A DNA stretch of 64,000 nucleotides from positions 62,001 through 126,000 of the forward strand of contig NZ_SMAA01000005.1 of the NCBI RefSeq assembly GCF_004341685.1, given 5' to 3'. Position numbers and translations under genes: made by a program. The notes below the pieces were generated by a model, which did not search any database, was not told the DNA's origin, and was given only the letters and a program-made list of their open reading frames with translations. Shown piece by piece: positions 1 to 64,000 of the stretch. How positions within the stretch are numbered: the first letter of the stretch is position 1; the number at the start of each line of letters is the position of its first letter. Source of the stretch: Pectinatus cerevisiiphilus (GTDB lineage Bacteria; Bacillota; Negativicutes; Selenomonadales; Selenomonadaceae).

Positions 1-240
1 CACACCTATAACCATGTTATGAACCAGGCTGCGTGTAAGACCGTGTAATGCTCTATGATTTTTATCGTCGGAAGGACGCTGTACAGTGACAACATTACCT
101 TCAACTATTACTTTTATATCTTTATGGCACGTACGAGACAATTCACCTTTCGGTCCTTTTACAACTACATGATTATTATCATCAACTGTAACTGTAACAC
201 CATTAGGGATCTCAATAGGTGCTTTACCTATTCTTGACAT
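1..240 (-). CDS. rplF: 50S ribosomal protein L6, N-terminal part (cut by window edge)
   Basis: This is the first 80 codons of L6, which binds 23S rRNA near the factor-binding centre of the large subunit. Reading the minus strand from an ATG at 240 gives [17 protein letters not shown], the usual L6 start, and the frame stays open to the left edge. It lies 24 bp downstream of rpsH in the spc gene order (L14-L24-L5-S14-S8-L6). The rest of the gene is outside the window. Identification is certain; completeness cannot be judged. Confidence 0.95.
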
Positions 241-264
241 TTGTACACCTCCCAGTTCTAAAAA

Positions 265-663
265 TTACCAAACGTAAGCTAATATTTCGCCGCCAACTCC
301 TGTGCTGCGAGCCTTTTTATCACTCATAATACCTTTTGATGTAGATATTATTGCAATACCAAGTCCACCCAGAACGCGCGGTAGCTGATCTTTTTTTACA
401 TAAGTACGAAGGCCAGGACGAGAAATACGTTTTAAACCGGTTATTACGTGTTCATTATCAGGACCATATTTCAGTTTAATAGTAAGTACACCCTGCTTAT
501 TGTCTTGTGTAAAAGTATAATCTTTTATAAAGCCTTCTTCTTTTAAAACATCAGCAATAGCTTTTTTGATATTAGAACCAGGAATTTCAACTTTTTCATG
601 TAAAACAGAGTTTGCATTGCGCAAACGTGTAAGCATATCTGCAATCGGATCAGTCATTCCCAT
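265..663 (-). CDS. rpsH: 30S ribosomal protein S8
   Basis: S8 binds the central domain of 16S rRNA and is needed for early platform assembly. The 132-residue product has the normal length, starts [18 protein letters not shown] and ends with the conserved STSKGIMS and [11 protein letters not shown] signatures. The ATG at 663 was kept because family members normally carry one or two residues before MTDP. It sits between rpsN (29 bp upstream) and rplF, the standard spc order. In other bacteria S8 is the feedback repressor of this operon; no such site was sought here. Confidence 0.97.
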
Positions 664-692
664 AAAATCGATATCCTCCTTTCTTTCTAACT

Positions 693-878
693 TTACCAGC
701 TGGCTTTCGTTACACCAGGGATTGCGCCTTTATAACTTTGTTCTCTAAAACAAATACGGCACATATCAAATTTACGCATATAACCGTGCGGACGGCCACA
801 AATTTTACATCTATTATATTGACGAACTTTGTATTTTGGTTCTTTGCTCCATTTTTCGATCAATGCCTTTTTGGCCAT
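693..878 (-). CDS. rpsN: 30S ribosomal protein S14, zinc type (Z)
   Basis: S14 sits in the head of the small subunit. This 61-residue form is the short zinc-binding type: two CxxC pairs are visible (CKIC around residues 24-27 and CRIC around 40-43) within the conserved [10 protein letters not shown] region. Many Firmicutes also hold a longer zinc-free paralogue for zinc starvation; none is in this window. It starts at an ATG at 878 and is co-directional with rplE and rpsH at short spacing, so it is part of the spc operon. Confidence 0.97.
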
Positions 879-899
879 TAAAAACTATACCTCCTCTTT

Positions 900-1439
900 T
901 TATGCGCTGAACGGCATCCCCAAAAGGCGGAGAAGTTCTTTGGCCTCTTCGTCGGTTTTCGCCGTTGTTACAACTATAATGTTCATACCACGGATTTTAT
1001 CGATTTTATCATATTCGATTTCCGGGAAAATCAATTGTTCTTTAAGTCCTACTGAATAATTACCACGTCCGTCAAAAGCTTTTCCACTTACACCACGGAA
1101 GTCACGAACGCGCGGCAGTGCAATGTTTACGAACTTGTCAAGGAATTGATACATGCGTACACCGCGTAAAGTAACTTTACAACCGATAGGCATACCAACA
1201 CGTAATTTCCATGCAGCTAAAGATTTTTTAGCTCTGGTAAGTACTGGTTTCTGCCCCGCAATGATAGTCAAATCTCCAACAGCAGCATCAAGTGCTTTTG
1301 AATTGCCAACGGCTTCACCAACACCCATGTTAATAACAATCTTTGCCACTTTCGGCAACTGCATAACATTTTTATAACCAAATTTTTCGGTCAAAGCCGG
1401 TACTACTTCTTTTAAATACTTTTCCTGCAATCTATCCAC
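900..1439 (-). CDS. rplE: 50S ribosomal protein L5
   Basis: L5 binds 5S rRNA and forms part of the central protuberance and intersubunit bridge. The conserved [11 protein letters not shown] and [13 protein letters not shown] motifs are present and the length (179 residues) is normal. The upstream bases read GGAGG-CAATA-TTG-GTG. The GTG at 1439 is chosen over the TTG at 1442 because it gives an 8-nt spacing to the ribosome binding site and the N-terminus [14 protein letters not shown], which matches the family. Either choice is a non-ATG start. It lies in spc order between rplX and rpsN. Confidence 0.95.
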
Positions 1440-1460
1440 CAATATTGCCTCCTTCCCTTA

Positions 1461-1793
1461 TTATTTTGTCTGATCCAAAAGTTCGCCGCATTTCTTGCAT
1501 ACACGAACCATTTTCCCATCGACTAATTTTTTAGCTATACGGGTAGGTTTGGAGCATGCTGGGCATACAATCATGACTTTAGATGCATGCATAGGTGCTT
1601 CCTTAGGAATAATTCCGCCTTTAGGAACGTTTTGATTAGGCTTTGTATGGCGTTTTACTTTATTTATTCCTTCGACTACAACTTTATCTTTTTTAGGCAG
1701 AGCCTGCAAAATCTTTCCCTGCTTGCCCTTATCTTTACCGGATAATACGAGGACCGTATCACCTTTTTTTACTTTTAACTTATATTGCGACAA
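1461..1793 (-). CDS. rplX: 50S ribosomal protein L24 with zinc-ribbon tail
   Basis: L24 initiates assembly of the large subunit on 23S rRNA. The KOW motif ([18 protein letters not shown]) is at residues 9-26. The C-terminal half carries a CPAC and a CKKC pair, a zinc-ribbon arrangement known from clostridial and Thermus L24 but lost in Bacilli. The start codon is TTG at 1793, preceded by GGAGG with a 7-nt spacing; there is no nearby ATG that would fit the family N-terminus. It is flanked by rplN and rplE at 18-21 bp, as in a normal spc operon. Confidence 0.96.
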
Positions 1794-1811
1794 TCTTGCA
1801 CCTCCTCATCA

Positions 1812-2180
1812 TTAAAGTACTTCTGGCGCCAATGAGATGATTTTCATAAAATCTTTGTCACGCAATTCTCTGGCTACAGGTCCAAAAATACGGGTTCCCC
1901 TAGGGGTTCTATCATCTTTTATAATTACAGCTGCATTTTCATCAAAACGGATGTAGGATCCATCTTTTCTTCTGAGTCCTTTTTTCGTACGTACAACCAC
2001 AGCTTTAACGACATCCCCTTTTTTTACCATACCACCAGGAGATGCAGATTTTATTGCGGCGACGATTACATCACCGATGTTGGCGTACTTACGATAAGAA
2101 CCGCCCATAACACGGATGCACATTATTTCTTTTGCTCCAGTGTTATCGCCAACATTAAGCATTGTCTGTTGTTGGATCAA
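1812..2180 (-). CDS. rplN: 50S ribosomal protein L14
   Basis: L14 lies at the subunit interface and contacts 16S rRNA. The 122-residue product is full length and starts [19 protein letters not shown], exactly the family N-terminus, so the start must be the TTG at 2180. A GGAGG ribosome binding site stands 8 nt upstream. The conserved [15 protein letters not shown] and [15 protein letters not shown] segments are present. It begins the second half of the cluster after rpsQ. Confidence 0.97.
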
Positions 2181-2220
2181 TTGCTTTACCTCCTTTATTA
2201 AAATCCTTCGGCTTTAATCT

Positions 2221-2478
2221 TTATTTTGCCCGTTCAAGAATTTTAACGACTCTCCAGCGTTTATCTTTAGATAACGGACGTGTTTCCATGAGAGAAACGG
2301 TATCGCCGATATGGGCATCGTTGTTTTCATCATGAGCTTTAAATTTAACCGTCTTCTTTATAGATTTCTTATAAAGAGCATGCTGTTCAAGATCTTCAAC
2401 AGCTACTACAACGGTTTTTTCCATTTTATCACTTACGACTTTACCAATCTTAGTCTTGCGTTCATTTCTTTCACTCAT
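2221..2478 (-). CDS. rpsQ: 30S ribosomal protein S17
   Basis: S17 is an early-assembling OB-fold protein of the 30S body. A longer frame to 2517 exists, but the ATG at 2478 ([18 protein letters not shown]) is chosen because GGAAGGAGGC stands directly upstream and because the longer version would overlap rpmC. The resulting 85 residues match the family length. [10 protein letters not shown] and the basic C-terminus [15 protein letters not shown] are typical. It sits between rpmC and rplN. Confidence 0.95.
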
Positions 2479-2509
2479 AAAAGAGCCTCCTTCCTTATGC
2501 ATATCATCA

Positions 2510-2710
2510 TCAAGCATTAGCCTTTAATTCCTGCTCACGCTGAATTGTTTTAACACGGGCAATTGTCTTTTTAATATCTTTGATACGCATAGGATTTTCA
2601 AGCTGGCCTGTGGCAAGCTGAAATCTCAAATTGAAGAGCTCTTCTTTAAGTGAAGCAAGTTTCTGGTTAAGTTCGCCGTCACTCATATCACGTATATCTT
2701 TAACCTTCAT
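2510..2710 (-). CDS. rpmC: 50S ribosomal protein L29
   Basis: L29 is a small helical-hairpin protein at the nascent peptide exit, near the trigger factor and SRP docking site. The 66-residue product [18 protein letters not shown] with the [17 protein letters not shown] segment is diagnostic. Its ATG at 2710 lies inside the 3' end of rplP, an 11-nt overlap suggesting translational coupling. The order L16-L29-S17 is the standard S10-operon end. Confidence 0.97.
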
Positions 2711-3140
2711 TTACTTCACCGCCCTCTTGCTGTTCTTCACGTTTTACAAATTTGGTCTTTATTGGCAGCTTATGCCCTGCAAGACGCATGGCTTCTTTTG
2801 CTATTTCTTCCGTTACGCCGCCCATTTCAAACAACACACGGCCCGGTTTTACTACTGCTACCCAGTATTCCGGCGAACCTTTACCACTACCCATACGTGT
2901 TTCAGCAGGTTTTGCAGTTACCGGTTTATCCGGGAAAATCTTAATCCAAACTTGTCCGCCACGTTTAACATAACGTGTCATTGCAATACGAGCAGCTTCA
3001 ATCTGGCGGTTGGTGATCCATGCTGATTCAAGTGCCTGAAGACCATATTCACCATGTGACACTTTATTGCCACGATGAGCTTTACCCCTCATATTACCAC
3101 GGAATTGTTTACGGAATTTTGTTCTCTTTGGTATTAACAT
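2700..3140 (-). CDS. rplP: 50S ribosomal protein L16
   Basis: L16 contacts tRNA near the peptidyl transferase and A-site region. The 146-residue product begins [19 protein letters not shown] and carries the family motif [16 protein letters not shown]. The C-terminal extension ([14 protein letters not shown]) is somewhat acidic and overlaps the rpmC start. The ATG at 3140 overlaps the rpsC stop by one base (TAATG), so translation is probably coupled to rpsC. Confidence 0.97.
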
Positions 3141-3811
3141 TAAGCTTCGCTCCCTTCAGCTGCGACCTTAACAGGCTGCTTCTTTTCTGGAAGGATTTCG
3201 CCTTTAAATATCCACACTTTTACGCCAATACGACCATAAGTTGTATGTGCTTCAGCTGTCCCATAATCAATATCAGCTCTTAATGTATGAAGTGGAATAC
3301 TGCCTTCACGATAAGATTCTCTTCTAGCGATTTCAGCACCGCCAAGACGTCCGCCAACAGTAATTTTAATACCTTTGGCTCCCATACGAATGGTGCGTCC
3401 CACAGACTGCTTCATAGCACGACGGAATGCAATACGGCGTTCAAGCTGTGATGCAATATTTTCAGCAACAAGGGTTGCATCCATATCCGGCTGTTTAATT
3501 TCAGCGATATTAATATCTACGTGCTTTGTGGTTAACTTCTTCAGGCTGTTTTTGATTTGTTCTATTCCTGAGCCGCCACGACCAATTACCATACCAGGTT
3601 TTGCGGTATGAATTGTAAGTTTAAGACGATTTTTGGAACGTTCAGTTTCAATTTTTGATACTCCGCTTTGTTGAAGACTATCTTTAAGATATTCGCGGAT
3701 CTTTATATCTTCATATAAATTTGCTGCGTAATCTTTGTCAGCATACCACTTGGCATCCCATGTCTTGACGATGCCAATACGCATGCCATGCGGATTAACT
3801 TTCTGACCCAA
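3140..3811 (-). CDS. rpsC: 30S ribosomal protein S3
   Basis: S3 forms part of the mRNA entry channel. The 223-residue product begins [14 protein letters not shown], the family N-terminus, which fixes the start at the TTG at 3811 (GGAGG 8 nt upstream). The KH domain [15 protein letters not shown] lies near residues 73-87, and the C-terminal S3 domain has [12 protein letters not shown]. It ends one base into rplP and follows rplV by 16 bp. Confidence 0.97.
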
Positions 3812-3827
3812 ATCTATTACCTCCTTT

Positions 3828-4160
3828 TTATTTTTCTTTGACTATAACTGTAACATGTGATGTGCGCTTTAAAATTTTGAATGCCTGTCCACGAGAACGC
3901 GGATGGATGCGTTTCAAGGTAGGTCCCTGATCAACATATGCTTCTGCTACATAAAGAGCATCAACATTCATATCAAAATTATTTTCAGCATTTGCTACAG
4001 CTGATTTTAATACTTTATTAACTACATCAGCGCCTATTTTAGGCGTAAATTTTAAAACTGCAAAAGCTTCTGCCACATTCTTACCGCGAATGAGGTCTAT
4101 AACCACGCGAGCTTTGCGCGGAGCAATTCGAATATATTTTGCTGTTGCCTTAGCTTCCAC
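3828..4160 (-). CDS. rplV: 50S ribosomal protein L22
   Basis: L22 lines the peptide exit tunnel; its extended beta-hairpin is the target region of macrolide resistance changes. The 110-residue product begins [20 protein letters not shown] and ends with the hairpin segment [21 protein letters not shown]. The start is the GTG at 4160 after an AGGA-type ribosome binding site. It lies between rpsS and rpsC, the invariant order of the S10 operon. Confidence 0.96.
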
Positions 4161-4181
4161 TAAAGTTCCTCCTTTCGGCAG

Positions 4182-4463
4182 TTATTTTAAAACGGTCTTG
4201 CGTTCTTCCCCAGAATGACCTTTAAAAGTACGCGTAGGTGCAAATTCACCTAACTTATGTCCGACCATATCTTCAGTTATATATACAGGCACATGTTTAC
4301 GACCATCATGCACAGCAATCGTATATCCCACAAACGCCGGCAAAATAGTTGAACTTCTTGACCATGTTTTTATGACTTTTTTTTCATTGCTTGCATTCAT
4401 CGCATCGATTTTTTTAACAACGCTCTGATGTACATAAGGTCCTTTTTTAACTGATCTTGACAA
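4182..4463 (-). CDS. rpsS: 30S ribosomal protein S19
   Basis: S19 works with S13 in the 30S head. The longest frame begins at a TTG at 4481, but the first codons of that version are the ribosome binding site itself (AAAGGAGG). The TTG at 4463 lies 7 nt after it and yields [18 protein letters not shown], the normal family N-terminus, so 93 residues is preferred. [20 protein letters not shown] is the conserved C-terminal signature. Neighbours are rplB and rplV. Confidence 0.95.
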
Positions 4464-4516
4464 AATGCATCCTCCTTTCAACCATCTAGTCTGCAGCGAA
4501 ATATATGCTGCTTATA

Positions 4517-5356
4517 TTATTTATCACGTTTGCTTACGCGATGTTTAACAATAAGTTTATCGGACGGTTTTCTACGGCGTGTTTTAGCACCCATTGCGCA
4601 TTTACCCCATTTAGTTACAGGATGTTTACGACCAACAGGGCTTCTACCTTCCCCACCACCATGTGGATGGTCATTCGGGTTCATCGCGACACCACGGTTA
4701 GCCGGGCGAATACCAAGCCAGCGTGAGCGACCTGCCTTACCAATAGAAATATTTTCATGTTCAAGATTGCCAATCTGGCCGATAGTTGCACGACAATTTA
4801 TATGCACTTTACGGATTTCGCCTGAAGGCATACGCAAAAGAGCATAATTGCCTTCCTTCGCCATAAGCTGAGCGCCTGCTCCAGCGGAACGAACTAACTG
4901 TCCGCCTTTACCAATCTTAAGTTCAACATTATGGATCATTGAACCAACTGGAATATTAACTATAGGCAATGCATTACCTGGTTTTATATCAGCGTCTGGT
5001 CCGGATACGACGGTATCGCCGACTTTCAATCCATTAGGTGCAAGGATGTAACGTTTTTCACCATCAGCATAATTCAACAGAGCAATACGGGCACTGCGAT
5101 TTGGATCGTATTCAATAGTTGCTACACGAGCCGGAACAGTATCTTTATTACGTTTAAAATCAATTATACGATAAAGACGTTTATGTCCACCGCCTTGATG
5201 TCTTACTGTCAAACGACCATGCATATTGCGGCCGCCTGTTTTCTTTAATTCTTCCAACAGTGATTTTTCTGGTTTATCAGTTGTTATTTCTTCAAAAGAA
5301 GATACGGTCATAAATCTTCTTCCTGGGGAATACGGTTTAAACTTTTTTATTGCCAC
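4517..5356 (-). CDS. rplB: 50S ribosomal protein L2
   Basis: L2 is a core protein required for subunit association and peptidyl transferase assembly. The 279-residue product starts [18 protein letters not shown] at a GTG (5356) and carries the diagnostic [17 protein letters not shown] loop and the C-terminal [16 protein letters not shown]. Length is normal. The ribosome binding site AGGAGG is about 8 nt upstream. It sits between rplW and rpsS. Confidence 0.97.
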
Positions 5357-5380
5357 TTCATTTACCTCCTTTTCTTCAAG

Positions 5381-5662
5381 TTACGCTTCGAAGAATTCAA
5401 TTGTTTCTCCTGCAGCGAGCTTTACGATTGCTTTTTTATAATCGGCGCGTTTGCCAATGTTACGGCCCATACGTTTCATTTTACCAGTAACATTTATGGT
5501 ATTTACATCCGTTACTTTTACTTTGAAAATTTCTTCAACCGCTTTGCTAATTTCAACTTTGTTAGCTCTTTTATCAACCTTAAAAACATATTTCCCCTGA
5601 GCCATCAAATCTGTTGATCTTTCTGTTACAAGCGGTTTTATTATAATATCTCTTGCATCCAT
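5381..5662 (-). CDS. rplW: 50S ribosomal protein L23
   Basis: L23 lies at the tunnel exit and is the docking point for trigger factor and SRP. The 93-residue product [20 protein letters not shown] with [16 protein letters not shown] and a basic [19 protein letters not shown] segment is diagnostic. The ATG at 5662 overlaps the rplD stop codon by one base, which suggests translational coupling. Confidence 0.97.
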
Positions 5663-6285
5663 TATGCCAATACCTCCTCAACACGGGTAACAGCATCTTT
5701 CGTGATGAAAAGCTTATTATGATTTAAAATATCATAAACATTCAATCCACTGGAATTTATTGCTTTCACACCCGGAATATTACGGGAAGATTTTTCCACA
5801 TTTTCAGCAAAATCAGCAGTTATAAAAAGTGCTTTACCATCGACGCTGAAATCCTTAAGTAATTTTACAACATCTTTTGTTTTCGGTGCTGCAAAATCAA
5901 GATTTTCAAGTACGACTATATTTTTGCCGTTAACTTTATCTGTAAGTGCGCACTTAATAGCCAAGCGACGCTGTTTACGAGGCATGGAGAATGCATAAGA
6001 GCGAGGATGCGGTCCAAAAATAGTACCGCCGCCAACCCATATTGGAGAACGGGTGCTGCCGCTTCTTGCACGGCCAGTGCCTTTTTGCCGCCAAGGTTTA
6101 CGGCCACCGCCACGAACAAAACCTCTTGTCTTCGTAGCATGTGTGCCCAAGCGTTGAGCTGCAAGCTGCATAACAACGGCTTGATGCACCAGACCTTCAT
6201 TTATTTCAACACCGAATACATTTTCTGCCAGCTGTACGTCGCCGACTTTTTGTCCGGTCATATTAAATACTTCTACTGTAGGCAT
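5662..6285 (-). CDS. rplD: 50S ribosomal protein L4
   Basis: L4 reaches into the exit tunnel and, in enterobacteria, also represses the S10 operon. The 207-residue product has the conserved extended loop [19 protein letters not shown] at about residues 60-78 and [15 protein letters not shown] just after it. The start is an ATG at 6285 giving [15 protein letters not shown]. It lies between rplC and rplW in the canonical order. Confidence 0.97.
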
Positions 6286-6309
6286 ATTACCTCTTTATCC
6301 TCCTTCCAA

Positions 6310-6954
6310 TTATTTTTTATTTGGTTTGACTGTTTCTTTTATCATTACAAAACTATTTGTTGCTCCAGGTATAGCACCTTTTACAAGTAAAAGATTGCGA
6401 TCTTTATCAACCCGAACAATGCTAAGACGCTGTATGGTAACCTGATCTGCACCCATTCGTCCTGGCAGTTTTTTACCTTTTAGTACGCGTCCACCATGAC
6501 CACTGATCATAGCACCTGTAGAACCAGGTTCACGATGTGATTTAGAACCATGCTTCATCGGACCACATGCAAAATTATGACGTTTAATACCGCCAGCAAA
6601 ACCTTTGCCTTTTGATATTCCGACTACATCTACCAAATCACCTTCAGTAAATATATCAACATTGATTGTATCACCAACGTTATATTCAGAAGCATCAGCC
6701 AAACGAACTTCACGGATATATTTCACCGGAGTCGCTCCAGCTTTAGAAAAATGACCATGCATAGGTTTGGTTACTTTCTTTTCTTTCTTTTCACCAAAAC
6801 CAAGTTGTACTGCATTATAACCATCATTTTCCATTGTTCTATTTTGAAGCACAACATTTTTACCGGATTCAACTACTGTAACGGGTATTACTCCGCCTTC
6901 TTCGGTAAAAATCTGAGTCATGCCGAGTTTTTTACCTAAAATTGCTTTTGCCAC
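6310..6954 (-). CDS. rplC: 50S ribosomal protein L3
   Basis: L3 is one of the first proteins to bind 23S rRNA and its tip approaches the peptidyl transferase centre. The first in-frame GTG (6963) is fused to the ribosome binding site (GGAGGTG), so it cannot be the start. The GTG at 6954, 8 nt after GGAGG, gives [16 protein letters not shown], the family N-terminus; 214 residues. [14 protein letters not shown] and [20 protein letters not shown] are conserved L3 motifs. It follows rpsJ closely. Confidence 0.95.
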
Positions 6955-6969
6955 GTTTGCCACCTCCTA

Positions 6970-7281
6970 TTACAATTTAATTTCGATATCCACACCAGCC
7001 GGTAAATCTAAACGCATTAAAGCATCAACTGTCTTCGATGTAGGTTCTAAAATATCAATAAGACGTTTATGTGTTCTCATTTCAAACTGTTCACGAGAAT
7101 CTTTATTTACATGTGGAGATCTTAAAATTGTATAGATATTTTTTTCGGTAGGCAAGGGAATCGGACCGGAAACCATAGCACCGGTTCTTTTGGCAGTTTC
7201 AACTATCTTAACGGCACTCTGATCAAGAGCCTTGTGATCATAAGCCTTTAAACGAATACGTATTTTTTGTTGTTTGGACAA
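6970..7281 (-). CDS. rpsJ: 30S ribosomal protein S10
   Basis: S10 is a 30S head protein and, with NusB, an antitermination factor (NusE). The 103-residue product has the conserved segments [18 protein letters not shown] and [20 protein letters not shown]. It starts with TTG at 7281, 7 nt after AAGGAGG. It is the first gene of the S10 cluster here, separated from tuf by 166 bp that contain a strong terminator. Confidence 0.96.
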
Positions 7282-7383
7282 AATAATTCCTCCTTATCGC
7301 CTGGATTCTATGATCCGGACATTTCTCTGCATTAGTTACCTCGTCCAACAAAACGAGCAATCTAACACATCATCGCATTGGAC

Positions 7384-7429
7384 AAAAAAAAGCCTTATAT
7401 AAGGGCGGCGAAACGCCGCCCTTATATAA
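7384..7429 (-). terminator. Strong intrinsic terminator after tuf
   Basis: A perfect 16-bp stem (arms 7414-7429 and 7395-7410, with CGCCGCCC against GGGCGGCG at the core) encloses an AAA loop and is followed, on the minus strand, by a run of eight T (7391-7384). It lies 19 bp after the tuf stop codon and before rpsJ. It would end the str transcript and separate it from the S10 cluster unless antiterminated. No convincing consensus promoter was found in the 100 bp between it and rpsJ. Confidence 0.92.
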
Positions 7430-7447
7430 ACTTTATATTCTTTGAAG

Positions 7448-8635
7448 TTACTCAGCAATTTCAATTACACGGCCGGCACCAACTGTATGGCCGCCTTCAC
7501 GAATAGCGAAACGCAAACCCTTTTCAATAGCGATTGGGGTAATGAGTTCGATATCCATTTCGATATTATCACCAGGCATAACCATTTCTGTACCTTCAGG
7601 CAATTTTACAACGCCAGTAACATCTGTCGTGCGGAAATAAAACTGCGGACGATAGTTGGAGAAGAACGGAGTATGACGGCCGCCTTCATCTTTAGTCAGT
7701 ACATATACCTGAGCTTTAAATTTGGTATGCGGATGAATTGTACCAGGTTTAGCAAGAACCTGTCCACGTTCGATTTCAGTACGGTCAATACCACGCAGAA
7801 GTGCGCCGATATTATCACCAGCAACAGCGGTATCCATGCTCTTACGGAACATTTCAATACCAGTTACTGTTGTTGATTTTCTTTCATTGGAAAGACCAAT
7901 GATTTCTACAACATCATTTAATTTGAGTTCACCACGTTCAACACGGCCAGTAGCAACAGTACCACGACCAGTAATGGTAAATACATCTTCAACTGGCATC
8001 AAGAAAGGTTTATCTGTATCACGGGTAGGTGTAGGGATATAATCATCTACAGCATCCATGAGTTCAAGAATTTTCTTTTCTGCTTCAGGATCGCCTTCAA
8101 GAGCTTTTAAAGCAGAACCAGTTATAACTGGAATGTCATCACCTGGGAAGTCATAAGAAGAAAGAAGTTCGCGAACTTCCATTTCAACGAGTTCCAAAAG
8201 TTCAGGATCATCAACTTGGTCAGCTTTATTAAGGAATACAACCATTGCAGGAACGCCAACCTGACGAGCGAGCAGAATATGTTCACGAGTCTGTGGCATA
8301 GGACCATCAGCAGCACTAACAACCAGAATAGCACCATCCATCTGTGCAGCACCAGTAATCATGTTCTTTACATAGTCAGCATGGCCCGGGCAGTCAACAT
8401 GTGCATAATGTCTTTTAGCAGTTTCATATTCAACATGTGCTGTATTAATTGTAATACCACGTTCACGTTCTTCTGGAGCTTTGTCAATCATACTATAGTC
8501 TTCAAATTGAGCAAGACCTTTTTTGGAAAGCACTTTCGTAATAGCAGCTGTAAGAGTTGTCTTACCATGGTCAACATGACCGATAGTACCAATATTAACA
8601 TGTGGTTTAGTTCTTTCAAACTTTTGTTTTGCCAT
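7448..8635 (-). CDS. tuf: Elongation factor Tu
   Basis: EF-Tu carries aminoacyl-tRNA to the ribosomal A site as a GTP complex. The 395-residue product shows the P-loop GHVDHGKT (residues 19-26), the G3 motif DCPGHADYV and the G4 motif NKAD, followed by the two beta-barrel domains ending in [11 protein letters not shown]. The ATG at 8635 gives [19 protein letters not shown]. It follows fusA by 18 bp in the standard rpsL-rpsG-fusA-tuf order and is closed by a strong terminator. Confidence 0.98.
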
Positions 8636-8653
8636 TGTGAGTAATTTCCTCCC

Positions 8654-10732
8654 TTATTCACCTTTGTTTTTTGAAACAATAGCATCTGATATATTTCTAG
8701 GAACTTCTTCATAATGAGAAACTTCCATTGAATAGTTCCCACGACCCTGTGTTCTAGAGCGTAAATCAGTAGCATAGCCAAACATTTCAGAAAGAGGTAC
8801 CGTACCGTTAATGACTTGTACGCCATTACGCGGTTCCATTCCTTCAATGCGGCCACGGCGAGAATTAAGATCGCCGATTACATCGCCCATATAATCTTCC
8901 GGAACAGTAACTTCAACCTTAACATAAGGTTCCAGCAGTACCGGATCAGCTTTTTGTGCGCCATTTTTAAATGCCATAGAGCCAGCAATTTTAAATGCCA
9001 TTTCTGATGAATCGACTTCATGGTACGAACCATCATACACAATAGCTTTGATGTCAACCATTGGATAACCGGCTACTACGCCGTTTTCCATAGCTTCTTT
9101 AACACCATTTTCGATTGGGTTGATATATTCCTTAGGAATAGCACCGCCAACAATCTTGCTTTCAAAAGAGAAACCTGCGCCTGGTTCTTGTGGAATAAGT
9201 TCAAGCCAGCAATGACCGTATTGTCCTTTACCACCAGATTGGCGAATAAATTTACCTTCAGCTTTGACGTTTTTCTTTATAGTTTCACGATAAGCGACCT
9301 GCGGTTTACCAACAGTGCATTCTACTTTGAATTCGCGTAACATACGATCAACAATTATTTCCAGATGAAGTTCTCCCATCCCTGATATAATTGTTTGTCC
9401 AGTTTCCTGGTCGGTTGCAACGCGGAAGGTAGGATCTTCTTCTGCTAGTTTCTGGAGAGCTATCCCCATCTTTTCCTGGTCAACTTTTGTTTTTGGTTCA
9501 ACAGCGACGGAAATAACCGGGTCCGGGAATTCCATGGATTCAAGAACTATCGGATTCTTTTCATCGCAGAGTGTATCACCTGTTGTCGTATCCTTAAGTC
9601 CAACTGCAGCAGCGATATCACCACTGTACACGATATCAAGTTCTTTACGATGATTAGCATGCATCTGTAAAATACGGCCGATACGTTCTTTTTTATCTTT
9701 TGTAGAATTATATACATAAGAGCCAGCAGACAATGTACCAGAGTATACACGGAAGAACGCAAGTTTGCCGACAAATGGATCAGCCATAATTTTAAAGGCC
9801 AATGCAGAAAAAGGTTCTTCATCACTTGCATCACGTTTGGCTTCTTCGCCTGTATCCGGATTTGTTCCTTTTATAGCAGGAATATCTGTAGGTGCAGGCA
9901 TGAAAGCAATAACAGCATCCAGCATTGGCTGTATGCCCTTATTCTTATAAGAAGAACCGCAAACTACCGGGCAAATTTTACATTCTACTGTAGCTTTTCT
10001 TATTGTCTTTCTAATTTCATCTTCAGTAATTTCTCCGCCTTCAAGATATTTCATCATGAAGTCGTCATCAGTTTCAGCAATAACGTCCAGCATCTTCTGA
10101 CGGTATTCTTCAGCCTTTTCCTTTAAGTCATCAGGAATAGGTCCGAAGGTTTCCAGTTTGCCTTCTTTATCTTCATAAAGAATAGCTTCCATCTTTATAA
10201 GATCAATCATGCCACGAAAACCTTCTTCAGCTCCGATAGGAATCTGAATAGGAACAGGATTAGCGTGCAGACGATCAACCATCATCTGGATAACGTTGTA
10301 AAAATCAGCACCAACAATATCCATCTTGTTCACATAAACCATACGCGGTACATTGTAGCGTTCAGCTTGGCGCCAAACGGTTTCGGATTGTGGTTCAACA
10401 CCACTTTTTCCGGAAAGGACTGTTACGGCCCCATCAAGTACTTTTAACGAACGTTCAACTTCTACTGTGAAGTCCACGTGACCGGGTGTATCTATAATAT
10501 TGATACGATGCCCCTTCCAATGGCAGGTAGTAGCAGCAGAGGTAATAGTTATTCCTCTTTCCTGTTCCTGTGCCATCCAGTCCATAGTCGCTGCGCCGTC
10601 ATGGACTTCGCCGATCTTATGAACAATGCCAGTGTAGAACAGTATACGTTCGGTCGTAGTGGTTTTTCCAGCATCAATATGTGCAATGATACCTATATTG
10701 CGAGTTTTTTCAAGGGAAAACTCTCTAGCCAC
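8654..10732 (-). CDS. fusA: Elongation factor G
   Basis: EF-G is the GTPase that drives translocation and, with RRF, ribosome recycling. The 692-residue product has the P-loop AHIDAGKT (residues 17-24), DTPGHVDF and NKMD motifs, and the domain IV/V segments typical of bacterial FusA (for example GGGAIP-like [10 protein letters not shown]). The start is a GTG at 10732 preceded by AAGGAG. It lies between rpsG and tuf, so it is the housekeeping copy. Confidence 0.97.
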
Positions 10733-10758
10733 TTACATCGCTCCTTGTTCTCTAAAAA

Positions 10759-11229
<471 letters not shown>

Positions 11230-11262
11230 CTATGTCCCTCCTTGTTATTAATCATTTTTTAA

Positions 11263-11640
11263 TTATTTTTTCTTACCACGTTTAGCACCATATTTGCTTC
11301 TACCTTGTGCACGGTCTTGGACTCCTGCTGTATCAAGTGAACCACGAATGATATGGTAACGGACACCTGGCAAGTCTTTTACACGACCGCCACGAATCAA
11401 AACAACGCTATGTTCCTGAAGATTATGTCCAATCCCGGGAATATAAGCTGTAACCTCGATGCTATTAGTTAAACGGACACGGGCAACTTTGCGCAATGCG
11501 GAGTTAGGCTTCTTTGGGGTAGTTGTATAAACCCTGGTGCAAACGCCACGTTTCTGCGGGCAGTTTTTAAGTGCCGGAGCCGTAGATTTTTCCTGCATGC
11601 TCTGTCTGCTTTTTCTGATCAACTGATTAATTGTAGGCAT
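11263..11640 (-). CDS. rpsL: 30S ribosomal protein S12
   Basis: S12 sits at the decoding centre and is the classical streptomycin target. The 125-residue product starts [13 protein letters not shown] and contains the conserved [18 protein letters not shown] and [16 protein letters not shown] loops with the lysines at the usual resistance positions. It is preceded by the L7Ae-like gene at 49 bp and followed by rpsG. Confidence 0.98.
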
Positions 11641-11689
11641 ACATGCACCTCCTTCCTAAAAGATAAAACCCTGAATAGGGCATATCGGC

Positions 11690-11935
11690 TTACTTGTTTA
11701 TTATAGCTGCTGCTGCAGCGCCGACTTCAATCGAGTAGGCTTTACCAAGCTCTGCCATCGTAAATTTTGCCACCACTTTTGTTTCTTTTTCTTCGCATAA
11801 AATACGCAGTGGCTTCAAAACTCTGTCATCTGCGTCAATAGCCAAAAAAACATATTTTGCCAAACCGTTATTGACAGCTTTTGTAACTTGTTTAGTTCCA
11901 ATAACCCGTTTTGCATTTTTTAGTTCTTCTAGCAT
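11690..11935 (-). CDS. L7Ae-family K-turn RNA-binding protein (YbxF/RplGB type)
   Basis: An 81-residue member of the L7Ae/L30e/S12e family, small proteins that bind kink-turn RNA. Features are MLEELKNAKRVIGTKQVTKAV, the central VFLAIDADDRVLKPLRILCEE and an Ala-rich C-terminus. The ATG at 11935 is used because AGGAG lies 8 nt upstream; the GTG at 11944 overlaps that site. In Firmicutes this gene normally sits between rpoC and rpsL, and here it still precedes rpsL, but rpoBC are absent upstream and a promoter takes their place. Confidence 0.88.
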   Translation of the reverse strand: MLEELKNAKRVIGTKQVTKAVNNGLAKYVFLAIDADDRVLKPLRILCEEKETKVVAKFTMAELGKAYSIEVGAAAAAIINK

Positions 11936-11979
11936 TAGTATCACTCCTGTAACATTACCGCAGTTTTAGACACTCATAT

Positions 11980-12008
11980 ATATTACCATGACCAAAAACC
12001 TATGTCAA
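11980..12008 (-). promoter_or_regulatory. Sigma-A promoter of the L7Ae-rpsL-rpsG-fusA-tuf operon
   Basis: The minus strand reads TTGACA (12008-12003), a 17-bp spacer, then TAATAT (11985-11980). This is close to consensus and leaves a leader of only about 40 nt before the L7Ae-like gene. It explains how the str genes are expressed without read-through from rpoBC. Confidence 0.85.
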
Positions 12009-12132
12009 CACTTTATTTATAAGTATTTTCGTGTACACGTTGCCTGGCGTATCACAGCGTTCTTAAATGCACAAAAACATTTGCTATTTTCCCCATATAT
12101 TTCGCCTGTTCCAGAAGAAAGACAAATATAAA

Positions 12133-12158
12133 ACCGCTGTGGTAAATCCCACAGCGGT
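12133..12158 (-). terminator. Terminator after the ABC transporter operon
   Basis: A 10-bp stem (ACCGCTGTGG paired with CCACAGCGGT) with a 6-nt loop lies just downstream of the ATPase stop codon; the minus strand continues TTTTATATTT. It separates the transporter operon from the str promoter. Confidence 0.75.
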
Positions 12159-12166
12159 AATAAAAT

Positions 12167-12883
12167 TTATAAAACTTTTGACAAAAATAATTTTGTCCGG
12201 TCTTCTTTCGGATTTTCAAAAACAACTCGTGGTTGTCCTTGCTCTATTATCCTGCCATCATCGACAAACAATAATCTGCTTCCTACTTCCCGTGCAAAAC
12301 CCATTTCATGGGTAACTATAACCATTGTCATGCCTTCTTCAGCCAAAGTGCGCATAACATCAAGAACTTCACCCACCATTTCAGGATCGAGGGCTGATGT
12401 CGGTTCATCAAACAGCATTGCCTTAGGGCGCATCGCTAAAGCCCTGGCTATAGCAACACGTTGCTGCTGTCCGCCTGACAGTTGGGCAGGATAAGCGTGC
12501 GCCTTATCTTTCAGCCCTACTCTTTCCAATAACGCGAACGCATCTTTTTCTGCAGTTTTCTTAGCAATATTTCTAACTTTCATGGGTGCAAGGGAAATGT
12601 TCTCCAATACATTCATATGCGGAAATAGATTAAAGCGTTGAAAAACCATGCCTATCTCAGAGCGGATTTTATTAATATCCGATTTTTGTAAATTCATACC
12701 GTCAATCAATACCTGGCCGCTGGTAGGTATTTCCAAATAGTTCATGCAGCGCAGCAAGGTGCTTTTTCCTGAACCGGAAGGTCCTATAATAACTACTACT
12801 TCGCTCTTCTTTATGTTCAGGTTAATTCCCTTCAAAACTTCAGTAGCCGCAAATGATTTATGCAGGTCCTTAACGTCTATCAT
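12167..12883 (-). CDS. Polar amino acid ABC transporter, ATP-binding protein (GlnQ-like)
   Basis: The cytoplasmic ATPase of a polar amino acid importer. The 238-residue product shows Walker [10 protein letters not shown] (about residues 34-42), the Q-loop [12 protein letters not shown], the signature LSGGQQQR, Walker [13 protein letters not shown] and the H-loop VTHEMGFA. Its start overlaps the permease end by 14 nt, giving the order binding protein-permease-ATPase in one operon. Family members carry glutamine, glutamate, cystine or basic amino acids; the substrate cannot be read from the sequence. cysK lies upstream, but in a separate unit. Confidence 0.93.
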
Positions 12884-13538
12884 TTTTTATATCGAACCTC
12901 CACTCCAGATAAGCTACCAATCGTGATATAGTGAGTGTCATTATAAGATAAAGGAATGCCACACTGAGCCATATTTCCAAAGATCCATAGGTTCTTGCTA
13001 TCACAAGCTGGCCACGTCTGGTAAGTTCTTCAAAACCTATGACAGACACCAGCGAAGAATCCTTCAGCAACGCAATAAATTCATTGCCAAGTGGTGGTAT
13101 AACACTTTTAAACGCCTGTGGTATTACAATGTAGCGCATTGTCTGCGGCCACGTAAGACCAAGGGATCTGCCAGCTTCCATTTGACCTTCATCAACAGCT
13201 TGTATGCCTGCACGAAAGATTTCTGCTACGTAAGCTCCGCTGTTTATGCCGCAAGCCGTAATAGCAGCAATCAACGGATTTATTTTTATCCCCAATGCAA
13301 TAGGCAATGCAAAATATATCAAAAAGATCTGTACCAAAAGCGGTGTACCACGAATGAAGTCGACATAAATTGCCGCCAGCCATCTTATGGGTTTGACCTT
13401 GGTAACACGTGCTATCCCGACAAATAGTCCTATAACTATACCTATGCCAACGCTGATTAATGTTATCTTTATTGTAATCAGCGCACCAGCCAGTAAAAGT
13501 GGAAACGACTTAATTATTAAATCAAAATTAAAGCTCAT
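12870..13538 (-). CDS. Polar amino acid ABC transporter, permease (GlnP/HisM family)
   Basis: A 222-residue inner-membrane permease of the HEQRO family. It has an N-terminal transmembrane segment ([20 protein letters not shown]), the family motif [19 protein letters not shown] and the EAA loop [20 protein letters not shown] that couples to the ATPase, with about five membrane spans. It is preceded by the binding protein (37 bp) and overlaps the ATPase start. A single permease of this type forms a homodimer. Confidence 0.93.
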
Positions 13539-13575
13539 ATGGTCAACATCCTATATATTTTTTCGGTGCTGTTAA

Positions 13576-14379
13576 TTATTTGTTATCTGTTGGTTCAGTG
13601 CCAAACCATTTTTTATAGATTTCATTATACTGTCCATTTTCTTTAAGCTTTTGAATGGCCTCATTAATTTTTGCAGCAAGTTCTGTATTATCCTTTTTCA
13701 ATGCTATTCCATAACTTTCTGAAGTGAGTTTTTCACCAACGCGTTTCACCGTGCTATCACTATTTTTTACCATATAATAATCATTTACCGGTTTATCATT
13801 CAATACTGCATCAACATTTCCCGCCTTCAGTTCAAGAAAAGTATCTGCTGAGCTATTCATTTCTTTTACTTGCGCATTAGGAATTTTTTTGGCTTCTTCA
13901 GCTCCTGTAGTACCAATCTGGACAGCAATCTTCTTACCATTGAGATCGGCAAAAGAATTGATATCATTATTATCAGCTTTTACCATTGCGGTAAGACCTG
14001 AGTCATAGTACGGATCTGAAAATGTTACTTGTTGTTTGCGTTCATCAGTTATAGACATCCCCGAAATAGCAATATCTATATTACCACTTTGGAGTGCTGG
14101 TATAAGTCCGTCAAAAGCAATATTATTTATTTCTACATTAACTCCCATTTCCTTGCCAACAGCTCTTATGATATCCATATCAAACCCTTGATATTCATCA
14201 CTGCCTTCTCCTTGAAACTCAAACGGAGCAAAGTCAGCATTAGTGCCAACCTTCAAAGCCTTTGCATCCCCTGAACCAGAAGAAGCATTATCGCTGCTGG
14301 TTGCATTGTCACCGCAACCGGCCGTCAGCATAGCTAGTCCCATAACAGCCGCTATACATAATAACATTATTTTTTTCAT
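13576..14379 (-). CDS. Amino acid ABC transporter, substrate-binding lipoprotein
   Basis: A 267-residue extracytoplasmic binding protein of the SBP_bac_3 family. The lipoprotein signal peptide is clear: MKKIMLLCIAAVMGLAML followed by the lipobox LTAGC, so lipidation is expected at that Cys. The mature part has the family motifs ADFAPFEF, GFDMDIIRAVGKEMG and GNIDIAISGMSITDERK. The ATG at 14379 was chosen because GGGAGGA lies 7 nt upstream; the longer frame begins inside that site. First gene of the three-gene transporter operon. Confidence 0.93.
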   Translation of the reverse strand: MKKIMLLCIAAVMGLAMLTAGCGDNATSSDNASSGSGDAKALKVGTNADFAPFEFQGEGSDEYQGFDMDIIRAVGKEMGVNVEINNIAFDGLIPALQSGNIDIAISGMSITDERKQQVTFSDPYYDSGLTAMVKADNNDINSFADLNGKKIAVQIGTTGAEEAKKIPNAQVKEMNSSADTFLELKAGNVDAVLNDKPVNDYYMVKNSDSTVKRVGEKLTSESYGIALKKDNTELAAKINEAIQKLKENGQYNEIYKKWFGTEPTDNK

Positions 14380-14427
14380 ATCTAATCCTCCCAATCATAA
14401 TTTACAATTTTATTATTAGTCATGTAA

Positions 14428-14457
14428 AAAGGAGCACGGTTAATGCCATGCTCCTTT
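14428..14457 (-). terminator. Probable terminator of the zinc-ribbon gene
   Basis: An inverted repeat (AAAGGAGCA and TGCTCCTTT with one mismatch and GG/CC further in, 6-nt loop) lies between the zinc-ribbon gene and the binding-protein gene. On the minus strand it ends in TTTTTACATG, a short T tract. Confidence 0.6.
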
Positions 14458-14507
14458 GCCGATGCTATCCATACACATAATCGTTCATTATTGCTTACCA
14501 CACAGTT

Positions 14508-14792
14508 TTACTTATGCAAAGCATTAAAGCAATCACGGCAATATACCGGCCGGTCAGATTTTGGTTCAAAGGGAACTTGTGTTTCTTGTCCACATTTTGC
14601 ACAAACTACATTATACATTTTACGAGGTGCAGCCTGCCCATCGCGGTTGTGCCTTCTCGCCGTACGGCAGTCATGGCACCGTCCAGGTTCATTAGCAAAA
14701 CCCTTTTCCGCATAAAATTCTTGTTCCCCTGCAGTAAAAATAAACTCTTTACCGCAATCTTTGCATACCAAAGTCTTGTCTTGATAATCCAT
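14508..14792 (-). CDS. Small zinc-ribbon protein (zf-trcl type)
   Basis: A 94-residue protein with four cysteine pairs: CKDC (residues 10-13), CHDC, CAKC and CRDC. The segment LVCKDCGKEFIFTAGEQEF followed by FYAEKGF matches the probable zinc-binding domain known as zf-trcl; the second half forms another ribbon. Function is unknown in the family. The ATG at 14792 is used because AAGGAGA lies 8 nt upstream, whereas the longer frame starts at a TTG that overlaps it. It appears to be a single-gene unit. Confidence 0.85.
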   Translation of the reverse strand: MDYQDKTLVCKDCGKEFIFTAGEQEFYAEKGFANEPGRCHDCRTARRHNRDGQAAPRKMYNVVCAKCGQETQVPFEPKSDRPVYCRDCFNALHK

Positions 14793-14902
14793 CTGTAAAG
14801 TCTCCTTACATTTCAAGCCCGTTCGTTCTCCATCGCCGTAATATCAAGCTGTGCAAAATAGAACAAAATAAGCTTATCTAAATTTACGGCAAAGCCGTAT
14901 GA

Positions 14903-15088
14903 TCAAACGCTAAGATCTACATTAGTGCCAAGGTTTGGATCCGAGCCGACAGACATTTCAGTAATCATTTCAGCAGATGAATTCATATCATCAAAAACTT
15001 TGCCAAGAACAGATACACCCACACTTTCCTGTGTGCGTTCCTGACTTATACCAACTGACATGGCAGCAATACTCATACTAGTATCCAT
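14903..15088 (-). CDS. YjfB family protein (putative motility protein)
   Basis: A 61-residue protein of the YjfB family, seen in flagellated Firmicutes and usually called a putative motility protein; its role is not established. The ATG at 15088 gives MDTSMSIAAMSVGISQERTQ, with AAAGGAT upstream; the longer frame to 15253 has no family support. The body VGVSVLGKVFDDMNSSAEMI and the C-terminal NLGTNVDLSV are typical. It lies alone between the zinc-ribbon gene and cysK; the flanking 200 bp upstream hold only the cysK terminator. Its presence hints that the organism is motile. Confidence 0.75.
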   Translation of the reverse strand: MDTSMSIAAMSVGISQERTQESVGVSVLGKVFDDMNSSAEMITEMSVGSDPNLGTNVDLSV

Positions 15089-15251
15089 AATGAACATATC
15101 CTTTCGGCATAGATATCGCAAATCTGTTTTTATTATAAAGGAAGGCCAGTAAATTTGCAATAAAAATTCATTTTCTAACAGTAAATTCACAATAATAGAA
15201 ATTCTTTTCTTAATCTTTTTATATAATCCTAGCAAAATCCCAGCAAAATAC

Positions 15252-15281
15252 AAAAAACCGTGAGCCTAAAACCCACGGTTT
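15252..15281 (-). terminator. Intrinsic terminator of cysK
   Basis: An 8-bp core stem AAACCGTG/CACGGTTT with a purine-rich 11-nt loop lies 12 bp after the cysK stop and is followed on the minus strand by TTTTTTG. Confidence 0.82.
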
Positions 15282-15292
15282 CCTAACTTCTA

Positions 15293-16225
15293 TTATTCGC
15301 TGAATAAAGCAGTGGACAAATACCGTTCACCTGTATCTGGAAGAATTGCCACTATTGTTTTGCCTTCATTTTCCGGTTTTTCTGCCAGCTGTACAGCCGC
15401 AGCAAATGCTGCCCCTGACGAAATGCCGACTAAAACACCTTCTGACTGTGAAAATTCACGACCATATTTGAATGCATCTTCATTGGAAATGGTTATAACT
15501 CCATCATAAATCTTAGTATCAAGCGTTTCAGGAATAAAACCTGCACCGATACCCTGAATTTTATGTGGGCCGGCTTTTCCTTCACTCAATACAGGTGAAG
15601 TTTTCGGTTCAACAGCATAAATCTTTATAGCCGGATTCTTTTCTTTTAAATATTTGCCTGTTCCTGAAAGGGTTCCACCTGTACCAACACCAGCAATAAA
15701 TATATCAACTTTGCCATTTGCATCAGCCCAAATTTCAGGACCTGTAGTTTTGTAATGGGCTTTCGGATTTGCAGGATTTGTAAACTGCGATGGTATAAAA
15801 GAATTAGGTGTTTGCTTTGCCAATTCTTCAGCTTTTGCAATAGCGCCCTTCATTCCCGCTTTTCCATCAGTCAGTACAATCTGTGCGCCGTATGCTTTAA
15901 GTAAATTACGACGTTCAACACTCATTGTTTCCGGCATAGTTATTATTATTTTATATCTATGTGCGGCAGCAATAGCAGCTAAACCTATACCAGTGTTACC
16001 ACTAGTAGGTTCTATGATAACAGAATTTGCCTTCAGGATACCACGTTTTTCTGCATCTTCAATCATTGATTTGGCAATACGGTCTTTAGTACTACCGGCT
16101 GGATTAAAATATTCCAATTTAGCAAGGATGTCTGCCTTCAAGCCATGATCTTTTATGTAATTGTTTGCCCGTAAAAGTGGTGTCCCACCAATAAGTTGTG
16201 TGATGCTGTCATATACTTTAGCCAT
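15293..16225 (-). CDS. cysK: Cysteine synthase A (O-acetylserine sulfhydrylase)
   Basis: This PLP enzyme makes L-cysteine from O-acetylserine and sulfide in the cytosol. The 310-residue product has the PLP lysine motif GSTKDRIAKSM (about residues 42-52), the substrate loop TSGNTGIG and the phosphate-binding GTGGTLSG, with C-terminal GISSGAA. Length is normal. The ATG at 16225 has GGAGG upstream. It is a monocistronic unit with its own terminator; a small promoter-terminator RNA element lies upstream and may be its leader (see 16334-16441). Cystathionine beta-synthase-like enzymes share the fold, but the motifs favour CysK. Confidence 0.93.
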   Translation of the reverse strand: MAKVYDSITQLIGGTPLLRANNYIKDHGLKADILAKLEYFNPAGSTKDRIAKSMIEDAEKRGILKANSVIIEPTSGNTGIGLAAIAAAHRYKIIITMPETMSVERRNLLKAYGAQIVLTDGKAGMKGAIAKAEELAKQTPNSFIPSQFTNPANPKAHYKTTGPEIWADANGKVDIFIAGVGTGGTLSGTGKYLKEKNPAIKIYAVEPKTSPVLSEGKAGPHKIQGIGAGFIPETLDTKIYDGVITISNEDAFKYGREFSQSEGVLVGISSGAAFAAAVQLAEKPENEGKTIVAILPDTGERYLSTALFSE

Positions 16226-16333
16226 TTAAATAACCTCCATTTATATTATTATTTTCAAATGATGATACTATTAGTTTTCTCACTAAAACCGTACATATGT
16301 ATTCCAGAAATGTCTTGACAGAGACAAATAATC

Positions 16334-16441
16334 AAAAAAAGCCTGGAAGGATAAATTTCTGCATCCCTCCAAGCTTTTAGTTTTCTAATCAGCTTGCCAC
16401 TTCTGCGTTCAATACGCATATCACGGTCTTCATATTTCTAT
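16334..16441 (-). ncRNA. Candidate attenuator leader or small RNA upstream of cysK
   Basis: A unit of about 108 nt runs from a consensus promoter (16476-16448) to an intrinsic terminator. The terminator stem is 15 bp (arms 16377-16363 and 16352-16338, two G-T pairs) with a 10-nt loop and seven T. An alternative hairpin, AAGCTGATTAG-AAAA-CTAAAAGCTT, uses the 5' arm of the terminator, so the two are mutually exclusive, as in an attenuator. A short frame MRIERRSGKLIRKLKAW starts inside the RNA without a good ribosome binding site. It matches no riboswitch consensus that I recognise. Apart from this element the 364 bp between cysK and the MFS gene show nothing else. Confidence 0.5.
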
Positions 16442-16447
16442 AATGTG

Positions 16448-16476
16448 ATTATAGCACTCATAAAAAACAAAGTCAA
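16448..16476 (-). promoter_or_regulatory. Sigma-A promoter of the RNA unit upstream of cysK
   Basis: The minus strand reads TTGACT (16476-16471), a 17-bp spacer and TATAAT (16453-16448), a near-perfect match. Transcription would start near 16441 and run toward cysK. Confidence 0.82.
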
Positions 16477-16525
16477 ACATTTATTACCTACTATCTAAGA
16501 TATTTCTGCTATTTTTTTTAATCCA

Positions 16526-16554
16526 TTTAGTTGCTGATAAAACTATATTATAAT
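16526..16554 (+). promoter_or_regulatory. Probable promoter and operator of the MFS gene
   Basis: TATAAT at 16549-16554 stands 17 bp after a weak -35 (TTTAGT). An inverted repeat, ATTACCTAC near 16483 and GTAGGTAAT near 16575, brackets the promoter and may be a repressor site; no regulator gene is adjacent. Confidence 0.45.
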
Positions 16555-16589
16555 AGGTACAAATATATTTACAATAGGTAGGTAATAGT

Positions 16590-17948
16590 ATGGATGATAA
16601 AAAAGTTTTCATATCTGTATTGATAACATCTTTCTTTGGCCCGTTTATGGCAAGCTCTGTGAATGTTGCTATACCATCTATGGCTCTGGAATATGGTGTT
16701 AATGCAGAAAATTTGACTTGGGTATTGACTTTATTCTTATTAGGGGCTGTTGCCTTCTTACTGCCTTGCGGTAAGCTGGCCGACATAAAAGGTCGGCGGA
16801 AAATCTACCAAATTGGCTGTATTGGTGTAGCTTTAAGTACTCTCTTCTGCATTTTCACTTCCGACTTAAAAACATTGCTGCTATTTCGTTTTATCCAGGG
16901 AGTATGCATGTCCATGAATTTTTCCACCGGGATGGCCATGCTTATAGCCAGCAACCCACCGCAAAAGCGCGGACAAATAATTGGTTATTCTGCAGCCTGT
17001 GTATATCTCGGTCTTTCACTGGGTCCTGTTATCGGCGGTGCACTTACAGAATTTCTAGGCTGGCGTACCATTTTTATTTTTACTGCCGCAGGTATGTCAA
17101 TGAGTATATATATAATGCACTTTGTAAAGCAAGAATGGTATGGCAACCAAAAAGAAAAGCTCGACATTCCCAGTTCTCTTCTTTATGCTCTGGCATCTTC
17201 ATCAGTTTTATACGGATTATCTGATTATGTCAGCCATCCACTCATGAAATGGCTGGTTGTTTTAGGATTAATCTTCGGTGCGCTCTTTATTGCCAGACAA
17301 AAATATACCAAATACCCACTTTTTACTTTAAATTTATTTAAAAATACAATTTTTGCCATGTCCAATCTAGCCGCTCTTATTCATTACAGTGCAACTTTTG
17401 GCATTTCTTTCGTTCTGTCTTTATATTTACAGATTATCCGCGGATTAGATCCGCTTAACGCAGGTATCTTATTATTATTACAGCCAATAATGATGTCGAT
17501 TTTATCTCCGTTTGCCGGAGCTTTGTCGGACAAATTTGAGCCCCGCCTAGTTGCATCTTCCGGCATGACGCTCACTGCTGCGGGGCTGTTCTCTTTTTCT
17601 ACCATTGCAAATAATACATCGTTTTATTATATAGGAAGCATTTTATTGATTATCGGTATTGGGTTTGCTCTTTTTTCATCCCCCAACAATAACGCGATCA
17701 TGGGATCTGTACAACCCGAATTTTATGGTGTGGCCTCCTCCATACTGGCTGCAATGCGCATGTTTGGGCAAGCGACCAGTATGGCAATTGTTTCTTTACT
17801 ACTGTCTATATATACCACCAATATCATTCCCGCGGAATATCTTACTTCACTGCTCAGCGGTATGCAGCAAATTTTTCTTGTCTTAGCTATAACCTGCACT
17901 ATAGGAATCTTTTGTTCAATGGTCAGGGGTGCGAAAAAAAATAACTAA
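16590..17948 (+). CDS. MFS drug-resistance-type transporter (DHA2-like)
   Basis: A 452-residue inner-membrane protein with about 14 hydrophobic segments. The conserved loop motif GKLADIKGRRKIYQIG (near residue 70) and the motif C region SLGPVIGGALTEFLGWRTIF identify the major facilitator superfamily, DHA2 type, which usually expels drugs or metabolites by proton antiport. The ATG at 16590 is preceded by TAGGTAGGTAATAGT, a weak ribosome binding site. The gene ends convergently with the M20 peptidase remnant, overlapping by 3 nt. The substrate is unknown. Confidence 0.85.
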   Translation: MDDKKVFISVLITSFFGPFMASSVNVAIPSMALEYGVNAENLTWVLTLFLLGAVAFLLPCGKLADIKGRRKIYQIGCIGVALSTLFCIFTSDLKTLLLFRFIQGVCMSMNFSTGMAMLIASNPPQKRGQIIGYSAACVYLGLSLGPVIGGALTEFLGWRTIFIFTAAGMSMSIYIMHFVKQEWYGNQKEKLDIPSSLLYALASSSVLYGLSDYVSHPLMKWLVVLGLIFGALFIARQKYTKYPLFTLNLFKNTIFAMSNLAALIHYSATFGISFVLSLYLQIIRGLDPLNAGILLLLQPIMMSILSPFAGALSDKFEPRLVASSGMTLTAAGLFSFSTIANNTSFYYIGSILLIIGIGFALFSSPNNNAIMGSVQPEFYGVASSILAAMRMFGQATSMAIVSLLLSIYTTNIIPAEYLTSLLSGMQQIFLVLAITCTIGIFCSMVRGAKKNN

Positions 17949-18259
17949 AAGATGTTTTCCTTACCCTTACCGCATTCCATAAGCATACGTGCCAAAAGAT
18001 ACATACGTGGAACCACACTTGAAACCTTTGAACATTCTCGTTCGGTATGATTCTTGCCTCCTTTTACAGGCCCCAATCCATCGATTGCTACAGCTCCTGT
18101 TGCAGCAGCCCAATTTGCATCAGAAGAACCACCTGCTCCCACTGTACATAATTGTTTATCCAATTCACCATAAATATTTTGCGCGCACTTTATCAACAAT
18201 ACATTCCGTCTTATTTCAGGATTGCTACCGGCATGTGCAGTTTTACCAAAAACTTCCAG
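17945..18259 (-). pseudogene. M20-family metallopeptidase remnant (internally deleted)
   Basis: Read from 18259 the minus strand gives LEVFGKTAHAGSNPEIRRN and then LLIKCAQNIYGELDKQLCTV joined directly to GAGGSSDANWAAATGAVAI and DGLGPVKGGKNHTERE. The first part matches the middle of M20 carboxypeptidases (dimerisation-domain entry) and the last part the C-terminal catalytic lobe with its metal-site region. Roughly a hundred residues between them and all of the N-terminus, including the first metal ligands, are missing. A stop codon stands just upstream of 18259. It cannot be a working peptidase. Confidence 0.8.
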
Positions 18260-18286
18260 TTAAAATTATTTTGTGATGCTTCGTCA

Positions 18287-18315
18287 TTGTATTTATTTAT
18301 TACTCATGCTATACT
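18287..18315 (+). promoter_or_regulatory. Promoter of rpsF-ssb-rpsR
   Basis: TTGTAT (18287-18292), a 17-bp spacer and TATACT (18310-18315). The leader to rpsF is about 90 nt. Confidence 0.7.
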
Positions 18316-18344
18316 TATAAAGTTAATAATTAATTTAGACTGGT

Positions 18345-18411
18345 TTCAAAATTTATTTTGAATCCCCTGCCCTTATAAAAGGGCCGATAGTCCAGAGAGG
18401 GAGGTGATTTC
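18345..18411 (+). promoter_or_regulatory. Structured rpsF leader (candidate S6:S18 autoregulatory RNA)
   Basis: The leader holds a perfect 8-bp hairpin (TTCAAAAT/ATTTTGAA, 18345-18362) followed by a second structure with a CCC-TTATAAAA-GGG hairpin, the sequence GGGCCGATAG and a closing GAGGG next to the ribosome binding site. Firmicutes rpsF leaders often contain a CCG-bearing motif bound by S6 with S18. The match is from memory of the motif and not checked against a covariance model. Confidence 0.4.
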
Positions 18412-18699
18412 GTGAGAAAGTACGAAGTCATATTTATTGTAAGACCAATGGAAGAAGAACAGACCAATGCCACAATCGAAAAATTTTCCAAGATCGTTAC
18501 CGATAATGGTGGCATCATTGACAAAGAAGATCGTTGGGGTAAAAAACGTCTTGCCTATGAAATAAAAGGCTGCATGGACGGTTTTTATTGTCTGTTCGAT
18601 ATCAGTGCTGAATCTACTTGTGCTGATGAACTTGATCGTGTAATGAAAATTACTGATGAAATCTTGAAGCACATGATCGTTAGATTAGACGAAAAATAA
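18412..18699 (+). CDS. rpsF: 30S ribosomal protein S6
   Basis: S6 forms a heterodimer with S18 on the 30S platform. The 95-residue product begins MRKYEVIFIVRPMEEEQT at a GTG (18412) with GGGAGG upstream, and contains DKEDRWGKKRLAYEIKG, the family signature. It is first in the order rpsF-ssb-rpsR, found across Firmicutes; ssb follows by 19 bp. Confidence 0.97.
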   Translation: MRKYEVIFIVRPMEEEQTNATIEKFSKIVTDNGGIIDKEDRWGKKRLAYEIKGCMDGFYCLFDISAESTCADELDRVMKITDEILKHMIVRLDEK

Positions 18700-18718
18700 T
18701 TCGTTTAGGGGGACGCAT

Positions 18719-19183
18719 ATGAATAAAGTCATTCTAGCAGGACGTCTTGCTACCGATCCGGAAGTTCGCTATACTCAGACAGGAAAAGCTGTAGCTTCGT
18801 TCCGTCTGGCTGTAAATAAGCGTTTTTCACGTGATCAGCAAAACACAGCCGATTTTTTTACTATTATTGCCTGGCAAAAATTAGCTGAAATATGCGGCAA
18901 TAATTTGGTGAAAGGTAGTCAGATTCTCGTTGACGGTTATCTACAGGTGCGCAATTATGACGCTCAAGATGGCTCAAAACGTTATGTAACAGAAGTGGTA
19001 GCTAATGATATAGAGTTTATGGGGTCACGCCCAGCTAATCATGCAGATAATAATTATGCTGGAACACCTTCTGCCTCTGGTACATCAAGTCAGTCTACCG
19101 CACCAAAAAATCAACCGGCTGCATCAAGTCCAGCTTCTTCCTTCGGTTCAGAGCTGCCCCCTGACGAAGAAATTCCATTTTAA
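18719..19183 (+). CDS. ssb: Single-stranded DNA-binding protein
   Basis: SSB coats single-stranded DNA in replication, recombination and repair and recruits partners through its tail. The 154-residue product has the OB fold at residues 1-105 (MNKVILAGRLATDPEVRYTQ), a disordered Ser/Ala/Pro/Gln linker, and the acidic C-terminal tip PPDEEIPF that binds partner proteins. ATG start with a GGGGG-rich ribosome binding site. It lies between the S6 and S18 genes. Confidence 0.97.
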   Translation: MNKVILAGRLATDPEVRYTQTGKAVASFRLAVNKRFSRDQQNTADFFTIIAWQKLAEICGNNLVKGSQILVDGYLQVRNYDAQDGSKRYVTEVVANDIEFMGSRPANHADNNYAGTPSASGTSSQSTAPKNQPAASSPASSFGSELPPDEEIPF

Positions 19184-19201
19184 TTTAGGAGGGTATTACC
19201 A

Positions 19202-19435
19202 TTGGTTAAACGTGATAGAGGTAGAAGACCAAAGAGAAAAGTTTGCAGTTTCTGCGCAGATAAAGTAGAAGCAATTGATTATAAAGATGTTGCTAAATTA
19301 CGTCGTTTTGTCACTGAACGCGGCAAGATTTTACCGCGCCGTATTTCCGGCAATTGTGCACGCCATCAGCGTCAGGTAACGTTGGCAATCAAACGTGCCC
19401 GCAATATTGCTTTATTGCCATTCACAGCAGAATAA
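19202..19435 (+). CDS. rpsR: 30S ribosomal protein S18
   Basis: S18 partners S6. The 77-residue product [20 protein letters not shown] with [19 protein letters not shown] and [18 protein letters not shown] is diagnostic; the cysteine-bearing N-terminus is the C+ type. The start is TTG at 19202, with GGAGGG upstream. It ends the operon and is followed by an unusually long hairpin. Confidence 0.96.
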
Positions 19436-19454
19436 TTTAAAAATCGACACATAT

Positions 19455-19509
19455 AAACCGGCCCCCAAAAGTTAGACCACTGAATCTAACTTTTGGGGGC
19501 CGGTTTTTT
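19455..19509 (+). terminator. Long-stem terminator after rpsR
   Basis: A perfect 22-bp inverted repeat (19455-19476 and 19485-19506, core GGCCCCCAAAAG/CTTTTGGGGGCC) with an 8-nt loop ends in TTTTTT. It is much longer than usual terminators in the window and could derive from a mobile-element end. Confidence 0.88.
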
Positions 19510-19573
19510 ATTATTCTACCTACAATTTAAATTATTGCTATCTAGAACCACTTACAAGAACACTTCATTATAA

Positions 19574-20008
19574 CTATCTGACTATCAACACAGGACAATC
19601 TGCCCGGCTAACCAAATATTGGCTAACACTGCCCATTATTATTTGCTTAATAGTTCCCAAACCTCTGCTGCCCATAACAATAAGGTCACTTTTCTTATCC
19701 TTTGAATATTTTAGTATCATCTTTGACGGATCGCCTATTTTTAATACATAAGACGCTTCTCTTTTTGCTGCACTGACCTTTTTCTTTGCCTGTTCCAATA
19801 CTCGTTTTCCTTCTTTATCAATATCATCAGGAACATAAGTATCCAATGACATTCTTTCCACTGCTGAAACTGCTGTATTTAGATCTATAACGTAGAGTAC
19901 TACTAATTCTGCCTGAGAAAGGCCTGCTATATATATAGCTTGTTCTAAAGCGCGTTCAGAATGAACCGACCCATCGATAGGAACTAAGATTGATTTTATT
20001 TCTCTCAT
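19574..20008 (-). CDS. Universal stress protein (UspA family)
   Basis: A 144-residue single-domain UspA protein, a cytoplasmic alpha/beta protein linked to stress survival. It begins MREIKSILVPIDGSVHSERA and carries the ATP-binding signature MGSRGLGTIKQIIMGSVSQY (G-2x-G-9x-G-S), so it is likely the nucleotide-binding type. It stands alone, divergent from thiC and convergent with rpsR. Confidence 0.9.
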   Translation of the reverse strand: MREIKSILVPIDGSVHSERALEQAIYIAGLSQAELVVLYVIDLNTAVSAVERMSLDTYVPDDIDKEGKRVLEQAKKKVSAAKREASYVLKIGDPSKMILKYSKDKKSDLIVMGSRGLGTIKQIIMGSVSQYLVSRADCPVLIVR

Positions 20009-20118
20009 AATATTTACACCCCTTCTATGAATTTTTTCGTATTGTTATCTGTATATTGTATTATTTCTATAAAAACATAAAAATACCTTGTAAAAAATCT
20101 ATCGACATCATCAAATGC

Positions 20119-20147
20119 TTGACACAGATTGCTTATTTTGCTAGACT
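20119..20147 (+). promoter_or_regulatory. Promoter of thiC
   Basis: TTGACA (20119-20124), a 17-bp spacer and TAGACT (20142-20147), immediately upstream of the TPP aptamer. The start point would be near 20155, so the first bases of the transcript enter the riboswitch. Confidence 0.8.
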
Positions 20148-20150
20148 GAA

Positions 20151-20235
20151 ATCAGCAGGGGTGCTTTATGCTGAGAGGGCAATCGCCCAACCCTTCGAAC
20201 CTGTTGGTTAATACCATTGTAGGGAAGCTGGCATA
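20151..20235 (+). promoter_or_regulatory. TPP (THI-box) riboswitch
   Basis: The aptamer is recognisable from CAGCAGGGGTGC, CTGAGAGGGC, ACCCTTCGAACCTGTTGGTTAATACC and GTAGGGAAGCTG, the conserved THI-box blocks. It binds thiamine pyrophosphate and here ends 10 bp before an intrinsic terminator, so it should stop thiC transcription when TPP is plentiful. The remainder of the 316-bp gap holds only the promoter and terminator. Confidence 0.95.
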
Positions 20236-20245
20236 GCTAATTTTA

Positions 20246-20275
20246 GTCTGCTTTCTTTTGAAGGCAGGCTTTTTT
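20246..20275 (+). terminator. Riboswitch expression-platform terminator
   Basis: A 10-bp stem (GTCTGCTTTC against GAAGGCAGGC, two G-T pairs) with a TTTT loop is followed by six T. It lies between the TPP aptamer and thiC. Confidence 0.85.
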
Positions 20276-20324
20276 ATTTAGATAATTTATTTTGGAATAG
20301 CAAACAGTAGAAAAGAGGATATAC

Positions 20325-21647
20325 ATGCACTATAAAACACAGATTGAAGCAGCAAGACAGGGAATTTTGACGGATCAAATTAAATTAGTTGCAAAAAAGG
20401 AAAACCGTCCAGCAGAATGGATTAGAGAAGGTGTTGCCAATGGTACTATCGCTATTCCTGCCAATGTGCATCATCAATCACTTTCAGCTGAAGGAATCGG
20501 TGACGGCTTAAAAACAAAAATCAATGTAAATCTTGGCATATCTGGTGATGCCAAAAATTATGATTTAGAAATGAATAAAGTGAAAATGGCTGTAAAAATG
20601 GGTGCTGAATCCATTATGGATCTGTCTAATTACGGAAAGACACATGAATTTCGTGAGAAACTAATTGACTATTCACCTGCTATGATAGGAACGGTTCCTA
20701 TGTATGATGCAATCGGCTATTTAGAAAAAGATCTGCTCAAAATGACTGCCGATGACTTTTTGCGCGTAGTAGAAGCCCATGCTAAAGAAGGCGTTGACTT
20801 TATGACTATCCATGCAGGCATCAACCGTCGTGCCATAGAAGGTTTTAAACGGTCAGGTCGCCGTATGAACATCGTGTCCCGCGGCGGTTCCTTGCTTTTT
20901 GCTTGGATGGAAATGACCGGCAATGAAAATCCTTTCTTTGAACACTATGATGATGTTTTAGAAATACTGCATGAACATGATGCTGTTATTTCTATAGGTG
21001 ATTCACTGCGCCCCGGCTGTCTCGATGATTCCACCGACGCCGGACAGATCGGTGAACTTATTGAAATCGGTTATCTTACTGAACGCGCGTGGAAAGCTGG
21101 CGTCCAAGTTCTTGTGGAAGGTCCTGGCCATATGGCAATAGATGAAATAGCTGCCAATATGAAACTTCAAAAAAGACTTTGCCACAATGCTCCATTTTAT
21201 GTACTTGGCCCATTGGTAACAGATATAGCACCTGGTTATGACCATATTACTTCAGCAATCGGCGGTGCCATAGCTGCATCAAACGGCGCTAATTTTCTAT
21301 GTTATGTTACTCCTGCTGAACATCTCCGCCTGCCTAATTTAGACGATGTACGTGATGGTATCATTGCCGCCAAAATTGCTGCTCATGCCGCCGATATAGC
21401 TAATAAGCTTCCCGGCGCCAGAGACCAGGACAACCGTATGGCTGATGCCCGCCAAAAGCTTGATTGGAATGCTATGTTTAAAGAAGCTATGGATCCTGAA
21501 AAGGCAAGACGCTATTATGAAAGCGTGCCACTCGCCCAAAAACATACTTGCTCTATGTGTGGAAAAATGTGTGCAGTAAGAACAACCAACAAAATTTTGA
21601 GCGGTGAAAAAGTCGTATTTTGCGATGAAAACGGAAAATGTGATTAA
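20325..21647 (+). CDS. thiC: Phosphomethylpyrimidine synthase ThiC
   Basis: ThiC converts aminoimidazole ribotide to hydroxymethylpyrimidine phosphate by radical SAM chemistry, the pyrimidine branch of thiamine synthesis. The 440-residue product is the short anaerobe type. It has [17 protein letters not shown]-like strand motifs, [32 protein letters not shown] and the C-terminal cluster motif CSMCGKMC, a CX2CX3C arrangement for the [4Fe-4S] site. It is directly controlled by the TPP riboswitch upstream and ends in its own terminator; no other thi genes are next to it. Confidence 0.96.
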
Positions 21648-21650
21648 TAA

Positions 21651-21690
21651 AAATAGGAGTTTACGTCAAATGTCGTAAGCTCCTATTTTT
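21651..21690 (+). terminator. Intrinsic terminator of thiC
   Basis: A 15-bp stem (AAATAGGAGTTTACG / CGTAAGCTCCTATTT with one G-T pair), 8-nt loop and TTTTT. Confidence 0.88.
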
Positions 21691-21743
21691 ATTTAACTTG
21701 AAATAAACTTCTATATACAATTAGAATAATGAGGTTTGCTACC

Positions 21744-22586
21744 ATGATGGATCTACATTGCCATACTACTGCATCTGACGGCCAGTATTCTCCAGAAAAA
21801 GTTGTAGCTTTCGCCAAAGAAATTGGTATTTCTGTCCTTGCCATAACAGACCACGATACTATCGACGGCCTAGCCCGCGGTGAACAGGCTGCAAAAGCCG
21901 CGGGCATTCGTTTTATTCCAGGAATTGAAATAAATGCGCAGGGAACTAATGTCCATGTATTGGGCTATAATATTGCTTATAAAAGCCGTGCCGCGCAAGA
22001 TATCTGCATGGTCAATAAAAAGCTGCGTATCAAAAGAGCTGAAATGATATTAGCCTATTTAGCCAATAAAGAGGTTTATCTAACTTGGGCTGATCTTGAA
22101 AAATATACTTCTGGTGGAATAATTGCCCGCCCGCATTTTGCCCGGGCAATGGTCGAACACGGTTATGTCAATACAGTCAGTGAAGCTTTTACAAAGTATC
22201 TGGACACCAAAGAATTCCGTGCGATAAAACGCCCCCGTCCTACTGCCGAAGAAGCTGTAAAAATGATAAAGGCCATGCACGGTATTCCTGTACTGGCACA
22301 TCCAGCCCTACAGAAAAAAAGTGATGAAGCTCTGGAAAGTTTGCTGGTCCAGCTTAAATCAGTTGGCCTGCTCGGCATAGAATGTTATCACAGTGAACAT
22401 TCGGCAGACGATGTCCAAAAATGTCTTTCTCTCGCAGCAAAATATAATTTACTTATCACTGGCGGTAGCGATTTCCATGGGAAAAAAATAAAACCTGCTA
22501 TTAAACTTGGTACAGGCATCAATAATAATTTAAACTTTCATGATGAAGCTTTAATCTGCCAACTTATGCAAAATAAATATAGTTAA
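21744..22586 (+). CDS. PHP-domain phosphoesterase (YciV/RNase AM-like)
   Basis: A 280-residue metal-dependent phosphoesterase. The PHP motifs are visible: DLHCHTTASDG near the N-terminus, ITDHDTIDG, PGIEIN, HPA in the middle and GGSDFHG near the end. Relatives hydrolyse 3',5'-nucleoside bisphosphates or trim RNA 5' ends. The ATG at 21744 (MMDLHCH) is preferred over 21729 because TGAGG then lies 9 nt upstream; the ATG at 21747 is also possible. It is a single-gene unit between thiC and glmS. Confidence 0.88.
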   Translation: MMDLHCHTTASDGQYSPEKVVAFAKEIGISVLAITDHDTIDGLARGEQAAKAAGIRFIPGIEINAQGTNVHVLGYNIAYKSRAAQDICMVNKKLRIKRAEMILAYLANKEVYLTWADLEKYTSGGIIARPHFARAMVEHGYVNTVSEAFTKYLDTKEFRAIKRPRPTAEEAVKMIKAMHGIPVLAHPALQKKSDEALESLLVQLKSVGLLGIECYHSEHSADDVQKCLSLAAKYNLLITGGSDFHGKKIKPAIKLGTGINNNLNFHDEALICQLMQNKYS

Positions 22587-22664
22587 AATAAATCTCCTAA
22601 TTACCATATTACTATGATTTCCCCTATCCCGTACTTTTATTTAAACAAATAGCAAGATAATGGC

Positions 22665-22693
22665 TTGACCAAACAAGAAGTATATATTAGAAT
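22665..22693 (+). promoter_or_regulatory. Promoter of glmS
   Basis: TTGACC (22665-22670), a 17-bp spacer and TAGAAT (22688-22693). It leaves a leader of about 300 nt that contains the ribozyme; nothing else is seen in this 409-bp gap except a weak ACATGG/CCATG repeat. Confidence 0.75.
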
Positions 22694-22810
22694 ATGGAAG
22701 ACATGGGCGTTCTAATTGTCCATGCCCCATTATCCTTATCCATGTGCCGCAATCTGCCGCAGCACAGGCGATAAAAAGGAGGCCTTAACGTTTTATTAAA
22801 AAGCATATTG

Positions 22811-22930
22811 CTTAGCGCTGGCTCTTAATAAAAGAGGACGAGGAAGAGGTTGTCGAAGTATTCAGCGGATGCCTCTCGGCTGTAATCCGGTCGAAAAAAT
22901 TTGGCAAAACTGTAAGGTGACTTACAGTAC
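22811..22930 (+). ncRNA. glmS ribozyme (GlcN6P-activated riboswitch)
   Basis: The self-cleaving RNA that uses glucosamine-6-phosphate as cofactor. Conserved blocks are TTAGCGCTGG (cleavage expected between A22814 and G22815), GAGGACGAGGAAGAGG, GTCGAAGTATTCAGCGGATG, CCTCTCGGCTGTAATCCGG, the A-rich AAAAAATTTGGCAAAACTG and the closing hairpin CTGTAAG/CTTACAG (22910-22927). It lies 66 nt before the glmS start, its normal place, and lowers glmS expression when GlcN6P accumulates. Confidence 0.95.
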
Positions 22931-22995
22931 AATACAAAAAATAAGGATTGGCAGATACGTCTTTAATAATTATTTTATTTTGGAGGTATCTCATT

Positions 22996-24825
22996 ATGTG
23001 TGGAATTGTTGGTTATGTAGGAAGTAAACAAGCTGAACCATTTCTTATAGATGGTTTAACAAAACTGGAATATCGCGGTTATGACTCTGCCGGTATTGCA
23101 GTTATTGACAATGATAAAATTGATTTGGAAAAATGCGTTGGCCGGTTAGATGCATTGAAAGCCAAAATTAAAGGCCATGAACCAAAGGGTGTTATTGGTA
23201 TTGGTCATACAAGATGGGCAACCCATGGCGGCCCGTCTGATGTTAATGCCCATCCGCATTTGGACTGCAAGGGTGACTTTGCTGTCGTCCATAACGGCAT
23301 TATAGAAAATTACATGCAGCTTAAAGAAAAGCTTATTGAAAAAGGCCATAAATTTTTATCGGAAACAGATACCGAAGTGGTTGCCCATCTGCTTGAAGAA
23401 TTATACGATGGCGACTTTGAAACTGCTGTTCGTGAAGTTTTAAAAAGAATAGAAGGTTCTTATTCTCTCTTATTTATGTCCAGAAGAGATCCAGATAAAC
23501 TCATCTGCACTAAAAAAGATAATCCGCTCATTATTGGTCTTGGCGATGGAGAAAACTTCATAGCCTCTGATATTCCTGCTATAATTGGCTATACCCGCCG
23601 TAATTATATAATAAATGATGGTGAAATAGCAGTCGTTAAAAAAGATTCTATCTGGATAACTAATCAGGATGGACTGCCTGTAACCAAAAAAGTTTTTGAA
23701 GTAAATTGGAATGCTGAAGCTGCCGAAAAGGGCGGTTATGAACATTTCATGCTCAAAGAAATACATGAACAGCCTAAGGCTGTCCGTGATACAGTTATGC
23801 CTCGTATTGCTAAAGACAATTTGAGCGTAATACTCAATGAATTAAAATGGAATAAAGAATATCTTGATTCCTTCCATAAGATTTTTATAGTTGCCTGCGG
23901 TACAGCTTATCATGCAGGACTTGTTGGCAAATATTATATTGAAAAACTTGCCCGTATACCGGTTGAAGTGGATATTGCCTCAGAGTTCCGCTATCGTTCC
24001 CCGATTATTGACGAGCATACCTTGGTAATAGTTATAAGCCAGTCAGGCGAAACTATTGATACACTGGCCGCCCTAAAGGAAACGAAACGCCTTGGCGCAA
24101 AAACGCTAGCCATTACTAATGTTGTTGGTTCATCTATCGCCCGTGATGCCGATGAAGTAATTTATACTTGGGCAGGCCCTGAAATCGCTGTAGCTTCTAC
24201 AAAAGCATACACTACTCAGCTTGTTACCGTATTTTTACTGGCTATGTATATGGCCGGCATCAAAAAATGTATTTCACCTGAACGTACAAAACAACTGCTC
24301 ACCCAGTTACGTAAATTACCTGACCAAATTGACAGGACACTCGAAGATCCTGAACCGATTAAAACTTTTGCTAAAAAATATGGTTTCAACGAAGATGTTT
24401 TCTTTATCGGCCGTTCCCTTGATTATGATGTTGCTCTTGAAGGTGCCTTAAAGCTGAAAGAAATTTCTTACATCCACGCTGAAGCTTACGCTGCCGGCGA
24501 ATTGAAGCACGGTACACTAGCCCTCATCATCGAAGGCGTTCCCGTTATCGCTTTAGCAACGCAAAAAAGTGTTTATGAAAAAACAATCAGTAACATTAAA
24601 GAAATTAAAGCACGTGATGCCATTGTTATCGGGATCACTTCCGAAAGTAATGATACCTTGGTAAAATGTGTCGACCATGTAATCAAAGTTCCTAACACTG
24701 ATGAACTTTTGATTCCGCTTTTAACCGTAGTACCTCTACAGTTGCTGGCTTATTATGCGGCCATTACTCGTGGCTGTGATGTTGATAAACCTCGCAATCT
24801 GGCAAAATCAGTAACAGTTGAATAA
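22996..24825 (+). CDS. glmS: Glutamine--fructose-6-phosphate aminotransferase (isomerizing)
   Basis: GlmS makes glucosamine-6-phosphate from fructose-6-phosphate and glutamine, the entry to peptidoglycan and LPS amino sugars. The start is the ATG at 22996, giving MCGIVGYVG with the catalytic Cys as residue 2 after Met removal; the longer frame from 22948 is rejected since the Cys must be N-terminal, and GGAGG lies just upstream. The glutaminase domain has IGIGHTRWATHG; two SIS domains follow (ACGTAYHAG, VISQSGETIDT), ending KPRNLAKSVTVE. 609 residues, normal length. Controlled by the ribozyme upstream. Confidence 0.97.
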   Translation: MCGIVGYVGSKQAEPFLIDGLTKLEYRGYDSAGIAVIDNDKIDLEKCVGRLDALKAKIKGHEPKGVIGIGHTRWATHGGPSDVNAHPHLDCKGDFAVVHNGIIENYMQLKEKLIEKGHKFLSETDTEVVAHLLEELYDGDFETAVREVLKRIEGSYSLLFMSRRDPDKLICTKKDNPLIIGLGDGENFIASDIPAIIGYTRRNYIINDGEIAVVKKDSIWITNQDGLPVTKKVFEVNWNAEAAEKGGYEHFMLKEIHEQPKAVRDTVMPRIAKDNLSVILNELKWNKEYLDSFHKIFIVACGTAYHAGLVGKYYIEKLARIPVEVDIASEFRYRSPIIDEHTLVIVISQSGETIDTLAALKETKRLGAKTLAITNVVGSSIARDADEVIYTWAGPEIAVASTKAYTTQLVTVFLLAMYMAGIKKCISPERTKQLLTQLRKLPDQIDRTLEDPEPIKTFAKKYGFNEDVFFIGRSLDYDVALEGALKLKEISYIHAEAYAAGELKHGTLALIIEGVPVIALATQKSVYEKTISNIKEIKARDAIVIGITSESNDTLVKCVDHVIKVPNTDELLIPLLTVVPLQLLAYYAAITRGCDVDKPRNLAKSVTVE

Positions 24826-24839
24826 CGAAAACCGTTCAC

Positions 24840-24873
24840 AGGCTGCCGTGTTTAAATTGCGGCGGCCTTTTTT
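24840..24873 (+). terminator. Intrinsic terminator of glmS
   Basis: Stem AGGCTGCCG/CGGCGGCCT (9 bp, one G-T pair), 11-nt loop, then TTTTTT. Confidence 0.88.
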
Positions 24874-24979
24874 ATCATCATATTGTTGTTGTGCACTCGC
24901 CTGCTTTTAGCAAATACGTATTCAATTCAAAACCATTTTTTAACAGCAGTGCCCTACTATTATCAGGAGGTTTTATTTT

Positions 24980-25618
24980 ATGAAAGCATTTATTTTCGAT
25001 ATGGATGGGGTCATTATTGACAGCGAACCCATGCATAATGCCACACTTGCAGGAATAATGAAAGAATACCATATTGACACTGACGCCGAATACATGTATA
25101 CACTGAGCGGGCTTAATATTAACGCAATGTTCCAGAAAATAACAAAAGAAAAAGGATTATCCGTTCCTGTAGATATATTTGTCAATAAATACATCGAAAA
25201 AATTTTATCCCATATCAAGACAAATAAACTTAAATCCATAAATGGTATCTACGAATTATTAATAAACCTCAAGAAAAATAATATTCCTACCGCTGTGGCT
25301 TCATCTTCACCGATGGATTTCATTAAAGCCAATATAGACAAATTACATTTCAACGCATATTTTAAGTTTTTGCTCAGCGGCAATGAAGTAAAGCATGGTA
25401 AACCCGCGCCTGATATATATCTTGCTGCCGCCAAGCGGCTTGCCGTACCACCGCAGGACTGCGTTGTTCTCGAAGATTCGCATAACGGTGTGCTCGCAGC
25501 CAAATCAGCAGGAATGACCTGTATTGGCTTCCATAACCCCAATAGCGGAACGCAGGACATCAGCATGGCTGATATAATAGTCGACAGCATCCCGCAGATT
25601 GACCTTGCCTCACTTTAA
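24980..25618 (+). CDS. HAD-superfamily hydrolase (beta-phosphoglucomutase-like)
   Basis: A 212-residue cytosolic phosphatase or mutase. HAD motif I is FDMDGVIIDSEPMHN (residues 5-19) with the nucleophile Asp, motif II is SSSP, motif III the lysine in KHGKPAPDIY, and motif IV VLEDSHNGVLAAKSAG. The small helical cap between motifs I and II places it in the beta-phosphoglucomutase/phosphatase subclass. The substrate is unknown. ATG at 24980 with AGGAGG upstream; single-gene unit. Confidence 0.88.
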   Translation: MKAFIFDMDGVIIDSEPMHNATLAGIMKEYHIDTDAEYMYTLSGLNINAMFQKITKEKGLSVPVDIFVNKYIEKILSHIKTNKLKSINGIYELLINLKKNNIPTAVASSSPMDFIKANIDKLHFNAYFKFLLSGNEVKHGKPAPDIYLAAAKRLAVPPQDCVVLEDSHNGVLAAKSAGMTCIGFHNPNSGTQDISMADIIVDSIPQIDLASL

Positions 25619-25788
25619 TCTATTTTCCCTATATATTTTAAACTAAATCCACGCTTTTTCTATTTTCTAAATACAGGCAAATGCAGCCGTCCAGAAAACT
25701 TTGTTCATAATAAATATTGCTTCTAAAAAAGCAACGCAGTATAATTAACATATATTTTCTAACATGTACGAGGGAGGTTGATATTATT

Positions 25789-26091
25789 ATGATGAGTGAT
25801 TCTATGCGTGAAATGCTCGACCTTAAGGAACTTGCCCAAATAGTCAATGGTGTACATAATCCTAACGCTGATGCCTATCGCGCCCGGTTACGTAAAAGAA
25901 TGGACGCTATACCTGAATATGCTTATTTAAATTCACTGCGTATGGAAGATTTCAAAACGTTGGATGATTTATACGCTACTGTAAAAGGAATAAAAACCGA
26001 AGAAGACTTAGAAAAAAGAATTATCCGCACACCGGAAGTACAGAAAAGTGCTTTCCGCCGTTTATGGAAACAATTACCTAAAACTGCTTAA
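25789..26091 (+). CDS. Conserved-looking hypothetical protein, about 100 residues
   Basis: I do not recognise this protein. From the ATG at 25789 it is 100 residues, soluble, highly charged and helical, with no Cys, starting MMSDSMREMLDLKELAQIVN. It contains DAYRARLRKRMDAIPEYAYL and a basic C-terminus FRRLWKQLPKTA. A GGGAGG ribosome binding site lies 11 nt upstream (nearer to the first than the second ATG). The strong ribosome binding site and downstream terminator argue that it is real. No neighbour suggests a role. Confidence 0.65.
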   Translation: MMSDSMREMLDLKELAQIVNGVHNPNADAYRARLRKRMDAIPEYAYLNSLRMEDFKTLDDLYATVKGIKTEEDLEKRIIRTPEVQKSAFRRLWKQLPKTA

Positions 26092-26151
26092 CATTGTCCC
26101 ATATCGGTCTATGCATAATTTTTCCTATACTTCAACTTATATGAGCTTAAC

Positions 26152-26190
26152 AAAACCCGCTGTTAGATATCTTTTATAACAGCGGGTTTT
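26152..26190 (+). terminator. Intrinsic terminator (symmetrical A/T flanks)
   Basis: A 14-bp stem AAAACCCGCTGTTA/TAACAGCGGGTTTT with an 11-nt loop follows the hypothetical gene by 60 bp. The T run on the plus strand is only four long. Confidence 0.75.
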
Positions 26191-26343
26191 AAAATAAAAA
26201 GCACAAAATGCCAAAGTCAATACTATTCTGATAAAATATTGCTCTTATTTTTTTCCCATAAAACAATATACCACTAGTAAGAGGAAATAACCTATCGGTA
26301 TAGAACTAATTATTATATAAAATTGATAGTGAGGTGAATTGAT

Positions 26344-27186
26344 ATGTGTAATACTATTCCCGAAATAACCTTAAATGACGGTTTAAAGATCCCGTCTATA
26401 GGTTTCGGCACATATACGTTAAAAGGTCAAAGAGGCATTGAAGTTATAAAAGATGCTGTTAAAACAGGCTACCGTCTGCTCGACTCTGCTTTTAATTATG
26501 AAAATGAAGGCACTTTGGGCCGCGCCGTCAAGGAGTGCTCTATAGCGCGCAACCAATTATTCATCTGCTCAAAACTCCCCGGACGTCACCACGCCTATAA
26601 GGAAGCTTTGGAAACCATTGAAGAATCGCTTTATAGAGCCGATCTTGATTATTATGATATGTACCTCATCCATTGGCCTAATCCACGCGTCAATCAATAC
26701 GTAGAAGCCTGGCAAGCTCTTATCGAAGCCAAAAAGAGAGGTTATATACGTTCCATAGGTGTATGTAATTTTCTTCCTGAACATATTGATAGATTGATTA
26801 AAGAAACAGGTGTATGCCCAAGTATCAATCAGGTTGAACTGCATCCATATTTCAACCAAAAAGAACAAAGGGAATATAATGCCAAACATCACATTGTTAC
26901 ACAATCATGGAGCCCGCTCGGACGAGGCAATGCATTGCTTACAGATGCTGTTATCACTAAAATTGCCACTGCCCATCAAAAATCCATCTCACAAATTATT
27001 CTGCGTTGGCATACCCAGCTTGGTGCACTGCCTATTCCTAAGGCCTCCAGCATTAAACACCAGCAGGAAAATATCAATATTTTTGATTTTAAATTATCAA
27101 GTGCCGAAATGGAACAAATTTCCAGCTTAACCAGACCCGACGGACGTAGTTTTAACCAAGACCCAGCCGTTTACGAAGAATTTTAA
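26344..27186 (+). CDS. Aldo/keto reductase (2,5-diketogluconate reductase type)
   Basis: A 280-residue NADPH-dependent oxidoreductase with a TIM barrel. Visible motifs are the N-terminal IPSIGFGTYTLKG, the catalytic Asp-Tyr pair region RLLDSAFNYENEG, the lysine in FICSKLPGRHH, YLIHWPNPR with the active-site His, and the cofactor-binding IPKASSIKHQQENI. It reduces aldehydes or sugars in this family; the physiological substrate is not known. GAGGTGAATTG precedes the ATG. The CapA-like gene follows by 50 bp, perhaps in the same transcript. Confidence 0.9.
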   Translation: MCNTIPEITLNDGLKIPSIGFGTYTLKGQRGIEVIKDAVKTGYRLLDSAFNYENEGTLGRAVKECSIARNQLFICSKLPGRHHAYKEALETIEESLYRADLDYYDMYLIHWPNPRVNQYVEAWQALIEAKKRGYIRSIGVCNFLPEHIDRLIKETGVCPSINQVELHPYFNQKEQREYNAKHHIVTQSWSPLGRGNALLTDAVITKIATAHQKSISQIILRWHTQLGALPIPKASSIKHQQENINIFDFKLSSAEMEQISSLTRPDGRSFNQDPAVYEEF

Positions 27187-27236
27187 CCTGCTAAAAAATA
27201 TCACAATATATACCAATTTGTAAGGGAGCGTTTATA

Positions 27237-28532
27237 TTGTCACAGATAAGCATCGCCGCTGTAGGCGATTCATTCATCACCCAACATCTGCCTTGTGATG
27301 AGAAATTCAACGCACTGCAAGAATACTTTTTACAGCACGATGCCCGTTTTACCAATTTTGAGGTTCTACTCCATGATTTTGAAGTTTATCCGGCACCAGT
27401 AAGCGGCGGTACATGGGCTGCCGCCAGACCTGCTGTTCTCGAAGATATAAAAAAGCTAGGCTTCAATATAATTGCCTGGGCTAACAACCACAATATCGAT
27501 TGGAATCTCGGCGGGCTGTTAACCACTTTACATCATTTGGAAGACAGCGGGCTTGTCCATGCTGGAGTGGGACGTAACCTCGCAGAAGCAGGACAGCCCC
27601 GTTATTTGGACACGCCCAACGGCCGCTTGGCTCTAATCAGCGTCACTTCCACTATCTCGCCATGGGGAATGTCCAGTGCCCAGCGGCCTGATGTCCTCGG
27701 CCGCCCCGGTGCTAATGTACTTCGTTACCAAGCAGAACACAGGGTTCTTCCTAAACAATTAAAAACACTTAAAGAAATTCTTGAACAAACAGACATAAAT
27801 GCTAATCGCCGTTTAAACGAAATGGAAGGATTTGCCAAGCCCGTTGCAGACGGTTATTTTATAAATGATATCTGCATAAAAAGCGCAGATACTCCTGGCA
27901 CGATTACAAAAATGAACCCTAAAGATGCCGAACGTATCACCGCTTCTATAAGTGAAGCCAAACGGCAGGCAGACGTCGTCATCGTCAGCCATCACACGCA
28001 TGAAAGGAAAGGTCTCAATAAGCAGCTGCCCGCTGATTTTGCACGTGATTTTGCCCGCATGTGTATTGACAGCGGTGCCCATGCTTATATAGGACATGGT
28101 CCTCATATATGGCGCGGTATTGAGATTTATAATAAAAAGCCTATATTTTACAGTTTAGGCGATTTTATTTTTCAAAATGACTCCGTGGAAAGGCAACCCT
28201 CTGAATTTTATGATCTGTACAATTTGAACTCGAACAATAATGTTGCCGATGGTCTTGATTGCAGAAGTGCACACGATACACGCGGTCTGGCTGTTGATAG
28301 ACGCGTTTTTGAGTCAGCTGCCGTTTCCTTTTGCGTAAAAAATGGTTCCATTGATAAAATAGAACTGCGTCCCTTATCTCTAGGTTTTGAAAATGGTCGT
28401 GCCAGACGCGGCCGGCCAGAATTTGCCGACGAAACAAATGGCAAGCGCATTTTAAGTGAAATTGCTGCTCTTTCGGCAAACTATGGTACTAAAATAGATA
28501 TATCCCATAACTTGGGGACAATTATTGTGTAA
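27237..28532 (+). CDS. CapA-family protein (poly-gamma-glutamate synthesis type metallophosphatase fold)
   Basis: A 431-residue protein with the PGA_cap/calcineurin-like fold: N-terminal AAVGDSFITQ, the asparagine-histidine motif WANNHNIDW, IVSHHTHERKG and AYIGHGPHIWRGIEIYNKKP followed by YSLGDFIF. These supply metal ligands. CapA homologues act in capsule or poly-glutamate export, but this version lacks an obvious signal peptide or membrane anchor, so it may act in the cytosol. The start is a TTG at 27237, 8 nt after AAGGGAG. It follows the aldo/keto reductase. Confidence 0.85.
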   Translation: MSQISIAAVGDSFITQHLPCDEKFNALQEYFLQHDARFTNFEVLLHDFEVYPAPVSGGTWAAARPAVLEDIKKLGFNIIAWANNHNIDWNLGGLLTTLHHLEDSGLVHAGVGRNLAEAGQPRYLDTPNGRLALISVTSTISPWGMSSAQRPDVLGRPGANVLRYQAEHRVLPKQLKTLKEILEQTDINANRRLNEMEGFAKPVADGYFINDICIKSADTPGTITKMNPKDAERITASISEAKRQADVVIVSHHTHERKGLNKQLPADFARDFARMCIDSGAHAYIGHGPHIWRGIEIYNKKPIFYSLGDFIFQNDSVERQPSEFYDLYNLNSNNNVADGLDCRSAHDTRGLAVDRRVFESAAVSFCVKNGSIDKIELRPLSLGFENGRARRGRPEFADETNGKRILSEIAALSANYGTKIDISHNLGTIIV

Positions 28533-28630
28533 AATATACACTGCTTTTATCAGAATAACGGTCCCTGCTAGAAAATATCCCAACTATATGCTTATTAAAA
28601 TTTGTTAATGGACAAAAGAAAGGTTTACTG

Positions 28631-28729
28631 GTGGAAAAGATGCAAGATTTTTTATTTGACATTTTAGGTAAGGTCATTCCTGTTTTAGTGACAGTTATGC
28701 TGCTAATAGATAATATCATCAGCGCATGA
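28631..28729 (+). CDS. Candidate 32-residue membrane peptide
   Basis: From a GTG at 28631, with AAAGG 7 nt upstream, the frame reads MEKMQDFLFDILGKVIPVL then VTVMLLIDNIISA and a stop. It has a short polar N-terminus and one strongly hydrophobic helix, the shape of small membrane peptides and of some type I toxins. An intrinsic terminator begins 32 bp downstream. No antisense RNA partner is evident. The remaining part of the 331-bp gap between the CapA and glycerate kinase genes shows nothing else. It could be chance coding. Confidence 0.35.
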   Translation: MEKMQDFLFDILGKVIPVLVTVMLLIDNIISA

Positions 28730-28761
28730 ACTGGCCGCTCTTTCATTTTCTTACATTATAA

Positions 28762-28797
28762 AACAGCACTTATCATTGTATAAGTATTGTTTTTTTT
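28762..28797 (+). terminator. Intrinsic terminator after the CapA gene / small peptide
   Basis: A 12-bp stem AACAGCACTTAT/ATAAGTATTGTT (one mismatch, one G-T) with loop CATTGT is followed by eight T. Confidence 0.75.
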
Positions 28798-28863
28798 ATT
28801 TTGCAGGTTGATTACTAACAAAGTTAAAGCATCCGCATTCAAAGTACCATGCCTACAATGCTT

Positions 28864-30021
28864 TTATTTTGCGTCTGGCAAAGACATACCGACCTTTATG
28901 AGCTGGCATGTCCGTTCAGCTGCAAAAGTCAAATATACGGCAGCATTCTGCATACATTCCGTCAAAGTAGCCGGTGCATACGGCAAAGCTGCAATAGCGT
29001 CGATGCCATGCGATAAAACCTCTTTTGCCTCAACAGTAAGGGCACCAGAAAGACAAACTACAGGAATATTTTGCTTTTTAGCGACAGCAGCTACCCCTAC
29101 AGGTGCCTTCCCCTGTGCAGTTTGGGCATCCGTATAGCCTTCACCTGTTATGATAAAAGCTGCACCTTTTATTAATTCAGCAAAATGGATTGTGTGTAAG
29201 ATGAGTTCTATACCAGGAACTGCTTTGCCATTAGTGAAAAGCAACAAACCAGCACCAAGACCACCAGCAGCACCACTGCCTGGAATATTGCCAACATCAA
29301 TTTTCAGGTCTTGCTTAGCAACATTAGCATAATTTAGAAGGGCAGCATCAAGTTCTTGCACTATTTCTGGTGTGGCTCCTTTTTGGGGGCCGTAAACGGC
29401 GGAAGCTCCTCTGGCACCACAAAGAGGATTATTTACATCACTGGCTATATAAACCTCAGTAGCAGCAAGACGCGTATCAATCTTCGTTACATCTATGTGT
29501 GCCAACTGTGCCAGTGCTGCTCCTCCCCGTGCTAAACAGCGGCCATTTTTATCGAGAAACCTTGCCCCCAGCGCTGATGCCATTCCAACTCCACCATCAT
29601 TGGTTGCACTGCCGCCAATACCGATAATAATACGCTTAGCACCTTTGTCCATCGCTGCTTTGATGAGCTGGCCGGTACCATACGTGCTGGCCAAACGGAC
29701 ATTTCGTTTTTCCTTTGGGGTAATCAGCAGACCAGAGGCTTCTGCCATTTCTATAACAGCCGTAATAACGTTTCCTTCATGAATGATACCCCATGCTGCA
29801 TTAACAGATTCGCCCAATGGTCCTTCTACCATTGTGTGCATAATCTGTCCATGAGCCATTTTTACAATAGCTTCGACTGTACCCTCACCACCATCGGCAA
29901 TGAGTACCTTACCTATTCGAGCTAGAGGAAAAGTCTTTTTTACACCACTTTCGATTGCATCTGCTGCCTGTGCTGAAGAAAGACTGCCTTTAAAAGAATC
30001 TGGAGCAATAACGATATACAT
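28864..30021 (-). CDS. Glycerate kinase (type I, GarK/GlxK family)
   Basis: A 385-residue enzyme that phosphorylates D-glycerate, feeding it into glycolysis. The conserved N-terminus MYIVIAPDSFKGSLSSAQAA, the glycine-rich IIGIGGSATNDGGVGMASAL and the PGSGAAGGLGAGL loop identify the family. The usual length is about 380 residues. It is monocistronic, convergent with the CapA unit and divergent from nhaA, with about 190 bp of featureless sequence between starts. Whether it yields 2- or 3-phosphoglycerate is not readable here. Confidence 0.92.
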   Translation of the reverse strand: MYIVIAPDSFKGSLSSAQAADAIESGVKKTFPLARIGKVLIADGGEGTVEAIVKMAHGQIMHTMVEGPLGESVNAAWGIIHEGNVITAVIEMAEASGLLITPKEKRNVRLASTYGTGQLIKAAMDKGAKRIIIGIGGSATNDGGVGMASALGARFLDKNGRCLARGGAALAQLAHIDVTKIDTRLAATEVYIASDVNNPLCGARGASAVYGPQKGATPEIVQELDAALLNYANVAKQDLKIDVGNIPGSGAAGGLGAGLLLFTNGKAVPGIELILHTIHFAELIKGAAFIITGEGYTDAQTAQGKAPVGVAAVAKKQNIPVVCLSGALTVEAKEVLSHGIDAIAALPYAPATLTECMQNAAVYLTFAAERTCQLIKVGMSLPDAK

Positions 30022-30208
30022 TTTCCATACCTTCTCTCTTTATTTTTATCTACTTTCTATTTCTCCTTTTTCAAAGTGATAACCTCCTCCTTCTGTTCAT
30101 CTTCTATTGATATCTCATTTTATACAGCGCCATTTTTAGTGACCAAACCAAAATCACTGAACGATTCAAAATACATATAATTTTTACTACGAACAAAAAG
30201 GGCACTTG

Positions 30209-31405
30209 ATGAAAAATATAAAACATAATGTTATTAAAAACTCCATTTCGTTGTTGCGGCCGTTTAATCATTTTTTTAAGCACAAATCTTTCAGCAGTAT
30301 AGTATTGTTATTATTTACCATAATCGCGATATTTTTAGCCAATAGTAATTTAGCTGATGAATATCAAACCATATTGAGCTTACATTTATCCATTGGTATT
30401 ATTGACCTATCTATCCTGCACTGGGTGAATGATGGTCTGATGACGATATTTTTCTTTGTAATTGGCTTAGAAATCAAGCGGGAATTTCTTTTTGGTGAAC
30501 TCAAATCCCTATCTGCCACTATTTTACCAATAGCCGCAGCTATCGGCGGCATGATCGCACCTGCATGCATTTATTATCTCATCAACTATGGAGAATCCAC
30601 TGCCGTTGGCTGGGGTATTCCCATGGCTACAGACATCGCCTTTTCACTAGGTGTCTTATCCTTAGTAGCTGGTAATGCTCCCCGCAGTATAGCAATATTT
30701 CTAACTGCTCTAGCAATAGTAGACGACCTAGGTGCCATCATCATAATTGCTTTATTTTATAGCACCGCCATTCAATTTACTGCTCTCAGTTATGGTTTGG
30801 CCGCATTGTTGGCAGCAGTCCTTCTTAATAAATACAATTGCCAAAATGCATTCAGCTATATAGGTTTAGGATTAATTGCCTGGTTTTACTTTTATCATGC
30901 TGGTATACACCCCACTATTGCTGGTGTAATCTTAGGCTTAACTATTCCTGCGCAGGACACTCGTGACATCAATAAATCACTTTTGCACAAATTGGAATAT
31001 TATCTTGCACCATGGTCAGCATGGTTTATTATGCCTGCCTTTGCATTAGCCAATGCTGGTATACAATTGCACTTCGCGGAAATAAGTAACCTGTTTGCCC
31101 CAGAAGGGATTGGCATATTGGCTGGCCTTGCATTGGGTAAGCCTCTGGGAATATTCGGCACAGCATTTTTACTATTAAAAGCAGGTTTCGTTAAAATGCC
31201 GGAAAAAACTACTTATTATCATTTTTTAGGAGCGGGCGCACTCAGCGGAATAGGTTTTACCATGTCATTTTTTATTGCTTCCCTTGCCTTCGCTGATATT
31301 CCCCAATACCTCACAACCGCTAAATTAGGCATTATTTCCGGTTCAATTTTAGCCAGCCTTATCGGTACTATTATTTTCAAATTAATAGACTATAAACATA
31401 CGTAA
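30209..31405 (+). CDS. nhaA: Na+/H+ antiporter NhaA
   Basis: A 398-residue inner-membrane antiporter that expels sodium using protons. It has 11-12 hydrophobic segments and the family motifs FFFVIGLEIKREFLFGEL, GWGIPMATDIAFSLGVLSL and LAIVDDLGAIIII, the last with the paired aspartates that bind the ion. The ATG at 30209 is preferred over the TTG at 30206. The N-terminal extension of about 40 residues is rich in Lys and Asn. It is a single-gene unit with a good terminator. Confidence 0.93.
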   Translation: MKNIKHNVIKNSISLLRPFNHFFKHKSFSSIVLLLFTIIAIFLANSNLADEYQTILSLHLSIGIIDLSILHWVNDGLMTIFFFVIGLEIKREFLFGELKSLSATILPIAAAIGGMIAPACIYYLINYGESTAVGWGIPMATDIAFSLGVLSLVAGNAPRSIAIFLTALAIVDDLGAIIIIALFYSTAIQFTALSYGLAALLAAVLLNKYNCQNAFSYIGLGLIAWFYFYHAGIHPTIAGVILGLTIPAQDTRDINKSLLHKLEYYLAPWSAWFIMPAFALANAGIQLHFAEISNLFAPEGIGILAGLALGKPLGIFGTAFLLLKAGFVKMPEKTTYYHFLGAGALSGIGFTMSFFIASLAFADIPQYLTTAKLGIISGSILASLIGTIIFKLIDYKHT

Positions 31406-31530
31406 TAAGGATTTTGGATACAGACATCCTAATATAACGAAATTATTTAACGCGCCAGCTATGGCAATGAACAACATCAACAACTAAACATTAAGGCACT
31501 GCAATAAATGCAGTGTTTCAGACCAAAGAC

Positions 31531-31565
31531 AAAAGCACCTGCATTTATCTATAGCAGGTGCTTTT
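31531..31565 (+). terminator. Intrinsic terminator after nhaA
   Basis: A 12-bp stem AAAAGCACCTGC/GCAGGTGCTTTT with an 11-nt loop, about 125 bp downstream of nhaA. The intervening sequence holds nothing recognisable. Confidence 0.8.
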
Positions 31566-31665
31566 GTATACTTATCCACAAAAATTATTATTACTTTATT
31601 TACTTATGTATAAATGATATAATACTGCAATAAATTATAAAAAATAAAACTTAAAGGGTGTTATA

Positions 31666-32259
31666 ATGACTACAAAAAATAGGTTATTAAATTTTGATTT
31701 TTTTGCAACAATAATTATTCCCTTAGCTATATTTTATATATTCAATTATCATCAAAACTTACTATGGGGTGCTATTTTATCTGGTGCTTGGTGTTGTGGT
31801 TTTTTCCTTTTTCGTTTAATTATAAATAAAAAAACTAATATCCTCGCTTTACTAACTGGCATCTTTTCAGTAATAAGTTTATTAATCACTATTATTTTTC
31901 ATGACCCTAAATTTTATTTTTTAGAACCCATTTTTTCTGATTTTATTTATTCTGTTATTTTTTTCGGCTCATTATTTTTTTCTCGTTCACTGATTCAAAT
32001 ATTTGTTGAAGATAGTAAAATTATATCTTTTTCTTCTGAATACACAACTTTTGAAAAATATATAAAAACATGGAAAATCTTAACCATAATTTGGGGCAGT
32101 GTTATGTTACTCCTGGCTGCGATAAAATTGTTAATTTTTTATTGCATGAGTATCAATATTTACTACGCAGTAAGTAAAACTTATTCAGCTGTAATTAATC
32201 CTTTACTTATAATTGGATCTTATAAATTTCCTAAATGGTATTGGCATAAGGCCGAATAA
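31666..32259 (+). CDS. AT-rich integral membrane protein, unknown (VC0807-like?)
   Basis: A 197-residue protein with five or six hydrophobic segments, beginning MTTKNRLLNFDFFATIIIP. The overall layout recalls the VC0807/DUF3159-type septation-protein-like family (paired helices, a middle loop FHDPKFYFLEPIFSDFIYS and a soluble SSEYTTFEKYIKTWK segment), but this is a weak impression, not a firm match. Codon use is far more AT-rich than that of its neighbours, which suggests recent acquisition or weak selection. TATAAT at 31618-31623 and AAAGGGTG before the ATG support expression. It stands alone between two terminators. Confidence 0.7.
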   Translation: MTTKNRLLNFDFFATIIIPLAIFYIFNYHQNLLWGAILSGAWCCGFFLFRLIINKKTNILALLTGIFSVISLLITIIFHDPKFYFLEPIFSDFIYSVIFFGSLFFSRSLIQIFVEDSKIISFSSEYTTFEKYIKTWKILTIIWGSVMLLLAAIKLLIFYCMSINIYYAVSKTYSAVINPLLIIGSYKFPKWYWHKAE

Positions 32260-32320
32260 TTATATTATTTTATAATGTGCCACATTTTTATAACCCCGAT
32301 TATTGACGATGAACCATAAT

Positions 32321-32352
32321 AATGCCCTGTAACTTTTTAGTTACAGGGCATT
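32321..32352. terminator. Bidirectional terminator between the membrane protein gene and queA
   Basis: A perfect 13-bp stem AATGCCCTGTAAC/GTTACAGGGCATT with a 6-nt loop lies between two convergent genes. T tracts are short on both sides. Confidence 0.65.
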
Positions 32353-32374
32353 TAATATTTTGATAACCATGTTG

Positions 32375-33397
32375 TTATAAGATCAACATAGCATCACCAA
32401 AACTAAAAAATCTATACCGTTCCTGTACAGCTGTTTTATATGCCCGCAAGACATATTCTCGTCCCGCAAATGCACTTATAAGCATAATCAGTGTTGATTT
32501 TGGCAGATGAAAATTAGTTATTATCCCATCGACAATCTTGAACTTATACCCCGGATAAATGAATATTCCTGTTTCACCGCATTTAGCCGGCAGAAAGCCA
32601 TCATCTCGTGCAGCCGATTCCAATGTTCTTATCGAGGTAGTACCCACTGCAATGATCCTGCTGCCACGTGCTCTAGCAGCATTAATCCTATCTGCGGTTT
32701 CTTTTTCAATATGGAAATACTCTTTATGCATGACATGGTCTTCAATGTTATCTTCATTGACAGGGCGAAAAGTACCTAGTCCCACATGCAGCGTAACAAA
32801 CTCCAAATTTACGCCCATGTCCTTCAACTCAGCTAAAAGTTCTTTCGTAAAATGAAGACCCGCAGTAGGAGCGGCAGCTGAGCCATTTTCCTTAGCATAA
32901 ACAGTCTGATAACGTTCTTTATCTTTAAGCTTTTCATGAATATACGGTGGAAGCGGGGTTTGCCCCAGACGGTCAAGTACTTCTTCCCAAATACCCTCAT
33001 AAGAGAATTCAACTATTCTTCCACCGAAATCAGTATTCTCTTTTATTTCACAGCTAAGTTTACTGCCAAAGTTTATTATGCTGCCGACACGGGCTTTTCT
33101 TCCCGGTTTAACCAATACTTCCCACTGGTTGCCTTCTTGTCTGCGCAAAAGGAAAACTTCTACTTTTCCCCCTGTCTGGTCACGCCTGCCTATCAATCTT
33201 GCCGGTATTACTCTTGTATTATTAAAGACCAATGTATCTCCGGCCTTTAGATATTTTTTTAATTCAAAAAAATGTGCATGTGTTATAGATTCATCTTTTC
33301 TGTTGAGCACCATAAGCCTTGAATGATCCCGTTCGGGACAAGGTGTCTGGGCAATAAGTTCTTCCGGTAACTCGTAATCAAAATCTGTCAATAACAT
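32375..33397 (-). CDS. queA: S-adenosylmethionine:tRNA ribosyltransferase-isomerase
   Basis: QueA transfers the ribosyl part of SAM to 7-aminomethyl-7-deazaguanine in tRNA, forming epoxyqueuosine. The 340-residue product starts [19 protein letters not shown] and has the conserved [26 protein letters not shown] and VGLGTFRPV motifs and the C-terminal [16 protein letters not shown]. Length is normal. It lies at the downstream end of the lgt/spoIID group, 100 bp away, so possibly a separate unit; tgt is not in the window. Confidence 0.96.
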
Positions 33398-33499
33398 AAA
33401 TAATCTTTAAATCTCCTTTTTAATAAGCAATTCTATCTAGTCTATGCGCTCTTAGACAACAAGTGGTAAACGAACTAAAACCTGACAGCTCGCAGCTTT

Positions 33500-34801
33500 T
33501 CAATACCAGTTGCCTATAGAAACTTCACTATAATAAGTATATAAAATTGTTTGGTAATCATAGCCTTGTTCTGCAAGGGTCTTCGCACCCCATTGCGACA
33601 TGCCAACCCTATGCCCCGAACCATACCCATCTATTTTGATAACTTCTCCACTGCGATTTGTTATAGGATGGATGTTATTGTTTACCCCGGTCTTTATCTT
33701 GGGAACCTTATAATCGGGTAGTTCGACATCAATATCTTTACTGTAACCGGAATATTGGTCAATAGGCACATTTATTTTTTTCGGTGAAGGTATGATTACG
33801 TCAATCGCAAATTTAGTGCTTTTAAGCCCCAAGACGCGACGCACTTCATTGCCCGTTAATCTAGCAATATTCTTATCGCCACTGAACACCACTGTTTTTA
33901 CGGCACCATTTTTGCTTCTGTCGACCTGTCCACCACTATTTAAAGCTGACAATGTCACCGACTGGAGTGTCCCTATATCATAACCATATTGATTTAATTT
34001 TCCGCTTAACTCAACTGGAGTCATTTGCAAAGACCAATGATAATTAGGTGAATTCTGGTCATAATCCTTAACCGCCCGCAGATAGGGAAGATATGTTCCC
34101 CATACATCCTCGCTATTTTCTGTATTACCACCTGAACTAGCATGGAACGCGGCAAAAATAGGCTTATGTGCATATAGCAGCACCTGTCCACGCGTATCAT
34201 CTACTGCTTTTTGTACTATATCATTTTCTACATTGCTGCCACCATACGCCTGGCAATGAGCCAAAGCGCAGACGTCAAATCCTTCGTTTTCGTGACGATT
34301 GAGGCTGTACAGAGCGTAGCTCCTAGCTGTCACAGCCTGTGCCTTCAAAGCTTCCACAGGCCACGTAGCGGGCATTTCCGTAGCTACTACACTGTAAAGA
34401 TATTGTTCAAGCGGCAGATCATTTATGACCGTGATACCATCTGTCATCTTTTTTATGAGTATCCTACCTCGATATGTTTTTTTATTTACCACTGTGCGGC
34501 CATCATCATCTGACGGCTGTACAGATAGCACCATACTTTTAGCAGGAAGGTTATTTATATACAACCGGCCATTTTTCTGTGTAATCAAGACTTTATCACC
34601 GGCGTTATATTTCCCAAACGTATCATTAGTTCCCGGGTCCTTTATCAAAAAGAGCTTATCAGACGATACCATTATGCTTGACTGCCTAGTCCACAAACCA
34701 ACGCGGATATTCTGTTCTGCCGCCAAAACTTTAGTTAGAGAGCAAGTTAATACAAGAGTAACCATTACAAAAAATATTATACTATGTCTCAAACATTTCA
34801 T
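33500..34801 (-). CDS. SpoIID/LytB domain protein
   Basis: A 433-residue secreted or membrane-anchored protein of the SpoIID/LytB family, whose sporulation member is a lytic transglycosylase that trims peptidoglycan during engulfment. The signal peptide is IIFFVMVTLVLTCSLTKVLA. The SpoIID domain is unmistakable: PLEQYLYSVVATEMPATWP, EALKAQAVTARSYALY and the C-terminal GYGSGHRVGMSQWGAKTLA. The ATG at 34801 is used because GGGAGG lies 7 nt upstream; the longer frame overlaps that site. It follows lgt by 20 bp. SpoIID paralogues also occur in non-sporulating species. Confidence 0.88.
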   Translation of the reverse strand: MKCLRHSIIFFVMVTLVLTCSLTKVLAAEQNIRVGLWTRQSSIMVSSDKLFLIKDPGTNDTFGKYNAGDKVLITQKNGRLYINNLPAKSMVLSVQPSDDDGRTVVNKKTYRGRILIKKMTDGITVINDLPLEQYLYSVVATEMPATWPVEALKAQAVTARSYALYSLNRHENEGFDVCALAHCQAYGGSNVENDIVQKAVDDTRGQVLLYAHKPIFAAFHASSGGNTENSEDVWGTYLPYLRAVKDYDQNSPNYHWSLQMTPVELSGKLNQYGYDIGTLQSVTLSALNSGGQVDRSKNGAVKTVVFSGDKNIARLTGNEVRRVLGLKSTKFAIDVIIPSPKKINVPIDQYSGYSKDIDVELPDYKVPKIKTGVNNNIHPITNRSGEVIKIDGYGSGHRVGMSQWGAKTLAEQGYDYQTILYTYYSEVSIGNWY

Positions 34802-34821
34802 ATCTTCGCCTCCCTTGCCAG

Positions 34822-35649
34822 TCATTTTCCTTTTTTCCTGCTTGCCTTCTTTAGCTTCACAGGCTCTACGATGTTTTTCTTATCTCTGTCACGCCATCCA
34901 CAATAAATAAATCCGGCCAAAGCAAGTATAAAGGCTATACCGCTCGTCATCTGGGCTGATGTGCACAAACCAAAAACAAGTTCGCTGTAATCGCCGCGTA
35001 AAAACTCGAGGAAAAAGCGGACTACTGAATACAACATTACATAAAGTGTAAAGGCTTGTCCTCTGCCGTGTTTAAAAGATCGGAATATCAGCAACAAAGC
35101 AAAAATAACGATGTCCAGCTGACCTTCCCAAATCTCTGCCGGCCAAAGCGGTTGGTTCCCATATACATGATGTGCCAAAGTAGTAACAGGATAGACAATG
35201 CCATAACCAGTTCCTGTAGGTGTGCCGAATGCATCACCATTGAGCAGGTTTGCGCACCGCCCTATAGCCTGGCCCAAAATTATAGCCGGTGCCAAAATAT
35301 CAGCCATTGCCAGTACATCAATATTATGCTTTCTAGCATATATGATGCCCACTATCGTACCTAGGAAAACACCTCCCTGTATTGCCATTCCTCCCTGCCA
35401 TACATTAAATATTTCTGTAATATGATTACCATAGTAATCCCAATCAAAGAAGAAAACATCCCACAAGCGGGCACCCACGATACCAGCCATCCCGCAGTAA
35501 ATTCCCATATCGACTATATATCCATGCCATCTTCCATCTTGCTTTGCTAAAAAATAACCCACCCCGACAGCAAGAATAATGCTCAGCGACAAAACCAGAC
35601 CATAGGAGCGTATAGGGAAGCCCCCTATGTAAAACAAATACTGATGCAT
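34822..35649 (-). CDS. lgt: Prolipoprotein diacylglyceryl transferase
   Basis: Lgt adds diacylglycerol from phosphatidylglycerol to the lipobox cysteine of prolipoproteins, in the inner membrane. The 275-residue product has about seven hydrophobic segments and the family motifs GGMAIQGG, GQAIGRCANLLNGDAFG and the arginine-containing RFFLEFLRGDY. The C-terminus is strongly basic (KLKKASRKKGK). It stands between rimI and spoIID, all co-directional with small gaps. Confidence 0.95.
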   Translation of the reverse strand: MHQYLFYIGGFPIRSYGLVLSLSIILAVGVGYFLAKQDGRWHGYIVDMGIYCGMAGIVGARLWDVFFFDWDYYGNHITEIFNVWQGGMAIQGGVFLGTIVGIIYARKHNIDVLAMADILAPAIILGQAIGRCANLLNGDAFGTPTGTGYGIVYPVTTLAHHVYGNQPLWPAEIWEGQLDIVIFALLLIFRSFKHGRGQAFTLYVMLYSVVRFFLEFLRGDYSELVFGLCTSAQMTSGIAFILALAGFIYCGWRDRDKKNIVEPVKLKKASRKKGK

Positions 35650-35682
35650 TTATTTATCATCTCCATCCATTTCATAATATTT

Positions 35683-36138
35683 TCAAAAGGTCAACCACAT
35701 TATCTCGGCATCTTCGTTGTTGTCCAAATAATAATGCGGACGCCTGCCAACACTTTTAAAACCAAACTTCTCATACAGGCGTATTGCCTTGTCGTTGCTT
35801 GGGCGAACTTCCAATGTTACTGCGGTAATATGTTTCATTTTTGCTATATCAATTATTTTTTCAAGCAATAAACTTGCTATCCCTTTACCCTGGTATTCTG
35901 GTAATAAAGCAACATTTGTGATCTGCCCCTCACCAAAAACCAGCCACATCCCTGCATAGCCGATTATCTGCTCTTTACCATTTTCTGTATTTACAGCCAG
36001 CAAATAACAAGCCTCTTTTTTTGCTGCTTCTTCCCAGAAGGATTGTCTTGACCACGGCATAGAAAAACACGCTTTTTCTACCTTTTCTACATTAGCAGCA
36101 TCATCAGGGCGCATTTTCCTAAAGCTTATTTCCATCAT
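35683..36138 (-). CDS. rimI: Ribosomal protein S18-alanine N-acetyltransferase
   Basis: A 151-residue GNAT acetyltransferase. The acetyl-CoA motif NVALLPEYQGKGIASLLLEK (about residues 71-90) and the following LEVRPSNDKAIRLYEKFGFK are the RimI signature. RimI acetylates the N-terminal alanine of S18 in enterobacteria; in Firmicutes the target is less certain. The start overlaps the 3' end of tsaB by 20 nt, matching the tsaE-tsaB-rimI order common in Firmicutes. Confidence 0.92.
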   Translation of the reverse strand: MMEISFRKMRPDDAANVEKVEKACFSMPWSRQSFWEEAAKKEACYLLAVNTENGKEQIIGYAGMWLVFGEGQITNVALLPEYQGKGIASLLLEKIIDIAKMKHITAVTLEVRPSNDKAIRLYEKFGFKSVGRRPHYYLDNNEDAEIMWLTF

Positions 36139-36841
36139 TTTGTCGTTCCTTCTGCCGTTTTTCCCATAGCTCCTCAGCTTCTGACCGCCTTATATACAAC
36201 GGTTCCAACGTCATAAGGTTGTCTGTTTTACCCGCCGCCAATTTATCTATTCCGGCAAACGCGGTATTTGCGGCACGCGGCATAATATGATATGGTGGTG
36301 CTACTTTGGTATTAATACACTGGGCAAATAACTGTTCCTTGCGTTGGGCTATATCGCCCATGGCAACAACCGGCTTGTCCATATGTTCACATATTTCTAT
36401 GGCTTTATCCAGCGCAAGTACAGATAATTCCCGCACAGTCTGCAAAACACCTTTTTCCCATTTATGTACAGAAAAATAAACATTTCCCTTTTGTGCATCA
36501 ATAAAGGTTGCTGAATATATATTTTCTACAGGATAATGATATGCGAGGATTTCATCTGTGCTTACTCCTGCAACCGGTATATCCAATGCATAAGCCATCA
36601 TCTTAGCTGTGGCCAGACCTATCCTAAGCCCCGTAAATGAGCCCGGCCCTATATTAACCGCAATTCCCGTCAATTCATTTTTAGTGACATGGGCTGTCCT
36701 CAATGCATCTATGACATGATCCATCAATACTTCCGACTGAGGTTTTTTCAGCTGCATAATAACCTCTGACAGTAATCTTTCTTTCGTTGCTACAGCAGCA
36801 CTGGAAACCATTGTTGCTGTATCTATTGCAAGGACTGGCAT
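36119..36841 (-). CDS. tsaB: tRNA threonylcarbamoyladenosine biosynthesis protein TsaB
   Basis: TsaB is the inactive-kinase partner of TsaD in making t6A37 of ANN-decoding tRNAs. The 240-residue ASKHA-fold product starts MPVLAIDTATMVSSAAVATK and carries the conserved GPGSFTGLRIGLATAKMMA segment. It overlaps tsaE at its start (19 nt) and rimI at its end, so the three are translationally coupled. tsaD is not in the window. Confidence 0.94.
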   Translation of the reverse strand: MPVLAIDTATMVSSAAVATKERLLSEVIMQLKKPQSEVLMDHVIDALRTAHVTKNELTGIAVNIGPGSFTGLRIGLATAKMMAYALDIPVAGVSTDEILAYHYPVENIYSATFIDAQKGNVYFSVHKWEKGVLQTVRELSVLALDKAIEICEHMDKPVVAMGDIAQRKEQLFAQCINTKVAPPYHIMPRAANTAFAGIDKLAAGKTDNLMTLEPLYIRRSEAEELWEKRQKERQNDGNKL

Positions 36842-37308
36842 AACTTTTTCAACTCCTCATACTGGTTTTGGTATTTTGTTCCATTCAAAGTTACCGTTAT
36901 TTTCCGTCTGTTATTTTCCTGCTCATAAATTTTTATATATAAATTATCTTCCGGTATGGAAGATGGAAATCTGTCCGGCCATTCAATGATAATTATTTCA
37001 CCGTCTTCCTGTACGTATTCATAAAAACCAATCTCATATAAATCATCTTCCGAATTAAGACGGTACAAGTCAAAATGGTAAATGGGCACATCGCCTTCGT
37101 ATATATTCATCAGATTAAACGTTGGACTAGATGCGCTGCCGCAATGTAAAGATGCGGCCAACCCTTGTGTGAGCGTAGTTTTTCCCGCACCAAGATCACC
37201 TTCCAGGCATATGACTATTCCCTCATGCCCTACTTTTCCCAAAAAGGCTCCTAAATGTTTTGTCTGTATAGGATCATTTGTATATATTAAAAAATTTTTT
37301 TCTTTCAT
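36823..37308 (-). CDS. tsaE: tRNA threonylcarbamoyladenosine biosynthesis ATPase TsaE
   Basis: TsaE is the small ATPase that drives the TsaB-TsaD cycle. The 161-residue product has Walker A EGDLGAGKTTLTQGLA (about residues 36-51), the SPTFNLMNIYEG and YHFDLYRL segments and the acidic IIIIEWPDRF. It is first of the tsaE-tsaB-rimI-lgt-spoIID run. The start is the ATG at 37308; upstream is a 314-bp gap shared with the divergent aminotransferase gene. Confidence 0.95.
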   Translation of the reverse strand: MKEKNFLIYTNDPIQTKHLGAFLGKVGHEGIVICLEGDLGAGKTTLTQGLAASLHCGSASSPTFNLMNIYEGDVPIYHFDLYRLNSEDDLYEIGFYEYVQEDGEIIIIEWPDRFPSSIPEDNLYIKIYEQENNRRKITVTLNGTKYQNQYEELKKLCQSLQ

Positions 37309-37483
37309 TATAATGCACCTATCCCTACTTATATTAAGGAATCTTAGTCCACTAATTATAGCATAATATTAGAATTTACGCAGTGCCTAAATAGTATCTA
37401 ACGCTCTGTTTTATAAGCTTTGCCGGTTCCAATCCATATTTACTTTTTTATCCAAATGAACAGTAATTTTAAGAAAACTAATC

Positions 37484-37529
37484 TTCTTGTATACTTTTAT
37501 ATTTTCAAAAATATAAAAGTATACAAGAA
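37484..37529. repeat. 46-nt perfect palindrome in the divergent tsaE / aminotransferase intergenic region
   Basis: Arms 37484-37505 and 37508-37529 are 22-bp perfect reverse complements separated by only CA; each arm begins TTCTTGTATACTTTTATA. With no GC-rich core, a 2-nt loop and no T tract, it does not look like a terminator. GTATAC inside each arm is itself a palindrome, as in many GntR-type operators. It lies about 95 bp upstream of the aminotransferase start and is the only feature in this gap. Confidence 0.9.
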
Positions 37530-37622
37530 TACTCTTTCATTTTGGCAGGATATCTACAACTTATACAGAAGTTTATAATTTCATGATAATATTCATTGAC
37601 TAAATTTTTAGGGGGAATTATT

Positions 37623-38867
37623 TTGACTTCAAGTATGGCCGCTTCTCATTCAGTGGGAAAAGTAGCAAAGGATGTCATCTTCGGGGCAAGTGCTGCTTGC
37701 CGGGAAGCTGTCAGTAAATATGGCAGTGAAAAAGTAACCAACGCGACAATTGGTGCTATTATGGATGATAACGGACATCTGGCTTGCATCCCTATCGTAG
37801 AAAAAGTTCTGCGTACATTACCCATAAATGATCTTATTTCTTATGCACCTATCTCCGGTGTTCCTGAATATCTGGATATGACCACTGCGCTCACATTTGG
37901 CGACCATAGGCCTGATGGGTATACTGCTGCCGTGGCTACTGCCGGTGGTACAGGTGGTATTCACCATACAATCTGGAACTATACCGAAATGGGTGATAGT
38001 GTTTTAACTTCCAATTGGTTCTGGGGAACATATAACATGCTATGCCATGAAGCAGGCAGAAAACTTGTTACCTATCCTCTTTTTGATGAAAAGCTTCATT
38101 TTAACATAAACGCGTTTTCTGCTAAAGTGGATGAACTTATCGCTAAACAGGACTCACTGCTAATCATCATCAACGCTCCAGCACATAATCCTACAGGCTA
38201 CAGCTTAAGTGAAAGTGAATGGTCTGATGTCCTTGCTGTCTGCCGCAAACACGCAAAGATACCCGGTAAAAAAATAACCATAATGGTCGATATTGCTTAC
38301 ATTGATTTTGCTGGCGAAAAAAATGAAACCCGCAAATTCATGCAACAGTTCTCCAATCTGCCAGATAATATTCTTACTATATTTACGTTCAGTATGTCTA
38401 AGGGTTATACTGTTTACGGACAGCGTTGCGGATCAATGATCGGGTTGTCCTCCTCTAAAGAAGTTATTACTGAATTTGCCAATATCAATAAATACACAAG
38501 CCGGGCTACCTGGTCTAACGTAAACCACGGTGCCATGGCATTGCTTGTTGCCATAAATAAGGATAAGACTTTACAAAAACAATTTGAAATAGAACGTGAT
38601 GCACTTTATCAGATGATTCGCCGCCGCGGTGCAATCTTTATGGAAGAAGCTCAGGAATGTGGCCTAAAAGCTTTGCCGTATAAAGCAGGTTTCTTTCTTT
38701 CTATTCCTGCTAAAAATGCTACCGCAGTATGTGATAAAATGCACGATGATTTGATTTTTGCCGTTCCACTCAAAGCGGGTGTGCGCATTGCCGTCTGCTC
38801 TGTCCCTATTAATAAAATGCACGGAATCGCCAAAAAAGTTCTGAACACTTTAAATACCATTGAATAA
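37623..38867 (+). CDS. Aspartate/aromatic-type aminotransferase (class I, PLP)
   Basis: A 414-residue PLP enzyme related to AspC/TyrB. Evidence is NAPAHNPTGYS (substrate-binding Asn region), the strand IMVDIAYIDFAG with the cofactor Asp and Tyr, and the Schiff-base lysine in FSMSKGYTVYGQRCG. It transfers amino groups between aspartate or aromatic amino acids and 2-oxoglutarate; the specificity cannot be read. The start chosen is the TTG at 37623, 7 nt after GGGGG; the longer frame begins upstream of that site. A perfect palindrome lies upstream and an MFS exporter gene follows by about 100 bp. Confidence 0.86.
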   Translation: MTSSMAASHSVGKVAKDVIFGASAACREAVSKYGSEKVTNATIGAIMDDNGHLACIPIVEKVLRTLPINDLISYAPISGVPEYLDMTTALTFGDHRPDGYTAAVATAGGTGGIHHTIWNYTEMGDSVLTSNWFWGTYNMLCHEAGRKLVTYPLFDEKLHFNINAFSAKVDELIAKQDSLLIIINAPAHNPTGYSLSESEWSDVLAVCRKHAKIPGKKITIMVDIAYIDFAGEKNETRKFMQQFSNLPDNILTIFTFSMSKGYTVYGQRCGSMIGLSSSKEVITEFANINKYTSRATWSNVNHGAMALLVAINKDKTLQKQFEIERDALYQMIRRRGAIFMEEAQECGLKALPYKAGFFLSIPAKNATAVCDKMHDDLIFAVPLKAGVRIAVCSVPINKMHGIAKKVLNTLNTIE

Positions 38868-38967
38868 ATAACCCCACATTTTTGCTACATATCGCCAAAC
38901 AGCTTTGGAAAGCTATCCAGGGCTGTTTTTATTATTCTTTGATTTTGTACCATCGGAGGATTTTTAT

Positions 38968-40374
38968 ATGGAAAATTACGAACGGAAAATTGATTTTAAA
39001 TTGATTATGGCGATTGTTGCCACAGGTATTATGGCTTTTGCAGGAGTAGTCATTGAAACGGCCATGAATGTTACTTTTCCTACACTTATGAAAGAATTTC
39101 AAGTGGACACGTCGACAGTACAGTGGATAACCACCGGATATTTATTGATTCTTTCCATTATTATCCCTGCCTCATCCTTTTTGAAAAAGAGGTTCTCGAC
39201 AAAGTCCTTGTTTGTGACAGCGGCAATTTTCTTTCTTGCCGGTACTATTCTCGATGCCTGTGCCCCATCTTTCTCACTGCTGCTTTCTGGCAGAATCCTA
39301 CAGGGTTTTGGTGCGGGGATCGCCCTGCCGCTTATGTTTAACATTGTTTTGGAACAAGTACCCTTTTCTCATATGGGAACAATGATGGGAGTTGCTACTC
39401 TCATTCTCGCGGTTTCACCGGCAGTGGGTCCTTCTTTCGGTGGTTTTGTCATTAATTATTGGGGCTGGCGGATGATCTTCATTTCCTTGCTGCCATTACT
39501 AATAATCTCGCTGCTTATCGGTATCTTTTCAATCCGTACCATCGTAAAGCCAGTGCAAATTCCCTTTGATTGGCCTAGCTTTATACTTTTAGCGATAAGT
39601 TTTAGCAGTCTTATTTTTGCCACAAGCAGCGTCGGCACGCTCGGCTGGCACAATCCTCTCATATTAAGTGAATTTTTTATCTGCATCCTCACTTTCATTA
39701 TTTTCTACAAATCCGCCAGTCGAAAGAAAAATCCCATTTTCCATCCGTCTGTTTTTCGCATAAAAACATTTACACTAAGTGTTATCGTCATTGGTATTGT
39801 ACAATTCATCTGCCTCGGTCTTGGCTTTCTAATTCCCAATTATTCCCAACTTGTCTCTGGTCAAAAAGCACTGGTTGCCGGCCTTTTGCTATTACCCGGT
39901 TGTATTGTCGGTGCCTTTATTCCCCCTTTTAGCGGCCGTCTTTTAGACCGTATCGGCGCAAAAAGACCTATTCTATTAGGCAATATCTGCATTATCGTAG
40001 CTGCCTTTCTCTATAGCATTTTAGCCCAGCAGATTACAACTATGCAGTTTACTATTATTTACATAATCTTTACTATCGGCCAAGGTTTCAGCAGTGGTAC
40101 TTCCATGACCAATGGGCTGCGCCAGCTTCCCGAAAACTTGAGCACCGACGGAAACGCCGTCTGTACGACAATCCAACAATTAGCTGGTGCTGTTGGTACT
40201 GCCGTTGTCACGACCCTTGTCTCCGCCGCGCAAGAACAATTCCCCGATCAATTGCCTTATGCTACTATGCTCGGCAGTAGGGATGCGTTGTTCTTATTAT
40301 TTGCCTTAGCATGTATTGCCCTTATCTGTTCCATGATTATTTTCCGCAATATAAAAAAACCACAGACTACTTAA
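38968..40374 (+). CDS. MFS transporter, DHA2 family (14 TM)
   Basis: A 468-residue inner-membrane protein with about 14 hydrophobic segments. MENYERKIDFKLIMAIVATG is the N-terminus from the ATG at 38968 (CGGAGGA 8 nt upstream); the longer frame to 38905 lacks support. ATMNVTFPTLMKEFQV-like TM1, SGRILQGFGAGIALPLMFN and AVGPSFGGFVINYWGWRMIF are DHA2 motifs. Likely a proton-driven exporter; substrate unknown. It lies downstream of the aminotransferase, possibly in the same transcript. Confidence 0.87.
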   Translation: MENYERKIDFKLIMAIVATGIMAFAGVVIETAMNVTFPTLMKEFQVDTSTVQWITTGYLLILSIIIPASSFLKKRFSTKSLFVTAAIFFLAGTILDACAPSFSLLLSGRILQGFGAGIALPLMFNIVLEQVPFSHMGTMMGVATLILAVSPAVGPSFGGFVINYWGWRMIFISLLPLLIISLLIGIFSIRTIVKPVQIPFDWPSFILLAISFSSLIFATSSVGTLGWHNPLILSEFFICILTFIIFYKSASRKKNPIFHPSVFRIKTFTLSVIVIGIVQFICLGLGFLIPNYSQLVSGQKALVAGLLLLPGCIVGAFIPPFSGRLLDRIGAKRPILLGNICIIVAAFLYSILAQQITTMQFTIIYIIFTIGQGFSSGTSMTNGLRQLPENLSTDGNAVCTTIQQLAGAVGTAVVTTLVSAAQEQFPDQLPYATMLGSRDALFLLFALACIALICSMIIFRNIKKPQTT

Positions 40375-40393
40375 ACATTCTGCCATAAAAATA

Positions 40394-40433
40394 AAATCCG
40401 CCCTGCCTTTGATATTTAGGCAGAGCGGCTTTT
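40394..40433. terminator. Bidirectional terminator between the MFS gene and the hypothetical gene
   Basis: A 10-bp stem CCGCCCTGCC/GGCAGAGCGG (one mismatch) with AAAAT on one side and TTTTATTTT on the other, between two convergent genes. Confidence 0.78.
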
Positions 40434-41118
40434 ATTTTCCTGCATTAACTCTCGTCCGTATCTTTTGTAAATGCGGAAAAAGCTTTACTTCAAGTTTATT
40501 AACAAGCTCTTGCAATTCGTGGGAATCAAAATCATAACTGACTTCCGGAATGTCAAATACTCTACTTTCCCCAAAAAATTCATCACGAAAAACATTGTAA
40601 TAAATTATAAAATTACTCTTATTGGTAAAATCGCTGTAATCAAAAATAATGTATGAACCATTTATGACGCGTACCGGTTGGTCGGGTGTTATGAACAACT
40701 TAAAACCGGCGAACGTTTCCGGCAGCATTTTTTTATAATCCCATTGCATAATTTTTTTATCATGCACAATAGAAGTTATATGTTTGGGATTAAAAGTCTG
40801 CATATCAGCCAGCAAATCGTCACACCTTTCCTGAAGTATCTTTTGAAAAGCTGCAAGATCCGCATAAATATATTCTATCACGCAAAATTCTGTGAGCCCA
40901 ATCCGCATACGCAATTTGTACTCATTTGTTTCTTCATGATAATATACCGTCACGCTGCGATGCGTTTCTTTATTTTCATAACGGTAAAGATCCAGTACAT
41001 CACCTTTTTCCTGCATAAGCAGCACGTAATCAAACCCGTGTATTTGTTTAGGCAGCGTCTTCATGTACTCCCATGTTTCGATCTGCGCCATTATCTTTTC
41101 TTTTGTTGCCGCCTTCAT
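40432..41118 (-). CDS. Hypothetical protein with a tandem-duplicated domain
   Basis: I do not recognise this 228-residue soluble protein. It consists of two similar halves. Half one has ETWEYMKTLPKQIHGFDYV (about residues 14-32) and VTVYYHEETNEYKLRM; half two has MQWDYKKMLPETFAGFKLF and NFIIYYNVFRDEFFGE. Shared pattern: W-[ED]-Y-x-K-x-LP-x4-GF, then a hydrophobic strand, a [VI]YY strand and a C-terminal Leu-rich helix. No signal peptide, membrane span or catalytic motif is visible. It lies directly after pyrE (18 bp), probably co-transcribed. Confidence 0.7.
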   Translation of the reverse strand: MKAATKEKIMAQIETWEYMKTLPKQIHGFDYVLLMQEKGDVLDLYRYENKETHRSVTVYYHEETNEYKLRMRIGLTEFCVIEYIYADLAAFQKILQERCDDLLADMQTFNPKHITSIVHDKKIMQWDYKKMLPETFAGFKLFITPDQPVRVINGSYIIFDYSDFTNKSNFIIYYNVFRDEFFGESRVFDIPEVSYDFDSHELQELVNKLEVKLFPHLQKIRTRVNAGK

Positions 41119-41136
41119 ATTATCACCGCTGTAAAC

Positions 41137-41712
41137 TTATTTACCGGTACGACCACGTTTTGTCATTGGCACATTATCTTTGCAAAGTGGACAATCTTCC
41201 TGTTTATATGTAGTAACATTCAGTTTCAAAAGTGCTTCGTGTGGTACATCACCAAAATCAGCTTTGCCGCCGCTTCTATCAACCAATAAACCGACACCGA
41301 CAGGTATGGCACCTTCACTCCGGACAACATCAATAACTTCTTTGACAGATCCACCGGTAGTAACTATATCTTCAACAATCAGGACACGTTCCCCTGCTGC
41401 CAAAGAGAACCCACGCCGAAAAGCCATCTTGCCATTTACGCGTTCCGTAAAAATTGCGCGCGTACCAAGTGCTTTACCAACTTCATGAGCCAATAAAATA
41501 CCGCCTGTCATCGGTCCTACCACAGTTTGGATCTGTTTATCAGCAAACCTGGCGGCCAGTTCCTTACAAAGTGCTTCCGTATATTCAGGATGCTGCAACA
41601 CATTGAATTTTTCCACATACATGGGGCTGTGCAACCCAGAGGTCAGTAAAAAATGCCCCTTCATTATAGCGTTTGTTTTTAAAAGTAAATTCTTTACTTC
41701 CTGTTCAGTCAT
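41137..41712 (-). CDS. pyrE: Orotate phosphoribosyltransferase
   Basis: PyrE joins orotate to PRPP to give orotidine monophosphate. The 191-residue product has the PRPP-binding motif VLIVEDIVTTGGSVKEV and the upstream VVGPMTGGILLAHEVG. The C-terminus carries a CPLC pair. It is close to pyrF (2.3 kb away) but separated from it by maf and the cobalamin-controlled gene. The hypothetical duplicated-domain gene follows by 18 bp. Confidence 0.94.
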   Translation of the reverse strand: MTEQEVKNLLLKTNAIMKGHFLLTSGLHSPMYVEKFNVLQHPEYTEALCKELAARFADKQIQTVVGPMTGGILLAHEVGKALGTRAIFTERVNGKMAFRRGFSLAAGERVLIVEDIVTTGGSVKEVIDVVRSEGAIPVGVGLLVDRSGGKADFGDVPHEALLKLNVTTYKQEDCPLCKDNVPMTKRGRTGK

Positions 41713-41814
41713 ATTTTATCTCTCCTACTTTTCATTTACGCTATTATATCATTCAGCAATATTTTTGTCATGCCCGCCAATAAATACTTCGTATCTAAGT
41801 AGGTTAGCTATAGT

Positions 41815-43143
41815 TTATTTTCGCTTATACCAATACCAAAGGCATATTATTATTGCGGCAAACAACATTACCGCCCCAACGAGCTCGCCGTTTGTGCCAT
41901 ATAAGGGAAATACCATACCAGCTACACTCAGCACAAATACCAAAACTGGTATCTGCCAAATACTTTTAGCTGGCAAAGCTTCTACAGGAAAATAACCATT
42001 ACTGTTATTCCTTTTTACATTTGCTGACCGTTTCCACCAGCCCACGAACCCCGTTACAATAACAACAATTGTTATTATATCCAAAACAGCCCATATAATT
42101 TTAAGTGTAATTGTATCATGGTTATGAATATGTAAATCCAGGGAAGCCGCTGCAAAGGAGAGATAAGCTGGCAATGGTTCAGTATAATACTGCATACTGC
42201 CCTGCCCATCAGCACCAACAAATACCAATTGTCCCATAAATTCCGTTGGCCTGTCTTGAGCCGGTGTCAAATAAAAAACATAGCGGGAACGGTTTAATCT
42301 TTTATCCGGCATATCAATTGATAAAATATACTTTTTATTGAACTGCTGGTTTATAAAACTGATTGCCTCTGGTAAGCTAACGTGTTCGGCATTTATCTGG
42401 GGAGACATATTTTGTGATGCCGCTGCCTTTACATTGCTTATATAACTGCCATAACCAAGAGAAAATACGACGATCATCACACCACTAAAACACAAAAGGG
42501 CTGCCCATGCGGCCGTGGCTATGCCTAAAAATTTGTGCCAGCCAAACCAGCCTGCCGCTGATGAAGTATGGGAAATCTCAGCAAATCTAGTTTTCTTCAT
42601 AAATGGTTCATAAATGAATATTCCTGATACGACTGATACGAAACTCAGCAAACACATAAAACCCAAAAATACCATGCCGCCCTTGCCAAGTCCCATATAC
42701 ATATGTAATAGATGCATTATATGCATAAATTTAGCAACAAATGGAGACTTCACAACTTCTCTGTGCCAATTCTGCAAAGTATTATCATCAGGATAATACG
42801 CAACTTGCTCGCCACCCATACTCAAACGTGCATCCACAATTTTTTTACTATCCTTATCCTGGATACGGTAGAGAATACGGCCATCATCCGGTTGCACTGA
42901 AATTGCTTTTACAACTTTATTCGGATAATTTGTCAGTATAGTATTTTCACCATCTTCTACATGTTGCCAAACGGAAGAATAATTAAGTGAAGCATGCTGC
43001 ATATTCTCCTGTACCATATTATAATCATGTATTTCCATCTTAAACAAAAGCGGCAGCCCTGTAATACAGAGCAGCAAAAAGAATACGACACAAAGCAAAC
43101 TTATCCATCGATGAATCTTATACCAATACTGCACATTTGTCAT
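41815..43143 (-). CDS. PepSY-associated TM helix protein under cobalamin riboswitch
   Basis: A 442-residue inner-membrane protein of the PepSY-TM family, linked to metal-chelate or siderophore uptake and reduction in other bacteria. Four or so membrane segments are visible: one at residues 12-32, a pair near 155-215, and one or more near the C-terminus (IWAVLDIITIVVIVTGFVGWW). PepSY domains lie between them; histidines occur in LHIHNHDTITL and the HREV segment. It is placed immediately downstream of a cobalamin riboswitch with terminator, so B12 represses it; a role in corrinoid or cobalt acquisition is therefore inferred. Confidence 0.85.
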   Translation of the reverse strand: MTNVQYWYKIHRWISLLCVVFFLLLCITGLPLLFKMEIHDYNMVQENMQHASLNYSSVWQHVEDGENTILTNYPNKVVKAISVQPDDGRILYRIQDKDSKKIVDARLSMGGEQVAYYPDDNTLQNWHREVVKSPFVAKFMHIMHLLHMYMGLGKGGMVFLGFMCLLSFVSVVSGIFIYEPFMKKTRFAEISHTSSAAGWFGWHKFLGIATAAWAALLCFSGVMIVVFSLGYGSYISNVKAAASQNMSPQINAEHVSLPEAISFINQQFNKKYILSIDMPDKRLNRSRYVFYLTPAQDRPTEFMGQLVFVGADGQGSMQYYTEPLPAYLSFAAASLDLHIHNHDTITLKIIWAVLDIITIVVIVTGFVGWWKRSANVKRNNSNGYFPVEALPAKSIWQIPVLVFVLSVAGMVFPLYGTNGELVGAVMLFAAIIICLWYWYKRK

Positions 43144-43159
43144 CTCCCTGAAAAATTAC

Positions 43160-43194
43160 AAAAAAAATAAGCCCCTTCTGAAAAGAAATGGCTT
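43160..43194 (-). terminator. Expression-platform terminator of the cobalamin riboswitch
   Basis: Stem AAGCCATTTC/GAAGGGGCTT with one mismatch and one G-T pair, loop TTTTCA, then eight T on the minus strand, 17 bp before the PepSY gene. Confidence 0.85.
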
Positions 43195-43254
43195 TTATCT
43201 ATAAAATGACTAAGATAATCCCCTCCCTATCGCTCGCAGGTAATAATGGTGATT

Positions 43255-43415
43255 TTTAAACAGGCAGTTCTCCTGACTTAGGTTCATTACCTTATCGCGT
43301 CTTCCCAGTAAAACCAGTGACATTTTGCGATAGACTCCCCTTACAGTGGCGGGACCGTGCCGGTTTTTACCGGCTTCTCTATTAAGTCTTACGACACCTG
43401 TTCGACAATATTCAG
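43255..43415 (-). promoter_or_regulatory. Cobalamin (B12) riboswitch
   Basis: The minus strand shows the conserved blocks in order: AACAGGTG, a GCCGGTAAAAACCGGC hairpin, the core GGTCCCGCCACTGTAAGGG, TGGGAAGACGCG, and AAGTCAGGAGAACTGCCTGTT. This is a standard AdoCbl-type aptamer with a downstream terminator. It controls the PepSY protein gene. A frame running across 43210-43455 is only a by-product. The rest of the 334-bp gap holds the promoter and terminator. Confidence 0.94.
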
Positions 43416-43426
43416 TTACAATAACA

Positions 43427-43455
43427 AATATACTTTCCCTTTTTATAATTGTCAA
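43427..43455 (-). promoter_or_regulatory. Promoter of the cobalamin-controlled gene
   Basis: Minus strand TTGACA (43455-43450), 17-bp spacer, TATATT (43432-43427). The transcript would begin a few bases before the riboswitch. Confidence 0.82.
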
Positions 43456-43477
43456 TGATTTACTGCAAATATATTTT

Positions 43478-44038
43478 TTATTCTATTAGCTTGCAGCCTG
43501 CCCTTTTACAAAGTTCATATAATTGATGTAATGGCAAACCTACTACATTTGAATATGAGCCATCTATTTTCTTTATAAAAATTGCGCTTTTGCCTTGTAC
43601 TGCATATGAACCAGCTTTATCCAAAGGCTCTCCGGTGGCTGTATATCTTTCTATTTCTTTCTGTGATAAGTCTGCCATTTCTACTTCTGTAGTAGAAAAA
43701 GCCTGCCAAATTTTATCATTATAAACAAGCGCAATTCCAGTATATACCTGATGTACCTTACCGGACAATTTCTTTAACATAGTACCCGCATCAGCTGCAT
43801 CAATTGGTTTCCCGTATATTTCCTTTCCCAACACCACGACTGTATCTGCACCTATAACCCAAGTATCTTGATGTTTCGCCGCTATCTGCTTTGCCTTCAG
43901 CAAAGCATTTTCCTTTACCACCTCTGCCGGCAGACCATGTTTTACTTCCTTTGCCGATGATGGTTCAAAAATAAATTTGCAGCCGATCTGTTCCAATAAT
44001 TCTCTGCGCCGTGGTGATGCTGATGCTAATATTATCAT
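43478..44038 (-). CDS. maf: Maf/YhdE nucleotide pyrophosphatase
   Basis: A 186-residue Maf-family nucleoside triphosphate pyrophosphatase, a house-cleaning enzyme for dTTP/UTP-type or modified nucleotides. The N-terminal LASASPRRRELLEQIG, the catalytic-site VIGADTVVVLGKEIYGKP and KAGSYAVQGKSAIFI are conserved. It follows pyrF by 13 bp, so the two are probably co-transcribed. Confidence 0.93.
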   Translation of the reverse strand: MIILASASPRRRELLEQIGCKFIFEPSSAKEVKHGLPAEVVKENALLKAKQIAAKHQDTWVIGADTVVVLGKEIYGKPIDAADAGTMLKKLSGKVHQVYTGIALVYNDKIWQAFSTTEVEMADLSQKEIERYTATGEPLDKAGSYAVQGKSAIFIKKIDGSYSNVVGLPLHQLYELCKRAGCKLIE

Positions 44039-44051
44039 AAAATTCTCCTCA

Positions 44052-44768
44052 TCAATCTACGACAGCTATTTCTGCCAGTATTTTTTTGGCAGCCGCACGT
44101 GGATCATCTGCCTTGTAAATAGGCCGACCAATGACCAACTGACTTGCCCCATTTCGCAATGCCTGTGCCGGAGTCGCGATGCGGCTCTGATCATCTGCGG
44201 ATGCACCCGCAGGTCTTACTCCAGGCGTGACAATCATAAAATCTTTCCCACAGGCTTGGCGTATCTTTGCAGCTTCTTTAGGCGAAGCAACGACACCGTC
44301 AAGTCCAGCTTCTTTAACCATCTTAGCCAACCGCACTACTTGTTCCTCTAGCGGCATCTGCATCCCAAGCTTTGCCCAATCATCCGCATTCACACTGGTA
44401 AGCACTGTTATCGCAATGAGCTTGGGCGGTTCTATTCCCATTTTAGCCGCTTCTTCCTTGACTCGCTGTGCCGCCCTATTCAACATTGTAAAACCGCCCG
44501 AAGCATGCACATTAAAGATATCCACACCCAGTTTCATCAGTGAAATAAGTCCTTCAGCCACCGTATTCGGTATATCATGCAATTTTAAATCAAGAAATAT
44601 CTTTTTCTTTTTGCTCTTCAAATATGTTATTATCTGTGGCCCGACTGCATAAAAAAGTTCCATGCCCACTTTATAAAAAATAATACTGTCTCCCAGTTGA
44701 TCTACTAAAGCTTTTGCTTCAGCCAACGTCCGCACATCAAGTGCCACAATAATTCTCTCATCAGCCAT
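44052..44768 (-). CDS. pyrF: Orotidine 5'-phosphate decarboxylase
   Basis: PyrF makes UMP from OMP. The 238-residue TIM-barrel product shows the catalytic DLKLHDIPNTVAEG (Lys-Asp pair) near residue 60 and the C-terminal phosphate-binding IGRPIYKADDP. Start ATG at 44768 with AAGGAGG upstream. It heads the pyrF-maf unit. Confidence 0.95.
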   Translation of the reverse strand: MADERIIVALDVRTLAEAKALVDQLGDSIIFYKVGMELFYAVGPQIITYLKSKKKKIFLDLKLHDIPNTVAEGLISLMKLGVDIFNVHASGGFTMLNRAAQRVKEEAAKMGIEPPKLIAITVLTSVNADDWAKLGMQMPLEEQVVRLAKMVKEAGLDGVVASPKEAAKIRQACGKDFMIVTPGVRPAGASADDQSRIATPAQALRNGASQLVIGRPIYKADDPRAAAKKILAEIAVVD

Positions 44769-44933
44769 GTACTTAAATTCCTCCTTACAAACGCGTTACA
44801 ACACGCCATTTATTATAACATAACCGCCTACACTTTAGCATTTATCTACCTTATAATAACATTTACATAATCTTTACGTCTAAACATTTTTGCACTATAA
44901 TTATTAACATATTATTATAAGGTGATGTTAAAA

Positions 44934-45407
44934 ATGTCTATTGATAAAGTAAAATCTTATTTTTCTCGATTTGGTATGGAAAATGCTATCATGGAACTCC
45001 CTATTTCCAGCGCAACCGTTCCTGAAGCCGCTAAAGCATTAAACTGCGAAGAAGCACGTATAGCCAAAACCTTATCTTTGAAATTAAACGACGAAGCAAT
45101 ATTAATTGTTGTCGCCGGTGATAAAAAAATTGATAACCATAAATACAAACAAACTTTTGGTAAAAAAGCCGCTATGCTCAAGGCTGATGAAGTTGAAAGA
45201 CTGACTGGCCATCCTATTGGCGGTGTGTGCCCGTTTGCCACAAGAGAAGGATTAAAAATATACTTGGATGAATCCCTTAAACGTTTTTCCACTGTATTTC
45301 CTGCTTGCGGCAGTACCAACAGCGCAATTGAACTCACGGTAACAGACTTAGAAAAATATTCCCAAGCTGCCGGCTGGGTTGACGTTGGCAAAGATTCTAT
45401 CCATTGA
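44934..45407 (+). CDS. YbaK/EbsC-type aminoacyl-tRNA deacylase domain protein
   Basis: A 157-residue single-domain protein of the YbaK/ProX fold, which hydrolyses mischarged tRNA such as Cys-tRNAPro or Ala-tRNAPro. Motifs are LNCEEARIAKTLSLKLNDEA, VVAGDKKIDNHKYKQTFGKK and GVCPFATREGLKIYLDESL. The ATG at 44934 is preferred, since AAGGTG then lies about 9 nt upstream; longer alternatives start at 44922. A TauE/SafE exporter gene follows by 32 bp. Confidence 0.87.
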   Translation: MSIDKVKSYFSRFGMENAIMELPISSATVPEAAKALNCEEARIAKTLSLKLNDEAILIVVAGDKKIDNHKYKQTFGKKAAMLKADEVERLTGHPIGGVCPFATREGLKIYLDESLKRFSTVFPACGSTNSAIELTVTDLEKYSQAAGWVDVGKDSIH

Positions 45408-45439
45408 ATATTATGATCTTATATTAACGAGGTGATTTC

Positions 45440-46201
45440 ATGTTATTATTTGCAGCCATGCTCGTTTTAGGGCTGATAATAGGTTTTGTTGGTGCTGGTG
45501 GTGCCGGTGTAGCAATTACACTGTTGACAGTCGGCTTCGATGTAAAAATCCATACTGCTCTCGGTATAGCTCTCGGTACAATGATGTTTACCACTTTATC
45601 GGGAGCCTTAAGTCATTTACGTGAAGGTAATGTGGATTTAAAAATAGGCTGTGCCATGGGTATAGGCGGCGCTGCAGGTGCTTTCCTCGGCGCTAATACA
45701 TCCAATTATATTTCTTCTGCTGGGTTGAAATCAGCTACAGCAATAATGATGCTGCTTTCTGCATTACTTCTATACATAAGGCTTTTCCACTCTCAGCTAA
45801 TGTCTAAAGCGCTACATATAAAACCTTCAGTCTTAGTTGGCCCGCGTTTTTGGATCACTGCACTTATCACAGGCATAGTAAACGGTTTTTTATCAGGAGC
45901 TTTTGGTATCGGTGCAGCAGCCTTCATCCAGCTTAGTATGTTATTGATATTCGGTATGCCGCTTTATAAAGCCGTTGGCACAACGATGATGATCATTATC
46001 CCTATTTCAGCTTTCGGTGGTTTGGGCTATATTCTTTCCGGACATATTGATTTTGTTCTCTTTCTCGAAACGCTACTCGGTCTGATGGTCGGTGCCTTCA
46101 TCGGTGCAAAATTTACACGTATGGTGCCTATTCCCGTACTGCGTTTTTTTATGGTAGCAATGCCTGTACTCGGCGGCGTAATATTAATGTTTTTCGATTA
46201 A
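45440..46201 (+). CDS. TauE/SafE-family sulfite/organic anion exporter
   Basis: A 253-residue inner-membrane protein with about eight hydrophobic segments arranged as two repeats. Typical features are the N-terminal LGLIIGFVGAGGAGVAITLL and the repeat GIVNGFLSGAFGIGAAAFIQ. Members export sulfite, sulfoacetate or other small anions. GAGGTG precedes the ATG. It follows the YbaK gene and precedes the chromate transporter pair; the sulfur-related neighbourhood downstream makes a sulfur anion plausible but unproven. Confidence 0.88.
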   Translation: MLLFAAMLVLGLIIGFVGAGGAGVAITLLTVGFDVKIHTALGIALGTMMFTTLSGALSHLREGNVDLKIGCAMGIGGAAGAFLGANTSNYISSAGLKSATAIMMLLSALLLYIRLFHSQLMSKALHIKPSVLVGPRFWITALITGIVNGFLSGAFGIGAAAFIQLSMLLIFGMPLYKAVGTTMMIIIPISAFGGLGYILSGHIDFVLFLETLLGLMVGAFIGAKFTRMVPIPVLRFFMVAMPVLGGVILMFFD

Positions 46202-46224
46202 TAAATAATTCCCCATTAACAATC

Positions 46225-46256
46225 AGCTGTCATCACCGCTAGGTCTGGTGACAGCT
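46225..46256 (+). terminator. Weak hairpin between the TauE and chrA genes
   Basis: An 8-bp stem AGCTGTCA/TGACAGCT encloses a smaller ACC/GGT hairpin; the T tract after it is poor (TTAATTC). Confidence 0.35.
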
Positions 46257-46278
46257 TAATTCACTAAAGGATATTTAC

Positions 46279-46887
46279 ATGGAAACCAGCAACAAAGCTC
46301 TTACATTTTCTCTGAAAAAACTTTTCTATATCTGGTTCATTATTGGCATCACCTCATTTGGCGGCGGTGCCATAACGCAGTTTTTAATACAGGATAAATT
46401 TATTTATGAATACCGCTGGATAACTGAAGAAGAATACACAACAATTATTGGTATCGGCCAAATCACTCCCGGTATAAATACTTTGGCTTATACCATTCTG
46501 ATTGGCAGAAAACTTGCCGGTTTTCGCGGCAGTGTTTTATCTGTATTAGGTTTAGTCATTCCCAGTGCTACAATAACGTTGGCTTTATCTGCCGCATATT
46601 TAAGCGTAAATCAATATCCGGTCGTGCAAAATGCTTTGAAAGCTGCGTTCGCCTCTATTTTTGGTATTTCTATTATTACCAATTGGCGCAATATAAGGCC
46701 TATCCTGCGTCATGGTAAACAGGAAGGCCTCCTGCCGTTATTTTCTTTTCTGCTCATTATCGTGATCACTGCCATTCTCTATCGTGTTTTCAATTTTTCC
46801 GTCATTCTTCTCTACCTAATCGGTAGTTGTGCCGGAATATTCATTTATAAATTCATCATAAAAAAGAAGCCGAGGTTACCCAAATGA
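46279..46887 (+). CDS. Chromate transporter, N-terminal-type subunit (short ChrA)
   Basis: A 202-residue membrane protein containing one CHR domain, with GITSFGGGAITQFLIQD and IGIGQITPGINTLAYTILIG as family motifs. It is one of a split pair: short-chain ChrA proteins work as two adjacent genes. Its stop overlaps the next start as ATGA, indicating coupling. Chromate resistance or general anion export are possible. Confidence 0.88.
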   Translation: METSNKALTFSLKKLFYIWFIIGITSFGGGAITQFLIQDKFIYEYRWITEEEYTTIIGIGQITPGINTLAYTILIGRKLAGFRGSVLSVLGLVIPSATITLALSAAYLSVNQYPVVQNALKAAFASIFGISIITNWRNIRPILRHGKQEGLLPLFSFLLIIVITAILYRVFNFSVILLYLIGSCAGIFIYKFIIKKKPRLPK

Positions 46888-47396
46888 TCTATTGGTGCTT
46901 ATTTTTTTTAACAGTTCTAAAAGCAGTATTATTTTCTACCGGCGGATTTGGCCCCCTGCCTTCACTGCATACCGATTTTCTGGCTAATGGCTGGGCAACT
47001 GAAAAACAATTTGCTGAAGCTATCGCCATCGGTCAGATTGCTCCCGGACCAAATGGTTTATGGGTAGTAAGCCTTACGAACTTATCTGGTGGATTGATAG
47101 GCGCAATATTAGGTGCTATCGCCTTGATCTTACCGCCATTTTTTATTCTTCTCGTCAGAAAATTTTATGCCCGTGTAAGATACGCCCCTTCAACACAAGG
47201 TGTATTAGATGGCATGGTGCTCGTCGTTTCCACGTTCAGTATTGTCGTATTGGCAAACATATTTTTCAACCGCAGCCCTGATGTTATATTACTCCTCATT
47301 GCAGTTATAAGTGCTGCCCTTGCTGCCACTAAACGAGTATCAGTCAATCTTATTTTACTTGTCTCTGCTGTTGCCGGTGCATTGTTGCTGCATTGA
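46884..47396 (+). CDS. Chromate transporter, second short-chain subunit
   Basis: A 170-residue membrane protein with the second CHR domain: STGGFGPLPSLHTDFLANGW and AIAIGQIAPGPNGLWVVSLT are the equivalents of the motifs in the preceding gene. It overlaps that gene by 4 nt. Together the two cover one full-length ChrA. Weak similarity between the halves is expected for this family. Confidence 0.88.
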   Translation: MIYWCLFFLTVLKAVLFSTGGFGPLPSLHTDFLANGWATEKQFAEAIAIGQIAPGPNGLWVVSLTNLSGGLIGAILGAIALILPPFFILLVRKFYARVRYAPSTQGVLDGMVLVVSTFSIVVLANIFFNRSPDVILLLIAVISAALAATKRVSVNLILLVSAVAGALLLH

Positions 47397-47474
47397 GGCA
47401 GTATGTTTGTTGGAAAATGCTTTTTATTTATACAGGTATATGGAGTTTCAATTTCCCGAAAGGATGTTATTTAA

Positions 47475-48266
47475 ATGCAGGAACTTTATTCCATAGGTGA
47501 CACCGCTAAAATCATGGGAATTTCTGTGCAGACACTACGTAACTATACCAATATGAAACTTGTCATGCCACAACATATAGACCTTGAAACAGGCTATCGT
47601 TATTATTCGTTTAAACAATTTCACTATATCGACCGTATCAAATATCTGCGTTCACTTGGTATGTCACTCGCAGAAATAGCAGAAATTCTGCAAAATGGAA
47701 AACCAGACAAACTACTTGTCCACCTTGAGGCACAAAAGAAAAAATTGATTTGGGAACTCAAGGAAATGGTCGATCGTTACGAAGACATTGACTGGTATAT
47801 TAACTACTTCCAATACCTTAACCATTATCGTATAGAAAATGTTCCATATATACTACACTTTGAAACACGCCACCTAATGTATGTTGACTATCTTAGCCAA
47901 GATACAATAGAAAGTGTAGAAACGCGTCTAGCCAAACTAAAAAACAAAGCTAATATACCATATCGACGCCAATATGGTTATATAATAGATTTTCACGATT
48001 TTTTACAAGGTGAATTTACACCGCAAAAGTATTTCACTTATCTCAAGGATAAACCAACAGATGTCACTAATGACAAATATTTACATCTACCCGCTGGCCT
48101 TTATCTATGTTTATGGGTTACTAAACGCACCAACATGAAAACTGATTTAATAAAAAAATTCTTTTCAGAACATCCTGCGCCTTCCTTTTCTATTGCTAAC
48201 GAATACGAAGACAGCCTTGTAGAATACCATTACTGTCCATATGAAATTCAGACACTGATACGATAA
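47475..48266 (+). CDS. MerR-family transcriptional regulator with GyrI-like effector domain
   Basis: A 263-residue regulator. The MerR winged HTH is at residues 1-70 (YSIGDTAKIMGISVQTLRNY, GYRYYSFKQFHYIDRIKYLRSLG), followed by a dimerisation helix (LLVHLEAQKKKLIWELKEM) and a C-terminal GyrI-like/BmrR-type ligand domain rather than a metal-binding Cys loop. It should therefore sense a small organic molecule. Two nearby promoters with the 19-bp spacer typical of MerR targets (48359-48389, 52118-52148) are probable sites. It is followed by a terminator and the first PLP-lyase gene. Confidence 0.9.
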   Translation: MQELYSIGDTAKIMGISVQTLRNYTNMKLVMPQHIDLETGYRYYSFKQFHYIDRIKYLRSLGMSLAEIAEILQNGKPDKLLVHLEAQKKKLIWELKEMVDRYEDIDWYINYFQYLNHYRIENVPYILHFETRHLMYVDYLSQDTIESVETRLAKLKNKANIPYRRQYGYIIDFHDFLQGEFTPQKYFTYLKDKPTDVTNDKYLHLPAGLYLCLWVTKRTNMKTDLIKKFFSEHPAPSFSIANEYEDSLVEYHYCPYEIQTLIR

Positions 48267-48286
48267 CATACTCCTTCATCTATATA

Positions 48287-48336
48287 CCTCAGACACGATA
48301 TTCGTTTTCTTGCGAAATCATTGTTTGAGGTTTTTT
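48287..48336 (+). terminator. Terminator of the merR-like gene
   Basis: CCTCA (48287-48291) pairs with TGAGG (48326-48330), with an imperfect inner stem capped by TTCG/CGAA, and TTTTTT follows. Confidence 0.7.
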
Positions 48337-48358
48337 GCATAAATATATAAAAACGAGC

Positions 48359-48389
48359 TTGACTTTATAGCCGTTATAGACTTTAGACT
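48359..48389 (+). promoter_or_regulatory. MerR-type promoter of the first lyase operon
   Basis: TTGACT (48359-48364) and TAGACT (48384-48389) are separated by 19 bp instead of 17, the spacing that MerR-family activators correct by DNA distortion. The spacer contains TATA-GCCGT-TATAGA, a partly symmetrical site centred as in MerR operators. It matches the promoter at 52118-52148 position by position (TTGACT-TATA-N5-TATAGA-TTA-CT). Confidence 0.75.
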
Positions 48390-48462
48390 TAGCTTATGCC
48401 TAAGCGAATTTATATTTTCTACACAGGCTGTTAATTCCACATTCGACTAAGGAGGATGTAAC

Positions 48463-49659
48463 ATGAAAGATCCTATAAACTTTTCCGAAGCTACCGAAAT
48501 TTTATACCAAGGTGAAGATTACTCACAACTTTTAAAACCAGAAGCCGCTCCTATTTATGTAACTACAGCATTCAATATGGGGGACCTTGACGATGTACAA
48601 AAAACTTATGACCAAAAAGGTTATACCTATATTCGCACCAGAAACCCGAACCGCCGGTCATTAGGTGACCTGATTTCATTTCTAGAAAAAGGTAAACGCA
48701 CACTTATCTGTTCTTCTGGTATGGCCGCAATCACGACGACCTATTTTGCTCTTCTAAATCCTGGTGATCATTTTCTCGTCAATGAAAATATATATGGAGA
48801 AACATTTGATGCCATCAATATTTTCCTAAAAAAGATGCATGTTGATGTTGACTACGTTGATTTTTCCGACCTTACAGCAGTGAAAAAAGCAATAAAGGAT
48901 AATACGCGCATCGTTTATACGGAAGTTGCGTCTAACCCGACTGACAGACTTGCTGACATTGCCGCACTAGCAGACATTGCCCATGAAAAACATGCTTTAA
49001 TGATGGTTGACAATACCTTTACTACCCCCATAGCAATAAAGCCACTATCTCTCGGTGCTGATATAGTCATAAACAGCCTCACAAAATTTATAAATGGTCA
49101 CAGTGACGCCTTGCTCGGTTCCATTACTGTAAAAGATGACAACCTATTTGACACGATACATTCCATACGCATGTTAACTGGAACTTCTGGCAGTCCTTTT
49201 GCCACATGGTTAGTCTATCGTGGTATACACACCCTTGATTTACGTGTTCGCAAACAAATGAAAAATGCCGCTCTTTTAGCAAATACTTTAGCAAAACATC
49301 CTAAAATACTTCACGTCAACCATCCAGCTTTGGATAATTTTCCGCAAAAAGAACTGGCAGACAAACTTTTTAAGGACAAATATACTATGACAGGTATGCT
49401 CAGTTTTGAGATGCCAAACGATCACTCCAAAATAAATGCTTTTATGAATCGTCTTCATATAGCTCATTATGCCCCAACATTAGGTGGTATACGCACCACA
49501 TTATCACATCCACTTCATTCTTCGCATTATCACGTTCCCAAAGATGAACTAAAAAAAATGGGGATATCTTACGGCCTCATGCGTATATCTACAGGCATAG
49601 AAGATGCCGATGATCTAATAGCTGATTTTACCCAAGCTTTAAGCGTTTTTGACGATTAA
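48463..49659 (+). CDS. Cys/Met-metabolism PLP-dependent enzyme (trans-sulfuration family), copy 1
   Basis: A 398-residue PLP enzyme of the cystathionine gamma-synthase/methionine gamma-lyase family. Visible are CSSGMAAITTTYFALLNPGD, the active-site tyrosine in NIYGETFDA, the cofactor strand MVDNTFTTPIAIKPLSLGAD and the Schiff-base lysine in NSLTKFINGHSDALLGS. The R-x-NP(T) segment is altered to TRNPNRR. It is paralogous to the enzyme at 54624. A lyase or gamma-elimination role on a sulfur amino acid is likely, but the exact reaction cannot be read. AAGGAGG precedes the ATG; it is first in the operon. Confidence 0.87.
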   Translation: MKDPINFSEATEILYQGEDYSQLLKPEAAPIYVTTAFNMGDLDDVQKTYDQKGYTYIRTRNPNRRSLGDLISFLEKGKRTLICSSGMAAITTTYFALLNPGDHFLVNENIYGETFDAINIFLKKMHVDVDYVDFSDLTAVKKAIKDNTRIVYTEVASNPTDRLADIAALADIAHEKHALMMVDNTFTTPIAIKPLSLGADIVINSLTKFINGHSDALLGSITVKDDNLFDTIHSIRMLTGTSGSPFATWLVYRGIHTLDLRVRKQMKNAALLANTLAKHPKILHVNHPALDNFPQKELADKLFKDKYTMTGMLSFEMPNDHSKINAFMNRLHIAHYAPTLGGIRTTLSHPLHSSHYHVPKDELKKMGISYGLMRISTGIEDADDLIADFTQALSVFDD

Positions 49660-49680
49660 TATTACACAGGAGTGCTGTTT

Positions 49681-50412
49681 ATGGAAGAATTATCATCTAT
49701 AATAGAGAAAATGATCTGTACTGAAGTAGCAGCTAATCCGCTTGAATACCGGGAACCGATCATTGGTTATGCGGATGCCAACGATCCTTTATACAACACA
49801 TTAGATGAAAAGATTGGTGCTAAACAATTTCATCCGCAAGAAATGCTGCCCGATGCAAAAACTGTCATTGTTTACTTTATTCCGTTTCCAGAAACATTAA
49901 TTCGCGCCATTCGCCAAGATCAGCACACAGTTCCTATATGGTCACAGTATTACGATGCTACCAATAAACTGCTCGATAAAATAGGTAAAAATATAATCAA
50001 AAAAATGGCCACTTTTAACATAAAAGGTGCAATGGATCCGCCAACAGAAAATTTTGATCTTATCTCCCTTACAGGTCATTGGGCCCATAAAGCTTCTGCA
50101 GTGATTGCCGGAATTGGCACCTTCGGCCTTAATCATCTTTTAATCACACGGCTTGGCAGTGCAGGCAGGCTTGGCAGTGTTGTTATAAATGCTAAGATTC
50201 CTCCCACTTCACGTCCAGTTTCTTCTTATTGTCTTTATTACAAAAACGGAAAATGCCGTGTTTGTGCAGAAAAATGTCCCAGTGGTGCCTTAACAACAGA
50301 ACGATTTGATAGATTTCGCTGCAATGCTTATCTCGACGGAAAAAACATAAGAGATGACCAACAGGGTTGTCCCTTATGCAGTTCTGGTCCATGTGCTGAT
50401 AAGGGTTTTTAG
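49681..50412 (+). CDS. Small iron-sulfur protein with ferredoxin-like double cluster domain (QueG-like)
   Basis: A 243-residue cytosolic protein. The C-terminal third carries CRVCAEKCPSGAL (CxxCxxxCP) and later QGCPLCSSGPC, enough for one or two [4Fe-4S] clusters. The N-terminal part (AKTVIVYFIPFPETLIRAI, GTFGLNHLLITRLGSAGRLG) resembles the cobalamin-binding domain of epoxyqueuosine reductase, but the protein is only about two thirds of QueG length. It is probably a different redox enzyme using a corrinoid or flavin. The ATG at 49681 follows AGGAG; it is 21 bp after the lyase gene. Confidence 0.75.
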   Translation: MEELSSIIEKMICTEVAANPLEYREPIIGYADANDPLYNTLDEKIGAKQFHPQEMLPDAKTVIVYFIPFPETLIRAIRQDQHTVPIWSQYYDATNKLLDKIGKNIIKKMATFNIKGAMDPPTENFDLISLTGHWAHKASAVIAGIGTFGLNHLLITRLGSAGRLGSVVINAKIPPTSRPVSSYCLYYKNGKCRVCAEKCPSGALTTERFDRFRCNAYLDGKNIRDDQQGCPLCSSGPCADKGF

Positions 50413-50422
50413 GGAGTGCAAT

Positions 50423-51184
50423 ATGAGTTGTTATACAGACAATGAACATAAAAAAGGAATAAACGCTACCCTTTATTGGCAAGCAAATCCACCTAAAACA
50501 GCTGTTGAATTTTTCCTTTATGGTGAATATTGTTATCGTTTATACGACTTTCGTGAAGCTTTAACAGCCTATAAATATGCTGCCGAAGATGAAGTTGGTG
50601 CCCTCTTCCAGTTAGCATACTGTGTTCTGCATGGATATGGAACTCCTGTCAATAAAGAAAATGCCACTAAATATTTCAAACTGCTACTTGAAAAGACTAA
50701 CGAAAAAGAAGCACGTCATTGTTATTATCGGGGGATGTGTTTTTGTTATGGTTATGGAACCATTAAAGATGAAGAACACGCGTGGTCCTTATTTGCAACC
50801 TGTTCAGAAAAAATTGAGTCAGCTCTTTATGAACAAGGTCTATTTTTTCTTGAAGGAAAAATATTTGCTAAAGATATAGCAAATGCTGTCTTTTATCTAC
50901 GCAAAGCCTATGACCTGGGTGAAGAACGAGCTATATTTGCCATGGAAAAATTATTTTCTATATATGAAAAACCTTATCCTGATCATATTGAACTTACGCA
51001 AGCGTATGCATGGCGTTTAGGTAGAATTTTGCGGGCAGCAGAAAAATCACCATGCCGCGAATATTATTTACGCCTGTCCGCTTGTTATAGGCATGGCTTT
51101 CCTAATGATTCTCAAGATAACAAGAAAAAATTTTTACGTCTAGCAGATAAATACCAAAAGTTTGCTGAAACTTTGCCATTATAA
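50423..51184 (+). CDS. Sel1-repeat (TPR-like) protein
   Basis: A 253-residue protein with three or more Sel1 repeats: LFQLAYCVLHGYGTPVNKEN, YYRGMCFCYGYGTIKDEEHA and QGLFFLEGKIFAKDIANAVF, each a helix pair with the G-x-G turn. Sel1 repeats bind partner proteins. No signal peptide is seen, so it is probably cytosolic. The ATG at 50423 follows GGGAG and lies 10 bp after the Fe-S gene; co-transcription is almost certain. Its role in the operon is unknown. Confidence 0.82.
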   Translation: MSCYTDNEHKKGINATLYWQANPPKTAVEFFLYGEYCYRLYDFREALTAYKYAAEDEVGALFQLAYCVLHGYGTPVNKENATKYFKLLLEKTNEKEARHCYYRGMCFCYGYGTIKDEEHAWSLFATCSEKIESALYEQGLFFLEGKIFAKDIANAVFYLRKAYDLGEERAIFAMEKLFSIYEKPYPDHIELTQAYAWRLGRILRAAEKSPCREYYLRLSACYRHGFPNDSQDNKKKFLRLADKYQKFAETLPL

Positions 51185-51225
51185 TCATTTTATATAATAT
51201 TATTTTTATTGAGGATGATAACGCT

Positions 51226-52104
51226 TTGACCAATATAGGAAAATTCATTCCATTGGTATTAGCCACTTTTCTGTGGGGGCTTCAACCAATCGCTGTAAAA
51301 ATATTGCTTCTACAATATTCTACTGCTACTATAATCTTTTTCCGTTCCACCGCCATGTTATTTTTCTATATTATATTAATGAAATTATATAATGTATCCT
51401 TATTGCCAAAGTTATCAATAAAAAAATGGAGTATTCTATTTTTAATGGGTCTTACAGGAACAACCATATGCAGTATTTCACAATATGAAGGGCTGCGCTA
51501 TGCCCCCGTCTTTCACTGTGTTTTATTTGGTGCAACAGTTCCGGCCATTACTGCGTGCATGGCTCGCATATTTCTAAAAGAACGATTATCGTTATTACAG
51601 TGGGGTGGTATTCTCCTCTCTTTTTTTGGCGTACTATTTATGTTGACTAAAGGTGCTGTGCTGCAACTTCTGACCGAACCTTTTAATATAGGTGATATCC
51701 TGTTTTTTATTAATGAATTATCTTGGTCTGCTTACATTATAGCCAGTCGTTACATTCTAAAAGATTTATCTATTTTACAGGTCACTACACTATCCAATTT
51801 TATTGGTATTATCACACTCATTCCATATATTTTGAATATGGGCGGACTAAACTTAGTCATCCCAAATATGAATTCACTTTTTGCTTATGTATTCGTTGTC
51901 ATTTTTAGTGGTGTTTTAGCTATGTTAGCTTGGAATAAAGGTATTAATATGGTAGGCACAAAAGGAGCCGTATTTAATAATGTTACACCTTTTACTGGTC
52001 TCATTTTTGGTAACCTTATTTTAGACGAACTTATCAACAGTGCTGACCTTATTGGCCTTGTTGCCGTTAGTTGCGGTATTTATATTCTAATGTACCAAAA
52101 ATAA
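51226..52104 (+). CDS. EamA/DMT-family transporter
   Basis: A 292-residue inner-membrane protein with ten hydrophobic segments in two EamA repeats (PLVLATFLWGLQPIAVK at the start, LFFINELSWSAYIIASRYIL in the second half). DMT transporters commonly export amino acids or drugs. The start is a TTG at 51226, about 10 nt after GAGGA. It lies 42 bp after the Sel1 gene and closes the first part of the operon; a new MerR-type promoter begins just after it. Confidence 0.86.
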   Translation: MTNIGKFIPLVLATFLWGLQPIAVKILLLQYSTATIIFFRSTAMLFFYIILMKLYNVSLLPKLSIKKWSILFLMGLTGTTICSISQYEGLRYAPVFHCVLFGATVPAITACMARIFLKERLSLLQWGGILLSFFGVLFMLTKGAVLQLLTEPFNIGDILFFINELSWSAYIIASRYILKDLSILQVTTLSNFIGIITLIPYILNMGGLNLVIPNMNSLFAYVFVVIFSGVLAMLAWNKGINMVGTKGAVFNNVTPFTGLIFGNLILDELINSADLIGLVAVSCGIYILMYQK

Positions 52105-52117
52105 TTTTATTTTTTTC

Positions 52118-52148
52118 TTGACTCTATAATAAATATAGAGATTATCCT
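52118..52148 (+). promoter_or_regulatory. MerR-type promoter with perfect dyad, second operon
   Basis: TTGACT (52118-52123) and TATCCT (52143-52148) are 19 bp apart. A perfect dyad CTCTATA-ATAAA-TATAGAG (52122-52128 and 52134-52140) overlaps the -35 and fills the spacer, the textbook MerR operator layout. It shares TTGACT-TATA-N5-TATAGA-TTA-CT with the promoter at 48359, so the same regulator is expected to act on both. Confidence 0.8.
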
Positions 52149-52233
52149 ATACTCACAGCGGATTTACAATAAAATATCGCGTCTGTTAAATACATATAAA
52201 TACTATTCCCAATATTAAAATGCCTGACAAAAC

Positions 52234-52287
52234 AAAGATGTTTTGAACAATTTTCTTTTATGAAAATTATTTAAAGCATCTTTTTTT
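52234..52287 (+). terminator. Leader terminator between the MerR-type promoter and the ABC operon
   Basis: A 22-bp stem (AAAGATG...TTTTC with GAAAA...CATCTTT, one mismatch, two G-T pairs), a 6-nt loop and TTTTTTT. It lies about 80 nt after the promoter start point and before the binding-protein gene, so it may act as an attenuator or end transcripts from the upstream operon. Confidence 0.72.
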
Positions 52288-52373
52288 ATACATCAAGGAG
52301 GCTACATATAAATCAACATCCATATTTTTACTGTATAAATTTATTTCAACTAAAAGAAAGTGAGTGTATATTA

Positions 52374-53171
52374 ATGAAAAAAATTATTGTTATTGGTTTA
52401 TTCTTTTCTATTTTTACTGCATTAGCAACCGGTTGTATTTTTTCTAACAATCAAGCATCTGACAAAAAAACTCTTAAAGTTGTTACATATGCCAAATGGA
52501 ATCCTTTTGAATATGTAGATAATGGTAAAGTCGTCGGTTTTGATATTGATCTCATAAAAGCACTGGCCGAAGATGCAGGATATGACTGCAATATCCAAGA
52601 CGCAGGATGGGACCCTATGTTTGTTCAAATAAAAGACAAATCTGCCGATGCCGCAATTGCAGGAATTACTATTACGGATGATCGTAAACAGACATACGAT
52701 TTCTCTAATCCCTACTTTGTCTCAAGGCAATCTATAGTAGTAAAGAACGACAGCAGCATACAAAATGCCAATGATTTAATAGGAAAAGTTATTGCAGTAC
52801 AAAGCGGTAGTACAGGACAAGAAGCTGTAGAAAAATTAATAGGAAAAAATGATGAACACATAAAAAAAATAAAAGGAGGACTCACCTATATAGAATTATT
52901 ACATGGAACTGCAACCGCAGTGGTTGGTGACGACACCGCAAACAAAATTTTTGTCCAAGAAAACCCTAATGACCAACTTAAAATTATTGAAGACAAAGAA
53001 AATTTTGCCCCTGAATATTTTGGCATAATGTTCTCAAAAGGAAGTACTTTAAATGCAAAAATGAATGAATCTCTAAAACATATTATTGACAATGGTACAT
53101 ATACAGAAATTTATCAAAAATGGTTTAAAACAGAACCTAATTTAGATGAACTTAAAGCCCTGCAAAAATAA
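52374..53171 (+). CDS. Amino acid ABC transporter, substrate-binding lipoprotein (second system)
   Basis: A 265-residue SBP_bac_3 protein with a lipoprotein signal: MKKIIVIGLFFSIFTALA then the lipobox ATGC. The mature part has AKWNPFEYVDNGKVVGFDID, AAIAGITITDDRKQTYDFS and QSGSTGQEAVEKL. It captures a polar amino acid outside the inner membrane. Given the flanking Cys/Met enzymes, a sulfur amino acid such as cystine is a reasonable guess only. It is first of a binding protein-permease-ATPase operon. Confidence 0.9.
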   Translation: MKKIIVIGLFFSIFTALATGCIFSNNQASDKKTLKVVTYAKWNPFEYVDNGKVVGFDIDLIKALAEDAGYDCNIQDAGWDPMFVQIKDKSADAAIAGITITDDRKQTYDFSNPYFVSRQSIVVKNDSSIQNANDLIGKVIAVQSGSTGQEAVEKLIGKNDEHIKKIKGGLTYIELLHGTATAVVGDDTANKIFVQENPNDQLKIIEDKENFAPEYFGIMFSKGSTLNAKMNESLKHIIDNGTYTEIYQKWFKTEPNLDELKALQK

Positions 53172-53190
53172 TCATGAAGGAGGATAAAAG

Positions 53191-53850
53191 ATGATAGATT
53201 TTCGTTTTGATATTATTACGGAATACTCCCACTTTTTTCTAATGGGGACATTATTAACTATAGGCTTATCTTTAGCAAGCGTTTTTTTAGGTTCATTATT
53301 GGGATTATTTATTGCTATCGGTGAGTTGTTGGAAAATAAAGTTCTTGCCTTCATCTTCAAAGCCTATGTGGGATTTTTCCGTGGCACTCCACTTTTTGTG
53401 CAGATACTTATTATTTATTTTGGTGTCATTCCAGCTCTATTTGGTGAAGCAAATGGAATTGTCTCCGCTATTACAGCATTATCCCTAAACGCAGGAGCAT
53501 ACATAGCCGAGACAATTCGCGCAGGAATACAATCTATAAGTCGAGGTCAAGCAGAGGCTTCCCGCTCATTAGGTATGAATAAGTTTCAATCTATGCGCTA
53601 CATTATCCTGCCACAAGCAATACGGCGCATTTTACCAGCTCTCGGTAACGAATTTATCAGTCTTATCAAAGATTCCTCACTTGCTTCAACAATAGCTACT
53701 CCCGAATTAATGTATTGGGCTCAATCAATGAATGCCCAGTACTATCGTGTTTGGGAATCTTACATATCTGTAGCGTTAATCTATCTTATCCTTACTCTTA
53801 CTGCTAATTTTATTCTAAAACATTTTGAAAAGAAGGTGCCTGTAAAATGA
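53191..53850 (+). CDS. Amino acid ABC transporter, permease (second system)
   Basis: A 219-residue HEQRO-type permease with about five membrane segments. [20 protein letters not shown] is the first, [18 protein letters not shown] the family motif and [20 protein letters not shown] the EAA loop. It follows the binding protein by 19 bp and overlaps the ATPase start by 4 nt (ATGA). Confidence 0.92.
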
Positions 53851-54605
53851 TAAAAGTAACAGATTTGAAAAAAGCTTTTGATGGAAATGTCATTCTAAAA
53901 GGCATCAATCTTGATATCAATGCCCAAGAAGTTGTTGTTCTGATAGGTCCATCTGGCGCTGGTAAGTCAACTTTTCTTCGCTGTCTAAATCAACTCGAAA
54001 CTATTAACAGCGGTCACATATTTATCAATGGAGAAGATATAACTAACCCTAAAGTAGATATCAATAAAATACGCCAAAAATTAGGGATGGTATTCCAAGA
54101 TTTCAATCTTTTCCCCCATATGACAGTTCTTGAAAATATTATGATTTCACCAATGAAAGTAAAACACGAGTCACATAAAACAGCTTATGAAACCGCTATA
54201 CAACTTTTAAATAAAGTAGGCCTGCTCAACAAAGCCACTGCCTATCCTGATGATTTATCCGGTGGACAGAAACAACGTATTGCAATTGCCCGCGCTTTAG
54301 CAATGAAACCTAGTGTTATGCTTTTTGACGAACCTACTTCTGCACTTGATCCTGAAATGGTTGGTGAAGTTTTAGCTGTTATGCAAAATCTTGCCAGAGA
54401 AGGAATGACTATGATAGTTGTAACCCACGAAATGGGGTTTGCCCGCGAAGTAGGTAATCGCATTATTTTTATGGATAGAGGCTACATAGTTGAAGAAAAT
54501 TCTCCTCAAAATCTTTTTTCGCATCCTCAAAAAGAACGCACAAAAGCATTTCTTAGTAAAATATTATCTTCCCAAAATAATACACTGAATACACTGCAAT
54601 TGTAA
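53847..54605 (+). CDS. Amino acid ABC transporter, ATP-binding protein (second system)
   Basis: A 252-residue ATPase: Walker [11 protein letters not shown]-loop [12 protein letters not shown], signature LSGGQKQR, Walker [14 protein letters not shown]-loop VTHEMGFA. It is closely similar to the ATPase at 12167 but has a short insertion ([17 protein letters not shown]). It is coupled to the permease by overlap, with the second PLP-lyase gene 18 bp downstream in the same operon. Confidence 0.93.
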
Positions 54606-54623
54606 AATATAGGAGCGAATTCC

Positions 54624-55820
54624 ATGTTTAAAGAAACAAACAAAAAATTTTCTTTTGAAACCGAATTATTACGCAGCGGTGCATATACACGCTACCCTGT
54701 GACCAATCCAGAAAGCATGCCCATTTACATGACCACAGCATTCAATGTAGAGGATTTGGATGATCTCGAACAAAGATATAAAGAAAAAGGCTTTTGCTAT
54801 AACCGTAATCGTAATGCCAATCGCAGTGCATTGGCAGAATTACTTACTCAAATGGAAAATGGAGATAATGCAATTGTCTGTTCTTCAGGAATGGCTGCTA
54901 TTTATACTTCAATCATTTCCATAGTTAAAGCCGGTGATCATATTATTGCTGACCAAACACTTTATGGTGAAACAATAGAAATATTCACAGAAATAATGAA
55001 AAACTATGGGGTTGAAACAACTTTTACTGATTTCACAAATTTAGACTTAGTAAAAAGCAGCATTCGCCCCAATACCAAGTTATTTTATACTGAATCTATT
55101 GCGAATCCAATGATCACCATCTCCGATATTGACGAACTTGGTAATATTGCCCACACCAATAATGCCTATCTAGTCGTTGATAATACTTTCATGACCGCAG
55201 TAGGATTTAAACCACTTGAACATAATGCCGATTTAACAGTAATAAGCCTGACAAAATTTGCCAATGGGCACAGTGATGCTGTCTGCGGTGCCATTATTGG
55301 TAAAAATGAACTTATTGACCAGGCGTATAAGATGCAAATTCTTACTGGCTGCACAGCAGATGCTTTTACTTCATGGCTTGTTTCAAGGGGCATGCGTACT
55401 ATGTACTTACGAGTAAAAAAACAAATGGAAAATGCCCTAATACTAGCAGAAGCGTTAGAAAAATCACCATATGTTAAAAAAGTAAATTATCCTGGTTTGA
55501 AATCCCATCCGCAATATAAATTAGCGTGTCGGTTATTTCAAAATGGTTTCGGTGGTATGATAAGCATCATCCTGCCAGAAAACAGAGAAAAAATGAACGC
55601 TTTTATGCGTAGATTAAATCTTGCCCATTATGCTATGACGCTTGGTGGTTACCGGACTACATTATCGTATCCAGTACTATCATCCCACTATGACATGCCA
55701 GAAAAAGATCGTCTCAAAATTGGTATTACAAACGGCATGATGCGCATTTCTGTTGGCATCGAAAACGCCAATGATTTAGTAGAAGATTTCCTTCAGGCAC
55801 TGACTGTTTACTCAAAATAA
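54624..55820 (+). CDS. Cys/Met-metabolism PLP-dependent enzyme (trans-sulfuration family), copy 2
   Basis: A 398-residue paralogue of the enzyme at 48463, of the same length. Key elements are CSSGMAAIYTSIISIVKAGD, the tyrosine in TLYGETIEI, VVDNTFMTAVGFKPLEHNAD and the PLP lysine in SLTKFANGHSDAVCGA. The usual R-x-NPT motif is replaced by NRNANRS, a further departure from the family than copy 1. Its place directly after an amino acid importer suggests that it degrades or converts the imported compound. The product may be an enamine, which fits the RidA gene that follows. Confidence 0.87.
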   Translation: MFKETNKKFSFETELLRSGAYTRYPVTNPESMPIYMTTAFNVEDLDDLEQRYKEKGFCYNRNRNANRSALAELLTQMENGDNAIVCSSGMAAIYTSIISIVKAGDHIIADQTLYGETIEIFTEIMKNYGVETTFTDFTNLDLVKSSIRPNTKLFYTESIANPMITISDIDELGNIAHTNNAYLVVDNTFMTAVGFKPLEHNADLTVISLTKFANGHSDAVCGAIIGKNELIDQAYKMQILTGCTADAFTSWLVSRGMRTMYLRVKKQMENALILAEALEKSPYVKKVNYPGLKSHPQYKLACRLFQNGFGGMISIILPENREKMNAFMRRLNLAHYAMTLGGYRTTLSYPVLSSHYDMPEKDRLKIGITNGMMRISVGIENANDLVEDFLQALTVYSK

Positions 55821-55895
55821 ACACTTTAATAATACTGTCCCTATAATGAAAAAGAAAGAGGTCTCATGTTATTATTATGACATGAAAATCATATA

Positions 55896-56291
55896 ATGGA
55901 AAAAAAATACAATAAACCCCTGCAAAGTATAATGGATGAAAATACACCAATGATTATTGGTCCCTATGTACAGGCCATGATATATGGTGACTTAGTATTT
56001 ATTTCTGGGCAAATCGCCATTGACCCTGTCAGTGGAAAAATACCATCTGATATAGAAACCCAAGTCAGGCAAGCAATAAAAAATGCTGAAATTATTCTCA
56101 CTCAAGCTGGCTCCAGCTTAAAAAGAGCTATCAAAGTCAATATGTACATGACAGATTTAGATGACTTTCCTACTATCAATCGCATCTATCAAGAATTATT
56201 CAATATTTCTTACCCTGCTAGATCGTGCATGGAAGTCAGCCGTCTACCAGGTGGGGCAAACTTTGAAATTGACATTGTCGCTGCAAAATGA
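55896..56291 (+). CDS. RidA/YjgF-family enamine/imine deaminase
   Basis: A 131-residue RidA-family protein. These trimeric enzymes hydrolyse reactive enamine/imine products of PLP enzymes such as 2-aminoacrylate. Conserved parts are IIGPYVQAMIYGDLVFISGQ, IAIDPVSGKIP and the C-terminal SCMEVSRLPGGANFEIDIVA, including the arginine-bearing patch (ARSCMEV) of active members. The N-terminus is about 10 residues longer than usual. No ribosome binding site precedes the ATG; two mini-frames lie just upstream (55866-55896). It is the logical partner of the lyases in this operon. Confidence 0.9.
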   Translation: MEKKYNKPLQSIMDENTPMIIGPYVQAMIYGDLVFISGQIAIDPVSGKIPSDIETQVRQAIKNAEIILTQAGSSLKRAIKVNMYMTDLDDFPTINRIYQELFNISYPARSCMEVSRLPGGANFEIDIVAAK

Positions 56292-56385
56292 ATTTTCATT
56301 TTTATATTTATCTTTGCATTATTGAATGATTTCTTCTATTTTAAGCACAACTACCGATATTTACAATTTCTTTTAATTTTTAATA

Positions 56386-56460
56386 AAACCATCGGTTTAC
56401 AGCTTCTTTCAGGTTTAATTTTTCACTTACACCTGCTTCGAAGTTACCGATGGTTTTTTT
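56386..56460 (+). terminator. Compound hairpin terminator between ridA and trpA
   Basis: An 11-bp outer stem AAACCATCGGT/ACCGATGGTTT plus inner CTTC/GAAG and CAGGT/ACCTG pairings, with seven or more T after it. It lies between convergent genes and has A-rich flanks on the other side, so it may work both ways. Confidence 0.75.
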
Positions 56461-56490
56461 ATTATTTCTTAAAAAGTTTGGTTCATATTT

Positions 56491-57273
56491 CTATTTTGCT
56501 GCCCGCATGACGGCATCTTTCATTTTTTTCACATATTCGCCGACAGGGCCAGGTGCACCTTTACCATACTGGGCAATAAGTTTCACTATTGCACTGCCTA
56601 CTATTGCTGCATCTGCTGTTTCCGCGGCTTTTTGAGCCTGTTCCGGTGTTGCAATCCCGAAACCTATGCCGATAGGAATGTTACTGTTTTGGCGAATAAC
56701 TTTTACGATGCTGTCAAGGTCTGTCTTGATTTCACTTCTGACGCCTGTAACCCCCAACGAAGATACAAGATAAATAAAACCTTGTGCTTCCTTCGCGATC
56801 ATTCCTACACGCTGCATCGAGGTAGGTGCTATCAATGAAACCATATCCACATTTTCCTTATTAGCATAAGCTAATAATTCATCTTTTTCTTCAAAAGGAA
56901 TATCAGGAATGATTATGGCATTTATATCTACTTCACGGCATTTGGCAAAAAATTTCTCTTTCCCATAAACAAACAATAAATTAGCATAAGTCATAAAAGC
57001 CATAGGTATATGTACTTTTTCTCTTACTCTTTTAACCATATCAAAGATTTTATCAGTGGTTGTCCCATTAGCCAGGGAACGCATACTGGCTTGCTCTATA
57101 ACGGGGCCTTCTGCTATCGGATCAGAAAACGGTATTCCCAGTTCAATCAAGTCAACGCCATTTTGCACCATCGAAATAATTATTTTTTCCGTTGTTTCCA
57201 GATCAGGATCACCAGCTGTTATAAAAGCAATAAAAGCTTTTTTATTTTTAAATGCATCCTGTATTTTAGTCAT
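56491..57273 (-). CDS. trpA: Tryptophan synthase alpha subunit
   Basis: TrpA cleaves indoleglycerol phosphate and passes indole to TrpB. The 260-residue TIM barrel has the catalytic Glu in [19 protein letters not shown] and the Asp in the [10 protein letters not shown] segment, and GVTGVRSE for phosphate binding. It overlaps the trpB stop by 8 nt. Last gene of the trp operon. Confidence 0.97.
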
Positions 57274-58453
57274 GTATATCGATCCCCCTGTAACGTGCTA
57301 TTGCCGCCACGTCTTTATCACCGCGGCCAGATAAACAGATAATCATTATTTCGTCCTTTTTCATTTTTGGTGCTATTTTTATGGCATGAGCTACCGCATG
57401 GGCACTTTCTATAGCTGGTATTATTCCTTCAACCTGAGATAAGTATTCAAAAGCATCCACGGCTTCATCATCTGTTACCGGTACATATTCCGCACGGCCT
57501 ATATCATGTAGATAGGCATGTTCTGGCCCTATTCCTGGATAATCCAACCCTGCCGAAATAGAATACACCGGTGCTATCTGTCCATATTTATCTTGGCAAA
57601 AATACGATTTCATGCCGTGGAATATTCCTTCTGTGCCTGTTGTCAGCGTTGCCGCATGCTGACCTGTTTCAATACCACGTCCTGCTGCTTCACAACCGAT
57701 AAGCCGCACATCTTTATCATTAATAAAATTGTAAAACATTCCCATGGCATTACTACCGCCACCTACACAAGCCATAACTACATCGGGCAGCCTGCCTTCT
57801 GCTGCCAAAATTTGTTGTCGTGCCTCTTTACTGATGACACTTTGAAAATCTCTGACGATAGTCGGAAACGGATGCGGTCCCATTACCGATCCCAATACAT
57901 AATGGGTATCATCAATACGTTTTGTCCATTCACGCATCGTTTCATTGACTGCATCTTTAAGTGTCTGCGTACCACTTGTTACACTGTGCACTTTTGCACC
58001 CAAAAGTTCCATGCGATAAACATTAAGGCGTTGTCTGTCTGTATCTTTTTTCCCCATGAAAATTTCGCATTCCATTCCCATAAATGCAGCTGCGGTAGCT
58101 GTTGCCACACCATGCTGACCAGCACCCGTTTCCGCAATTACACGTGTCTTACCCATTCTTTTTGCCAATAAAATTTGTCCTAAAGCATTGTTTATTTTAT
58201 GCGAACCGGTATGGTTAAGATCTTCACGCTTGATATATATTTTAGCTCCACCTAAATCTTTTGTCATACGGGCAGCATAATATAAAAGAGATGGCCTGCC
58301 TGCGTATGTTTTCAGCAATTCATCTAGTTCTTTGACAAATTCAGGATCATCTTTATATTTCTTGTAAGTTTCTTCCAGCTCTATTACGGCATTCATCAGT
58401 GTTTCCGGGATGTATTGCCCGCCATGAATACCAAATCTACCTTTTTTACTCAT
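57266..58453 (-). CDS. trpB: Tryptophan synthase beta subunit
   Basis: TrpB condenses indole with serine using PLP. The 395-residue product has the PLP lysine in [26 protein letters not shown] and the phosphate loop [13 protein letters not shown]-terminus [16 protein letters not shown] is typical of TrpB1. The start overlaps the trpCF stop by 4 nt and the end overlaps trpA. Confidence 0.97.
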
Positions 58454-59847
58454 TTTAATCTCCTTATGATAGACATTATTTCTTTTATTTTTGCACTGTC
58501 TTTTACACCACTTGTTTCTACACCGCTATTGATATCGACACCCCACGGTACAACTTTCCTTATTGCACGGGCAACATTTTTACTACTTAACCCTCCAGCC
58601 AATAAAAAAGGCCTTGTCACGCCTTTCAGAAGTGTCCAGTCAAAACTATCCCCTGTACCACCTGCGGCCTCTCTGGAAAATGTATCAAAGAGCAGCATAT
58701 CAGCAGCGGAATGCTGCCATTTTTCTATATCACCGCTATTCTCAACACGAACGGCCTTCCATACAGCGCAGCCCGTTTCTTTTTTGATCCTTATGATATC
58801 TTCTTCTGTCTCATCGCCATGTAGTTGGATAACATCCAGCGCAAGTGAATGTGCCGCATTGATTATAGCTGCTTCCACTTCATTTACGAAAACACCGACC
58901 GTTTCTATAGCAGGTGAAAGTATTTCTTTTATAGCATGTGCCTTTGATGGTGTTACTTGTCTTTTACTCGGTGCAAAAATAAGTCCTATATAGTCCGGTT
59001 GTACTTCATTTATTATCGCAACATCATCTACCCTTGATATGCCGCAAATCTTTGTGCGCGGGATGGCTGCCGGACCATACAATTTTGTCAGTTCTCGCAC
59101 TTTATCTGCGCTGCGCATAAAAGTTTCCCCAATCAGAACCGCCTGTACATTATTTTTACGTAACTGCGCTACATCTTCAGCCGTTTTAATACCGCTCTCG
59201 GAAATAAATATGACATCTGCCGGCACCTCACGGCGAAGCTTGATGCTGTTATTTATATCTACGGAAAAATCTCGTAAGTCACGATTATTTACACCAATGA
59301 TACGCGCACCAGCAGTCAATGCTTTTTCTATCTCAGTCTTATCATGTGCTTCAACTAAACAAGATAATCCTAATCCATCAGCTATCTGGCGAAAACGAGT
59401 CAACTGTTCTACTGAAAGCAGTGCACAAATAAGTAAAACTGCTCCGGCACCCAGGGTTGCCGCTTCATAAATCTGGTATTCATCCACCGTAAAATCCTTA
59501 CGCAGTACAGGTATATTCACTGTAGCAGCTATTTCATGCAGATACTGATCCTTTCCCAAGAAAAACTCTGGCTCAGTTAATACAGAAATAGCTGTCGCAC
59601 CTGCTTTTTCATAATCTTTGGCAATGTCAAGATACGGAAAATCTTCTGCTATAATGCCTTTTGACGGTGATGCTTTTTTTACTTCGCAAATAAAAGAAAT
59701 ATCTTTGCCGCGCAAAGCCTTTTCGAATAAAAAAGCTTCGTGTTTGTCCTTTGCCTGTGCTTCTTTTTTTACTTCTTCAAGTGATTTTTTTTGTTTGCAC
59801 TCATCCACACGGCTACGTGTTCTTGCCGCAATTTTTTCCAAAATCAT
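58450..59847 (-). CDS. trpCF: Fused indole-3-glycerol phosphate synthase / phosphoribosylanthranilate isomerase
   Basis: One 465-residue polypeptide covers two steps. Residues 1 to about 255 are TrpC ([47 protein letters not shown]-type, SESGIK). From [20 protein letters not shown] onward it is TrpF, with [10 protein letters not shown] and the C-terminal [15 protein letters not shown]. The fusion is well known in enterobacteria; separate genes are more common in Firmicutes. Start ATG 59847 with GAGGTG upstream. It lies between trpD and trpB. Confidence 0.95.
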
Positions 59848-59850
59848 GCA

Positions 59851-60861
59851 TCACACCTCATTGGTTGTTTTGATAAATTCTTCCATTTTTTTATAAGCGG
59901 CACCACTATCAATACTAGCTGCCGCTTTTGTGATTCCTTCTGCCAAATCTGCCGCACAATCTGCTAAATACAAAGCCATTCCAGCGTTTAATAATACGGC
60001 ATTTCTCTTCGCACCTTTTTTTCCTGTTAAAACTTTTTTCGTAATTTGCGCATTCTCCGGTCCTGCACCGCCTACCAGTTCAGGCAGTTTGGCATACTCT
60101 ATATTATATTCCTTTGGATCTATTATATACTCATTAAAATTGCCATTGTTAATTTCACATACGGTTGTTTTACCACATACAGTTATTTCATCAAGTCCAT
60201 CTCCGTATACTACAGCACCTTTTTTTACCCCCAGCTTAGCTAAAACTTCTGCCATTGGGCGGATAAGTGCTTTATCATAAACCCCCATAAGCTGAATATC
60301 TGCCGCCGCCGGATTACTTAACGGACCCAGTATATTGAAAATAGTCCTAACGCCAAGTTCTTTTCTCACAGGCGCTGCATACTTCATTGATGCATGATAA
60401 ACAGGTGCATACATAAAACACAAGCCAATATCATTCAACATTTTTTCATTTTGCGCGGCACCGAGTTCCAGCTTTGCCCCTAACGACTCCAAACAATCGG
60501 CTGCCCCGCATTTACTTGAGACACTGCGGTTACCATGCTTGGCTACAGTCACTCCATTAGCTGCTACGACAAAAGAAGCTGTGGTGGAAATATTAAAGGT
60601 ATTGGCTTCATCACCACCAGTGCCCACTATTTCCAAAACATCAGGGTTACGGTGATCCACCGGAATACATTTCTTTCGCATAGCAGCCGCACAAGCCGCA
60701 ATCTCGTCCACCGTTTCCCCTTTCAAGCGAAGGGCTGTTAAAAAACCACCAATTTGTGCATTGGTAGCCTTTCCTTCCATTATTTCCAACATGGTATTGT
60801 TAGCCATTTGATAATCAAGATCTTTACCATTTACTACTTCATGGATTGCTTCCTTTATCAT
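59851..60861 (-). CDS. trpD: Anthranilate phosphoribosyltransferase
   Basis: TrpD joins anthranilate to PRPP. The 336-residue product has the PRPP loop EIVGTGGDEANTFNISTTAS, KHGNRSVSSKCGAAD and GPLSNPAA, all diagnostic. Length is normal and there is no fused TrpG domain. Its ATG overlaps the trpG stop by 4 nt. Confidence 0.97.
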   Translation of the reverse strand: MIKEAIHEVVNGKDLDYQMANNTMLEIMEGKATNAQIGGFLTALRLKGETVDEIAACAAAMRKKCIPVDHRNPDVLEIVGTGGDEANTFNISTTASFVVAANGVTVAKHGNRSVSSKCGAADCLESLGAKLELGAAQNEKMLNDIGLCFMYAPVYHASMKYAAPVRKELGVRTIFNILGPLSNPAAADIQLMGVYDKALIRPMAEVLAKLGVKKGAVVYGDGLDEITVCGKTTVCEINNGNFNEYIIDPKEYNIEYAKLPELVGGAGPENAQITKKVLTGKKGAKRNAVLLNAGMALYLADCAADLAEGITKAAASIDSGAAYKKMEEFIKTTNEV

Positions 60862-61439
60862 TGCACAGCACCGCCTATCTGTAAAAAGTTTTGTAAAATA
60901 CGCTTCCCGCCAAATGTCAAAATAGATTCTGGATGGAACTGCAAGCCATATATCGGATATTGGCGATGCTTCATTGCCATCACTTCTCCGTCATCTGTCT
61001 GCGCTGTCACGATCAGTTCAGAAGGGATACTCTTCTTGTCAACCGCCAATGAATGATATCTGGCAGCTGCAAATTGGTGAGGTAACCCTTTAAATATAGG
61101 CATATCCGCGGTCACCTCAATCATGCTTTTTTTACCGTGCATTATTTTCTTTGCATAACCTACCGTAGCTGAAAAAGCTTCACCGATAGCCTGATGTCCC
61201 AGACAAACACCAAGTATCGGTATTTGACCGCCCAATCTGCGTACTACCTCTTCACAGACACCAGCATCTTTTGGTCTGCCCGGTCCCGGAGACAATACAA
61301 TCTGTGCCGGTGCAAGTTTTTTGATTTCTTCAACTGTCAGTTCATCATTTCTGATGATCTTTATATCAGCACCAATTTCACCTAACAGCTGGTATAGATT
61401 ATACGAAAAACTATCATAATTATCTATTAGCAATAACAT
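60858..61439 (-). CDS. trpG: Anthranilate synthase component II (glutamine amidotransferase)
   Basis: A 193-residue class I amidotransferase that supplies ammonia to TrpE. The nucleophile Cys is in ILGVCLGHQAIGEAF (about residues 75-89) and the His-Glu pair in GLQFHPESI. It overlaps trpE by 1 nt (TAATG) and trpD by 4 nt. It may also serve p-aminobenzoate synthesis, a known double role in Firmicutes. Confidence 0.96.
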   Translation of the reverse strand: MLLLIDNYDSFSYNLYQLLGEIGADIKIIRNDELTVEEIKKLAPAQIVLSPGPGRPKDAGVCEEVVRRLGGQIPILGVCLGHQAIGEAFSATVGYAKKIMHGKKSMIEVTADMPIFKGLPHQFAAARYHSLAVDKKSIPSELIVTAQTDDGEVMAMKHRQYPIYGLQFHPESILTFGGKRILQNFLQIGGAVQ

Positions 61440-62911
61440 TATTCACCGACCTCCTGTGCTTTTTCAATAGCTTCAATCATAGCTCTTGCTTTATTCTGCG
61501 ACTCCATATATTCTGATGCCGGTACACTGTCGAAGACAACCCCACCACCAGAGCGGACATACACTTTATCATCATAAACCACAGCCATGCGTATCCCAAT
61601 GCAGACATCCATATTCCCTGTAAAATCAATATAACCGATAGCGCCACCATAGATACCACGCATACTCTTTTCTATTTCATGCAGAATCTGTACCGCCCTG
61701 ACCTTAGGTGCTCCTGACAATGTTCCTGCCGGTAATGTAGCGGCTATAGCATCAAGTGCATCTTTATCACTGCGTATTTTACTGTTAACTGCCGATGTTA
61801 TATGCATGACATGGGAAAAACGTTCTATCTTATGAAGATTTTTTACCTGTACCGTACCAAACTCACTTATCTTTCCAAGATCATTTCTGCCCAAATCAAC
61901 CAGCATATTATGTTCTGCCAATTCTTTTTCATCATGGCATAATTTTTCTTCCAGTACCGCATCTTCTGCTGCTGTCTTCCCCCGTGGCATGGTGCCGGCA
62001 ATCGGAAAGGTAGACAAGACACCGTCTTTTAGTTTCACCAGTGTTTCCGGTGAAGCCCCAGTCAATTCTATTTGTCTACCGCTCAAATAAAACATATACG
62101 GCGATGGGTTTGTTGTACGCAATACCCTGTATGCATTAAGCAGGCTTCCTTTGAAACCCGCTTCCAGACGATTGGAAGGAACCGCCTGGAAAATGTCGCC
62201 TTCCTTTATATATTTTCTTGTCTTTTCGACCAGCTTTTTATATTCATCAGCAGTCATTTCTCCCTTGAATGATGTTGTAAGTCTGCCAGCTTGTTCATTG
62301 CGCGGTGCACCGTTCTTTACCAGTGCAGCCAAATCAGCCAATTCTTTTTGCGCCTTCTTATAATTATTGACGACGTCATCAGTCCGTATATTAACAATCA
62401 AAAATATTTTTTGTTTTAAATTATCAAAGGCAATAATCTTATCAAAAAGCATTAAATCGACATCATTTAAATCCTGTTCTTTACCAGCAAAGTCGAGTTT
62501 CTTTTCGCTATAGCGTATATATTCATAAGAAAAATAACCGATCAGTCCACCCGTTAAAGGCGGTAAAAAATCAAACCGCGGACTTTTATATGTTTGTAAT
62601 AGATCCCGCAGCTCTTTTGCCGGATTTTCCGTATAAAAAGTTCTTTCACCTTTTCTATCCTTAATCGTCATTTCATGATTTTTACATTTTATTTCCACCG
62701 ACGGATCAAATCCTAAAAAAGAATAACGTCCCCATTTTTCACCGCTTTCTACACTTTCGAGTAAAAAACAGCAATCACTGACGTTCTTCATTGCCTTCAA
62801 CACCGCTATCGGTGTCTTAATATCGGCAAAAAGTTCTTGGCTCACCGGTAATATATCATATTCAGCTGCAATCTTTTGCAATTCCGTCAAACTAGGTTTA
62901 TATTCGACCAT
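61439..62911 (-). CDS. trpE: Anthranilate synthase component I
   Basis: TrpE converts chorismate to anthranilate and is feedback-inhibited by tryptophan. The 490-residue product contains the LLES-type Trp-binding element (CCFLLESVESGEKWGRYSF), FQAVPSNRL, LTGASPETLVKL and the C-terminal GAPKVRAVQILHEIE with GGAIGYI. The ATG at 62911 is chosen, with AAAGGGGTG upstream; the longer frame starts before that site. First gene of the operon, controlled by the T-box leader. Confidence 0.96.
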   Translation of the reverse strand: MVEYKPSLTELQKIAAEYDILPVSQELFADIKTPIAVLKAMKNVSDCCFLLESVESGEKWGRYSFLGFDPSVEIKCKNHEMTIKDRKGERTFYTENPAKELRDLLQTYKSPRFDFLPPLTGGLIGYFSYEYIRYSEKKLDFAGKEQDLNDVDLMLFDKIIAFDNLKQKIFLIVNIRTDDVVNNYKKAQKELADLAALVKNGAPRNEQAGRLTTSFKGEMTADEYKKLVEKTRKYIKEGDIFQAVPSNRLEAGFKGSLLNAYRVLRTTNPSPYMFYLSGRQIELTGASPETLVKLKDGVLSTFPIAGTMPRGKTAAEDAVLEEKLCHDEKELAEHNMLVDLGRNDLGKISEFGTVQVKNLHKIERFSHVMHITSAVNSKIRSDKDALDAIAATLPAGTLSGAPKVRAVQILHEIEKSMRGIYGGAIGYIDFTGNMDVCIGIRMAVVYDDKVYVRSGGGVVFDSVPASEYMESQNKARAMIEAIEKAQEVGE

Positions 62912-62942
62912 TTTCTGCACCCCTTTAAAATAAATAGACAAA

Positions 62943-63250
62943 TAAAAATACCCGCCCTAAGACAAATCACTTTGTCAAGGACGAGTATGTATTTTGCTTA
63001 CTCGCGGTGCCACCTTGCTTGGAAAAGACCTTCCCTCTCATGCAGGATACTAACATATCCCTCACAACTAACGCCTGTGCTACGTCACAGAATACTTGGC
63101 AGAACCTCCCGGCTCTCCCTTTGACTGTGCCCTCTGCGGTCCATTTAATACCCTGCGTCCTGTTATCTCTCAGCAATGACAACTCTCTGTAAGTGCACGA
63201 TGTATTTTTATCTCCGCATCAACGGTTTCTTAAGGCAGATATTAATTTTG
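62943..63250 (-). promoter_or_regulatory. Tryptophan T-box leader with terminator
   Basis: The T-box sequence AGGTGGCACCGCG is at 63015-63003 (minus strand). The specifier is read as TGG (63143-63141) in the context TTAAATGGACC, decoding tryptophan. A terminator follows (ATACTCGTCCTTGACAAA pairing with TTTGTC...GGGCGGGTAT, then TTTTTATTTG; 62991-62943). Uncharged tRNA-Trp should stabilise the antiterminator and switch on trpEGDCFBA. The 477-bp gap contains this leader, its promoter and the divergent arsR promoter, and nothing else. A frame at 62967-63182 is a by-product. Confidence 0.93.
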
Positions 63251-63256
63251 ATTTAT

Positions 63257-63285
63257 ATTTTACTAGCAAGATGTAAAGTTGTCAA
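63257..63285 (-). promoter_or_regulatory. Promoter of the trp operon
   Basis: Minus strand TTGACA (63285-63280), 17-bp spacer, TAAAAT (63262-63257). The transcript starts near 63250. Confidence 0.82.
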
Positions 63286-63316
63286 GTTTATTTAAAAATT
63301 AAAATAAGAATTTACT

Positions 63317-63345
63317 TTGTCGCCATCTAAAAATTCTGTTATACT
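63317..63345 (+). promoter_or_regulatory. Promoter of the arsR-like gene
   Basis: TTGTCG (63317-63322), 17-bp spacer, TATACT (63340-63345). The sequence between it and the start includes ACTATAAGTGATTAACTATTAT, which may hold an autoregulatory site. Confidence 0.65.
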
Positions 63346-63388
63346 ATAAGTGATTAACTATTATTTCCCTGTACAACAAGGAGAATCC

Positions 63389-63763
63389 ATGTCAAAAGAA
63401 CTAGAAAATAAAGACTGTGATATGTGTGAAATCTACCATGTGCATCAAGACATGATCAATAAATCGAAGTTGCATCTTTTAGATGAAAAAACCACCGGCC
63501 GCTTGGCCGACACTTTTAAAATTCTTGGCGACCCTACTCGCATAAGAATATTGACGATCTTATCAAATGATGAAATGTGTGTCTGCGATATAGCTGCAAC
63601 ATTACAGATGGGACAATCGGCCATCTCGCATCAACTGCGTATCCTACGCAGTGCCCGTCTGGTAAAATTTCGTCGCGAAGGCAAGGAAGCATGGTATTCG
63701 CTGGACGATAACCATGTTGTTGTTTTACTAAAACAGGGGTTGCAGCATATATTGCATGACTGA
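63389..63763 (+). CDS. ArsR/SmtB-family metal-responsive repressor (CadC-like)
   Basis: A 124-residue winged-helix repressor. The alpha-3 metal motif EMCVCDIAATLQMGQSAISH has the ELCVCD pattern (Cys-x-Cys) used by CadC/ArsR to bind thiophilic metals, and an N-terminal DCDMCEIYHVH adds Cys and His ligands as in CadC. The HTH helix QSAISHQLRILRSARLV binds DNA. The ATG at 63389 follows AAGGAGAA; the longer frame is unsupported. No metal exporter is in view; the following gene is a cell-wall protein. Confidence 0.9.
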   Translation: MSKELENKDCDMCEIYHVHQDMINKSKLHLLDEKTTGRLADTFKILGDPTRIRILTILSNDEMCVCDIAATLQMGQSAISHQLRILRSARLVKFRREGKEAWYSLDDNHVVVLLKQGLQHILHD

Positions 63764-63786
63764 GAACAGAAAGGATTTTTTCAGCC

Positions 63787-64000
63787 ATGAAGAAAACTAT
63801 CAGACTTATCATTCCCACCCTATTTGTCTTTTTATTGACAGCGATTGCCACTGTCCACGCTGCGCCAATCCTAAAACTGCATTCAGCGGGACACGATGTA
63901 ACTCTGTTGCAGCAACTGTTGCAAAAAGAAAATTACACCATTAATATAACAGGTGTTTTTGACGAAACTACACAAGAAATTGTTAAAACTTTTCAGTCTG
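63787..64000 (+). CDS. Secreted peptidoglycan-binding-domain protein, N-terminal part (cut by window edge)
   Basis: The frame from the ATG at 63787 is open to the right edge (71 codons). It has a signal peptide, MKKTIRLIIPTLFVFLLTAI with cleavage near HAAP, followed by HDVTLLQQLLQKENYTINIT and VFDETTQEIVKTFQ, which follow the peptidoglycan-binding-domain-1 pattern (V-x-x-LQ-x-x-L, F-D-x-x-T, V-x-x-FQ). Such proteins often continue into a SleB-type cell wall hydrolase; that part is outside the window. A possible AAAGGA site is 14-15 nt upstream. Confidence 0.72.
   Translation, partial: MKKTIRLIIPTLFVFLLTAIATVHAAPILKLHSAGHDVTLLQQLLQKENYTINITGVFDETTQEIVKTFQS

Follow-up and report, generated by a model that had tools for sequence, protein, structure and literature searches.

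Gene organization of the locus

The window, i.e., the whole stretch of 64,000 nucleotides of Pectinatus cerevisiiphilus DNA that was analyzed, harbors two promoter/operator sites (P1, P2) together with a MerR-type regulator gene and two sets of genes that each include a predicted lyase:

47475..48266, + strand, MerR-family regulator of 263 aa (Pfam MerR_1, E 7.8e-15; AlphaFold2 model; structural match BmrR)
48359..48389, + strand, promoter/operator P1, TTGACT TTATAGCCGTTATAGACTT TAGACT (direct reading and alignment)
48463..49659, + strand, lyase1, Cys/Met metabolism PLP-dependent enzyme of the gamma family (Pfam PF01053, E 3.7e-116)
49681..50412, + strand, QueG-like protein of 243 aa, conserved partner of lyase1 (NCBIfam TIGR00276, 44 bits, cut-off 200)
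50423..51184, + strand, Sel1-repeat protein (Pfam Sel1, E 7.3e-9)
51226..52104, + strand, EamA-family transporter, possible exporter (Pfam EamA, E 1e-36)
52118..52148, + strand, promoter/operator P2, TTGACT CTATAATAAATATAGAGAT TATCCT (direct reading and alignment)
52234..52289, + strand, terminator-like hairpin with U-run, possible attenuator, between P2 and the gene of the solute-binding protein
52374..53171, + strand, ABC solute-binding protein (SBP), family 3 (Pfam SBP_bac_3, E 1.4e-38)
53191..53850, + strand, ABC permease (best NCBIfam match cystine permease, under the model cut-off)
53847..54605, + strand, ABC ATPase (best NCBIfam matches GlnQ and TcyN, both under cut-off)
54624..55820, + strand, lyase2, Cys/Met metabolism PLP-dependent enzyme of the gamma family (Pfam PF01053, E 4.6e-118)
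55896..56291, + strand, RidA-family protein (NCBIfam TIGR00004, 132 bits, cut-off 106)

The regulator gene lies directly upstream of P1, and each promoter heads one lyase-containing operon, namely the lyase1 set behind P1 and the lyase2 set behind P2, with operon membership assigned from strand and spacing. Both lyases belong to the PF01053 gamma family and share an invariant SLTK lysine in the alignment, which we take to be the PLP-binding residue. Among the structures in the PDB they most closely match methionine gamma-lyases (E 2.7e-75 for lyase1, 3.1e-81 for lyase2), but they score only 313 and 300 with the methionine gamma-lyase model TIGR01328 (cut-off 549.7). Where two aligned methionine gamma-lyases have YGC, with a cysteine that presumably corresponds to the catalytic-site Cys116, the two lyases of the window read YGE, as do all 14 lyases of the alignment. 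The QueG-like protein exhibits conserved cysteines of the CxxCxxxCP and CxxC..GPC types; it was unmatched in Pfam, and its structural model is poor (mean pLDDT 59.4).

Geometry and rarity of the two promoter sites

The lengthened spacer of 19 bp, which the original prediction, in combination with a central dyad, had taken as the hallmark of MerR-type activation, is read directly from the sequence at both P1 and P2, and the proposed common pattern TTGACT-x-TATA-N5-TATAGA-xx-TTA-xx-CT fits either site. The dyad of P2 is indeed perfect (CTCTATA-N5-TATAGAG, 52122-52140; 7-5-7 with 7/7 arm pairs), and that of P1 is imperfect (CTTTATA-N5-TATAGAC, 5/7 arm pairs). In both cases the dyad is centered on position 14 of the 31-mer, and the -10 box is weak, matching TATAAT at four of six positions. 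An operator dyad within a promoter spacer of 19-20 bp, as found here twice, is the arrangement that defines MerR-family promoters, and passages of a survey report such spacers of 19 or 20 bp for 28 of 28 confirmed examples (PMC7722741).

The combination is rare. The pattern TTGAC-N20-TANNNT occurs at four places on both strands of the window, with at least five of seven dyad pairs at P1 and P2 only. Among 300 first-order Markov windows, 15 contained at least one such dyad place, none contained two and none a 7/7 dyad. The whole-genome motif scan that had been proposed as a check (2.63 Mb, pattern TTGACTNTATANNNNNTATAGA) recovered P1 and P2 as the only perfect matches; with two perfect sites per genome the regulon is very small, in agreement with the original prediction of a small one. 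No further place was found at one mismatch and 11 at two, and at up to three mismatches the counts (57+48) are scarcely higher than those of the reversed-pattern control (53+40). Six of the 11 places at two mismatches were looked at: four are located inside ORFs, one is intergenic (L116), and one intergenic place (L113:2141) lies near a second MerR gene, where two more sites occur at three mismatches. The objection of many unrelated matches in the genome was set aside, with six of the 11 places covered.

Conservation of the sites in relatives and distant bacteria

Both sites are in place in Pectinatus haikarae (L035) and in Propionispira raffinosivorans (L036). All four sites show TAnnnT at 19 bp even though the search pattern lacked a -10 box; they alone provide independent evidence for this spacing, which was fixed in the other search patterns. 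The site between the MerR gene and lyase1 is conserved in both loci and in a further one (L109), and in L035 and L036 the second site again stands ahead of the SBP gene; in L109, a comparable site precedes a different transporter operon with lyase2 at its end.

Sites of this type are also present in distant bacteria, with two in a Bacillota MAG (G577) and five in Anaeromicropila populeti (G578), all of them clustered around the regulator in a region of about 16 kb and none elsewhere in either genome at up to two mismatches (reversed-pattern control, one match each). A matrix built from seven distant sites ranked the window sites at the top of the 64 kb (32.4 and 24.8; next score 11.7), and its maxima in ten shuffled windows ranged from 6.2 to 14.7. 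Three of these seven sites came from a motif-free scan and four were retrieved with a pattern that was partly defined by the window sites; therefore, a matrix was also made from the three alone, which represents the strictest held-out test. It placed P2 first (30.6) and P1 second (22.3), followed by 14.7 (the reverse strand of P2) and 11.2.

The pattern of the seven sites from other families was then applied to 189 family genomes and yielded seven perfect matches, two in each of three genomes plus one stray, and none with the reversed control. These three are precisely the genomes, among the 189, whose regulator is at least 62% identical. In a sample of five genomes from the genus, MerR, lyase1 and the QueG-like protein have close orthologues in G000 and G045, each with two perfect sites. 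In the remaining three (G043, G044, G046) the nearest homologues are distant (at best 27% for MerR, 37% for the lyase, 35% for the QueG-like protein), and a perfect site is lacking. G043 and G046 contain one match each at one mismatch despite the missing orthologue (reversed control, one match in G165), located between YbaK-like and pyrF-like genes (L090) and overlapping an ORF (L093), respectively; we judge these places to be due to chance or to another regulator. A chance origin of P1 and P2 was rejected on the basis of the genome, matrix, family-genome and Markov tests.

The canonical operator is missing beside regulators that have diverged further. It is absent at up to two mismatches from G178, whose regulator is 47% identical, from Anaerotruncus (G579), which has a different dyad with the same geometry, and from G540. 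Two of the three paralogues in G547 have no adjacent canonical operator at this threshold, and the third is flanked by two sites, both at exactly two mismatches. A site with one mismatch precedes a MATE-like gene in G542, where a related MerR gene adjoins a MATE-like gene on another contig, so this type of operator is not exclusive to lyase regulons. The names MATE-like, 3-hydroxyacyl-CoA-dehydrogenase-like, peptide-transporter, YbaK-like and pyrF-like were given by eye, on the basis of their sequences, to genes beyond the window.

The regulator and its clade

The regulator comprises a MerR winged helix-turn-helix domain (about residues 5-75; Pfam MerR_1 55.2 bits, cut-off 21.6; MerR 33.4, cut-off 28.2), a long helix (77-117) and a predicted GyrI-like effector-binding domain (about 120-263), for which the Pfam search of the protein returned no match. 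Its AlphaFold2 model (mean pLDDT 89.9) most closely resembles BmrR, the multidrug-binding activator of Bacillus subtilis, whose full-length fold is like the predicted one (3d6y_A: Z 17.2, 258 residues aligned, rmsd 3.8, 19% identity; about 19-20% overall). Residues 120-263 of the model can be superimposed on the effector domain of BmrR (1bow: rmsd 3.2 over 126 residues, Z 11.2).

The protein belongs to a clade of 11 regulators with a FastTree support of 0.998 against 45 other MerR proteins of 230-340 aa (loci L009-L034, L061-L078, L080-L082 and L113, leaving out loci without a MerR ORF of this size; L089, a weak match over 40 residues, had already been discarded when the clade was compiled). 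All 11 clade regulators have a gamma-family lyase nearby, compared with none at 22 other MerR loci (L061-L078, L080-L082, L009), but the comparison is not fully equal because the control flanks span about 1.5 kb, longer flanks were available for the clade loci, and the regulator-lyase distance is about 1.5 kb across one gene in G540 and about 0.8 kb in G547 (C13). Three residues reported for the effector domain, W107, E243 and Y256, are present in 11/11 clade members and in 0/45 others, BmrR lying outside this alignment; they hint at a possible single dedicated ligand. The motif LRNY[ST]N in the recognition region is shared by all five regulators with a canonical operator and is missing from the remaining six clade members. 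C212 was considered as a clade-specific thiol sensor and rejected because 12 of the 45 other MerR proteins and BmrR have a cysteine there.

Interpretation and alternative explanations

What the analysis shows directly is two sites of defined geometry that are conserved and rare, the joint occurrence of regulator, site and target, and a predicted fold of the BmrR type; the regulator gene, its operators and the target genes occur as a set across genomes. It is very likely that P1 and P2 are MerR-type promoters and that the adjacent BmrR-like protein activates both operons by DNA distortion, and sequence comparison supports the regulation proposed in the original prediction. A dimer would bind across the over-long spacer of each promoter, and a small molecule at the effector domain would cause it to distort the DNA and to realign the -35 and -10 boxes. 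P1 would then drive lyase1, the QueG-like protein, the Sel1 protein and the EamA transporter, and P2 the amino-acid-type ABC importer, lyase2 and RidA, with both operons switched on together. We infer binding and activation by this protein, and an effector that would be a sulfur amino acid or a relative, most plausibly a compound that the lyases consume or release (such an amino acid or an S-conjugate of one).

The same promoter mechanism could serve a different biological role, with a sensor of toxic compounds of the BmrR type that responds to a xenobiotic, an efflux transporter (EamA, or the MATE-like protein in Anaeromicropila) and lyases that remove S-conjugates of the toxic compound. BmrR is the closest solved relative, an EamA gene is part of operon 1, the MATE-like gene of Anaeromicropila follows lyase2, and a similar operator precedes such a gene in G542. 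We nevertheless regard this role as unlikely: the EamA homologue is absent from the Propionispira stretch examined, inspection of the operons of the window, L035 and L036 revealed no gene of the MATE-like kind, lyases and importers are the partners that recur, and the effector-domain residues specific to the clade are a hint of one dedicated ligand. Far less probable still are ordinary promoters or control by another factor, such as the second MerR protein of the genome or a repressor that reads the AT-rich dyad. The genome is AT-rich and the second MerR (22% identical) adjoins its own sites with 19-bp spacers, but those read TTGACA...TATATA instead of TATAGA, and neither the paired sites in exactly the three genomes with an orthologue of the present regulator nor the distribution of LRNY[ST]N would be expected.

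Operon 2 could also be controlled mainly in its leader, where the hairpin would stop transcription unless a signal is present and MerR would merely set the rate of initiation. Four of five transporter-operon leaders (window, L035, L036, L109) contain a strong hairpin followed by a U-run, with local folding energies of -18.7 to -23.3 kcal/mol. None of the ten other leaders does, although that of lyase1 in G547 has a weak one (-8.6) before a U-run. A AAAACAAAG start is shared, shuffling gave z-scores of -2.69, -2.77 and -1.83, and the L109 leader is directed away from MerR, so its hairpin is not the end of an upstream gene on that strand. The fifth leader, that of Anaeromicropila, comprises only 53 nt without a U-run, there is scant space for an antiterminator ahead of the hairpin in L036 and L109, and the operon 2 leader reached the gathering threshold of no Rfam family, riboswitches and T-boxes included, its sole match being the plastid 3'UTR element Plastid-psbA-2 (24.1 bits, cut-off 55.8). 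Attenuation as the main control is improbable, slightly more so than the toxic-compound role, and activation by the MerR protein is preferred.

Comparison with known systems and biological meaning

Metal-responsive regulators such as MerR, ZntR and CueR have a short metal-binding C-terminus, whereas the effector domain found here is GyrI-like, and none of their metal-efflux targets was seen. The regulons are alike in a strong palindrome within a spacer of 19 or 20 bp and in few genes per genome, as described in parts of PMC1526738. The bmr promoter likewise has a 19-bp spacer with an internal palindrome, according to passages of PMC7722741, but the target of BmrR is a drug efflux pump and those of the present regulator are lyases and importers. 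A MerR-controlled lyase regulon was not found in the open PubMed Central literature at the level of titles and abstract openings.

The two switches probably turn on two operons whose enzymes are predicted to cleave sulfur amino acids, and in distant bacteria this switch is found again next to genes of the same types. This would widen the range of BmrR-type control by MerR proteins, known from drug efflux, to a module of amino-acid lyases and importers in several bacterial families. Pectinatus is a beer-spoilage genus associated with hydrogen sulfide and methyl mercaptan, as stated in sections of PMC9601789 and PMC12732517, and the control of its predicted sulfur-amino-acid lyases is precisely and cheaply testable. 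More tentatively, and less likely than not, the regulators may form an unnamed BmrR-like branch in several Bacillota families whose dedicated pocket responds to a sulfur amino acid or an S-conjugate and which governs a single module of import, C-S cleavage and export of the products, with additional RNA-leader control of the importer/lyase2 operon. If this dedicated-sensor reading is true, it would represent a genetic switch behind the sulfurous off-flavours that Pectinatus causes in beer.

Two probable MerR-type promoters and their operons

Two promoter/operators, P1 and P2, each precede a predicted operon with a gamma-family Cys/Met PLP-dependent enzyme:

48359-48389, P1: heads lyase1, a QueG-like protein, a Sel1 protein and an EamA transporter
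52118-52148, P2: heads a family-3 ABC solute-binding protein (SBP), a permease, an ATPase, lyase2 and RidA
52234-52289, terminator-like hairpin and U-run: between P2 and the SBP gene

The original prediction of these sites is confirmed. Both read TTGACT-N19-TAnnnT and align with TATA-N5-TATAGA across the 19-bp spacer, P2 is a perfect 7-5-7 dyad, and a MerR gene ends 92 bases before P1. According to PMC7722741, MerR proteins bind a palindrome inside a promoter spacer of 19 or 20 bp and switch on transcription by introducing a kink in the DNA; in a survey there, 28 of 28 confirmed promoters have spacers of this length. At the sequence level, the anatomy of P1 and P2 matches that of MerR-type activation promoters.

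The combination is rare. TTGAC-N20-TANNNT occurs at four places in the window, with a dyad of at least 5/7 only at P1 and P2; two such places with this dyad were found in 0 of 300 Markov windows and at least one in 15 of 300. The motif TTGACTNTATANNNNNTATAGA has two perfect matches in the whole genome (2.63 Mb) and none at one mismatch, a count that is circular if taken alone because the motif derives from P1 and P2 themselves.

Conservation of the operator

A MerR match at E 1e-3 is present in 66 of 189 family genomes, but one beyond E 1e-60 only in the own genome, Pectinatus haikarae, Propionispira raffinosivorans and G178 (next best 2.8e-16). P. haikarae and P. raffinosivorans each carry two sites, one separating MerR from lyase1 and the other preceding the SBP gene. 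Among five genus-sample genomes, P. haikarae has orthologues of lyase1 (90%), the QueG-like protein (83%) and MerR (84%), all present in the own genome too; the other three hold distant homologues only (best 37%, 35% and 27%, respectively). Shortly 3' of RidA, P. haikarae has a second, small gene that was judged MerR-like by eye (L035:16434-16787); none was seen there in the window.

Relatives outside the family occur in a Bacillota MAG (60%), Anaeromicropila populeti (52%) and Anaerotruncus (43%). In the MAG, one site precedes lyase1 and a second, divergent one precedes an ABC operon of the peptide type, behind which lies lyase2. Five sites occur in Anaeromicropila, one ahead of each of the 3-hydroxyacyl-CoA-dehydrogenase-like, QueG-like, lyase1, 206-aa kinase-like and SBP genes (outside names by eye); they fall within about 16 kb, with no further site in 4.2 Mb at up to two mismatches. 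The reversed-pattern control gave one match each in the MAG and Anaeromicropila. The dehydrogenase-like gene (L107:3339-4295, with its own operator, in Anaeromicropila) is linked to the module in the MAG as well (L109:4370-5257), and none was seen in the two operons of the window.

A motif-free scan of the distant loci (TTGA[CT], a dyad, -10 at 18-20 bp) returned, among others, three sites adjoining the MAG and Anaeromicropila regulators. On the window, their matrix ranks P2 (30.6) and P1 (22.3) ahead of 14.7 (reverse strand of P2) and 11.2. The matrix of all seven distant sites, four of which were found via a pattern partly defined by the window sites, scores P2 at 32.4 and P1 at 24.8 (next 11.7), and its top scores on ten shuffled windows are 6.2-14.7. 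The pattern TTGACWYTRTRNNNNNKRYAGABNNTA, which spans these seven sites, has seven perfect matches in the 189 family genomes, two each in the own genome, P. haikarae and P. raffinosivorans and a stray one in G186, against none for the reversed pattern. When up to one mismatch is allowed, the nine-site consensus yields eight matches in five family genomes, the six perfect ones all in the own genome, P. haikarae and P. raffinosivorans (reversed control 1). Across 398 genomes sampled from the phylum, a stricter pattern with one mismatch at most found two sites in the own genome and one in G542, before a MATE-like gene; on another G542 contig a related MerR adjoins a MATE-like gene.

The regulator clade

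The AlphaFold2 model of MerR is confident (mean pLDDT 89.9, pTM 0.71) and superposes on BmrR along its full length (Z 17.2, rmsd 3.8, 258 aligned). Eleven relatives form one clade against 45 other MerR proteins (support 0.998), and all 11 have a gamma-family PLP lyase near the regulator gene. W107, E243 and Y256 occur in 11/11 clade members and 0/45 others, R165 and Q166 each in 10/11 and 1/45. All five regulators that have a canonical operator carry LRNY[ST]N in the recognition region; in the remaining six, its first N is replaced by H or Y. The C13 regulator copy of G547 is flanked by two sites, each two mismatches from canonical, and no canonical-type operator was found at up to two mismatches for G178, G540 or the other two G547 copies. 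Anaerotruncus has a dyad AGACCTT...AAGGTCT, centred as in the canonical sites and with a TACAAT at a 19-bp spacing; it emerged from a less strict scan, the canonical scan having failed.

A second MerR gene lies on contig C2 of the own genome (L113:4225-5091). Close to it, beside ABC-transporter-like genes, stand sites that also have 19-bp spacers but are of a different type (TTGACA ... TATATA; L113:2141, 5159 and 5266); they may mark another MerR regulon with an operator of its own. A cobalamin riboswitch (43246-43416, minus strand; Rfam RF00174, 108.4 bits) was also noticed in the window, upstream of a 442-aa membrane-type protein gene (41815-43143).

Leader hairpin and possible catabolic module

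In four of five transporter-operon leaders of this promoter type (window, P. haikarae, P. raffinosivorans, MAG), a strong hairpin with a shared AAAACAAAG start precedes a U-run. The fifth, the 53-nt leader of Anaeromicropila, lacks it, and 0 of 10 other leaders have a comparable one. The MAG leader is directed away from MerR, thus its hairpin does not terminate any gene lying upstream on that strand. Attenuation of the transporter operon is a lead rather than a finding.

RidA clears reactive enamines arising from lyases such as lyase1 and lyase2. Methionine gamma-lyase has YGC, whereas lyase1 and lyase2 have YGE instead, indicating that they are not typical methionine gamma-lyases. The QueG-like protein (49681-50412) has many conserved cysteines and no Pfam match; its gene is near lyase1 in the window, P. 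haikarae, P. raffinosivorans, the MAG and Anaeromicropila. The analysis supports the reading of P1 and P2 as MerR-type promoters governing a small regulon, and its targets, an importer, two lyases and RidA, suggest a substrate-induced catabolic module.
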